From Merismopedia glauca CCAP 1448/3 (GTDB taxonomy: Bacteria; Cyanobacteriota; Cyanobacteriia; Cyanobacteriales; CCAP-1448), in NCBI RefSeq assembly GCF_003003775.1, contig NZ_PVWJ01000045.1, positions 1 to 37,895 on the forward strand: a stretch of DNA of 37,895 bases, read 5' to 3'. The stretch's first letter is position 1; each line of letters begins with the position of its first letter. The translations under genes and the position numbers were made by a program. Positions 1 through 37,895 of the stretch are shown piece after piece. Under the pieces are notes generated by a model. That model saw only the letters and a list, made by a program, of their open reading frames with translations. It was not told the DNA's origin and made no database searches.

Positions 1-80
1 GATACACTCTACTTGATTGCCATTTTGGGAAACAACACCTAGTTTATAAGACTTTGAAGCTTAACTGAACCGTATTGAGT

Positions 81-86
81 TATAAT
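81..86 (+). promoter_or_regulatory. candidate -10 box ahead of pilin operon
   Basis: A perfect TATAAT lies about 165 bases ahead of the first pilin-like gene. I see no convincing -35 hexamer at 16-18 bases (TTGAAG at 54-59 is about 21 bases away), so this is only a candidate. The rest of positions 1-252 shows no gene I can support. Confidence 0.25.
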
Positions 87-252
87 TCTCTAGTCTTTTT
101 TGGGTAAATTCATAATGGTGGCATTCTCTATTGCTAGTACAGGTCAATGGAAATAAGCAATCAGTAGATGGGCAATTTCTCTAAAGACGCGGAATTCCAC
201 CTCTCTTGAAAGTCACAAGAGAGTAGTTTTGCTTCCTCTACCGAGAATTTCA

Positions 253-1602
253 ATGAATGAGAAATTGAAAGCTATTTTCAAGCGCCAATCTAGCGAACAT
301 GGTTCCACTCTACCTCTAGTGATAGGTATGGGTGCAATGATGATGCTAGCTAGTGTCATCCTGATTATACAATCACAGGAAGGTCAAAACATTGCTCAAG
401 GACGAACTAACACTGGTAATAGCTTAGCTATAGCAGAAGGTGGAGTAGCCAGAACTCTAGTTTTACTGACTAAACCCAATAACGCAGTTTTACTGACTCG
501 AAATTACGATCTAATTAATTCTAAAACCGGAAAAACGTATTTAGGAGCAGATGGCTTTGGGAACACTGGGGATGAAGAAACTGCAATAGTGCAGGAATGG
601 ACGAATTCTTGCCCATGCCCGAATAACCTAGGTCCTCCCGACATCACCTACAACGGTAATATTGGCACTAATGGTCAATACAAACTACTTGCCTATCGTT
701 ATAACGCTACCGATAAAACTGGAACTTTTTTAGTAGAAGGCAAAGAAGGAACTTTAGCTGCTGCTCATATTGCCGTAAAAGTATCAGTTAAATCTTCAAG
801 TATCAACTTTCCTGGAGTCCTAGCTAGAAAGTCGGTAGATCTTCGCGGGCGCACTGTTTCTGGTGCTAATGGTAACGTTTACTACAATCCTGCTTTTTCT
901 AACAATCCCAGCTTAACTGCTGCTGCTGCACCTGGAGATCCTAACAGATTGCAATATCTCAATGCTCTTTGGTCGGGGCCAAGCGATAACGTTTCTGGGA
1001 CGATTTTTGCCTACCCACTCAACCCTACCATACCCACTGACCCACCACCAGGAGCAATAGATCTAGGACTTGTTAAAGAAAGCCTGACTATTTCTAATAA
1101 CACAGGCGGCATTAAGTACTATAACGTGGAAAAAATTGACTTTGATACTGGTAGAACACTGACGGTAGATACCACCCAAGGTCCTGTTTATATCTACATA
1201 GAAGATGAAATTATCTTGAAGGGTAATTCTAAAATCCGCAACGTTCGATCAGATGGTCAACCTCCTAGAGTAGGAGACTTGCGACTCATTCTTGGTCAGG
1301 CAGACTTTGATGAAATCTTTATTTATGATAATACCTGTATTGACACAGCTTTTATCTACAATGCCACATCAGATGTCCATCTTTTTGGTTCTGGAGATGG
1401 TTGTCCTAGTAATGGTAACAGCAACATTGATGGTGTAGTTTGGGCTGAAGACATCAGCGATACAACTACTAGCAGTACATCAGGTATTAATGTACCTGAC
1501 GATGTTTCTAGCTTATCAGATCTTTTAAGTACTACTGGGTTAAATGTGGATGCTAAAAACCAATTTGGGGGTGTCAAGAGTTGGCAACGAGTCAAGTTGT
1601 GA
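253..1602 (+). CDS. PilX-like type IV pilus accessory protein
   Basis: This 449-residue protein has one hydrophobic N-terminal helix (about residues 20-42) preceded by an HGSTLPL stretch that resembles a PilX- or GspK-like signal; position 5 after the possible Gly cleavage point is not Glu. The rest is a Ser/Thr/Asn/Gly-rich extracellular region with a CPCP cysteine pair near residue 126. It heads an operon: the stop overlaps the next start by GTGA, and three pseudopilin genes follow. I chose ATG 253; TTG 229 would add eight residues. The order resembles minor-pilin operons such as Synechocystis slr2015-slr2018 (recalled, not searched). It probably acts in a pseudopilus or minor-pilin tip complex in the envelope. 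The family call rests mainly on topology and context. Confidence 0.62.
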   Translation: MNEKLKAIFKRQSSEHGSTLPLVIGMGAMMMLASVILIIQSQEGQNIAQGRTNTGNSLAIAEGGVARTLVLLTKPNNAVLLTRNYDLINSKTGKTYLGADGFGNTGDEETAIVQEWTNSCPCPNNLGPPDITYNGNIGTNGQYKLLAYRYNATDKTGTFLVEGKEGTLAAAHIAVKVSVKSSSINFPGVLARKSVDLRGRTVSGANGNVYYNPAFSNNPSLTAAAAPGDPNRLQYLNALWSGPSDNVSGTIFAYPLNPTIPTDPPPGAIDLGLVKESLTISNNTGGIKYYNVEKIDFDTGRTLTVDTTQGPVYIYIEDEIILKGNSKIRNVRSDGQPPRVGDLRLILGQADFDEIFIYDNTCIDTAFIYNATSDVHLFGSGDGCPSNGNSNIDGVVWAEDISDTTTSSTSGINVPDDVSSLSDLLSTTGLNVDAKNQFGGVKSWQRVKL

Positions 1603-2123
1603 AACGGTATCTCAGATATTTTATCCCCAAGCTCCAAACTTCAGAAGTGGGTTTTTCATTAGTTGAAGTATTAGTCTCTCTCATGATTATTTCTTTATTT
1701 ATTGGATTGAGTATGCAGGCTTTTTTAATTGCCGTTATTTTAAAAGCTCGCGCCGAACAACAAGATGAAGCTGCTAATTGGATTCAAGAAGATTTGGAGT
1801 TTATTAAACATCAGGCGCGGGAATATGAAAAGAATGCTTATCCTTATTCTGCTAAGTGTAGTGCCACTGATGTAGCTAACGGAGTTGCTGCGAGTTTATT
1901 AAACGATTCTGTAGGAGGTATAGGAGGAAATCCCAAAACTGATGGTCCAAGAATATTGGGAGGAGTGCCTTTTGTTTTGACTCGAAATGCTGATTATGCT
2001 AATTCTTTTGACCCTTTTAACTTATTAAAAATTACTTATCAAGTTACCGCTCAAACAGGTGGTAAGACTATCGCAACTTTATCTACTGAGATCGTACCAG
2101 ATGCTGCCCTTAAATGTCCGTAA
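1599..2123 (+). CDS. PilV-like type IV prepilin / pseudopilin
   Basis: This 174-residue protein has a classical class III prepilin signal: a basic leader, then GFSLVEVLVSLMII, with Gly at the cleavage site, N-methyl Phe +1 and Glu +5. A long hydrophobic helix follows, then a short globular domain with paired cysteines at the end. PilD-type peptidase would cleave after Gly, and the product would enter a pilus or pseudopilus. I favour the GTG start at 1599, which overlaps the upstream TGA as GTGA and implies translational coupling; TTG 1581 is an alternative. The next gene starts 23 bases before this stop. The PilV-like subtype is inferred from length and position between PilX-like and FimT-like genes. 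Confidence 0.72.
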   Translation: MKRYLRYFIPKLQTSEVGFSLVEVLVSLMIISLFIGLSMQAFLIAVILKARAEQQDEAANWIQEDLEFIKHQAREYEKNAYPYSAKCSATDVANGVAASLLNDSVGGIGGNPKTDGPRILGGVPFVLTRNADYANSFDPFNLLKITYQVTAQTGGKTIATLSTEIVPDAALKCP

Positions 2124-2862
2124 AAATCATAAAAATAAAGGTTTTACCTTACTGGAAATGCTAATCATAGTATTAATTATTGGGATCGGTTTTGCGATCG
2201 CAACTCCTAGTTTCTTATCTTCTATGGAGAAATTAAGACTAGAACAAGCTGTGGTTGAAGTCCGAAGTGCGTTTCGAGAAGCACAAAGACAAGCTATCCG
2301 TAACGGCATCTCTTGTCTAATAACGCTAAATATTGAAGATAATAGATTAACATCTCCTTGCCTAAATATTGGCGATCGCACTTTGTCAGATAAAATCAAA
2401 CTAGCAACTAATATTGAGCTAAGTTCTACTACATTCGACGCGAATTATCACCCAGATAGCTCCTACTTAGTAGCATCTACAGAGATGCCAAACTTAGCCA
2501 ACTTAGGATTAAACACCTCAAATTCATCTATCTATCCTCAAACTTTATCTGCTAACTGTAATGGTCAAGGTAACGGTGAGGGTAATAGTAATGGCAGTTG
2601 TGAAGATAACTCTAAATTAGCCCGAGTTAATTTTGGGGTTTTGGGAACTGCTGAATTCAAAATTGTTAAGCCTCAAGTTACTCAAGGAACTCCCATAGAT
2701 CCAAGCGCAAAGATTATCTTTTATACATCTAATAGTTCTAAATCTAGCAAAAAATGTCTGGCTATATCTAATACTTTAGGGTTGACTAGAGCAGGAACTT
2801 ATAATGGCTCTACTGAACCAGAAGAAATTACTGGAAGTGGTATTTGTATGGCAACAGAGTAA
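2101..2862 (+). CDS. GspH/FimT-type pseudopilin
   Basis: This 253-residue protein carries the prepilin motif GFTLLEMLIIVLIIGIG right after a short basic leader (RKNHKNK), with Gly at the cleavage site and Glu at +5. The following segment, with a conserved-looking EVRSAFREAQRQAIRNG helix, is typical of GspH/FimT minor pilins. The C-terminal half is rich in Asn, Ser and Gly and holds several Cys. ATG 2101 is preferred over the upstream GTG because the leader then has normal length; a TGAG lies about ten bases ahead. It overlaps the previous gene by 23 bases, so the cluster is surely one transcript. It probably forms part of the pilus tip or priming complex with its neighbours. Confidence 0.75.
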   Translation: MLPLNVRKNHKNKGFTLLEMLIIVLIIGIGFAIATPSFLSSMEKLRLEQAVVEVRSAFREAQRQAIRNGISCLITLNIEDNRLTSPCLNIGDRTLSDKIKLATNIELSSTTFDANYHPDSSYLVASTEMPNLANLGLNTSNSSIYPQTLSANCNGQGNGEGNSNGSCEDNSKLARVNFGVLGTAEFKIVKPQVTQGTPIDPSAKIIFYTSNSSKSSKKCLAISNTLGLTRAGTYNGSTEPEEITGSGICMATE

Positions 2863-2914
2863 GTTGATGGTATCAGTAATTTTAAAAAGTATAATTAATT
2901 TTGGAGTAGACTAT

Positions 2915-4039
2915 ATGAGAAATATTTTAGCTAAAATTTCTAGCTTTTTATGTTTAAAATCTGATGGTTTTAAGATTAGTGGTTGGCAAAAAAAATGGTT
3001 CCAGTTATCCAATTTTGTTCGCCACTATCGACTACCCATAAATAAGTCATCATCAGGAATGACGTTAGTAGAATTGATGGTAGCAATTATAATTAGTGCA
3101 ATGGTAATTATTGTGGCTAGCTCCGCTTTGGTTAACCTCCTCACAGTCAATCAAAAAGCTGCTGCCAAAATAGAAAGGCGTATAGATCTTAGTCGTGCCT
3201 TTGACTTTATGTCTTATGAAATTAGAACATCGAGAAGAATTAATAGTAGTGCGACAGCAGTTGCCGATGGCACTAATACCTTAATTGAAAATGTAGTTAC
3301 TAGTACTGGTCTAAATTTAAGCGATTTAGGTAGCTATGGCACGATGGTTTTATATTTAGAAATCCCGATAATTGACAACCCACCTACTACTTGTCCGGTG
3401 GGGAGCCCTCACGCTGGTTTGCCACCACCAACCCCTACAGATTACGACCAAGTGATATACGATATTCGTCCGAATCCTAGTAGTTGGCTTAGTCCACGCA
3501 TTATTAGCCGCTACGGACGCATTCCTCGCAGTGACGGGACAATCGATCCTTGCGAAGATCCAGTGTCTAGTGACGTTCTAGTTGACTCCATCTCAGATCG
3601 AGATATCACTCCTACCCCCAATTGCACTACTCCTGGCGTACTCTCTGGTGGTGGTGGCTTTTATGCTTGCGTCAACGGCGGTTTAGTAGATCTTTATATG
3701 CAGAGTAAATTAGGAGATTTAAAGACTCATAACCTAGCGAGTAAAGCTTTTTCCCGTCTGAGTACTAACAATACCTTAGCGGCACCTGTGCTGTCTGGAA
3801 CGCGGCAAACAGGCACCAATAACCTAAATCTATCCTGGACTTGGACGGGTTCTAATGGTGTCACCTTTAAACTCTACCGAGTAGTAGCAGGAGCAACTAC
3901 AGAAGTCTATAGTGGTGCTAATTTGAGTTTGACTGACACTCTTGCGGGTAATAGCGGCGATGCTAATTGTTATAGCGTTATCGCCACTGTTGGTTCGTAT
4001 ACTAGTGATTACAGCAATCAGGTGTGCGAAACTAGATGA
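2915..4039 (+). CDS. PilW-like pseudopilin with fibronectin-III-like tail
   Basis: This 374-residue protein contains a prepilin motif, SGMTLVELMVAIIISAMVII, with Gly at the cleavage site and Glu +5, but after an unusually long leader of nearly 50 residues. The middle domain has the EIRTSRRI stretch seen in PilW/PulJ-type pilins and several Cys. The last 80 or so residues (from VLSGTRQ) look like a fibronectin type III-like beta-sandwich, with LSWTW, FKLYR and CYSVIA strands. ATG 2915 follows GGAG at 2903-2906, which decides the start. The stop overlaps the next gene, a diguanylate cyclase, as ATGA. The tail could bind a surface or a partner. PilW-like is inferred. Confidence 0.7.
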   Translation: MRNILAKISSFLCLKSDGFKISGWQKKWFQLSNFVRHYRLPINKSSSGMTLVELMVAIIISAMVIIVASSALVNLLTVNQKAAAKIERRIDLSRAFDFMSYEIRTSRRINSSATAVADGTNTLIENVVTSTGLNLSDLGSYGTMVLYLEIPIIDNPPTTCPVGSPHAGLPPPTPTDYDQVIYDIRPNPSSWLSPRIISRYGRIPRSDGTIDPCEDPVSSDVLVDSISDRDITPTPNCTTPGVLSGGGGFYACVNGGLVDLYMQSKLGDLKTHNLASKAFSRLSTNNTLAAPVLSGTRQTGTNNLNLSWTWTGSNGVTFKLYRVVAGATTEVYSGANLSLTDTLAGNSGDANCYSVIATVGSYTSDYSNQVCETR

Positions 4040-5355
4040 AAATTTGGCGATGGGGGTCAATTTCTTTACGTCAACGCTTCACAATGGGTATAGCAGCTAG
4101 GTTATTGCCCTTGATAGTGCTGAGCGTGGGTGCGGTTTTTTTAGTAGAACATACGATTAATTTGTTTGAAAAGGTCGAGGAAAAAGCTTTAAAAGAGGTT
4201 TTTGACCTAAAAGATCTAGAATTGCTGATGTTGGATGCATCACAACCAGTTGAGTATTATTTAGATGATGGCGATCGCCAACAGCGCGATCGCTTCTTAA
4301 GGCTGAGTCGAGATATCGACCATAATTTCAATCAAATACTCAAAAATAGCTCTATTGAACCAGAAACAAGGAAACTAACTCAAAGATCCCAAGAATCATG
4401 GCAGGAACTGCGCCAAATTACTCTTGAGATCTTCAGCTATCCGTACCCCATACCCAATCAAACTTTAATCGTACAGAAGAAGCGCCTAGATACTAAGAGT
4501 CGAGAAGCAATCAAAAATATTAGCCGACTTTATACTCAGATTTATCATATTCAGCAATATCAAAACCTGGAGCGAGCGAAACAACTACAAGAAAAAGTCA
4601 GAGCGATCGTCATTGCTTTGCTAGGACTAGAATTAATCCTAGCTGGGATCTCTGGTTTAGTGTTTGTCCGCTCAATTTTAGTACCACTTCAGTCCCTAGA
4701 AAAAGGGGTACAGCATTTAAGCGAAGGAGATCTTGACTATCAGGTTAATGTAATGACATCAGATGAACTAGGACAACTAGCAACAACATTCAATCTGATG
4801 GCTCAAAAACTCCAACAAAGTCAAGCAGCATTGCAAGATTTGGCAATTAAAGATGGTTTAACGGGTTTATATAATCGCCGCGAGTTTAACAAACAAATTA
4901 AAGAAGAGATTGAGCGATCGCAACGCTATCATCATGATTGCTCGTTGCTGATGATGGATATTGACTATTTTAAAAAACTGAACGATACTTTTGGTCACCA
5001 AGGAGGTGACGAAGCTTTGCGAGCAGTAGCTAACTTACTGAAAGAAGAAGTTAGACCTGTAGATCGAGTAGCTCGTTATGGAGGAGAAGAGTTTGTCGTG
5101 ATTCTCCCGCAAACTCCTGGCGATCGCGGGGCTATAGTTGCAGAAAGGCTGCGAACTGCGATTCGGACTCATTTAATCCCCGTTTCTCCTACCCAGTCAA
5201 TTAATATTACTGTCAGTGTGGGATTGGCGACTTTCCCTAACAATGCTGACTCAGAAGAAGCATTGATTTCAGCCGCAGATCAAGCTTTGTATATAGCCAA
5301 ACGTTCTGGTCGCGATCGAGTAGTTAGTTTTAGTAGTATGAGTTTATTGGATTAG
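4036..5355 (+). CDS. membrane diguanylate cyclase (HAMP-GGDEF)
   Basis: This 439-residue inner-membrane protein should make cyclic di-GMP from two GTP. It has a first transmembrane helix (about 19-37), a helical extracytoplasmic sensor region, a second helix (about 190-212), a HAMP domain (about 212-262) and a complete GGDEF domain (about 268-435). The active-site loop is GGEEF at 349-353. An inhibitory-site RxxD (RPVD, 340-343) lies exactly five residues upstream, so product inhibition is expected. The sensor region resembles four-helix-bundle chemoreceptor-like sensors; the ligand is unknown. Its ATG overlaps the TGA of the pseudopilin gene, so it is part of the pilin operon and may tune pilus function or motility. 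No EAL domain is present. Confidence 0.92.
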   Translation: MKIWRWGSISLRQRFTMGIAARLLPLIVLSVGAVFLVEHTINLFEKVEEKALKEVFDLKDLELLMLDASQPVEYYLDDGDRQQRDRFLRLSRDIDHNFNQILKNSSIEPETRKLTQRSQESWQELRQITLEIFSYPYPIPNQTLIVQKKRLDTKSREAIKNISRLYTQIYHIQQYQNLERAKQLQEKVRAIVIALLGLELILAGISGLVFVRSILVPLQSLEKGVQHLSEGDLDYQVNVMTSDELGQLATTFNLMAQKLQQSQAALQDLAIKDGLTGLYNRREFNKQIKEEIERSQRYHHDCSLLMMDIDYFKKLNDTFGHQGGDEALRAVANLLKEEVRPVDRVARYGGEEFVVILPQTPGDRGAIVAERLRTAIRTHLIPVSPTQSINITVSVGLATFPNNADSEEALISAADQALYIAKRSGRDRVVSFSSMSLLD

Positions 5356-5474
5356 AGAGAAGAAGGAAGTTAGAAGTCATTGGTAGAAACCTAGCAGTGC
5401 TATGTCTATACAGATTAATTTGCTATAAACAGAGAGATAATAAATTAGTCAAAACGCTATCGATCTAACACTCT

Positions 5475-6029
5475 ATGACCAATCCACCCCGTAATAATAC
5501 TAAGTTGCATCCAAAAAAGTTATCTGCCAAGACACGGAAAAGCAAAGATCAGGAGATGAGAACTATCTCTTGGACAACAACTTGGTATAAATTTCATCAG
5601 GGATTAGCACTAGCAACCATACTTTTGACCTACGGCTTTAATAGTATGAAGGCTCAAGCCCAAAATTGTCCTTGTTCTGTGTACAATCCAACTAGTCTAA
5701 CTACTAACAAAGAAATTTCTGATACTTTGTCAGATAAAGATATTCCCACAGGTGATGGTGGTTTTGCACGAGACTACAGGGTGAAGTTAAATGCAGGCGA
5801 ACAAGTGGCGATCGACCTGTCTTCAGATAATTTTGACACAATTATCTTACTGATGGGGCCAGATGGGGCTACTATCGGTCAAAATGATGATGGCCCTGAT
5901 GGCAGTAATAACTCTTTGCTATTTGCCAGAGTTAAAGATCCAGGCTTGTATATAGTCCGAGTACGAGCTTTTGGGGAAACTGGTAATGGTCAATTTAAAC
6001 TGAAAATTACCAAATTGCGACCTGTTTAG
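5475..6029 (+). CDS. secreted PPC-domain protein
   Basis: This 184-residue protein has an N-terminal basic stretch, a hydrophobic segment (about residues 43-55) and an AQAQ site consistent with signal peptide cleavage. The mature part is one PPC-like (bacterial pre-peptidase C-terminal) beta-sandwich: YRVKLNAGEQVAIDLSS, then FDTIILLMGPDG, then GLYIVRVRAFGETGNGQFKL. Such domains are common in exported cyanobacterial proteins, often attached to peptidases; here the domain stands alone. The start is uncertain: ATG 5475 gives a long basic N-region, and the internal ATG 5556 sits directly on an AGGAG with no spacer. It lies 119 bases after the diguanylate cyclase gene, on the same strand, and could be a separate unit. 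Confidence 0.8.
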   Translation: MTNPPRNNTKLHPKKLSAKTRKSKDQEMRTISWTTTWYKFHQGLALATILLTYGFNSMKAQAQNCPCSVYNPTSLTTNKEISDTLSDKDIPTGDGGFARDYRVKLNAGEQVAIDLSSDNFDTIILLMGPDGATIGQNDDGPDGSNNSLLFARVKDPGLYIVRVRAFGETGNGQFKLKITKLRPV

Positions 6030-6036
6030 TGAGATT

Positions 6037-6076
6037 TAAGGAAGAAGGAAGGAGGAAGAGGGAAGAGGGAAGGAGG
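6037..6076. repeat. purine-rich GGAAGA-type repeat
   Basis: An almost pure purine tract of GAAGGAAG and GAGGGAA units lies between the convergent PPC and kinase genes. A pyrimidine tract of the complementary type (CTTCTTCCC units) occurs at 7620-7655. Both look like simple repeat expansions. Confidence 0.6.
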
Positions 6077-6155
6077 GATCGATTTCCCAAATAATTACGG
6101 TTTTAGCTACTTTTGAACTGAGGCTACACAGTCACAAGAAAACAACTTTTTCCCC

Positions 6156-7487
6156 TCATTTCTTCTGCTGTTTTTCCAACTTATCCAATAACTTATCTGC
6201 TATTAGATACCATTCTTCCCTAAATTTGGCATCTTCCGCCTTATTAGTCAGGGGACGCTGCTTCAAAGCTGGGTGACGGGCATAAAATAGAGAATCTACT
6301 TGACGATTAAAAGTATTTTCAGATATTTTCAAGGCTTTTCGGCGTTTAGAAACATTTGATCTAGCTATATCTTCTTTTTGTGTCGTTTTGGGTTCAGTGC
6401 GTCCAAAAATTGAGAAATCTTTGGGTATAGGTAATAATCCATTCTGCCACAATCCCCAAGCACCACCACTCAATACGCCTATGATTCCTAACCAAAGTAA
6501 AGTGGTTGGAAGAGGGTGTTTCACTGGCTGTTGGATAATTAGAGTATCGCCACCATTAGTCTGTAAATCGGGAACGGGTTTGCTGAAAAAATTGAGAGTA
6601 GGAAAGCGGGAAACTTGGGGGGAATTTTTTTGTAAAGCTTGGAGTAATTCTGTCGCACTCTGATAGCGATCACGTGGCAAGTAAGCTACCATTCGCTCTA
6701 AAATAGTGGCGAAGCTGCGATTGATGTTGACTTGCGATCGCCATTGCCAAGTTGCATTACGAGCATCATATAGTTCCTGGGGTTCTTTCCCTGTTAGGAA
6801 AACTAAAGCTGTCACTCCTAAAGCATACAAATCGCTAGAAGGTTCTGCATGACCTTTACGAAGTTGTTCTTCTGGGGCATAATCAGGCTTACCAATGCGA
6901 GTAAGCGATCGCCTAGGATTAAACAAAGATACAGCTTCGACTGCGGCTTGTTTAACTCCCCCAAAGTCAATTAATACAGGTAATTTGTCACTAGCTCTTT
7001 GGATTAAATTATCAGGAGAAATATCCCGATGAATGACTTTCTGGGCGTGAATATAATCCAAAACAGGGAGAATTTTCATTAATAGGTCAAATACTTCAGC
7101 TTCACTAAAAACTTGACCTTTTTTTTGATACCTATTTAGTATTTCTAAATAAGTTTCTCCCTCAACATAATCTTGTACCAAAAACAAACATTCTATTCCT
7201 TGAATGGGAACCGTCAGCAATTCTCTAAATCGGGGAATTTGGGGATGTTGTAACTGGTAAAGTACCCCTGCTTCTCGATTAAATAACTCTCTAGCCTTCT
7301 TTAACTCGTTTTGACCCTCAACTTGAGGTGCAAACTCTTTAAGAACGCAATATTCTCCACCTAGATGCCGATCTAGCACCAAATAAGTCCGACCAAACCC
7401 TCCACGTCCTAATTGCTTAACCACCTGATAGCGGTTTTGTAGAGTTAATCCAGTAGCTAAAGGAGACTTATCGAACATCGATTTCAT
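6156..7487 (-). CDS. membrane-anchored Ser/Thr protein kinase
   Basis: This 443-residue protein is a Hanks-type kinase. It shows a glycine loop (GRGGFG, 27-32), the ATP-binding Lys (VLKEF, K50), the catalytic loop HRDISPDN (153-160) and the DFG motif (174-176), then an APEEQL activation segment end and SSDLYALGV. All core catalytic residues are present, so it should phosphorylate Ser/Thr on protein substrates in the cytoplasm. After the kinase domain comes a linker and a single transmembrane helix (about 330-350), then a basic C-terminal domain of about 90 residues that would lie outside the cytoplasm and could sense a signal. The closely similar proteins I recall are cyanobacterial Spk or Pkn-type kinases. 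It stands alone, convergent with the PPC gene. Confidence 0.9.
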   Translation of the reverse strand: MKSMFDKSPLATGLTLQNRYQVVKQLGRGGFGRTYLVLDRHLGGEYCVLKEFAPQVEGQNELKKARELFNREAGVLYQLQHPQIPRFRELLTVPIQGIECLFLVQDYVEGETYLEILNRYQKKGQVFSEAEVFDLLMKILPVLDYIHAQKVIHRDISPDNLIQRASDKLPVLIDFGGVKQAAVEAVSLFNPRRSLTRIGKPDYAPEEQLRKGHAEPSSDLYALGVTALVFLTGKEPQELYDARNATWQWRSQVNINRSFATILERMVAYLPRDRYQSATELLQALQKNSPQVSRFPTLNFFSKPVPDLQTNGGDTLIIQQPVKHPLPTTLLWLGIIGVLSGGAWGLWQNGLLPIPKDFSIFGRTEPKTTQKEDIARSNVSKRRKALKISENTFNRQVDSLFYARHPALKQRPLTNKAEDAKFREEWYLIADKLLDKLEKQQKK

Positions 7488-7619
7488 CTACGGCTCACGA
7501 ATTTGGGTGCAATTACCAGCTAAACCTTATTTTAGCGTGAGTTCGGAATTTGGAGTTCAGACACGCTACGGAAAACTAGTTAAGGAAGCGGTAAGTTAAA
7601 ATATCTCAGTGTCTCCACA

Positions 7620-7655
7620 TCTCCCTTCTTCCTTCTTCCCTCTTCCTTCTTCCCT
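7620..7655. repeat. pyrimidine-rich CTTCTTCC repeat
   Basis: Repeated CTTCTTCCC/TCTTCC units lie immediately ahead of the GST start codon and leave no purine-rich ribosome-binding site there. They are the complementary type of the tract at 6037-6076. Confidence 0.55.
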
Positions 7656-7660
7656 ACTCT

Positions 7661-8314
7661 ATGAATACTTTAACTTTAGTTATTGGCAATAAAAACTATT
7701 CTTCTTGGTCTTTGCGTCCTTGGCTAGCTATGAAACAAATGGGGATAGAATTTGCAGAAATATCAATTTCTCTATATACTCCCACAGCCCATGAAGAAAT
7801 TCTCAAATATTCGCCATCAGGTAAAGTTCCCATTTTGATTGATGGGGAAATAACCGTTTGGGATTCTTTAGCAATTTGCGAATACTTAAGCGAAAAGTTT
7901 CCCACACTTGCTTGGTTACCTGAAGATAGAATACCACGAGCCGTAGCCCGTTCTATTTGTGCAGAAATGCATTCAGGTTTTGGGAATTTAAGAAGTTATT
8001 TTCCCATGAATTGTCGTGCTAAAATCGGCGATCGCCCTATGACTCCAGAAGTAGAATCTGATGTTAGGAGAATCGTCAATATTTGGTGTAATTGCCGTCA
8101 GAAATTTGGTAGTGAAGGCGAGCTATTATTTGGTAAATTCAGACTAGCTGATGCCATGTTTGCCCCTGTCGTCTCTCGTTTTCATACTTATGGTGTGACC
8201 CTAGATCCTATTTGTCAGACCTATTGTGAGGCGATTTTGGCACTACCTGCGATGCAAGAATGGATGACAGCCGCCCAAAATGAAGTAGATATAATTAAAC
8301 AGTATGAATTTTAG
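7661..8314 (+). CDS. glutathione S-transferase family protein
   Basis: This 217-residue protein has the two-domain GST layout. The N-terminal thioredoxin-like domain opens with LTLVIGNKNYSSWSLRPWLA, in which a Ser replaces the Cys or Tyr of other classes, then has SPSGKVPIL (the cis-Pro loop) and VWDSLAICEYL (the Glu/Asp-Ser glutathione-binding motif). The helical C-terminal domain contains LADAMFAPVVSRF, the usual folding motif. It should act in the cytoplasm on electrophiles or peroxides using glutathione; the substrate cannot be read. The family is common in cyanobacteria and proteobacteria at this length. The start lies right after a pyrimidine-rich repeat with no clear ribosome-binding site. 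Confidence 0.9.
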   Translation: MNTLTLVIGNKNYSSWSLRPWLAMKQMGIEFAEISISLYTPTAHEEILKYSPSGKVPILIDGEITVWDSLAICEYLSEKFPTLAWLPEDRIPRAVARSICAEMHSGFGNLRSYFPMNCRAKIGDRPMTPEVESDVRRIVNIWCNCRQKFGSEGELLFGKFRLADAMFAPVVSRFHTYGVTLDPICQTYCEAILALPAMQEWMTAAQNEVDIIKQYEF

Positions 8315-8369
8315 AATTAAGGTATATAATCTCTAAAAATCTTCTATAACTCTATAAATCCCCAAAGGC

Positions 8370-8420
8370 TGGAAGCCTAGACGGACTTCGTTTGTGTAGT
8401 AGCGAATTCTATTCGCCCAA
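8370..8420 (-). repeat. degenerate copy of double-hairpin repeat
   Basis: The stretch GGACTTCGTTTGTGTAG followed by the hairpin GCGAAT-tct-ATTCGC matches the 3' half of the elements at 9606-9655 and, on the other strand, 18241-18290. The first hairpin is decayed here. It sits between the convergent GST and nuclease genes; nothing else is evident in the gap. Confidence 0.5.
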
Positions 8421-8455
8421 TACTTTTCAAACATCCTCTGAGGATTCAGAGGCGA

Positions 8456-9334
8456 CTACTTTTCTAAAAAGGTAATTTGTAAAGTATCTACATCTAAAGA
8501 TATATGACGGTTTTGCTGTTTAATTAGGGAACTAAACTCTACTGTAACCTGCGATTGTTCTAGATAAACTGGATCGTTTTCAGGGCGAGAACCAGAAGAT
8601 TTTTCTTGCAACCAATCGGCTAATTCTCCTGAAAAACCTTGGTCTTTAGCTTTCAGATAATCAGTGCAACGACGAAACAGTTTTGGCAAAATCAAACTAC
8701 CCTTTTCACTAATATCATCCTGGGTGTCTAGAATAAAATCAGAGGTAGCATCAATTGACCACAAACCAAGGGATTCTTCACGAGCATTATAAGCTATTTC
8801 TCGCAAGTAATCTCGATGTAATTTTGGTGTAGATGTATAAACTGTGTAATAAGCAAAACCCGATTCAATCAAAAACTTATTGATTGTTTTTTCTAAAATA
8901 TCTTCATCAACTAAATTCCAATCTCCTAATTTTATTCCTGCTAAATCTTCAGCTTTTAACACATAAGAAATAGGTCTACCATTAGCATCAGCACCTTTAG
9001 TTAGAATCGCACCTGGAATAGTTTCTGGATTTGCTTCATCAACAGCATTACCCTTATAACTTATTTCTGCAAAACCTAGCTTTTCTAAAGTTGCATCCCG
9101 CGCCGTATCTCCCATTGGTTGAGCAAATTTACCATAATGGAGTTCTGGCGTATCGACGGATTCAAACCGCAGTTGAACGCTACCATCCTGCTTGCTTGGC
9201 TTGATCCGAAATGAACGATGTAAGTCTGTATATAGATCTGGATTGTCAGCTACAAAGCGCACTGAATCTCCATCTGGTTGTTTACCAATGACAACAAAAC
9301 TGCCAGAAATAGCTTTATAAAATGGAACTGCCAT
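8456..9334 (-). CDS. staphylococcal-nuclease-like (SNase/TNase) protein
   Basis: This 292-residue protein matches the thermonuclease fold. DGDSVRF (21-27) gives the calcium-binding Asp pair, LRFESVDTPE (55-64) gives the catalytic Arg56, a calcium-ligand Asp61 and catalytic Glu64, and NGRPISYV (119-125) supplies the second catalytic Arg120. AREESLGLW is the usual helix near the end of the domain. It should cleave phosphodiester bonds in DNA or RNA. The C-terminal 90 residues are extra to a minimal SNase domain. No signal peptide is visible, unusual for this mostly exported family, so a cytoplasmic role is possible. It stands alone on the minus strand. Confidence 0.75.
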   Translation of the reverse strand: MAVPFYKAISGSFVVIGKQPDGDSVRFVADNPDLYTDLHRSFRIKPSKQDGSVQLRFESVDTPELHYGKFAQPMGDTARDATLEKLGFAEISYKGNAVDEANPETIPGAILTKGADANGRPISYVLKAEDLAGIKLGDWNLVDEDILEKTINKFLIESGFAYYTVYTSTPKLHRDYLREIAYNAREESLGLWSIDATSDFILDTQDDISEKGSLILPKLFRRCTDYLKAKDQGFSGELADWLQEKSSGSRPENDPVYLEQSQVTVEFSSLIKQQNRHISLDVDTLQITFLEK

Positions 9335-9677
9335 AATTACCTCATAAGATATTTCATTGATAACTCAACTTATAGGCTAATGTCATCCGATTTTGGATTT
9401 TGATTTTGGATTGTCTCCAATTAGGTTATCAAAAATTTAAGAATGGTTGAAGACCAATTCACTTTGAAAATGCGATAAATCTTGGTAGGGGCGCAACGCA
9501 TTGCGGAGGTTGCGGTTCCGTCGTCGCACGGCGGAACTCCAGCAACCGTCCCCTACAGAGGGTTAATATGTAGCAGATATATAGTGATTTGGTATAAGAG
9601 GGCATTTTAACCCGCGTAGGCGGGTTTTGTTGGTATAGCTACGATTAAAATCGCCGAATTTATTTAATTCACGATCC
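9335..9677. other. intergenic region with two repeat elements
   Basis: No gene is apparent. Positions 9486-9558 form an element that begins GTAGGGGCGCAAC and ends with the inverse CCCCTAC, with an inner stem formed by GTTCCG and CGGAAC. Positions 9606-9655 hold a double-hairpin repeat, listed separately. Confidence 0.6.
9606..9655 (+). repeat. double-hairpin dispersed repeat
   Basis: Hairpin one is CCCGC-gtag-GCGGG (9611-9624). A linker reading TTTTGTTGGTATAGCTA follows, then hairpin two, CGATT-aa-AATCG (9642-9653). The same layout with different stem sequences occurs on the opposite strand at 18241-18290. Confidence 0.55.
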
Positions 9678-11078
9678 TTATTTGCTTTGAATAGTTAATA
9701 CTTGTGGTGGTGTAGAATCGGGTGGATAGATAAAATCTAACTCTACTTGTTGGCGACTTTGAGGAGGAATTTCGTAAGATAGTAATGGTTCTACTATTTC
9801 ACCTTTCCTTTGCCATAAGTGTAGATATTTAATAACAGGTTTTTTTTGTTTATCTCGATAACTTAATTTGACTGTTCCTCGGAAAAATGGAAAATCAAAA
9901 GGTGGCTGACGAAACCGCAAACCGCCTAAAGATAACTTATCTTCTTTGACGGGAGTTTGCAGGTTTAAAGTCACAGTTTTAGCTCTATCTGTTGGGTTAT
10001 AAAAAGGTAAAGTTAGTTTATATTCTACACAATAGTTTCCGTGAGCAGCATAAGCCGTATCTGGATATCTGGCTAACATTTTAGCTGTTTGAATTTGACC
10101 AGTTCCTAAAGTGCCAGCGACTAAGGTACTAATGGGATATGAAATTGGTGTTTGGATAGTATTAAGATCGATTTCAGGAAATTTACCGATCCAACTAGCA
10201 CCTTGAGAAACACCAGCAACTCTTCCATAAATAAATTGTCCGCTAGTTTGTCCTGGAGGAGTCGGAATTTTATCTCTATGCCCTGCGAAATTACCTGTTT
10301 CTAACAACTTTTTCCAATCTGATAAAGTGGGGGGGATTTCTTGGTTATCTCGATCTTGTTTGGCATACATTGCTAAACTAGCTACATAAACTTTGCCACT
10401 ACTTTTCAAGCGCAAGAATGTGGATCTACCGTTAATAGGTTTGGGTAAGTCTTTAACTGGAATAGGATGGTTTAATAGTAATTTACTTTCCCCTGGATTT
10501 AGAATGATTTTTGAGGGGAAATCTGACTGGCGTTTACCTCTTAATACATCTGCAACTGCTCTCGCACCTGGCCCGGAATAAGTTTTTCCTTCGGGATCTT
10601 CTACCCGATTTGGTTGTTTAATGAAGGGTGCATCTTGCATTAAATAAGATGCTCCTTGTAAGGTGTTAATAGTAACCTTTTTCTTGCCAGGATTATGAAT
10701 TATAATGCCGATATATAAGGTTTTGATATCTTTCGGCGTGTGGCTAAAATGATGGGCAAAGACATCAAATCTACCTTGAAAAGCATAGTTTAAATGGGCT
10801 TGACTATGCTTTTTTCCTGCTGGTGGAAAGGTTGATAATAAGATTCCTTCAACTTTTACCCATTCAGGACTATCACTATTAAAAACAGGAATATTATCTA
10901 AGCTACCTGGCAAACTTTTGATGGGATGTTTTTGAACAATTTCTTCAGGAGTTTTAATGACTGAAGTGGGTGAGTTTTGTGCTTTTAATGTTGGATTAAT
11001 GGGAAGTGTGGCTGGAACTAAACTACCTAATAATACAGATGTAAAAATTAGCAACTTGTTGATGGATTGAATAGTCAT
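9678..11078 (-). CDS. secreted DUF3370 protein
   Basis: This 466-residue protein starts with a signal peptide (hydrophobic segment about 8-25, cleavage near LKAQN). The mature part matches the cyanobacterial DUF3370 family as I know it: LPGSLDNIPVFNSDSPEW, EGILLSTFPPAGKK, HLNYAFQGRFDVFAHH, SGPGARAVADVLRGKRQ and NGRSTFLRLKSSGKVYVASLA. Length agrees with the family (roughly 450-530). The function is not known; it should act in the periplasm or outside. It starts 12 bases after the stop of the pyroglutamyl-peptidase-like gene on the same strand, so the two are probably co-transcribed, although no strong ribosome-binding site is visible. Confidence 0.9.
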   Translation of the reverse strand: MTIQSINKLLIFTSVLLGSLVPATLPINPTLKAQNSPTSVIKTPEEIVQKHPIKSLPGSLDNIPVFNSDSPEWVKVEGILLSTFPPAGKKHSQAHLNYAFQGRFDVFAHHFSHTPKDIKTLYIGIIIHNPGKKKVTINTLQGASYLMQDAPFIKQPNRVEDPEGKTYSGPGARAVADVLRGKRQSDFPSKIILNPGESKLLLNHPIPVKDLPKPINGRSTFLRLKSSGKVYVASLAMYAKQDRDNQEIPPTLSDWKKLLETGNFAGHRDKIPTPPGQTSGQFIYGRVAGVSQGASWIGKFPEIDLNTIQTPISYPISTLVAGTLGTGQIQTAKMLARYPDTAYAAHGNYCVEYKLTLPFYNPTDRAKTVTLNLQTPVKEDKLSLGGLRFRQPPFDFPFFRGTVKLSYRDKQKKPVIKYLHLWQRKGEIVEPLLSYEIPPQSRQQVELDFIYPPDSTPPQVLTIQSK

Positions 11079-11090
11079 AAAATTCTGAGA

Positions 11091-11621
11091 TTAAATACGA
11101 GATAATATTTGAGTGAAATCAGATATCATAGATGTTCTATTTGCAGAATTTAGAACCGGAACATGAATGAATATACAGGGAATTGTTTCTAATTTAGATT
11201 GTAAATAATTCAGGATTTCGTAATATAAACCTTCGCACACAAACTTACCAGCATCGTGACTAATTTGAGTGAAGTCTAAACCATCAATTAGAGAGGCTAA
11301 ATCTATTGATGTATGAAGTATACGATCTTGACAACTAGCACGAGATTCTACAGTTAAATAAGCACGATTTTCAGCCATTCCACAACAAGCGATCGCATCT
11401 GGTTTTATTTCCTCTATTCTTTCTATAATTAATTGACTAGCTGTGACAATATCTACGGGAAGTCTGCGTAATAGATCGAGTCGATGGGGATGAGGATAAT
11501 GTTCCTCTAAATTCCCTAACAGATCGTCTGAGGAATTAGATTGGTGATGGGGTAGCCAAATATCGAATGAAGTGAGTAGAATCTTGCTAGAACAGGTTGG
11601 CGAGTTGTAGGAGATAGACAT
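11091..11621 (-). CDS. pyroglutamyl-peptidase-I-like (C15) protein
   Basis: This 176-residue protein resembles peptidase family C15, which removes N-terminal pyroglutamate. KILLTSFDIW (13-22) matches the family's KILVTGFxPF start. The expected catalytic triad can be placed: Glu92 in LTVESRA, Cys129 in KFVCEGLYYEIL, and His153 in CIFIHVP. The protein is shorter and more divergent than classical Pcp (about 200-215 residues), so the substrate may differ. Its ATG is separated by one base from the GTG of hisH on the other strand, so the promoter of each gene must lie inside the other or be shared. The DUF3370 gene follows after 12 bases, suggesting an operon. Confidence 0.75.
   Translation of the reverse strand: MSISYNSPTCSSKILLTSFDIWLPHHQSNSSDDLLGNLEEHYPHPHRLDLLRRLPVDIVTASQLIIERIEEIKPDAIACCGMAENRAYLTVESRASCQDRILHTSIDLASLIDGLDFTQISHDAGKFVCEGLYYEILNYLQSKLETIPCIFIHVPVLNSANRTSMISDFTQILSRI
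11609..11613 (+). promoter_or_regulatory. ribosome-binding site fixing hisH GTG start
   Basis: AGGAG lies nine bases ahead of GTG 11623 and supports this non-ATG start. It is also inside the first codons of the divergent gene. Confidence 0.7.
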
Positions 11622-11622
11622 C

Positions 11623-12261
11623 GTGTCAGTAATTGCGGTTGTAGACTATGATATGGGTAATCTCCACTCAGCTTGCAAAGGTTTGGAAAAAGCTGGTGCT
11701 AAACCAAAAGTAACTGGGTTAGCTAAGGAAATTGAACAAGCCGATGCGGTAGTTTTACCAGGAGTAGGTTCATTCGATCCAGCTATGCAACATTTGCGAT
11801 CGCTCGATCTGGTACAACCAATTAAAGACGCTATAGCCTCTGGTAAACCTTTTTTGGGGATCTGTTTGGGTTTACAAATCCTATTTGAAGGTAGCGAAGA
11901 AGGTAACGAAGCCGGATTGGGTGTCATCTCCGGTACAGTCAAGCGGTTTCGTTCCGAACCTGGATTGACGATCCCGCATATGGGGTGGAATCAGCTAGAA
12001 ATGACTCAACCTCACCATCTGGTTTGGCGGAATCTCTCAAGCGAACCGTGGCTGTATTTCGTTCACTCTTACTACGTTGAACCACTAGATCCTACAGTTA
12101 CAGCAGCTACAGTAACTCACGGAAATCAAACAGTTACGGCTGCGATCGCGACAGGTAACCTCATGGCTGTCCAATTTCACCCAGAAAAGTCTGCAAATGC
12201 TGGTTTACAGCTTCTTTCTAACTTCGTGAACCATGTTCAATCTGGCTTAGTTACTGCATAG
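11623..12261 (+). CDS. hisH: imidazole glycerol phosphate synthase subunit HisH
   Basis: This 212-residue protein is the glutaminase subunit of histidine biosynthesis. With HisF it converts PRFAR and glutamine to imidazole glycerol phosphate and AICAR, supplying the ammonia. It is a class I glutamine amidotransferase: VVDYDMGNLHS at the start, PGVGSF oxyanion region, the nucleophile Cys81 in FLGICLGLQ, and the His186/Glu188 pair in QFHPEKS. PHMGWNQ and YFVHSYYV are HisH signatures. Length is normal for the family. The GTG start is fixed by AGGAG nine bases upstream. hisF is not adjacent, which is usual in cyanobacteria, where his genes are scattered. Confidence 0.97.
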   Translation: MSVIAVVDYDMGNLHSACKGLEKAGAKPKVTGLAKEIEQADAVVLPGVGSFDPAMQHLRSLDLVQPIKDAIASGKPFLGICLGLQILFEGSEEGNEAGLGVISGTVKRFRSEPGLTIPHMGWNQLEMTQPHHLVWRNLSSEPWLYFVHSYYVEPLDPTVTAATVTHGNQTVTAAIATGNLMAVQFHPEKSANAGLQLLSNFVNHVQSGLVTA

Positions 12262-12420
12262 CTGATGCAACTTTTGCATGAAATTCCGAAAAATTTCTAA
12301 TATTTAACTACCATCTCGGCTCTTTTGAGGTGAAATGGAAAAATCAAACAGCGATTTTGTCACAGCCAATATACATATGACGAAATTGCCTCGTTATAAC
12401 TACAACAACCGTAACTACCA

Positions 12421-12798
12421 ATGGCTACACCTTGTCATATCATTATTGAAAACAACCCTGTTGTGATTTATGCCAGTCGAAATGGTAGTCCGCAGAAGGT
12501 TTTACACATCTTAGAGCCATTTATCGAGACATTTTGGCAAGAAAGAGAAATTTCTGGAGAAAATCATTATACTCCAGAATGCCTAGCGGCTCAAGTTATC
12601 GTCAGATTTGGCTATGAAATCTGCGAAGATGACTTTTCTAACTTGCGAGTCGGTTTAGAATACGACTCAGAAGTCCAATATCTGTATCTGATATCTCTAG
12701 ATCGAACCGTTACTATTTGGGTTCCAGAAGAGGCATATCGCGCCAATCCCAGTATAGGATTGCAGGGGTGTCGTCAACTAGTAGCGCAGCTAAGTTAG
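12421..12798 (+). CDS. conserved-looking hypothetical protein
   Basis: I do not recognise this 125-residue protein. It is a soluble alpha/beta sequence with no signal peptide or membrane segment: HIIIENNPVVIYASRNG, then an acidic helix-rich middle (FIETFWQEREISGENHYTPECL), then beta-like YLYLISLDRTVTIWVP. It has three Cys but no metal motif. The ATG has no clear ribosome-binding site. It lies 159 bases after hisH, too far to assume one operon. The base composition is like that of its neighbours, and the reading frame uses ordinary codons, so I take it as a real gene, perhaps a small cyanobacterial family. Confidence 0.6.
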   Translation: MATPCHIIIENNPVVIYASRNGSPQKVLHILEPFIETFWQEREISGENHYTPECLAAQVIVRFGYEICEDDFSNLRVGLEYDSEVQYLYLISLDRTVTIWVPEEAYRANPSIGLQGCRQLVAQLS

Positions 12799-12836
12799 TG
12801 TTGAGTATTTGAAATTAGAAAGAGATAATAAAAGCA

Positions 12837-12860
12837 GTCCCCTGGCGGCTACCAAGGGAC
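12837..12860 (+). other. hairpin after hypothetical gene
   Basis: GTCCC-c-TGG and CCA-a-GGGAC arms pair around a six-base loop. There is no T run right after it, so it is a weak terminator candidate or part of a longer structured leader for the gene at 13018. Confidence 0.35.
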
Positions 12861-12944
12861 ACAACTTAACAAATTTTCTTTCCTTAATTGAAGAATAACA
12901 GCTTTAGGGCGATTGTTATTTATCTCACCTTAATCAGATAAAGA

Positions 12945-12960
12945 CTACCCGAAAGGGTAG
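12945..12960 (+). other. GNRA-capped hairpin in 5' leader
   Basis: CTACCC-GAAA-GGGTAG forms a perfect six-pair stem with a GAAA tetraloop, 58 bases ahead of the ATG at 13018. Such a compact loop suggests a structured RNA leader, but I recognise no riboswitch class. Confidence 0.4.
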
Positions 12961-13017
12961 GTTACATTCTCTTAGGTATTGGCTAAAACAGAGTTATCTA
13001 ACTTACGAGCAAATATC

Positions 13018-13512
13018 ATGAGAATCAAAACAAACTCCATCGCCATTGCCACTCTTTTGTTGGCGACTATAGGAAGTAACGCTTATGCTGTCGATCCCAC
13101 CGATCTAAAAGTAATGCCTAGTGCTGCTTGTCAAGGCAAAGGTTTCAATGAAGCAGCGAAACTTACTTTTTTTGAAGATGCATTAAAGAATAGTTCATCT
13201 TCAGATGCTTTCGTTATTTGTTCATTTGTCAAAGATAACGTTAATAATGGCATTGGTAAAACTTATTCAGCTATTGTTGAGGTTCAAGGCTCTAATGGGA
13301 AGAATGTATTTTGTACTTTGACAAGCCGCAGTCGATCCGGAAAGTTTTTAGCTGACGACTTTGAGACAGGTGGTGCTAACGGTGCAACTTTTCTTGCACT
13401 GAACATTAAGCAGCCAAACAACTTTAATAGTTCTTACTCAATTACTTGTATATTGCCTCCAAATGGGAGAATTTTTGGCTATACAACCTCTGAGCCATCA
13501 CCAACTGATTGA
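13018..13512 (+). CDS. secreted hypothetical protein
   Basis: This 164-residue protein has a clear signal peptide (MRIKTNSIAIATLLLATIG, cleaved near AYA-VD). The mature domain of about 140 residues holds four Cys (in SAACQ, VICSF, VFCTL and ITCIL), suited to two disulphides, and alternating beta-like strands. I do not recognise the family; many small exported cyanobacterial beta proteins look like this. ATG 13018 is preferred to TTG 12979 because the signal peptide then has normal length. It is a single-gene unit: a structured leader precedes it, and a strong intrinsic terminator follows at 13598-13633. Confidence 0.7.
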   Translation: MRIKTNSIAIATLLLATIGSNAYAVDPTDLKVMPSAACQGKGFNEAAKLTFFEDALKNSSSSDAFVICSFVKDNVNNGIGKTYSAIVEVQGSNGKNVFCTLTSRSRSGKFLADDFETGGANGATFLALNIKQPNNFNSSYSITCILPPNGRIFGYTTSEPSPTD

Positions 13513-13597
13513 TAATGGAATTTAGAGCCGAAAATGGGTATTTAATAGTCATTTTTACATAAATTAGAATATTGATTTTCGAGGCATCTTCCTGCAA

Positions 13598-13633
13598 ATG
13601 GGAGGGGAAAGTTTTTTCCTTCCCATCTTTTTT
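13598..13633 (+). terminator. intrinsic terminator
   Basis: ATGGGA-gGGGAA and TTCCTTCCCAT arms pair across a short T-rich loop with one wobble and one bulge, and a CTTTTTT run follows. It ends the secreted-protein transcript, 85 bases after its stop. Confidence 0.75.
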
Positions 13634-13724
13634 GTGAATAAATCCATTGCTGGAGAAGCAACTGTTCGAGAAGCTAAACTTGATTGGAACTGCTGTATGA
13701 CTTAACCACCAGCACTTCTCAATC

Positions 13725-14174
13725 CTAACTAGCTGGCTTAATCCAACGCCAAGCGATCGCCAGATCGATACTCGCAGCAGCTACAGCAAACACAATTGCG
13801 CTTTCTCCCAACAGTACAAAAGCCAACCAGGGTTGAGAAGTAAAGCGATCGCTAATGCTTTCTATTTGCGCCAAACCTCGCACCAAACCAAAAGCCATCA
13901 CTGCACCGCTTTTGAGATGAGGATTTTCTCCTTGACGGATAATGTAGCGATAAGTCACCCCGAATAGGAAACCAGAACCAAAAGCCACTGCTTCCCTCAC
14001 CCATGCCGATAGATCCTCAAAACTGCTGGGGAAAGCTGGTAAAACCCAGTTATTGGAAACTGTCAGCGTCTGGTGGATGAAAACCGTGAAAGTGAAAGTA
14101 ATCCCCACAGCGATCGCACCTAATAACCCTGCTTTAAGGGATTCGATTCGTTCTGCTAGATCAATTTGCTGCAC
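13725..14174 (-). CDS. hypothetical integral membrane protein
   Basis: This 149-residue protein has three or four hydrophobic helices: about 16-37 (GLLGAIAVGITFTFTVFI), 62-80 (AVAFGSGFLFGVTYRYII), a weaker one near 90-103, and 117-141 (AFVLLGESAIVFAVAAASIDL). The N-terminus is short and cytoplasm-like (LAERIESLKAG), and the end is IAWRWIKPAS. I recall similar small membrane proteins in many cyanobacteria but no function. It stands alone. A weak start context and HIP1 sites within the gene are the only other features. Confidence 0.65.
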   Translation of the reverse strand: MQQIDLAERIESLKAGLLGAIAVGITFTFTVFIHQTLTVSNNWVLPAFPSSFEDLSAWVREAVAFGSGFLFGVTYRYIIRQGENPHLKSGAVMAFGLVRGLAQIESISDRFTSQPWLAFVLLGESAIVFAVAAASIDLAIAWRWIKPAS

Positions 14175-14290
14175 GATCTCTGACTCCTCGCACCACTAGA
14201 ACTGATTTTACAGGTCTTTGAATTACCGTAAAATGTTTTTCCCCGATCATAAAAAGAACTAGAACTACCCCCATCTAATACCCAATTCCG

Positions 14291-14396
14291 GCGTTGCTGA
14301 ATCAAGGTATGAAATAGGTTGACAGCAAAAGTGGGAAGAGTGAGAGATCAGGGTGGAAGAAAACCCAATCAACAATCAACAATCAACAATCAACAG
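14291..14396 (+). repeat. truncated MITE-like repeat (copy 1)
   Basis: From GCGTTGCTGAATCAAGG onward this stretch matches 27188-27295 with only about seven mismatches in the first 84 bases, ending in four CAATCAA heptamers. The right terminal inverted repeat found in the other copy is missing. The element stops about 10 bases short of the response regulator's stop codon. Confidence 0.75.
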
Positions 14397-14406
14397 CATA
14401 ACAAAT

Positions 14407-15120
14407 TCAATTTTCTCGCAATACATAACCTACTCCTCGAACTGTTTGAATCAAGCGTTTTTCGCCTTCATCTTCGATTTTCAGGCGCAAATAACGAACA
14501 TAAACTTCAATCACATTTGACGCACCCATAAACTCATAACCCCAAACATTTTCTAAAATTTGTTCTCTAGTCAAAGTTTCGCGAGGATGAGACATGAGGT
14601 AGCGTAATAATTCAAATTCCTTCATTGTCAAGTCAATTTCTCGACCATTACGCAAAGCCCTGCGAGTAGCTAAGTCAAGAATTAGTTCGCCAAATTGTAA
14701 CTGTTCGTTTTTGACGGCTTTAGGTGGCAAATAGAGATGAATTCGTTGTAAAAAAACATCACTGCGGTAGGGTTTGAGAAAATAATCATCAGCCCCTGCA
14801 TCAAGACAAGCAACTCGGTCTTCTACCGTATCTCGCGAGACTAAAATTAAGATAGGCTGGCGATAACCCCCTCGACGCAACTGATTACACAGATCTAAAC
14901 CTGAACTGGTAGAAATTGTTCTATCTATGATGACTAGCGCAGGATGATGTTGGGTAGCCTGCTGCCAAGCATCTTGTAAGTTGTAAGCTAATACTGGGTT
15001 AAATCCTGCTGTTTGCAGATCGTTACCAATAGTGGCTGCTAAGGCAGTATCTGATTCTACTACCAAGACGCAGAGATTATGATTGTCTGAGATGTTAGCG
15101 CTCATGGGTACACTGGGCAT
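14407..15120 (-). CDS. OmpR-family response regulator
   Basis: This 237-residue protein has a receiver domain (about 16-130) and an OmpR/PhoB-type winged-helix DNA-binding domain (about 140-236, with LTMKEFELLRYLM, REQILENVWGY, VIEVYVRYLRLKI and RTVRGVGYVL). The phosphoacceptor Asp66 (VIID), switch Ser95 and Lys116 (FLKPY) are present. The acidic pair at the start reads E22-S23-D24 where PhoB-type proteins have Glu-Asp, so one magnesium-binding acid seems lost; phosphorylation may be weak. Divergent receivers of this sort include NblR-type regulators, but I cannot assign that name. No sensor kinase gene is adjacent. A truncated repeat abuts its 3' end. Confidence 0.9.
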   Translation of the reverse strand: MPSVPMSANISDNHNLCVLVVESDTALAATIGNDLQTAGFNPVLAYNLQDAWQQATQHHPALVIIDRTISTSSGLDLCNQLRRGGYRQPILILVSRDTVEDRVACLDAGADDYFLKPYRSDVFLQRIHLYLPPKAVKNEQLQFGELILDLATRRALRNGREIDLTMKEFELLRYLMSHPRETLTREQILENVWGYEFMGASNVIEVYVRYLRLKIEDEGEKRLIQTVRGVGYVLREN

Positions 15121-15262
15121 TTACTCTCAAACAAAAAACTTGAGTGAGATTGTCCCATTGTAGCTAGGCGATCGCCAAAAATTCACTCTCTTAACTAATT
15201 CGTGGGAAGTAGCAGAAATGAGGCTTCTGTTCTTCGGTAAGAGAAATAAGGAATAATGACCA

Positions 15263-16678
15263 ATGACTAAACCAATACAAGTCCGCAATCCCCGCACCGG
15301 AAAACTTGATTATGACATTGTTCCACCATCTGGTAATTTGCTAGAACAGCAATGTTTGGGCTTGCGTCAAGCCCAAAATCACTGGCAACAAATCGGTGTT
15401 GAAAGACGGATTGAAGCCTTAAAGCAGTGGAAACAAGCCGTATTATCTCAGCGCGATTCCCTGACTGAAGCTTTGGTAAATGATACGGGAAGATTGTCAA
15501 TTTCGGTTCTGGAAATTGATTCATTTCTTTCTAGTATCGATCGCTGGTGTAAATTAGCCCCAGAATTATTACAAGAATCTGAGAAAAACACAGCAATCCC
15601 GTTTATTCACCTCAAACAAACCTCAGTTCCTTATCCCTTGGTGGGGGTAATTAGCCCTTGGAATTTTCCCCTCTTACTGTCTACAATCGACACCATTCCA
15701 GCATTAATAGCGGGTTGTGCAGTCATTGTTAAGCCTAGTGAGATTGCTTCCCGCTTCGTAAAACCTCTAATGACAGCAATAAATGCCGTTCCCGATTTGC
15801 GTGATGTATTAACCTTTGTGGAGGGAGGAGGGGAAACGGGAGCTAATCTGCTCGAATATGTCGATTTAATCTGCTTTACGGGTAGTGTAGCCACAGGACT
15901 CAAAGTTGCAGAAGCAGCAGCTAAACGGTTTATTCCAGCCTTTTTGGAATTAGGAGGCAAAGATCCCGCGATCGTGCTGTCATCGGCTAATTTAGAATTA
16001 GCCACATCAGCAATTTTGTGGGGTTCGGTAGTCAATACAGGACAGTCATGTCTTTCGATTGAGCGTATTTACGTTGCTGAATCTATGTTTGAAGAGTTTG
16101 TAGACAAACTAGTTACCAAAGCCGAACGTTTAAAATTAGCCTATCCTACTGTTGAAAGTGGGGAAATTGGTCCAATTATTGCCGAGAGACAAGCAGAAAT
16201 TATTAGGGAACATTTACTCGATGCGATCGCCAAAGGGGCAGTTGTCGGCTGTGGCGGTAAAGTAGAAGAAAAAAATGGAGGCTGGTGGTGTCATCCGACT
16301 GTGCTGACTCAAGTAAATCACTCCATGAAAGTGATGACTGAAGAGACGTTTGGTCCGATTATGCCTGTAATGCCTTTTTCTACGGTAGAAGAAGCTATTA
16401 ACTTAGCGAATAATGTAATTTACGGACTAAGTGCTGCCATCTTTGCCGAAGAAGAATCAGAAGCCTTAGCCGTTGCTAGGTACATAGATGCTGGTGCTAT
16501 ATCGATTAATGATGCAGGACTTACCGCTTTAATCTATGAAGGAGCCAAAAATTCTTTTAAATTCTCTGGTTTAGGTGGTTCGAGGATGGGAACGGCTGGT
16601 TTAATGCGGTTTCTGCGGAAAAAAGCTTTTTTGGTGAAAACAAATGCCGTTCCCGATCCTTGGTGGTTTGATAGTTAA
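15263..16678 (+). CDS. aldehyde dehydrogenase family protein
   Basis: This 471-residue enzyme is an NAD(P)-dependent aldehyde dehydrogenase that oxidises an aldehyde to its acid. All key residues are present: Asn134 in SPWNFP, the cofactor Lys157 in VIVKPSE, the FTGS nucleotide loop, Glu229 in FLELGGKDP and the catalytic Cys263 in GQSCLS. EETFGPIMPVMPF and the glycine-rich end are also typical. The substrate is not readable; succinate-semialdehyde or apocarotenal-type aldehydes are possible. The start ATG has AAGGA ten bases upstream. It is divergent from the response regulator across 142 bases. Confidence 0.92.
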   Translation: MTKPIQVRNPRTGKLDYDIVPPSGNLLEQQCLGLRQAQNHWQQIGVERRIEALKQWKQAVLSQRDSLTEALVNDTGRLSISVLEIDSFLSSIDRWCKLAPELLQESEKNTAIPFIHLKQTSVPYPLVGVISPWNFPLLLSTIDTIPALIAGCAVIVKPSEIASRFVKPLMTAINAVPDLRDVLTFVEGGGETGANLLEYVDLICFTGSVATGLKVAEAAAKRFIPAFLELGGKDPAIVLSSANLELATSAILWGSVVNTGQSCLSIERIYVAESMFEEFVDKLVTKAERLKLAYPTVESGEIGPIIAERQAEIIREHLLDAIAKGAVVGCGGKVEEKNGGWWCHPTVLTQVNHSMKVMTEETFGPIMPVMPFSTVEEAINLANNVIYGLSAAIFAEEESEALAVARYIDAGAISINDAGLTALIYEGAKNSFKFSGLGGSRMGTAGLMRFLRKKAFLVKTNAVPDPWWFDS

Positions 16679-16714
16679 CCGCTTCTTGAGAAAAGTGACT
16701 TCCAACCAGCTAAA

Positions 16715-17962
16715 TCAACGGATTTCATCAGGAATTTCCTCTAGAATTGGATCTTCAATACTGACTGAGGCTGAATAGCGCACAGCCGTTGCGGGGAATA
16801 AAGATAAAAATCCTGATTGACGCTGATCGATTGGTTCTGGTGATTTATTCCACAAGCTTTCATAGTAGAAGAAAGCTACCCCTAAACCCTGTCTTTGAGC
16901 CGCTAAAGCTTGCGCTTTAATCCTAGCTAGAGGAACTGGGCGATTTCTCAAACCCGTCATAATCCCGATGGCTGTGGGAATTTTTGGCTTAATTTCTTCG
17001 ATTTCAGGGCGACTAATTTGAGCGACAAACTGATCTATATCTTGCCGATAAACTTGCATGACTAGCTCATCTACCAAGTTTAACCTGACCCAAGTCAACC
17101 AGTCTTGCAAATGAAACTTGTATGCCAAATCGTAATAATTTGGAGAAACCGAGAAAATAGCTCTAGATTTACGAGCTTTGACAGCTTGATTAAGCTGAGT
17201 CATAAACTGAGTAATTTTATCTGCCCGCCACTTAATCCAGGATGAATCTTGCGGATTGGCTGGGGGAGGGCTTCCGGTTTCTTGAGTATACAAAGCCGTT
17301 GTGTAGTTGTCATACCCAAAGGTGCTGGGTAAACTCATATGATCGTCAAATTGAATCCCATCAGCATCGTATTTGGTGACAATTTCCAGAACTAACTCAC
17401 TAATAAACTCCTGTACTTCGGGATGGAAGGGATTAAGCCAAACTACTTCACCAGCCGCGCCATGCCAAGTTTGCGTACCATCTCGCGTTTCTGTGATCCA
17501 TTCTGGGTGATTTAAGGCTAATTCGGAGGTTTCTGGTGTCATAAAACCAAATTCAAACCAAGGAATTACGAGTAAACCCTCACGATGACCTTGAGCGATG
17601 ATGTCAGCTATAATGTCATGACCATCGGAGCCTTTATAGACAAAGTTTTGAATCCCTCTGCGTTGGGCGACTTCGCTAGGATACATCACATACCCAGAAT
17701 TCCATACCACAGGGTAAATAGTATTGAAATTCAGTCGCCGCAGTTGACTTACCGCTTCTCGTACTTGGCTTCTCTCTTTGAGCATATCTTTATCGTTAGC
17801 CGTCATCCACACTCCCCGAATCTGCTGGGTAGGCGGAAGTTGAGCGACAATTGGAGTGAAGCTATCTAGCCACAATACTGCCAATAAAGATATCGTAAAA
17901 ACTAGCGGCAAGAATTGCTTCAGGCGTTTTTGCCAATTTGGGAGAATTAAACTTAATTTCAT
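16715..17962 (-). CDS. GHL10-type (DUF187) glycoside hydrolase-like protein
   Basis: This 415-residue protein has a signal peptide or membrane anchor (about 18-40) followed by a TIM-barrel of the glycosyl-hydrolase-like 10 family. Visible motifs are QIRGVWMTANDKD, LNFNTIYPVVWNSGY, LVIPWFEFGF, HPEWITETRDG, VWLNPFHPEVQEF, and DGIQFDDHMSLP, which holds the probable catalytic acids. Members of this family act on extracellular polysaccharides or peptidoglycan-linked glycans; the exact substrate is unknown. It should lie in the periplasm or at the surface. It is convergent with the aldehyde dehydrogenase gene, with a 36-base gap. Confidence 0.85.
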   Translation of the reverse strand: MKLSLILPNWQKRLKQFLPLVFTISLLAVLWLDSFTPIVAQLPPTQQIRGVWMTANDKDMLKERSQVREAVSQLRRLNFNTIYPVVWNSGYVMYPSEVAQRRGIQNFVYKGSDGHDIIADIIAQGHREGLLVIPWFEFGFMTPETSELALNHPEWITETRDGTQTWHGAAGEVVWLNPFHPEVQEFISELVLEIVTKYDADGIQFDDHMSLPSTFGYDNYTTALYTQETGSPPPANPQDSSWIKWRADKITQFMTQLNQAVKARKSRAIFSVSPNYYDLAYKFHLQDWLTWVRLNLVDELVMQVYRQDIDQFVAQISRPEIEEIKPKIPTAIGIMTGLRNRPVPLARIKAQALAAQRQGLGVAFFYYESLWNKSPEPIDQRQSGFLSLFPATAVRYSASVSIEDPILEEIPDEIR

Positions 17963-18399
17963 AGATCTAAAGCCAGCCTTTTCTACCCAAATACATCATG
18001 TAGCGATCGCGTAGCGTGCTGGAAGCATATCGCTTTGCCGCATTTCCATAATTTTACCCCTAATAGTATTTATATTAGACATCTGCTAATTTGATCGGTA
18101 ACAATTCATGCAATCCCGCACGGGTAAAGCAAATTTTAGACCAACTTAAATCTTGGACGTTTTATTTGGTAATTTGTGCCTAGAGCTATCTGCCGCTCTA
18201 TAGAACCTATACAATCCTAGACAAATCTAACTTTTTTTACGCTGGCGGTTGAAACCGCAGCTACACAAACCAAGTCCGCCTGCGCGGACTAAAAAATAAA
18301 GGGTATTTTAAAACCGGATTTGTAGGGGCGGGTTTTGCCAGCCAATTCAGCCGAAGCTATCGATATCAAATCAAACCCGCCCTCTTGGGATCTTAATTA
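17963..18399. other. 437-base intergenic region with repeats
   Basis: No gene is apparent. It holds a double-hairpin repeat (18241-18290, separate entry) and an inverted pair, AGGGGCGGGTTTTG at 18324-18337 against CAAACCCGCCCTC at 18372-18384, which nearly reaches the next gene's start. Confidence 0.6.
18241..18290 (-). repeat. double-hairpin dispersed repeat
   Basis: On the minus strand it reads AGTCCGC-gcag-GCGGACT, then the linker TGGTTTGTGTAGCT, then GCGGTT-tc-AACCGC. Both stems are perfect. It has the layout of 9606-9655 with different but still paired stems. Confidence 0.6.
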
Positions 18400-18411
18400 G
18401 TGCATCAAATA

Positions 18412-19998
18412 ATGCTGCATCTTGTTTCAGACTTCATAAATCGCCTCTCGCTGTCAGATAACTCGCCACCTAGCTATTGGTATCAAGGCTATAATCCTGA
18501 AAGTGGGGAATTGCTCAAACTACCGCGTACCTCTGAAGTAGAAGCGATCGCTCATGGTTTAATGGCATATATCGCCGAAGATGAAATCTATGCCCGTGAA
18601 GGTAAGATGTACGGGGTATTACTAGTCGCATTACCCGATGGGGAAAGGCGAGTTCTCAAAGCTTTTTCAGGTTTGCTCAATGGTTCTAGTATAGTTGAGG
18701 GCTGGGTGCCACCAATTCCAGGTAGAGAAGCGGTTTCTGGCATAGAAAGCCAGACTTTGAGTCAGTTAGCTGCAATTAAACAGGAATTAATTACCCTCAA
18801 GCAACTACCAGAACGTCAGGAATATGCCAAGCTAGTGCAAGAGTTTGAGCAGCGATTACAGGTGATGAGTCAATGCCATACTCAGCGCAAACAGCAACGA
18901 CACGCCCAACGTCTAGAATATCTGACTGAAGCCGATTTAGCACAATTAGAGGCTGAAAGTCGTCAAGATAAGCGAGAACGCAAGCAACTTAAACAACAAC
19001 GAGATACAGCCTTAAGTCATCTCAAAGCTTTAATTACCGCAGCAGATAGCCGAATTAGCGAACTTAAACAGCAGCGTCGAGAATTATCTCGACAACTCCA
19101 ATTACAGATGCACGATGCTTACTTGCTAATGAACTTTGCAGGGAAATCGCGATCGCTAAAGGAACTTATACCCCAAGGTTTACCTACAGGAACTGGGGAT
19201 TGTTGCGCTCCTAAATTACTGCATTACGCTGCTGAAAATGCCCTCAAACCCCTCGCAATGGCTGAGTTTTGGTGGGGAAATCAAATAAATGATAAAATTG
19301 CAGGCGAGTTTTATCCAGCCTGTACAGAACGTTGTCAGCCCATTATGGGGTTTTTATTGTCTGGATTATCTGAACCAGATTTATCAGTAATTTACCAAGA
19401 TGAATGTTTAATCGCTATAAATAAGCCCTCTGGATTGTTATCAGTTCCAGGTAGATACTTAGAAACTCAAGATAGCGTTCTGTCTCGTTTGCGCGATACT
19501 TTACCTGAAATTAGATCGGTGCATCGGTTAGATTTAGAAACCTCTGGGATTCTCCTCTTCGCCAAAGATGCAAATACTTACACCCATCTCAGTCAGCAGT
19601 TTCAAAACCGTCAGGTGCAGAAAGTCTATGAAGCGGTGTTAGATGGAACTATCGAGGTAGAAAGCGGTATTATTGACTTACCTTTATGGGGAAATCCTGA
19701 AAAGCGTCCTTTTCAAGAGGTTAATTGGGAGTGTGGAAAAGCAAGCCTCACTAAATTTCAGATTTTAGCCCAAGAGGGTAAATATACCAGAATTCAATTT
19801 ATGCCTATAACTGGGCGTACCCACCAATTACGAGTTCATGCAGCAGATCAGAGGGGTTTAGGTATAGCAATATTAGGCGATCGCTTGTATGGATGCAACC
19901 CTGTCACTAACCGTTTACACCTCCACGCTAGAGAACTTTCTTTTCAACATCCCCAGTCAGGAAAAGTGATGCGATTACAGGTAAAGACCCCATTTTGA
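18412..19998 (+). CDS. RluA-family pseudouridine synthase, long form
   Basis: This protein of 528 residues (532 if GTG 18400 is used) isomerises uridine in RNA. The catalytic domain lies at about 325-530: VIYQDECLIAINKPSGLLSVPG, the active-site motif HRLDLETSG with Asp378 (in 532-residue numbering), and the end motif GRTHQLRVHA. The first 320 residues are extra: a globular part, a long coiled coil (about 120-235, rich in Gln, Arg, Glu and Lys), and a Cys-containing segment GDCCAPKLLHYA with CTERC 40 residues later, which could bind a metal. I know this long form from cyanobacteria and gammaproteobacteria. The target, rRNA or tRNA, is unknown. A perfect 11-base inverted repeat overlaps the stop codon. 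Confidence 0.9.
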   Translation: MLHLVSDFINRLSLSDNSPPSYWYQGYNPESGELLKLPRTSEVEAIAHGLMAYIAEDEIYAREGKMYGVLLVALPDGERRVLKAFSGLLNGSSIVEGWVPPIPGREAVSGIESQTLSQLAAIKQELITLKQLPERQEYAKLVQEFEQRLQVMSQCHTQRKQQRHAQRLEYLTEADLAQLEAESRQDKRERKQLKQQRDTALSHLKALITAADSRISELKQQRRELSRQLQLQMHDAYLLMNFAGKSRSLKELIPQGLPTGTGDCCAPKLLHYAAENALKPLAMAEFWWGNQINDKIAGEFYPACTERCQPIMGFLLSGLSEPDLSVIYQDECLIAINKPSGLLSVPGRYLETQDSVLSRLRDTLPEIRSVHRLDLETSGILLFAKDANTYTHLSQQFQNRQVQKVYEAVLDGTIEVESGIIDLPLWGNPEKRPFQEVNWECGKASLTKFQILAQEGKYTRIQFMPITGRTHQLRVHAADQRGLGIAILGDRLYGCNPVTNRLHLHARELSFQHPQSGKVMRLQVKTPF

Positions 19999-20020
19999 GA
20001 GGGTGATCGCCCTCTCAAAA
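19993..20020. other. perfect hairpin over the stop codon
   Basis: TTTTGAGAGGG and CCCTCTCAAAA form an 11-pair stem with a six-base loop, and the TGA stop at 19996-19998 is in the left arm. No T tract follows on either strand, so it is not a standard intrinsic terminator. Confidence 0.6.
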
Positions 20021-20086
20021 CAATTGATAATATCCTAAAATCGCTCAATTTGGGGATTTTTTGAGAGCCTAAGTAGTGCTTATTGT

Positions 20087-20536
20087 CTACTTTTTCAAAG
20101 CATCCTTGATGTTATCAACAGTGCGTTCAACCGCATTTTTGGTTTTGTCTACAGCTTTTTGAGTCTTAGCTGCATCTTGCTCTGCTCTTTCCTCAATTCT
20201 TGCTCTATCTCGGTTGGCTTTGCGCTCAATAAAGTTACCGTCGTCATCTGTGGCTTGCTCGACTTTATTCGCATTTCTGTTGGCAGTTCGCTTAACTTTA
20301 TCGGCTGTATCGCCGATGAAATCTTTAGCTCGTTCAGTGTCTTTCCCAACTTTCTCTTTAACCCGATCTCCAGCATCTGCTAATACGACTGAATTTAGAC
20401 TAGGAGCAGCAATGGCTAAGTTATGGGAGAAAAATGCGCCTTGCCAAACAAACGCGATCGCTGATAGGCAAAATATACTTGTAGCCATCCAGCGTCCTAC
20501 AGTTGAAAGTCCTTTCCTTAAATAATTCAGTTTCAT
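20087..20536 (-). CDS. exported amphipathic helical protein (LEA/apolipoprotein-like)
   Basis: This 149-residue protein begins with an N-terminal hydrophobic signal segment (about residues 17-35, ending AIAAP). The rest is almost entirely charged helix: GDRVKEKVGKDTERAKDFIG, ADKVKRTANRNANKVEQA, KANRDRARIEERAEQDAAK and KTKNAVERTVDNIKDALKK. The spacing of Val/Ile/Ala among Lys, Asp and Glu suggests an 11-residue amphipathic repeat, as in LEA or apolipoprotein-like stress proteins. It probably acts in the periplasm or on membranes under drought or osmotic stress (inference). ATG 20536 is chosen; AAGGA lies about 11 bases upstream, and TTG 20545 is an alternative. Confidence 0.65.
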   Translation of the reverse strand: MKLNYLRKGLSTVGRWMATSIFCLSAIAFVWQGAFFSHNLAIAAPSLNSVVLADAGDRVKEKVGKDTERAKDFIGDTADKVKRTANRNANKVEQATDDDGNFIERKANRDRARIEERAEQDAAKTQKAVDKTKNAVERTVDNIKDALKK

Positions 20537-20545
20537 AAGATACAA

Positions 20546-20969
20546 TTTCCTTCGATTTAGTATCCTCTTTGTACTGCATCTGACTCACTGCCTAAATCAT
20601 TCCCTAGATAGAACTCCTAACTCTCTTTGGGATTGCAGTTAACCCCTACGTGTGGGAATGAGTAGGATACTTCAGTTTAAAAGTAATGTAATCTAAGTTA
20701 AATTCATCCTAATACGGCAGTATATGCCTTTATGGATAAATTTTTGCCCTTTTTGCTGCTAATAATCTCCATAAATAGTCTAAATTCCCTTCTTGAGACT
20801 TGATGAATCAACGGATGATCCATAACCTTTACCAGAAAGCTTGGGCTTGATTTGGGCTGGAAATTGGTATAAGTACCGATCGGCTGAGTCTAAGGTTAGA
20901 TTATTCACATTTTTTTCTCTTCCGAGAGGTAGATAAACTTTGGAAAATAAAAAACATAATGGATCTTGA
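20546..20969. other. 424-base region, mostly without recognisable genes
   Basis: It holds the upstream region of the minus-strand helical protein and the decayed front of the DUF2993 gene. A minus-strand frame of 89 codons at 20780-21049 is open, but I do not believe it codes. No hairpin with a T run is evident. Confidence 0.45.
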
Positions 20970-21287
20970 GGAAATGGCAAAGTTGCTCTTGAGGCTGATA
21001 TCTTTTTGAGTCCAACAGCAGAAACTAAACTAGTAGCTTTTACCGCCATTCCTCGTGTTAGCCATGACTGTTCATATATTTGGCTAGAAAATATCGATTA
21101 CAACTCAGAATCAGCCAATTTTTCGACTGAAGTTACCAAAGCTTTACTAGATAGAACTAGCGAATTGCTGAATTTCCAAAATTTTGAATTGCCAGGAATG
21201 AACCTCAAGCTTAAGCAAATTAAGGTCGAAACAGGCAAGATGACCTTGATCGGCAATGCTGCTATTGAGCAGTTTCCCTCTAACTAA
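20970..21287 (+). pseudogene. 3' remnant of a DUF2993 (LmeA-like) gene
   Basis: From 20970 the frame reads GNGKVALEADIFL, then LVAFTAIPRVSHD, IWLENIDYNS, TEVTKALLDRTSELL, FELPGMNLKLKQIKV and GKMTLIGNAAIEQFPS, which matches the C-terminal third of DUF2993 lipid-binding-type proteins. A TGA (20967-20969) blocks the frame upstream, and intact members have about 230-260 residues. Just upstream, another frame gives KIKNIMDLE, which would fit the preceding family strand, so a single-base frameshift near 20968 is likely. No plausible start or ribosome-binding site is present. I judge it a broken gene rather than a short functional one. Confidence 0.5.
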
Positions 21288-21339
21288 GGGAGCCGCCAGG
21301 ATAAATTCTCAAGAATCAATAATAATCAAGGAGTTAAAA

Positions 21340-21861
21340 ATGACATCAACCAGAAATGTAGAACCTTTAATCGAGCCAGGAGAGCAAGACGATAGCGATA
21401 GCGGTATACCTAGTACGGTAGCGATCGCCAAGCATCCACTTCATCCACCCCTTGTGACTTTTCCCATTGCCTTTTTAGTCGGTGCTTTTGGTAGCGATTT
21501 AGCCTTTTGGTTAACTGACGATTTATTTTGGGCAACAGCTTCTTTTTGGTTACTTGCTACGGGTTTGGCAAGCGGAATTATCGCTGCTATTACGGGTTTA
21601 CTAGATTTCTTAAAAATCGATCGGGTACGGAAACGCCAAGCAGGATGGTTCCACGCGATCGGAAATGTGGCGGTGCTGATCGCCACCGTCATTAACTTTT
21701 CATTGCGGTGGGGGAATACAACCGATTCCATCATCCCGACTGGTTTAGCCCTCTCATTGGTGGTATCGCTTCTGTTGGGAATTACAGGCTGGTACGGCGG
21801 CGAATTAGTTTACCGTCACAAAATTGCCGTGATTGGTCAGAGCGATCGCCAAGCACCTTAA
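21340..21861 (+). CDS. DUF2231 membrane protein
   Basis: This 173-residue protein has a short acidic N-terminal tail, then the DUF2231 signature AKHPLHPPLVTFPIAFLVGAFGSDL, followed by four transmembrane helices (roughly 42-62, 72-96, 112-131 and 139-158). A loop with LDFLKIDRVRKRQAGWFHAIGN lies between helices two and three. Its function is unknown; family members are common in cyanobacteria and actinobacteria and are sometimes next to cytochrome genes. The start is fixed by AAGGAG at 21328-21333, six bases ahead of the ATG. It starts 52 bases after the DUF2993 remnant and ends at a bidirectional terminator. Confidence 0.85.
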   Translation: MTSTRNVEPLIEPGEQDDSDSGIPSTVAIAKHPLHPPLVTFPIAFLVGAFGSDLAFWLTDDLFWATASFWLLATGLASGIIAAITGLLDFLKIDRVRKRQAGWFHAIGNVAVLIATVINFSLRWGNTTDSIIPTGLALSLVVSLLLGITGWYGGELVYRHKIAVIGQSDRQAP

Positions 21862-21866
21862 ATAGC

Positions 21867-21902
21867 AAAAGTCCTTAAGCTGTTGGAAATTTAAGGACTT
21901 TT
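21867..21902. terminator. bidirectional intrinsic terminator
   Basis: AAAAGTCCTTAA and TTAAGGACTTTT form a perfect 12-pair stem around a 12-base loop, with a short T run at either end. It lies between the convergent DUF2231 and DUF3891 genes and should serve both. Confidence 0.75.
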
Positions 21903-21930
21903 ATGCTCACTAACAACTCCTAGTTAATAT

Positions 21931-22662
21931 TTATTGGGGGTTTTGTTTGATAAAAGTCCATTGACGATATTTTCTTGGTGCTGTTTTTAAGGCTCTTTTT
22001 AAAGCCGTATTATTTTCAAACTTGATTTGTGAGAGGTAAGAAGCTTCAACTTTAACAGTAAATTTATCCGCTTTAAAGGGCCAAGAATTTACGGTAATCA
22101 ACCCATTATTGAATTGCACGACATCGTATGACTGTTTATCGGAACCTATATCGATCTCTAAAGCTCTTTCATTGTCTGGTAATTGATTTTGGCAAAGAAT
22201 TAAAGACAGGCGATCGCACCATTGCATAAACCGATAAGCAGATTCAGCTTCCTCTTTTTTAACTTCTAATTCTTCGCGCCACTGTGTTTGTAAATCTTCT
22301 TGTTCTTTGACAAACTTTTGAATTGTGGCAGACTGGTCTTGGCTATTAATAAAACATAGATGCATAGACGTTAATAATGCTACCCAACGTCCGCGATAGA
22401 GAGAATCTTCGATATGTTGCCGTAGTTTCTTAACTGAGGTTTGTCCCTCTAAAGTGAAGTCCAATGGCGCGCCTGCTGGTGTCAGTTGGTTTTTTTCCCA
22501 TTCCTTTTCCAGGTCGTCATGGTGAGAAATTGCGGCGATAGTGTCAATAAAACTGGGTGCAGAATCTTCTAGATGCCAAGCCCCAGCAATTTGGGCGGCT
22601 AGCAAAGCATGAGCGCGATGATAAATGATTTCCCAGCCATCAGGTTGTAAATTAACAATCAT
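21931..22662 (-). CDS. DUF3891 family protein
   Basis: This 243-residue cytoplasmic protein matches DUF3891 as I recall it: WEIIYHRAHALLAAQIAGAW, then AISHHDDLEKEWE, then LLTSMHLCF, and RFMQWCDRLSLILCQNQLP. The conserved His and Asp residues (HRAH, SHHDD, a later H and CDRLSL) look like those of HD-type metal-dependent phosphohydrolases, an inference from the pattern only. Its ATG shares a base with the stop of the upstream GAF gene (TAATG), so translation of the two is coupled and the GAF protein may control this one. It is the last gene before a terminator. Confidence 0.8.
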   Translation of the reverse strand: MIVNLQPDGWEIIYHRAHALLAAQIAGAWHLEDSAPSFIDTIAAISHHDDLEKEWEKNQLTPAGAPLDFTLEGQTSVKKLRQHIEDSLYRGRWVALLTSMHLCFINSQDQSATIQKFVKEQEDLQTQWREELEVKKEEAESAYRFMQWCDRLSLILCQNQLPDNERALEIDIGSDKQSYDVVQFNNGLITVNSWPFKADKFTVKVEASYLSQIKFENNTALKRALKTAPRKYRQWTFIKQNPQ

Positions 22663-23177
22663 TAATTTCCTTTGATTAAACTAAGGTGGCGTTGGACGTA
22701 TTCGATTACTAAAGGTTTGGCTAGATGTGCGATCGCCGTGATGAATTGGCGATCGCTTTCACTCCAAATTCGTGGTTGTGAAAAAACACAGGGTTGTAAA
22801 ACGCCCCAAAGTTGGTTTTTATGGCATAAATGGGCGTGAATTAAAGCTCTATGTCCAAACTCTTGTTGCTCAAACAGCCGATTGACTACTTGAGCATCGG
22901 CTGTTTCTATATCTTCGACAAAAATACTAGGCTGACAGTTTAAAGCCGCCGCAAACATGGGGTCTTGTTGTTCAATTGAAGTCGATTCTGGTTTCCACTC
23001 ACTACCAGTAACGTCAGGAATAGTTGAATCTCTACAGTAACAAAATGCTGCTTTTCCCAGACGAGATTGCGGATCTCGCACATAGAGAAAACAGCGATCG
23101 CATTCGAGTGATTTGACTATTTCTGGCATTAAAGCCAATAGTACCTGGTCTAATTTTTCTAGCAAGATCGCTTTCAT
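22662..23177 (-). CDS. GAF-domain protein
   Basis: This 171-residue protein is a single GAF domain: SLECDRCFLYVRDPQ, then EDIETADAQVVNRLFEQQEFGHRALIHAHL, then QLWGVLQPC, PRIWSESDRQFITAIA, the end pattern shared with cyanobacteriochrome GAF domains. The Cys in AHLCHKNQLWG is in the strand before LWG and not at the place of the bilin-attaching Cys, so covalent chromophore binding is unlikely. No output domain is attached; the DUF3891 partner follows with a TAATG overlap. A ligand or redox sensing role is an inference. It lies 45 bases after the CTDH gene on the same strand, so all three may form one operon. Confidence 0.82.
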   Translation of the reverse strand: MKAILLEKLDQVLLALMPEIVKSLECDRCFLYVRDPQSRLGKAAFCYCRDSTIPDVTGSEWKPESTSIEQQDPMFAAALNCQPSIFVEDIETADAQVVNRLFEQQEFGHRALIHAHLCHKNQLWGVLQPCVFSQPRIWSESDRQFITAIAHLAKPLVIEYVQRHLSLIKGN

Positions 23178-23222
23178 GACCTGAGATATGCGGTTTTTTT
23201 TAGCAGATAAATAGCAAATTTG

Positions 23223-23654
23223 CTAGTTTATGTGGGGTAGGAACGGATTTTTCTCAAGCTTTAGTTGCTTTGGAGGCTTGGTCAAAATAATTTTCGTCAA
23301 AACAATTTCTAAACTAGGATTAAGGATAAACAACCAATTAATATTTACGCTAAATAAAGGAGTACGTACCTCACCAAAGACGGTGTATTCAGTGTTGCCA
23401 TCTTTGAGACTAGGTGAACTACACTCAAGAGGATTGAGCTTGATTCCTTTAGCTTCTTTATTGAGATAAGAAGCGATCGCTTCGCGCCCCATAACGGCTG
23501 CCTCAAAAGGAGGGCGCAAAGCCCCATCTTCGGCAAATAAGCTAGCAGTAAGCTCAAAATCTTCCGTCTTAAATGTCTCAAAATACCGCGAAATAACTGT
23601 TGGTAATGCTGACTGATGAGGTGAATTAAACTCTGCTGTTTTGGTTGGATTCAT
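23223..23654 (-). CDS. OCP C-terminal-domain homologue (CTDH)
   Basis: This 143-residue protein matches the C-terminal, NTF2-like domain of the orange carotenoid protein: RYFETFKTEDFELTASLF, AEDGALRPPFEAAVMGREAI, SYLNKEAKG, then FSVNINWLFILNP. The keto-carotenoid-binding Tyr24 (RYFET) and Trp107 (NINWLF) equivalents are kept. CTDHs bind a keto-carotenoid as a dimer and can hand it to a helical carotenoid protein, and some also extract pigment from membranes. The only Cys is C78. It is divergent from the HCP gene across 167 bases, so the two halves of a split OCP share a control region. A TATAAT on the minus strand (23659-23664) lies only four bases ahead of its ATG. Confidence 0.92.
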   Translation of the reverse strand: MNPTKTAEFNSPHQSALPTVISRYFETFKTEDFELTASLFAEDGALRPPFEAAVMGREAIASYLNKEAKGIKLNPLECSSPSLKDGNTEYTVFGEVRTPLFSVNINWLFILNPSLEIVLTKIILTKPPKQLKLEKNPFLPHIN

Positions 23655-23821
23655 GGTGATTATAAATTGCTGGCACTGCCCTATATCTGAGCATTAAAAA
23701 ACTAAGCTAATCAAACGTAATCTATCGAAAGGAAGTTTCAGCTTCTATCTAGAGTTGGTTTCTCGCCAGTATTACCCCTGATAAGGTTGATAGGGTTAGT
23801 AAAATTATCAAGTGCAACCTA

Positions 23822-24301
23822 ATGAGTGTAGCAACCGATCTGAGTCATAACTCCAACGCCAACCTAGTACAAAGTTTTCAAGCTTTAGATGCAGACCAGC
23901 AACTAGCGTTATTCTGGTTTATTTATACAGAAATGGGTGAATCAATCACACCAGCAGCGCCAGGTGCTAGTACAGTGTCTCCTACCGTCGCTCAAGGCTT
24001 GTACGATCAAGTTAAGGAAAAGTCTCAAGAAGAACAACTGCAAATCCAGCGCGATTTAGTTAACCGCACTGGTGGAGATATCTCTCGCGAGTATGGAGCT
24101 TTGAGCGATACCACTAAACTGTTGTTTTGGTATTTGTTGGCTCAGGGAATGGATAGCACAGAAATTATTCCTTTGCCAGAGGGATATAAACTTTCCAGTT
24201 CAGCCGAATCATTGCTAGAAAAAATCAAGCAGATAGAATTTAGCGAGCAGATGAGCGTTTTCCGGGATATCGTAGCTCCTATGGGTGTCGATCCTACATA
24301 G
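23822..24301 (+). CDS. helical carotenoid protein (OCP N-terminal-domain homologue, HCP)
   Basis: This 159-residue all-helical protein matches the N-terminal domain of the orange carotenoid protein: LDADQQLALFWFIYTEMG, ITPAAPGA, LVNRTGGDISREYGALSD, KLLFWYLLAQGMD, IPLPEGYKLS and VFRDIVAPMG. Residues lining the OCP carotenoid tunnel are present: Trp32, Tyr35 and Trp103; Arg148 matches the OCP inter-domain salt-bridge Arg. HCPs bind canthaxanthin or similar keto-carotenoids and either quench phycobilisomes or destroy singlet oxygen; which clade this is cannot be read reliably. It stands alone as a domain. A small unknown gene and crtW follow on the same strand. There is no strong ribosome-binding site ahead of ATG 23822. 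Confidence 0.94.
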   Translation: MSVATDLSHNSNANLVQSFQALDADQQLALFWFIYTEMGESITPAAPGASTVSPTVAQGLYDQVKEKSQEEQLQIQRDLVNRTGGDISREYGALSDTTKLLFWYLLAQGMDSTEIIPLPEGYKLSSSAESLLEKIKQIEFSEQMSVFRDIVAPMGVDPT

Positions 24302-24460
24302 TTGTAGCAGACTGAAATCATCATCGCTTCGACCCGAAATCATGTCCATAAGAAAGGCAGAAGGAAAGACAATCAGTGGGTCTGGGTTCTGGAAGAAAGA
24401 CTTCTTGATTACCCTTGTGATACCAAATACCTCCTGAATGTTGGGCTACATAATTGGTGT

Positions 24461-24489
24461 GTAGAGACGTTGCAATACAACGTCTCTAC
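24461..24489. repeat. GTAGAGACGT palindrome (copy 1)
   Basis: GTAGAGACGTTG and CAACGTCTCTAC form a perfect 12-pair hairpin with a five-base loop. It lies between the HCP gene and the 69-codon gene and could trim or attenuate the transcript. Related copies lie at 25690-25718 and 37727-37755. Confidence 0.75.
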
Positions 24490-24532
24490 GTTTGGATCTG
24501 TAGGATAAACCTGAATTGGAGAATTGTTGCCT

Positions 24533-24742
24533 ATGACTGCAACGTTTATTAAGATACCTAATTTTCGTCAGGCTCAACGAGTGATATTTGTGGGGGGAGA
24601 AGGAATTGTGCGAAGCTACAAACCTGAAGCCGGAAGCTGGGCTTATCTCGTCGAAATGCCATTGGGGCAAGAGCCTGACTTTGGCAGAGTGGGTGCAGAA
24701 ACAATGGTAGTTCTTACCGAGGCAGATTTGCGTGCAGCATGA
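24533..24742 (+). CDS. small uncharacterised protein upstream of crtW
   Basis: I do not recognise this 69-residue protein. It has no signal peptide or membrane segment, and reads as a small beta-rich domain: RVIFVGGEGIVRSYKPEAGSWAYLVEMP, then GAETMVVLTEADLRAA. The pattern of alternating hydrophobic strands suggests an SH3-like or KOW-like barrel, an inference only. GGAG (24518-24521) lies about 11 bases ahead of the ATG. Its last 11 bases overlap the crtW reading frame, and crtW's ribosome-binding site (GAGG, 24719-24722) is inside it, so the two are translationally coupled. The link to HCP and ketolase genes suggests a role in keto-carotenoid metabolism or its control. Confidence 0.65.
   Translation: MTATFIKIPNFRQAQRVIFVGGEGIVRSYKPEAGSWAYLVEMPLGQEPDFGRVGAETMVVLTEADLRAA
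24719..24722 (+). promoter_or_regulatory. ribosome-binding site fixing crtW GTG start
   Basis: GAGG lies nine bases ahead of GTG 24732, inside the end of the small upstream gene, and supports the non-ATG start and coupling. Confidence 0.55.
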
Positions 24743-25538
24743 CCTAAAATCAAAGCCGTTAACAGGACTTGTGGTGGCTTCGGTCATTGTGGTCTTGTGG
24801 ATCGCCAGCCTAAAATTTTTCTTATTGATAGATATTACTCAGCTAACATTTTTATGGGTTCTGCTGGCTATTTTAGGACGAACCTCGATCCAGACGGGAT
24901 TATTCATAGTAGCTCATGATGCCATCCACGGAGCAGTCCTACCGAGACATCGCCGATGGAATAACGCGATCGGACGATTGGCAGTCACATTATATGCACT
25001 CCTCTCCTATCAGAAACTTTCCCTTAATCATTGGCAGCACCATAAGTATCCTGGTCAACCGAGCGATCCTGACTTTCATGATGGAATTCACGACAATATC
25101 TTAGTCTGGTATCTGAAATTCATGAAAGGATACTTAGATGTAAGACAAACAGTTATTCAGTTTTTGGGGATAGGGATGATGTTTCTCACCCTTCATTTTG
25201 GATGTCATATTCCCATTAGCAACCTATTTTTGTTTTGGGTGCTGCCGATCTTTCTCAGTTCCATGCAGCTATTTCTCTTTGGAACTTATTTACCGCATCG
25301 ATCAAGCAGCCCTAGAAATTCCCATCACGCAACTAGCAGCAATTATCCTCTCTTTTGGTCGTTCTTAACTTGCTATCACTTTGGTTATCACTGGGAGCAT
25401 CATGAGTATCCCTTTCTTCCCTGGTATAGCCTGCCATCCGTTCGACCAAATAAACGGCAAAGACAGCCGTTAGAAAACAGCAGTTGGAAAGTTACCACGA
25501 GAAGCATTGAAGGCTTTTCAGAAGTTAAAGTATTATAG
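24732..25538 (+). CDS. crtW: beta-carotene ketolase CrtW
   Basis: This 268-residue membrane di-iron enzyme adds 4- and 4'-keto groups to beta-carotene, giving echinenone and canthaxanthin. All histidine boxes of the CrtW family are present: HDAIH (62-66), HWQHH (100-104), and HFGYHWEHHEYP (216-227), with FGTYLPHR at 183-190 and LPWYSLP near the end. Hydrophobic helices lie at about 12-33, 37-62, 145-160 and 163-187. It starts with GTG and overlaps the 69-codon gene by 11 bases. Keto-carotenoids are the pigments bound by OCP, HCP and CTDH, so it should supply the neighbouring proteins. The C-terminal tail is about 30 residues longer than the Nostoc enzyme I remember. Confidence 0.95.
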   Translation: MQHDLKSKPLTGLVVASVIVVLWIASLKFFLLIDITQLTFLWVLLAILGRTSIQTGLFIVAHDAIHGAVLPRHRRWNNAIGRLAVTLYALLSYQKLSLNHWQHHKYPGQPSDPDFHDGIHDNILVWYLKFMKGYLDVRQTVIQFLGIGMMFLTLHFGCHIPISNLFLFWVLPIFLSSMQLFLFGTYLPHRSSSPRNSHHATSSNYPLFWSFLTCYHFGYHWEHHEYPFLPWYSLPSVRPNKRQRQPLENSSWKVTTRSIEGFSEVKVL

Positions 25539-25597
25539 ATTTTAACTGCCTGTAGTAATACCAATTCACTAAATACCTGCTACATATAGAGTTTTTT

Positions 25598-25860
25598 TAG
25601 GGGCGCAATGCTTTCACTAGCGTCAACTTAACGTGAAACCTTTACCCCGCCGCGAACTAAAGTTCACGGCTAATAGCCCAAGTCCACTCGTAGAGACGTA
25701 GCAGTGCTACGTCTCTACTGAAAATTATTCTTAGAGTCATCTTTAGATGACTTTAGCTATAAGCCAGGGGTTTTCAACCTCCGGGCGGTTGCTGCCTAAA
25801 CCCATTGTGCAGCAAGCGTTTGAGCCTTAAGTTGACACCAATGAATGCTTTGCGCCCCTA
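25598..25860. mobile_element. 263-base MITE-like element with 34-base inverted ends
   Basis: The left end, TAGGGGCGCAATGC onward to 25631, and the right end (25827-25860 read on the minus strand) match at 29 of 34 positions, both ending GTCAACTTAA on the inner side. The inside has no gene. It holds the GTAGAGACGT palindrome (25690-25718), a stem of GCCGCGAAC with GTTCACGGC, and AGTCATC-ttta-GATGACT. I see no clear target-site duplication. A folded repeat, not a duplication of coding sequence, is the simplest reading. Confidence 0.6.
25690..25718. repeat. GTAGAGACGTAGCA palindrome (copy 2)
   Basis: Two perfect 14-base arms flank a single central G. The same arms with a central C occur at 37727-37755. 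This copy is nested in the element at 25598-25860. Confidence 0.8.
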
Positions 25861-25955
25861 CCCAAAATTTGTCGCATCTCCAAAATTTTACGCTATCTCT
25901 GGAATGGGGTAGGCAATGCCTACCCTACCTCTGGTATTAAGCTAGATATACCGTC

Positions 25956-27134
25956 TCAAGCTGCCTGACCTGGCTTCAGCACGATCTTGATGCAGTTATC
26001 TTTCTTGTGCTTGAATATTTCATAGCCGTGCGGTGCTTGCTCTAGGGGCAGACTATGGGTAATCACAAACGAGGGGTCGATTTCGCCTTTTTGGACGCGA
26101 TCGACTAAGGGCTGTAAATACCGATGAACGTGGGTTTGTCCCGTTTTCATAGTTAAACCCTTATTCATGAAAGCACCCATTGGCATTTTGTCTACAAATC
26201 CAGTGTAAACGCCAGGAACTGAAACCGTGCCACCTTTACGACAAGCAACGATCGCCTGACGCAGCACATTAGGACGATCGGTTTCCAGCTTGACCGCTTG
26301 CATCGCCTTATCGTAGAAGCCTTCCAAACCCATACCGTGCGCTTCCATACCTACCGCATCCATGACAGAATCCGGCCCACGTCCACCCGTCATTTCTTTG
26401 AGGGCATCGCCTACCTCGATTTCCTCATAGTTAAGGATTTCTGCCCCGCCATCTTTTGCCATTTGCAGGCGTTCGGGGACGCGATCGATCGCAATGACGC
26501 GATCGGCACCTAGCATAAAGGCGCTTCTAATGGCAAATTGCCCCACCGGGCCGCAACCCCAAATAGCGACGGTATCTCCAGGCTGAATGTCGCAGTTTTC
26601 TGCTGCCATATAGCCAGTGGGAAAGATATCGGTCAGAAACACGACCTGTTCGTCTGTCAGCCCGTCTGGAATCTTGAACAATCCCACATCAGCAAAGGGA
26701 ACGCGGGCATATTCTGCTTGACCTCCCGCGTAGCCTCCTGTCATATGAGAGTAGCCAAACAGACCGGATGGGGAATGACCCATGACTTTTTCTACCATCC
26801 ACGCATTAGGGTTGGAGTTATCGCACAACGACCATAAATCTCGGTTGCAGAAGAAGCACGATCCGCAGGAAATAGTAAAAGGAACAACTACGCGATCGCC
26901 GATTTTCACATTCTTAACGGCGCTGCCTAACTCAACCACTTCACCCATAAATTCATGACCCAGGATGTCGCCCTTTTGCATGGTGGGATTGAAACCATTA
27001 TACAAATGCAGATCCGAACCGCAAATTGCTGTGGTTGTGATTTTGACAATCGCATCGCGCGGATTAAGAATTTTGGGATCTGGTACTGTTTCCACCTGTA
27101 CGTTATTAGTACCCTGCCAGCAAACTGCTTTCAT
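25956..27134 (-). CDS. zinc-dependent alcohol dehydrogenase (formaldehyde-dehydrogenase-like)
   Basis: This 392-residue protein is a medium-chain zinc alcohol dehydrogenase. Catalytic zinc ligands appear in [10 protein letters not shown] and GHEFMGEV, and the structural zinc site has the spaced Cys residues of [18 protein letters not shown]. The Rossmann motif is [16 protein letters not shown]. The long insert [23 protein letters not shown] and the tail are typical of the glutathione-independent formaldehyde dehydrogenase-like subgroup. It would oxidise an alcohol or aldehyde with NAD(P); the substrate is unknown. ATG 27134 is chosen because AAGGA lies nine bases upstream. It is the last of three minus-strand genes (SDR, SRPBCC, ADH), separated from the SRPBCC gene by a MITE. 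Confidence 0.9.
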
Positions 27135-27187
27135 AATCAATAGTCCTTAGTTGGTGATGGAGCGATCGTTAAGGTAAAAAACTTATG

Positions 27188-27323
27188 GCGTTGCTGAATC
27201 AAGGTATGAACTAGGTTGACAGGAAAAGTGGGAATAGTGAGAGATCGGGGCGAAAGAAAACCCAATCAACAATCAACAATTAACAATTAACAATTAACAA
27301 TTCATACTTCAAATCAGCAATGC
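27188..27323. mobile_element. complete 136-base MITE (copy 2)
   Basis: The left end starts GCGTTGCTGAATCAAGG and runs to TATGAA; the right end, read on the minus strand, starts GCATTGCTGATTTGAAG and also runs to TATGAA, an imperfect 23-base terminal inverted repeat. Six heptamers of the CAATCAA/CAATTAA type lie inside, next to the right end. It is non-coding and ends six bases from the SRPBCC stop. The truncated relative is at 14291-14396. A target-site duplication is not obvious. Confidence 0.7.
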
Positions 27324-27328
27324 AAAAT

Positions 27329-28036
27329 TTATTTATGTCCAGAAGGTTGACCTTCTGTTGTGGCAATTTCCCCTGCTTCCATAAGCATTTTGAAGCGGCG
27401 TAGATCGTCGCCCAGTTGCTGTTCGGGTTCTTCCCCGAATACCTTGGCAATGGCTGCTGTCAATCCTCCACCGGGCGGGCTATACTCGATTACGACTTTT
27501 ACTTCAGTGCCGCGATCGGTAGATTTGAACCGAACCATTCCCGAATTATCTACGTCAGCGCCTTCTACTGATGTCCAAGTGATTAATTCATTTTCTCGAT
27601 CAGTAACGATCTGGGCATCCCACTCGACGCTGGTGTCTAAGGGCGCATTGGCAACCCAGTGCGATCGCGTCTCGTCGATAATAGTTACCGATTTCAGGTG
27701 TTTCATGAATGTAGGCAAATTCTCGAAGTCGTGCCAGAAACGATACAACTCTTCCGGTGACTTATTCTGAATTGTCACGGTCTTTTCCACCCGGATATTC
27801 TTATCTAATCCAGTTGCTTCAGTCACTTTATCCTGCAAGCTTTTCTGACCCGTTGCCCCGTGATAAGCCAGTCCACCACCTGCAAGCGCTAATAAAGCCC
27901 CGCGCAAAGAACGTTGACTCAATCCCGTTAAAACCAGCGCTCCACCTGTAATTAAAGATCCCCAACGTTCGGTATCGCTGATGTTTCCAGAGCGATCGCT
28001 TTGTAGATCGCTATTGCTGCTTGATGTTAATTCCAT
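27329..28036 (-). CDS. SRPBCC (START/cyclase-like) protein with membrane-associated N-terminus
   Basis: This 235-residue protein has an N-terminal glycine- and leucine-rich hydrophobic part (about 25-60: ERWGSLITGGALVLTGLSQ, GALLALAGGGLAYHGATG) that is probably a pair of membrane helices. The SRPBCC lipid-binding domain follows (about 80-220): VEKTVTIQNKSPEELYRFWHDFENLPTFM, HWVANAP, EVKVVIEYSPPGG and FKMLMEAGEI. Such proteins bind hydrophobic ligands, but the ligand here is unknown. ATG 28036 is preferred because AGAGG lies eight bases upstream; ATG 28066 is an alternative. It lies 99 bases after the SDR gene and probably shares its transcript. Confidence 0.85.
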   Translation of the reverse strand: MELTSSSNSDLQSDRSGNISDTERWGSLITGGALVLTGLSQRSLRGALLALAGGGLAYHGATGQKSLQDKVTEATGLDKNIRVEKTVTIQNKSPEELYRFWHDFENLPTFMKHLKSVTIIDETRSHWVANAPLDTSVEWDAQIVTDRENELITWTSVEGADVDNSGMVRFKSTDRGTEVKVVIEYSPPGGGLTAAIAKVFGEEPEQQLGDDLRRFKMLMEAGEIATTEGQPSGHK

Positions 28037-28135
28037 CTCGATCGCCTCTTGATTAGTTTTCAACATTCAAATTGAGGTTGGGCTGTAGTCTCAGCCAACC
28101 TGCAAATATTTATTTTTGAAGTCTGCTCAACTGAA

Positions 28136-29158
28136 TTATTTAAGCGATTCGGTAGTATCCTGCAAAATCTGGGTAGCTAGTAAAGCTAATACTCCCAGCC
28201 CTGCAACAGTTCCCCATTTGGCAGCAGGATGAAAATCGAACCAGTCAAAGAAACTTGGAATTGTCTTGTCGCTAAAGTCTCCAGTTGTTTTGTCATAACC
28301 TTCGATCGGTTCAAACAAATTATTTGGATCGCTTTCGGATTTGATGGTGTCGGTTTTTTGCCCTGTAATACCTATCAGATTTAAAAGTGCATCGGTTAAC
28401 TCTGGAGAAAGCTTTTGGAGTAAGTCAAGAAATCGCCCCACATCTCCCACAATAATGTCGCGGGTAGGATGTTCGGCAACGTGCAAAATTGCTTTGGCAA
28501 CCAAACTAGGTTGATAGTAGGGAGGTACTCCAGTCGGTTTCACTCCCAGTTTGGTGAGAGCTTTGTTATAAAAAGGAGTGTTAATTACAGAAGGCATTAC
28601 GTTGGTAACGCTAATGGGGACTCCTTCATGCTGTAGCTCTACCCGAAGTGAATCGAGAAAGCCTTCGATTCCGTGTTTAGATGCAGAATAGGAACTTTGA
28701 AGCGGCATCGATCGACGAGCTTCAACTGAAGAAATATGGATCAATGCGCCTCGCCCCTCTCGTCTTAAGTGAGGCAATGCTGCCATTGCTCCGTATACTT
28801 GACCCATGAGATTAACGTCAATCACCCGCTTAAACTCATCGGGAGTTACTTGCTCAAATGGGGCAATAATCGCAGTTCCTGCTGCGTGTACCCAGGTATC
28901 TAAACGCCCGTAATATTCGACTGTTTTATCTGCCACTTTCTGTACCTGTTCAAAGACAGAAACATCGGCAGGAATAGCGATCGCCTCTCCTCCAAACTGA
29001 GAAATTTCGCTGACCAATGATGCCAATCCCGATTGACTGCGAGCAGAAACCACTACTTTTGCTCGTTGTTTGGCAAACGCCAGAGCGGTTTCCCGTCCAA
29101 TCCCACTAGAAGCTCCGACCACGGCAACAACTTGTTGGTCAATTGCTTTGAGTTTCAT
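28136..29158 (-). CDS. short-chain dehydrogenase/reductase with C-terminal membrane helix
   Basis: This 340-residue protein is a classical SDR. The cofactor motif GASSGIG (15-21) opens the Rossmann fold, NAG is replaced by HAAGTA, and the catalytic Ser, Tyr and Lys lie in HISSVEARR and YSASKHG. Beyond the SDR core (about 1-250) is an extra C-terminal part with EPIEGYDKTTGDFSD, then a helix (about 315-335, WGTVAGLGVLALLATQIL) that should anchor it to a membrane. It would reduce or oxidise a carbonyl or hydroxyl group, substrate unknown. It heads the minus-strand trio with SRPBCC and ADH genes; I recall similar trios in stress-related clusters but cannot confirm it here. Confidence 0.88.
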   Translation of the reverse strand: MKLKAIDQQVVAVVGASSGIGRETALAFAKQRAKVVVSARSQSGLASLVSEISQFGGEAIAIPADVSVFEQVQKVADKTVEYYGRLDTWVHAAGTAIIAPFEQVTPDEFKRVIDVNLMGQVYGAMAALPHLRREGRGALIHISSVEARRSMPLQSSYSASKHGIEGFLDSLRVELQHEGVPISVTNVMPSVINTPFYNKALTKLGVKPTGVPPYYQPSLVAKAILHVAEHPTRDIIVGDVGRFLDLLQKLSPELTDALLNLIGITGQKTDTIKSESDPNNLFEPIEGYDKTTGDFSDKTIPSFFDWFDFHPAAKWGTVAGLGVLALLATQILQDTTESLK

Positions 29159-29745
29159 TCATTTGAGTTAGAGTTTTGGCATACCTTGGTATATTAGCGA
29201 CCTAAAGAATAGGGATCTTCTTTCTCAAGAGAGAGACTGCTTTGGCTGGGAGACAGTAAATGCACAAAAACCAATGCTGAACGTCTATTCCTTACGGTTT
29301 AGTCAAAACTTATCAATCCTGTAGTAACGAAGAATCAGGGCTGACTGAAGAGGACGTGGAGAGTGGGAGACGGGGCGACGCGGAGAAAAATCAAGACATT
29401 CCATTCCTAGCTGGAATCTCCTGGCTTTAGACATGGGGTGTCCCCGTGTCTTCTTCACTTTCAAAAAAATTCCTTTCCCAAAGTTACAAAAGAGGAATAG
29501 AGGTCAGGGGACAATAACATTTATGCAACTTTTTCTAACTGACAAACCACTTTTTTTAAGTTATTCTCCAGCCATGAGATTTGAAAAAGCGATAGGATTC
29601 CCCTGACAGCAAGCAGTTTAGGTATATCGAAAGCATTTAGCTGAAAAGACCAACAGCACTGCCAATGAAGTTATCAATCTGGCTGGGTTAGGAGGCTACC
29701 TATTGATGGTAAAGCCAGTGAGCCAAAAGTTTGGGAGGTAGGAAG
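29159..29745. other. 587-base intergenic region between divergent genes
   Basis: No gene is convincing. GTCCCCGTGTC-like imperfect hairpins lie near 29425-29455. The 19 bases at 29528-29546 recur exactly at 33815-33833. The minus-strand SDR and plus-strand ATP-grasp promoters must both be here. GGAGG at 29734-29738 is the ribosome-binding site of the ATP-grasp gene. Confidence 0.5.
29528..29546 (+). repeat. 19-base exact repeat ACTTTTTCTAACTGACAAA
   Basis: The same 19 bases lie on the same strand at 33815-33833. Each copy sits in a long intergenic region upstream of a plus-strand gene. Confidence 0.75.
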
Positions 29746-30675
29746 ATGATTTTAATTGTTTCATCAGCGACTGATATTCACTCTCATTTAGTGATGAAGG
29801 AACTGCGGTATCTCAAAGCCGATGTGACTTTGCTAGATTTATCTAAATTCCGTCAGCCTTTAGAATTAGCGATGCATTATGGGAGCAGCGATCGCGATTG
29901 CGCGCTGCAAATTACTTCAGCTATTAGCCTGCCTTTGAATGATTTTAGAGTAATTTGGTGGCGGTGTCCTCACATTGCTGATGGAGAGCCAAACAACTCA
30001 GATCGGGTTAATCCTGCGGTTGGCGATACCAATATTTATCAACAATTTGCCAGTTTATCACCAGCTATAGATGTTTTTTGGGTAAATCACCCCCTCCGCA
30101 ATGCCACTGCTACTAATCAAGCTCATCTTTTGCGAGTTTCCCAGGAAGTTGGCTTAGGAATTCCTGCAACTTTAATTACTAATAATATCCAACAAGTACA
30201 AGAGTTTGTTTCTAGCAATGATGCCACCTACAAACTTTTTTCAGCTACCGAACAAGGCTGGAAAGAAATATTAGTCCCTATCGGCGATTTATTAAATGTT
30301 TCCGATAGCCTTGTTTATAACTCATTAGTTTTGCAAGAAAGTATTCCCTCTCAATTTGATGTCAAAGTAGCAATTGTGGGAGAAAATATTTTTTCCGTGG
30401 CTCTCTACAAGATCCAACATTCTCAATCAAAGGGAAATTGCGAGTCGATCAGAACTGAGATTTTTGAATTACCATCTGAGATTAAAACCTCTTTGTGGCA
30501 ATTAATCTCGAAACTAGGATTAGTTTATGCCACAGTCGATCTACGCTTAACCCCTAAATATGAATGGGTATTATTAGGACTTAATCCTGTAGGTGATTGG
30601 CTCTCATTTGAAGAGCATACTCAACAACCAATCACTAAAAGCCTAGCCAAATTATTGGCTAGTTGCGATCGCTAA
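29746..30675 (+). CDS. ATP-grasp protein resembling graspetide (MvdC/D-type) ligases
   Basis: This 309-residue protein has the N-terminal pre-ATP-grasp domain of the microviridin-type ligases (ILIVSSATDIHSHLVMKEL, then VIWWRCP) and HPLRNATATNQAHLLRVSQEVGLGIPATLITN. An ATP-binding Lys appears in YKLF. LQESIPSQFDVKVAIVGENI resembles the family's QEYVPxxYDxRVTVVG strand. The final metal-binding motif is altered: the family's LEVNPxG reads LGLNPVG here, so the usual Glu is Gly. Activity may be lost or different. The start ATG follows GGAGG at 29734-29738. The dioxygenase gene begins 54 bases later, so the two are probably co-transcribed. No precursor peptide gene is visible nearby. Confidence 0.72.
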   Translation: MILIVSSATDIHSHLVMKELRYLKADVTLLDLSKFRQPLELAMHYGSSDRDCALQITSAISLPLNDFRVIWWRCPHIADGEPNNSDRVNPAVGDTNIYQQFASLSPAIDVFWVNHPLRNATATNQAHLLRVSQEVGLGIPATLITNNIQQVQEFVSSNDATYKLFSATEQGWKEILVPIGDLLNVSDSLVYNSLVLQESIPSQFDVKVAIVGENIFSVALYKIQHSQSKGNCESIRTEIFELPSEIKTSLWQLISKLGLVYATVDLRLTPKYEWVLLGLNPVGDWLSFEEHTQQPITKSLAKLLASCDR

Positions 30676-30714
30676 ATTTAACTGTTAAATTTGTAGCAAT
30701 CTCCATATTTTTCA

Positions 30715-30721
30715 AAGGAGG
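30715..30721 (+). promoter_or_regulatory. strong ribosome-binding site of the dioxygenase gene
   Basis: AAGGAGG lies eight bases ahead of ATG 30730 and is nearly the full anti-Shine-Dalgarno complement, the strongest site I see in the window. Confidence 0.75.
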
Positions 30722-30729
30722 AATATATC

Positions 30730-32364
30730 ATGATAGGCGAAAGTGATAACCGTCGAGATAAGTCTCGTGATGGCTGGAAAAATACGCTTTCATCTTTTCT
30801 GTTAACTAATTTTGACGGGTTCTGGAATTGGATTCAAAGTGTAGATAAATTAAATCGCTTAGTTAATAGAAAGTTGATTAATCTGGCGATCGCTTATATG
30901 CCATTTCGCCCTCACCCTGCTAGTACAATGCATGAAGGAAAATACCGTTCTTGGGAATCATTAACGGATAAAACTTATAGCGGACTGCATTTATTACCCC
31001 GAACATCTCCCCAAACTACCCCACCCATAGCTAAACTTTCCGAACTATTTATTAGAGAAGGAGAAGAAATTCCTTCACCTAAATCAACAGTCTTATTTTC
31101 TTATGTAGCACAGTGGTTTACAGATGGTTTTTTGAGAACCAGAATTGATGCTCCAAACCGCTTGCGGAATACTTCAAATCATGATATTGAGTTATGCCAA
31201 TTATATGGATTACGTCCTGAAACTGCTCATCTTTTACGAGAAAAACAAGGAGGAAGACTCAAAAGCCAAACAATTAATAGTGAAGAATATGCACCTCGAT
31301 TGTATGAAGATGATGGTACAGTTAAAGCTGAATTTAAAGATATAGCTTGGTTGCCAGAACTAGAAGAAATCACCCAAAGGATTGAACTAGAGCCAGCAAA
31401 AAAAGTGAACCTGTTAGCTATGGGTGTAGAAAGAGCTAACGTCCAACTTGGCTATTTAATGATTGGCAATCTACTTTTAAGAGAACATAATCGAATTGCT
31501 AGATTATTAGAACAAAAGTATGATAAGTGGGATGATGAAAGATTGTTTCAAACTACTAGAAACATTATGACAGCTTTACTGATTAAGCTAGTCATAAATG
31601 AATATATCAATCATATTGCTCCCTATAACTTTAAATTCTCTTGCGATCCACTTGCCTTTAAAGGTACTGAAAAATGGAATCGTCCTAACTGGATGTCCCT
31701 AGAGTTTGCTTTATTATATCGCTGGCATACTCAAGTTCCTAATAATTATGTGATTTGTGGTAAAGCAATACCTGCTTCTGAAGCGCTGTGGAACCCAGAT
31801 TTATTAATCAATCACAACTTTGGGGAATTATTTGAATCAGCTTCTTTACAAAGATCTGGTAAAGTTTGCCTCCACAATACACCTGCGTTTTTAACAGGAT
31901 TCAGACAGTTAGATAATGGAAAAATTATCAGAGTCGGGGTAGATGAAAAAAGCATTGAGTTAGGGCGCAAAGCCAACTTACAAAGCTATAATGATTACCG
32001 AGAATTGTGTAAGTTTCCGCGAGTTACTGACTTCGATCAGATTACAGGTTCTCCTAACATTCAAACAGCTTTAGAAAAACTTTACGGTCACGTAGATAAT
32101 ATAGATTTCTATGTAGGTCTGTTTGCTGAAGACTTACGACCTAAATCTACTTTACCTCCGTTGATGGGCAGAATGGTAGGAGTAGATGCATTTTCTCAAC
32201 TTATGACTAATCCTTTATTTAGTCCAAATATCTATAACGCTGAAACTTTCTCAGCTTTGGGATGGGAGATAATTCACAATACTAATAGCTTGTCAGAACT
32301 ATTACAGCGCAATCTCAATCATCCTCCCAAAGTTTATAAAGCCACCCTAAATTTTGAAGATTAA
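30730..32364 (+). CDS. cyclooxygenase-like fatty-acid dioxygenase (animal haem peroxidase family)
   Basis: This 544-residue haem protein aligns by eye with cyclooxygenases. LLLREHNRIARLLEQKY (248-264) matches the COX REHNRV helix, LEFALLYRWHTQVP (324-337) holds the catalytic Tyr330 and proximal haem ligand His333, and DERLFQTTRNI follows the COX order. The distal region AQWFTD (127-132) keeps the Gln, but the usual distal His appears as Asp132, so ordinary peroxidase activity may be weak. It should oxygenate an unsaturated fatty acid to a hydroperoxide. Its partner is probably the catalase-related gene 101 bases downstream, as in the pair I recall from Nostoc punctiforme, where the dioxygenase forms a 10S-hydroperoxide. 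No signal peptide is visible. Confidence 0.85.
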   Translation: MIGESDNRRDKSRDGWKNTLSSFLLTNFDGFWNWIQSVDKLNRLVNRKLINLAIAYMPFRPHPASTMHEGKYRSWESLTDKTYSGLHLLPRTSPQTTPPIAKLSELFIREGEEIPSPKSTVLFSYVAQWFTDGFLRTRIDAPNRLRNTSNHDIELCQLYGLRPETAHLLREKQGGRLKSQTINSEEYAPRLYEDDGTVKAEFKDIAWLPELEEITQRIELEPAKKVNLLAMGVERANVQLGYLMIGNLLLREHNRIARLLEQKYDKWDDERLFQTTRNIMTALLIKLVINEYINHIAPYNFKFSCDPLAFKGTEKWNRPNWMSLEFALLYRWHTQVPNNYVICGKAIPASEALWNPDLLINHNFGELFESASLQRSGKVCLHNTPAFLTGFRQLDNGKIIRVGVDEKSIELGRKANLQSYNDYRELCKFPRVTDFDQITGSPNIQTALEKLYGHVDNIDFYVGLFAEDLRPKSTLPPLMGRMVGVDAFSQLMTNPLFSPNIYNAETFSALGWEIIHNTNSLSELLQRNLNHPPKVYKATLNFED

Positions 32365-32407
32365 GGCAGAAGTCAGAGGGCAATATCGGGGGGTCTAAAG
32401 CCTCTTT

Positions 32408-32440
32408 AGAAGCCCGACTTCTCAAAGAAGTTGGGCTTCT
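32408..32440 (+). other. 15-pair hairpin between the dioxygenase and catalase-like genes
   Basis: AGAAGCCCGACTTCT and AGAAGTTGGGCTTCT pair with one wobble around a three-base loop. No T run follows, so it may set the mRNA ends or ratio of the two gene products. Similar hairpins are widespread cyanobacterial repeats. Confidence 0.6.
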
Positions 32441-32465
32441 GAGAAATCGTTAATTAAGGAAAATT

Positions 32466-33503
32466 ATGAGTGAAGCAGTTTTAGAAATTGGGAAAGAATA
32501 TCCTCCTCAAAATGAAGCAGAATATTTAGAAAAGCTGTTAGAAATTGCTCAACACAATCTCAATCGCCAGCAAAAACCAGTGATGAGAGGGGAACACGCC
32601 AAACCTCACGGATGCGTAAAAGCTCAATTTAAGGTTGCAGAAAATCTCCCAGAACATTTACGGGTGGGAATTTTTACAGAACCTAAAACTTATTCAGCTT
32701 TCGTGCGTTTTTCTAATGGGAATTCTCGAAGCCAACCTGATAATAAAGGTGATGGTAGAGGAATGGCGATTAAACTTTTGGATGTACCTGGTAAAAAAGT
32801 TTTATCAGGTGAAGAAGATGCCACTACTCACGATTTTATCTTAATCAATCATCCGGTTTTTATTGTCAGAAACTTGCAGGATTATGTAGATTTTTTTGAG
32901 GCGGCGAAACTTGCTAAAGGGAAGTTTCCCGTCAAGTTTTTCTTTCCTGGTATAAACCCTTGGGAATGGCATTTATCAGAACTGAAAATAGCCATATCTT
33001 TATTGACTAAAAAGATCCAAAGTCCATTAACATTGCAGTATTGGAGTATGACTCCCTATAAATTTGGGGATAAGGCGATGAAGTTGAGTGCTAAACCAGG
33101 CAAGCCTAATAAATTGGCTAAATCCTATCCCAAATCAGATAATTATTTACAGCAGGTAATGTCAGAATACTTAGCAGAAAATGAGGCTGAGTTTGATTTT
33201 TTCGTGCAAATCCAAACTGATGCTCAAAAAATGCCCATTGAAGATCCGACGGTGGAATGGAATGCGCCACTAGAGAAGGTAGCTACTATCACAATTCCTC
33301 GTCAAACATTCACTTCTCCGACTCAAATTGAATTTACTGAAAATTTGTCGTATAATCCTTGGCATTCTCTACCCGAACATATGCCATTAGGCGGAATTAA
33401 TCGGGCGCGAAAACTTATTTATCAACAAATTTCCCAAATTCGCCATGACGACAATCATGTTTCTAAAAGGGAACCTACATTAGAGGATTTTGAGTCTTTC
33501 TAG
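32466..33503 (+). CDS. catalase-related haem protein (probable hydroperoxide lyase/allene oxide synthase-like)
   Basis: This 345-residue protein is a minimal catalase-type haem protein. The distal His44 lies in RGEHAKPHGCVKA, VRFSNGN is the core strand, the distal Asn lies in LINHPVF, and the proximal haem ligand is Tyr319 in R315-KLI-Y319. Length fits the short catalase-related family, not full catalases. Members near dioxygenases act on fatty-acid hydroperoxides: coral allene oxide synthase is one case, and a 10S-hydroperoxide lyase paired with a COX-like enzyme in Nostoc punctiforme is another that I recall. The ribosome-binding site is AAGGA (32456-32460). It follows the dioxygenase by 101 bases with a hairpin between them. 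Plain catalase activity is an alternative. Confidence 0.8.
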   Translation: MSEAVLEIGKEYPPQNEAEYLEKLLEIAQHNLNRQQKPVMRGEHAKPHGCVKAQFKVAENLPEHLRVGIFTEPKTYSAFVRFSNGNSRSQPDNKGDGRGMAIKLLDVPGKKVLSGEEDATTHDFILINHPVFIVRNLQDYVDFFEAAKLAKGKFPVKFFFPGINPWEWHLSELKIAISLLTKKIQSPLTLQYWSMTPYKFGDKAMKLSAKPGKPNKLAKSYPKSDNYLQQVMSEYLAENEAEFDFFVQIQTDAQKMPIEDPTVEWNAPLEKVATITIPRQTFTSPTQIEFTENLSYNPWHSLPEHMPLGGINRARKLIYQQISQIRHDDNHVSKREPTLEDFESF

Positions 33504-34121
33504 ATAGTGCTGTCATTGAGCAATCCGCTTTGGGTAGGGTGCGTCTAGATGCACCCTAATTTATATATAGCGTTTGAGAGCTTGTCCTGGTACTGTTTTT
33601 GCTGAAGCGAAAAAACTACCAATGAATTGCAAACTTTTATGAAGAAAACAACTAACAAATCATTAAATAGCCATCAGCAGTAGTCTAAGATAGTTATAGA
33701 GAGTTAGGTGCTATATTTAAGCGATATTTAACCAGATTTTTTTTTTTGAACCCAAGAACCGATAATAGATTGACTGACTGTAGAGTAGTTACAAAAAACA
33801 AACTACTTTTTACTACTTTTTCTAACTGACAAAGTAAAATCTCGATCGTAACCTGATATTGAGAAGTAAAACACCTCTAGTAGTGATGTTCAAACGGATA
33901 TATTTCAGTTCTCAAGGGGAAAGATAGAAAAGTAGAAGAGCGATCGCGAGACACTTTGTTGCATAAATTTGCGTCCTGAAGCGTATATATAACGTATAAC
34001 TGACGGGGACAAAGTTGGAAGTCTTAAGCTCTACAATTAAAACTGAAAATCAATCCCCAAAGCAACGGTATGAAGCCAACACTACTAGAACTGCACAATA
34101 GCTTAAAAATAGAGGGTTGTG
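33504..34121. other. 618-base intergenic region upstream of the HetZ-related gene
   Basis: It holds TAGGGTGC/GCACCCTA, an eight-pair hairpin (33535-33558) just after the catalase-like gene, a T12 run near 33737-33748, the exact repeat at 33815-33833, and a 32-codon frame (34070-34168) that overlaps the start of the HetZ-related gene. Nothing else is recognisable. Confidence 0.55.
33815..33833 (+). repeat. 19-base exact repeat ACTTTTTCTAACTGACAAA (copy 2)
   Basis: It is identical to 29528-29546, and lies about 290-330 bases ahead of the HetZ-related start. Confidence 0.75.
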
Positions 34122-35285
34122 ATGCACACTTTAATGCAGGGATGGAAGGAGCGCAATTTAATGGGTAAGCTAGCCGAAGAACTAGCCCAAGAATGGGAGC
34201 TACGACTCTCTAGTGAAGGTTTTACTCACAACCACGTCGAAAGCATCGTTAATTGGCTAATTGGAGTCGATAGAGAACTCTTTGAAACAGCTACCCCCGA
34301 ACATAGAGAGATTCGTCGTCAAGCGATGGATTATCGCTATCGAATTTTGCGTCAGCGCTACTTGGGTTTATCTCCTCAACAAGCTTATAAAAACTTAATG
34401 CAACGGTTGGGTGGATTAGCCATCCTGCGTAATAAAATTCGGACTTGGGTATCGATGAGTCGCGATCGCCAAAGAGCAGTGGTAGATGTCTTGGAAGAGG
34501 TAATCCAAGAACTATTGAATAGCGATCGCTATATTCAACAACAAATTAGCTGGATCAGCAAATCGACTAACGATTCCAGATTGCGTAATTCTCTATTACT
34601 GGCTACTGTCGAGGAATATTGCCTCAGACCAATTCGCTCTCAGCCATTACTAGTTTACCGATTTGTCAACTACTTGCGCCGTTCTCAACGGGGTGGAGTG
34701 ACTCAAGTTCCCGAAGGAGATTTAGTCAAACTCGTCTCTGATACTGTGACTCCAGACGAAGGAGATGCACCTTTGAGTTTACTTGATACCCAAGCTGTGA
34801 GCCAGTATCAAGAGCAACAAGAGTGGGAAGAACAACAATCCTTACGCACATCAGTTAAAAGCGAGTTTGCCAATTATTTAGAAGAAAAAGTCGGAATTGA
34901 AGCAGTTCGCTGGTTAGAATTACATCTACAAGGAAAGTCACAAGAAGCGATCGCTATCGCCTTAGATATGCCTATCAAACAAGTTTATCGCCTGAGAGAA
35001 AAAATTAGCTATCATGCAGTTAATGTCTTTGGGATTAAAGTCAATCCTAATGCCGTTCAAAACTGGTTACAAACATCTCCGACAGAACATAGTTTGGGGT
35101 TGACACCCAGTCAATTAGAGAAGTTTTTGGCTACTTGTACTTCAGAAGAACTATCGATTATTGAAGCTATGAAAAATAGCGAACCGATAGAAGCGATCGC
35201 CAAAAAGTTAGGCAAGAAAACCAATCAGGTGACAGCAATGTGGACTAAAATCTATCTAGCTGCCCAACAATTACGCACTCAATAA
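34122..35285 (+). CDS. HetZ-related protein
   Basis: This protein of 387 residues (374 if ATG 34161 is used) resembles HetZ-family regulators known from heterocyst development. It is soluble and largely helical: DYRYRILRQRYLGLSPQQAY, then VDVLEEVIQELLNSDRYIQQ, an acidic linker, then VEEYCLRPIRSQPLLVYRFV. The C-terminal part has two helix-turn-helix-like stretches (QEAIAIALDMPIKQVYRLRE and IEAIAKKLGKKTNQVTAMW). HetZ is needed for heterocyst differentiation, but relatives exist in non-heterocystous strains, so its role here is open. AGAGGG precedes 34122 by five bases and AAGGAG precedes 34161 by nine, so the start is ambiguous. It stands after a 618-base non-coding region. Confidence 0.7.
   Translation: MHTLMQGWKERNLMGKLAEELAQEWELRLSSEGFTHNHVESIVNWLIGVDRELFETATPEHREIRRQAMDYRYRILRQRYLGLSPQQAYKNLMQRLGGLAILRNKIRTWVSMSRDRQRAVVDVLEEVIQELLNSDRYIQQQISWISKSTNDSRLRNSLLLATVEEYCLRPIRSQPLLVYRFVNYLRRSQRGGVTQVPEGDLVKLVSDTVTPDEGDAPLSLLDTQAVSQYQEQQEWEEQQSLRTSVKSEFANYLEEKVGIEAVRWLELHLQGKSQEAIAIALDMPIKQVYRLREKISYHAVNVFGIKVNPNAVQNWLQTSPTEHSLGLTPSQLEKFLATCTSEELSIIEAMKNSEPIEAIAKKLGKKTNQVTAMWTKIYLAAQQLRTQ
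34146..34151 (+). promoter_or_regulatory. alternative ribosome-binding site for the HetZ-related gene
   Basis: AAGGAG lies nine bases ahead of ATG 34161. It is better than the AGAGGG serving ATG 34122, and is also inside the 32-codon upstream frame that ends at 34168. Confidence 0.4.
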
Positions 35286-35293
35286 GTCAAGAG

Positions 35294-35332
35294 AAGTCAG
35301 AAGTCAGAAGTCAGAAGTCAGAAGTCAGAAGT
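35294..35332 (+). repeat. tandem AAGTCAG heptamer repeat
   Basis: Five full AAGTCAG units and a partial one follow each other between the HetZ-related and M61 peptidase genes. Heptamer repeats are common in filamentous cyanobacteria. The number may vary by slippage. Confidence 0.9.
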
Positions 35333-35359
35333 AAAATTCAATCAAATTAAATTGTTCCG

Positions 35360-37108
35360 GTGAAGCAGATCGATACTAAACCTGAAATTGTTTATCAAAT
35401 AGCAATGTCTCAACCAGAATCTCATTTGTTTGAGGTGACATTGCAAGTTAGTAGCTGGGAAAGTGAGTTTTTAGATCTAAAAATGCCCGTCTGGACACCT
35501 GGTTCTTATTTAGTTAGAGAATATTCCAAACACTTACAAAATTTAGTGGCTTTCAGTCATAAAAATGAGAACTTAATCATAAATAAACTGAGTAAAAACT
35601 ATTGGCGGATTGATACTAAAAATATTAATGAAGTAACCGTTAAATATCAAATATTTGCTCATGAACTATCTGTAAGAACTAATCATTTAGATAGTACTCA
35701 TGGCTATTTTAATCCGGCAGCATTGTGTTTTTATATAGTCGGAAAACAGAACTATCCTTATCAAATCAAAATTAATCCTCCTCACTCAGATTGGCAGATT
35801 AGCACTCCATTAGTTTCTGTGGATGGGACTTTCATTGCCGAAGATTTTGATACTTTAGTAGATAGTCCTTTTGAAATAGGTAAGCATCAGATTTACGAAT
35901 TTCAAGTATTAGGAAAAAAACATCAATTAGCCGTTTGGGGAACAGGTAATATTGAACCGCAAAAGCTCATTAAAGATATAGAAAAACTGATTGAAGTCGA
36001 GGCTAAAATCTTTGGTGGTTTGCCCTACGATCGCTATTTATTTATTTTACATCTGGCGGCGACAGGTGGCGGCGGCTTAGAACACAAATACTCTTGCACA
36101 CTCAATTATCCCAGGTTTGGCTTTCGCGATCGCGATAAATATAATCGATTTCTCCAACTAGTTGCTCATGAATTTTTCCATCTGTGGAACGTCAAGCGAA
36201 TTCGTCCCATAGCCTTAGAAAAGTTTGATTACGAACAAGAAAATTATACCCCTTCTCTTTGGTTTAGTGAAGGTACAACTAGTTATTACGATCTAATTAT
36301 TCCTCATCGGGCGGGGATTTATGATACTAATAATTTACTCGAAAACCTAAGTAAAGAAATTACTAAATATTTAGGTACTCCAGGTAGATTAGTTCAACCC
36401 GTCAGCGAATCTAGTTTTGATGCTTGGATTAAGTTATATCGACAAGATGCTAATAGCGCTAATAGCCAAATATCCTATTATTTAAAAGGTGAATTAGTCT
36501 CATTTTTGCTAGATTTACTAATTAGAAATAAGTGGGATAACGAGCGATCGCTTGACGATGTAATGCTCCAAATGTGGGAACAGTTTGGCAAGTCTGAAAC
36601 TGGGTTTACTCCTAACCAATTGCAACAGATAATTGAAAATGTCGCGAGTATAGAGTTAAAAGACTTTTTTGCTAAATATATTGATGGTACTCAAGAGTTA
36701 CCTTTTAATGAATATTTGGCACCTTTTGGATTGCATTTAATTGCCGATCCAGATCCATCTATTCCATATTTAGGCATCACAGTTAAAACTGAAAACAATC
36801 GGGAAATAATTAAATATGTCGCCGCCAATTCTCCGGCGCAACAAGTAGGAATAGATCCAGGAGATGAACTATTAGCTATTAATAATTTTAAGGTTACATC
36901 CGAACAACTTACAGACAGATTAAAAGACTTTTCGGCTGGTGATAAAATTAACGTGTTTGTATTTCATCAAGACGAACTTCGTAGCTATTGGGTAACGTTA
37001 GATGCACCTCGTCCTAGTCGCTATCAAGTAGTACTAAAAGAAGACGCAGACATCTTGCAAAAAAGAAATCTAGCTCGGTGGTTGGGAACAAATAGAAGCA
37101 AACCGTAA
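35360..37108 (+). CDS. M61 family metallopeptidase with PDZ domain
   Basis: This 582-residue protein belongs to the glycyl-aminopeptidase-like M61 family. The N-terminal beta domain (about 1-160) holds MPVWTPGSYLVREYSKHLQN. The catalytic domain has GGGGLEH and the zinc motif HEFFH in VAHEFFHLWNVKRIRP, with the third zinc ligand Glu in WFSEGTTSYY. A PDZ domain follows near the C-terminus (about 475-550, YLGITV, AANSPAQQVGIDPGDELLAIN). No signal peptide is visible, so it is probably cytoplasmic. It should cleave N-terminal residues, typically Gly or Ala, from peptides. The GTG start lacks a clear ribosome-binding site. It may be co-transcribed with the Uma2 gene 40 bases on. Confidence 0.92.
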   Translation: MKQIDTKPEIVYQIAMSQPESHLFEVTLQVSSWESEFLDLKMPVWTPGSYLVREYSKHLQNLVAFSHKNENLIINKLSKNYWRIDTKNINEVTVKYQIFAHELSVRTNHLDSTHGYFNPAALCFYIVGKQNYPYQIKINPPHSDWQISTPLVSVDGTFIAEDFDTLVDSPFEIGKHQIYEFQVLGKKHQLAVWGTGNIEPQKLIKDIEKLIEVEAKIFGGLPYDRYLFILHLAATGGGGLEHKYSCTLNYPRFGFRDRDKYNRFLQLVAHEFFHLWNVKRIRPIALEKFDYEQENYTPSLWFSEGTTSYYDLIIPHRAGIYDTNNLLENLSKEITKYLGTPGRLVQPVSESSFDAWIKLYRQDANSANSQISYYLKGELVSFLLDLLIRNKWDNERSLDDVMLQMWEQFGKSETGFTPNQLQQIIENVASIELKDFFAKYIDGTQELPFNEYLAPFGLHLIADPDPSIPYLGITVKTENNREIIKYVAANSPAQQVGIDPGDELLAINNFKVTSEQLTDRLKDFSAGDKINVFVFHQDELRSYWVTLDAPRPSRYQVVLKEDADILQKRNLARWLGTNRSKP

Positions 37109-37148
37109 AAGTATAAACTTTGTTGAATTAATGTCTGGAGAATTCCTC

Positions 37149-37712
37149 ATGGTTCAAACTCCAATTAAAAAGATTACTCTAGAAGAGTTTCTGCAATTAT
37201 CGGAGACTAAACCAGCTAGTGAATACATTGATGGTCAGATAATTCAAAAGCCAATGCCTCAAGGACAACATAGCACCATTCAGGGTCAACTAGTCATTGC
37301 GATCGCTTCGACATTGCAGTCACAAGGCATGGCTAGAGCATTTCCAGAATTACGGTGTACCTTTGGTGGGCGATCGATTGTACCAGATGTAGCAATATTC
37401 CAAGAACACAGAATTCCCCGCCTAGAAAATGGGAAAATTGACAATAACTTCACTATTGCGCCAGATTGGACTATTGAAATTCTTTCGCCAGATCAAAGCA
37501 CTACTAAAGTTTTGAAGAATATTAACCACTGTCTCAATCATGGATCGCAAATGGGCTGGTTAATCGATCCAGATGCAGAGTCAGTCTTTGTCTGTGAATT
37601 AGGCAAACAGTTTGCGGTACTAGATGAAGTTAGTATACAACTTCCCCTGCCAGAATTTTCCTCCGGTTTGTCACTAACTGTAGGTGATATTTTTGATTGG
37701 CTGAGAAATTAA
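37149..37712 (+). CDS. Uma2 family (DUF820) putative restriction-endonuclease-like protein
   Basis: This 187-residue protein matches the large cyanobacterial Uma2 family: ITLEEFLQLSETKPASEYIDGQI, HSTIQGQLVIAIASTLQ, SIVPDVAIFQEHRIP, then APDWTIEILSPDQS and MGWLIDPD. The PD-(D/E)xK-like core (VPDVAIF, and IEILSP) suggests a nuclease fold, although biochemical roles of this family are poorly known. ATG 37149 is chosen because GGAG lies eight bases upstream (37137-37140); ATG 37131 would add six residues. It is the fourth gene in a plus-strand run and lies 40 bases after the peptidase. Confidence 0.9.
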   Translation: MVQTPIKKITLEEFLQLSETKPASEYIDGQIIQKPMPQGQHSTIQGQLVIAIASTLQSQGMARAFPELRCTFGGRSIVPDVAIFQEHRIPRLENGKIDNNFTIAPDWTIEILSPDQSTTKVLKNINHCLNHGSQMGWLIDPDAESVFVCELGKQFAVLDEVSIQLPLPEFSSGLSLTVGDIFDWLRN

Positions 37713-37726
37713 CCTAATTAAACGAA

Positions 37727-37755
37727 GTAGAGACGTAGCACTGCTACGTCTCTAC
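37727..37755. repeat. GTAGAGACGTAGCA palindrome (copy 3)
   Basis: Two perfect 14-base arms flank a central C. Apart from the central base it equals 25690-25718. It lies between the Uma2 gene and the convergent partial gene and could serve as a transcript boundary. Confidence 0.8.
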
Positions 37756-37792
37756 TGTGATTGTAATGATCCATTAAAGAAGATGATAAGTG

Positions 37793-37895
37793 TTAATTTG
37801 GAGGATTGAGGAACTGAGATTTAAGTTCTTCTAACTCTTTGTCGAGTTCCCCTGGTTTGACGTTTTGAGATGTAGATTTAGTTGGGGGTATGGGG
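37793..37895 (-). CDS. 3' end of an unidentified minus-strand gene
   Basis: The minus-strand frame open from the window edge gives a proline-rich part, PIPPTKSTSQNVKPGELD, then KELEELKSQFLNPPN and TAA (37793-37795). Thirty-three codons are visible, with no stop before the edge. The helical DKELEELKSQF piece looks like a genuine C-terminal tail. The rest of the gene is outside the window and I cannot name the family. Confidence 0.5.
   Translation of the reverse strand, partial: PIPPTKSTSQNVKPGELDKELEELKSQFLNPPN

Follow-up and report, generated by a model that had tools for sequence, protein, structure and literature searches.

The arrangement of three same-strand genes in a 37,895-nt stretch of the Merismopedia glauca CCAP 1448/3 genome (hereafter, the window) raises the question of whether an ATP-grasp protein, a COX-like dioxygenase and a catalase-family protein work together as a single system, in which an ATP-dependent ligase would act on the oxylipin produced by its neighbours. 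The answer that the analysis favours, and that is probably correct, is that the locus encodes a two-enzyme oxylipin module behind a non-catalytic ATP-grasp relic. The three open reading frames reported in the initial annotation were confirmed (Table 1), with exactly 54 nt between the ATP-grasp and dioxygenase genes and 101 nt between the dioxygenase and catalase-family genes. The 54-nt gap holds no terminator-like site on the + strand, promoter-like matches are no more abundant than in shuffled sequence, and the codon usage of all three genes resembles that of the neighbouring genes. Co-transcription of the three genes is plausible. The hairpin located between the second and third genes occurs in one copy in the genome, which rules it out as a dispersed repeat.

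Table 1. Coordinates of the genes and of the smaller features discussed in the text
Feature	Position	Strand	Details
ATP-grasp gene	29746-30675	+	ATG 29746, stop 30675; 309 aa; GGGAGGTAGGA just 5′ of the ATG
Codon 278 of the ATP-grasp gene, GGA (Gly)	30577-30579	+	Glu in 93/95 relatives, one Asp, one gap; bridging Mg ligand of ATP-grasp enzymes
COX-like dioxygenase gene	30730-32364	+	544 aa; AAAGGAGG upstream
17-bp hairpin	32406-32442	+	Between dioxygenase and catalase-family genes; folding z -3.41; no T-tract after it
Catalase-family gene	32466-33503	+	345 aa

The dioxygenase matches PF03098 at 9.8e-53 and solved COX-2 at 5.8e-56. Using the key COX-family residues and substrate-site positions given in PMC13049297, Tyr330 and the proximal His333 were located within a YRWH motif, together with the central Tyr292; in common with the rest of the family, Asp132 occupies the distal-His site. 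Tyr292, Tyr330 and His333 are conserved in nearly all of the 58 dioxygenase relatives compared. A peroxidase-COX domain with the catalytic Tyr, the proximal His and the central Tyr places the protein, judging from its sequence, in the cyanobacterial COX-like family of the Nostoc punctiforme 10S-dioxygenase (10S-DOX), in agreement with the initial annotation. In N. punctiforme, a linoleate 10S-dioxygenase is paired with a catalase-related 10S-hydroperoxide lyase (Brash et al., 2014, as cited in PMC13049297 and PMC9579011). Compared with that tandem, as far as these citing accounts describe it, the dioxygenase has nearly the same length (544 vs 542 aa) and the same catalytic Tyr/His set, and a catalase-family heme protein is likewise encoded next on the same strand. 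Contrary to this, the N. punctiforme residues Thr310 and Ile483 are replaced by Ala297 and Val483, although Thr is found at the first of these substrate-site positions in 50/58 relatives and Ile at the second in 44/58. These two positions are proposed, as yet unproven, determinants of regio- and stereospecificity (PMC13049297).

The partner of the dioxygenase departs further from the Nostoc model. The catalase-family protein matches PF00199 at 1.7e-7 and has a catalase-family domain, in which the distal His44 (preceded by Glu43), Asn128 and the proximal Arg315-x3-Tyr319 are present and the heme ligands are retained. Its identity to Nostoc-type tandem partners is only 24-29%, compared with 50-55% to a different branch whose genes lie away from COX. 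In the tree, the protein clusters with proteins whose genes do not adjoin COX (support of 0.84, and of 1.0 with the proteobacterial proteins), and the residue right before the distal His, Glu43 here, is Thr in 36/37 tandem-type proteins. By these measures, it is not an orthologue of the Nostoc hydroperoxide lyase and belongs to a separate branch that is found elsewhere in cyanobacteria apart from the dioxygenase. The initial proposal that the pair is the N. punctiforme tandem was thus right about the COX family and the adjoining catalase-family gene and wrong about the branch of the latter. Cyanobacterial COX-like dioxygenases therefore have catalase-family partners from more than one branch, and it should not be taken for granted that every such pair carries out a hydroperoxide-lyase step.

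The ATP-grasp protein resembles graspetide-type ligases in its overall architecture. It matches the profile TIGR04187 over its full length (E 1.2e-43), with 149.5 bits against a curated cut-off of 350, and also scores below the cut-offs for MvdC (106.2 bits vs 425) and MvdD (105.4 vs 475). The best PDB match of its predicted model (pLDDT 78.6, with a confident C-terminal domain) is MdnC (5ig9, Z 26.9), with PsnB at Z 26.4; nine graspetide ligase entries range from 24.6 to 26.9 and RimK comes next at 22.9. The model has a pre-ATP-grasp plus ATP-grasp fold as in MdnB, MdnC and PsnB. The protein therefore shares the full-length fold and profile match with these ligases (TIGR04185/04184/04187), but it falls under every curated cut-off and lacks the bridging Mg ligand along with further invariant residues. 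An identity of only ~31% to microviridin ligases and its placement in another clade rule it out as one of them. No second ATP-grasp protein of the same family was found in the genome.

The residues lost include several that relatives rarely change. The replacements K125Q, Q128L, P193S, R207K, D231N, R233E, F276L and E278G affect residues held by 92-95 of 95 relatives, and 27 of the 77 clade-invariant positions have been lost, against 2-16 in the ten other clade members. The protein has the longest branch in its clade, of which it is the fastest-evolving member. The Asp-Glu-Asn metal set and the conserved Lys/Arg residues of the ATP/substrate site are not present in full: Asp265 and Asn280 are kept, as are Lys163 and Gln197, while Glu278 has become Gly. 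Because the nearest relative has Asp at position 278, this position tolerates some change within the clade. Altogether, the residue pattern makes a working ligase unlikely and points to a probable pseudo-ligase with an eroded ATP/Mg site. However, the intact frame, a good ribosome-binding site (RBS), host-like codon usage and the four residues kept indicate that the gene is more than a pseudogene in decay, and there may be a reason for its retention.

Genome neighbourhoods provided the second line of evidence. An ATP-grasp gene adjoins COX in 0/58 other COX-bearing genomes of the order, and neither a dioxygenase nor a catalase was found at the loci of ten relatives of the ATP-grasp protein. 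Since ATP-grasp never adjoins COX elsewhere in the genomes searched, there is no conserved partnership, an outcome that, according to the initial annotation itself, would make the arrangement incidental. The published literature searched yielded no paper joining ATP-grasp with COX-like genes. With a ligase-like gene that seems to lack its catalytic residues and is not linked to the oxygenase in any other genome searched, the proposed conjugation system of three genes is probably an isolated arrangement rather than a new pathway; the tempting idea of ATP-dependent oxylipin conjugation is unsupported and was removed by this survey.

The surroundings of the ATP-grasp clade are of another kind. 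With the single ATP-grasp protein as query, a contig scan detected no relatives, and a rescan with an alignment recovered 14 loci. Loci of the clade contain M43 or S8 peptidases, whose tails carry T/K-x4-D repeats, and a YscW-like protein. This content is shared with branches 7 and 8 of Makarova et al. (2022; PMC8939145), peptidase-associated ATP-grasps for which no precursor was detected, a likeness assigned by locus content and not by the tree of that study. In contrast to those branches, the ATP-grasp gene of the window has no adjoining peptidase and its active site is eroded. Searches of its own genome for the partners of the clade (M43 peptidase, Chloroflexi repeat protein, tail motif) found none, a weak result as they had no positive control. 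The six frames of 29159-29760 and 33504-34120 contained no convincing precursor peptide, bearing in mind that precursors can lie elsewhere. A short frame upstream of the ATP-grasp gene (VYRKHLAEKTNSTANEVINLAGLGGYLLMVKPVSQKFGR, end ~29742) gained no support as a precursor, with no repeat, no donor/acceptor pattern and an unclear start codon.

These results bear unequally on the other explanations of the locus. The most serious of them, still clearly improbable, is that the pseudo-ligase has kept a non-catalytic job, for instance by binding or stabilising the dioxygenase or the catalase-family protein or by acting as a sensor for one of them. The intact ORF with its own RBS directly before COX and the confident C-terminal domain would fit such a role, for which there is precedent in the truncated, catalytically inactive ATP-grasps typical of branch 8 loci (PMC8939145) and in partner-protein-dependent graspetide synthetases (PMC13097080); the lack of any other ATP-grasp beside COX (0/58) and its standing as the fastest-evolving clade member argue against it. 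Less probable again is the more specific proposal that peptidase-associated graspetide synthetases gave rise to a pseudo-ATP-grasp, which this lineage then recruited to serve the COX-like oxylipin pathway specifically, as its non-catalytic partner or regulator.

Much further down in likelihood stands the coupling of the oxylipin, or of its aldehyde-acid product, to an amine or peptide by an active ATP-grasp ligase, as initially suggested from same-strand neighbours 54 nt apart and the graspetide-synthetase/RimK-like fold. The replacement of the bridging Mg-ligand Glu and of several ATP/substrate-site residues, among 27 of 77 clade-invariant positions lost, makes it very unlikely, as do the absence of COX-linked relatives and the action of the family on peptide side chains (PMC13097080). 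The slimmest chance belongs to graspetide-type crosslinking of side chains, either in the COX and catalase C-termini or in a precursor elsewhere in the genome. The T/K-x4-D tails of the peptidases adjoining the clade would suit it, as would the endings of the dioxygenase (...TLNFED) and the catalase-family protein (...REPTLEDFESF), but both C-termini align with ordinary homologue tails, whose similar ends rule them out as graspetide cores, the genome search, which had no positive control, turned up neither the tail motif nor an M43 partner, and the ligase site is eroded.

In the favoured reading of a two-enzyme module, the heme dioxygenase would use a tyrosyl radical at Tyr330 to add O2 to a C18 unsaturated fatty acid, and the resulting hydroperoxide might then be cleaved, isomerised or dismutated by the catalase-family heme protein. 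The ATP-grasp-like gene would most likely be what remains, without catalytic function, of a ligase gained by horizontal transfer; it would now head the transcription unit, and its product would not ligate the oxylipin. COX-like genes also adjoin catalase-family genes in the proteobacterial plasmid tandems of Methylobacterium currus and Paracoccus yeei, whose catalase-family proteins are nearer to the type found here (36-42% identical). Unlike the window, these tandems have no ATP-grasp, and the gene order is reversed in P. yeei. What usually lies upstream of the dioxygenase is a gene for a Tle1-like phospholipase (33/58 COX loci), which is missing here, with the ATP-grasp gene in its place. 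No paper linking DUF2235 with cyanobacterial COX was found in the published literature searched. The Tle1-like phospholipase is sometimes fused to the dioxygenase.

The initial annotation placed an ATP-grasp-like gene 54 nt upstream of, and on the same strand as, a COX-like dioxygenase gene followed by a catalase-family gene, and these coordinates were verified (see table). The second intergenic gap measures 101 nt, a plausible ribosome-binding site precedes each of the three starts, and codon usage resembles that of the neighbouring genes. An upstream SDR gene is transcribed in the opposite direction, with a gap of ~590 nt, so the ATP-grasp gene would be the head of the unit if the trio is co-transcribed. 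The 54-nt gap holds no terminator-like site on the + strand, and promoter-like sites were not above shuffled sequence. The strong hairpin between the COX-like and catalase-family genes lacks a T-tract, is single-copy genome-wide and may adjust how strongly the catalase-family gene is expressed. Upstream of the trio, the CrtW-like desaturase, zinc alcohol dehydrogenase, SRPBCC-domain protein and SDR genes form a block with a third-position GC of 0.37-0.51, compared with 0.23-0.39 for most of the window, possibly a foreign or stress-related island.

Features located in the window (first six rows) and in loci fetched from other genomes (L-numbers; coordinates internal to each locus)
Locus	Position	Strand	Feature	Details
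Window	24732-29158		Gene block	CrtW-like desaturase to SDR
Window	28136-29158	opposite to ATP-grasp	SDR	
Window	29746-30675	+	ATP-grasp-like	309 aa
Window	30730-32364	+	COX-like	544 aa
Window	32406-32442		Hairpin	perfect 17-bp stem, 3-nt loop
Window	32466-33503	+	Catalase-family	345 aa
L119	10436-12004		Repeat-tailed peptidase	M43
L129	6095-7987		Repeat-tailed peptidase	M43
L130	6446-7987		Repeat-tailed peptidase	M43
L132	6431-7984		Repeat-tailed peptidase	M43
L133	6491-7969		Repeat-tailed peptidase	M43
L127	345-2204		Repeat-tailed peptidase	S8
L126	6370-7743		Repeat protein	~455 aa
L128	9416-10771		Repeat protein	~455 aa
L151	5081-7915		Phospholipase-COX fusion	in frame
L152	523-3282		Phospholipase-COX fusion	in frame
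L161	9270-12068		Phospholipase-COX fusion	in frame
L163	9278-12076		Phospholipase-COX fusion	in frame
L164	8051-10813		Phospholipase-COX fusion	in frame
L118	4712-7614		P450/COX-like pair	Rhizobium etli plasmid

Conservation of the arrangement was surveyed in 391 genomes of the order, the window genome counted, 59 of which encode a COX-like protein at E <= 1e-20. The surroundings of the 58 other COX genes (+-9 to 10 kb in most cases, with some short contigs; four encode distant relatives, 27-35% identical) were searched with three ATP-grasp, two catalase and DUF2235 queries. A catalase-family gene was present in 40 loci and a DUF2235 gene in 33, but an ATP-grasp gene in none. Broad-family ATP-grasp proteins occur in 20 of 52 COX-bearing genomes searched whole, never in the COX neighbourhood. 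The best matches of the window ATP-grasp among sampled relatives are <=31% identical; scanning 84,980 genomes with the protein alone gave no match, and a profile scan yielded 14 loci. Nine of these, together with a Burkholderia stagnalis record, provided ten full-length relatives (29-38% identical), none with a COX or catalase-family gene nearby (up to 8-12 kb per side, with some contig ends intervening). The ATP-grasp/COX linkage is not conserved.

The AlphaFold model of the ATP-grasp protein (mean pLDDT 78.6) best matches graspetide macrocyclases (MdnC 5ig9, Z 26.9; PsnB, 26.4; AMdnB, 26.3), with RimK behind (Z 22.9). The fold is alike, but family profile scores fall far under curated cut-offs, and residues near-invariant among 95 relatives are lost (K125Q, Q128L, P193S, R207K, D231N, R233E, F276L and E278G). 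E278 is the glutamate in the Asp-Glu-Asn metal set typical of ATP-grasp enzymes, RimK and glutathione synthetase among them. Of the 95 rows, 93 carry Glu here; the closest relative (L126) has Asp, and one row has a gap. The protein departs from 27 of 77 clade-invariant positions, against 2-16 in the other ten members, and its branch is the longest in the clade (1.65). Since Asp265, Asn280, Lys163 and Gln197 are retained and the frame is open, the sequence points to a protein that folds but whose active site is damaged, rather than to an obvious pseudogene. From the residue losses, the enzyme is probably inactive. These replacements and the absence of linkage in the other loci searched speak against the proposal that it couples the oxylipin, or its aldehyde-acid product, to an amine or peptide.

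The clade of this protein spans Chloroflexota, Planctomycetota, Burkholderiales and Actinomycetota. A peptidase adjoins the ATP-grasp gene in most tested members, and one locus (L131) carries a YscW-like gene. Both features match ATP-grasp branches 7 and 8, described as linked to peptidases, often carrying a YscW homologue and having no precursor that could be detected (Makarova et al., 2022, PMC8939145). The clade peptidases end in T/K-[LIVKHY]-x3-D/E repeats (e.g. PPTLKFRDDVPPTLKFREDN; KHKFQDDVKHKFQDD in L127) followed by a common tail, PF[VI]L[SA]TPHH[ST]MAW. Repeat counts are clearly above shuffles in four of six peptidases, and not in L129 and L130 under a strict Asp pattern. Plasmid M43 relatives match within the peptidase domain only, and the sole full-length match adjoins an ATP-grasp. 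The repeat-tailed peptidases are candidate fused precursors for the branches reported without one. In two Chloroflexota (L126, L128) the ATP-grasp gene's neighbour encodes a protein with repeats like LKLxSWRxxxDG; the L126 protein has no Pfam family. Neither an M43 partner nor a Chloroflexi-type repeat-protein partner nor the tail motif turned up in the window genome at the thresholds used, and it showed no second ATP-grasp of the same family.

The resemblance to the Nostoc punctiforme tandem of 10S-dioxygenase and hydroperoxide lyase held for the COX family and the presence of a catalase-family partner, but not for the partner's identity. The latter is 24-29% identical to COX tandem partners of other cyanobacteria and 50-55% to another branch, whose members in COX-bearing cyanobacteria lie, from their coordinates, on other contigs than COX or >100 kb off. 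Of 37 Nostoc-tandem-type proteins, 36 have Thr just before the distal His, whereas the window protein has Glu. It keeps His44 (distal), Asn128 and the proximal Arg-x3-Tyr 315-319, which makes heme binding likely; its candidate activities are those of hydroperoxide lyase, isomerase and catalase-like dismutase. On plasmids of Methylobacterium currus and Paracoccus yeei, COX-like genes likewise stand with catalase-family genes that are more similar to the window type, which suggests more than one origin for pairings of this sort.

Many cyanobacterial homologues share 47-55% identity with the COX-like protein, which stands alone in the tree beside a group of >50. Compared with motifs of the N. punctiforme 10S-dioxygenase (PMC13049297), it shares the central Tyr292, catalytic Tyr330 and proximal His333; the distal-His position is Asp, as in 56 of 58 relatives. 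Ala297 replaces Thr310 and Val483 replaces Ile483 at the substrate site. Its assignment as a fatty-acid dioxygenase is well supported; 10S specificity is not established. Most likely, the COX-like enzyme would oxygenate a C18 unsaturated fatty acid and the catalase-family enzyme would process the resulting hydroperoxide, the ATP-grasp protein adding no catalysis. The trio is an isolated version of an already known type.

In many relatives the fatty acid would probably be supplied by a neighbouring Tle1-like phospholipase (PF09994, formerly DUF2235), whose gene is missing at the window locus. Five loci encode in-frame phospholipase-COX fusions of 919-944 aa, and in most non-fused loci with DUF2235 a separate gene lies upstream of COX, which suggests a cyanobacterial phospholipase-dioxygenase-lyase cascade. 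Some other loci have a patatin or PAP2 gene close to COX. Fused dioxygenase-P450 enzymes are known from fungi, and a Rhizobium etli plasmid offers a two-gene parallel, with a cytochrome P450 gene immediately upstream of the COX-like gene.
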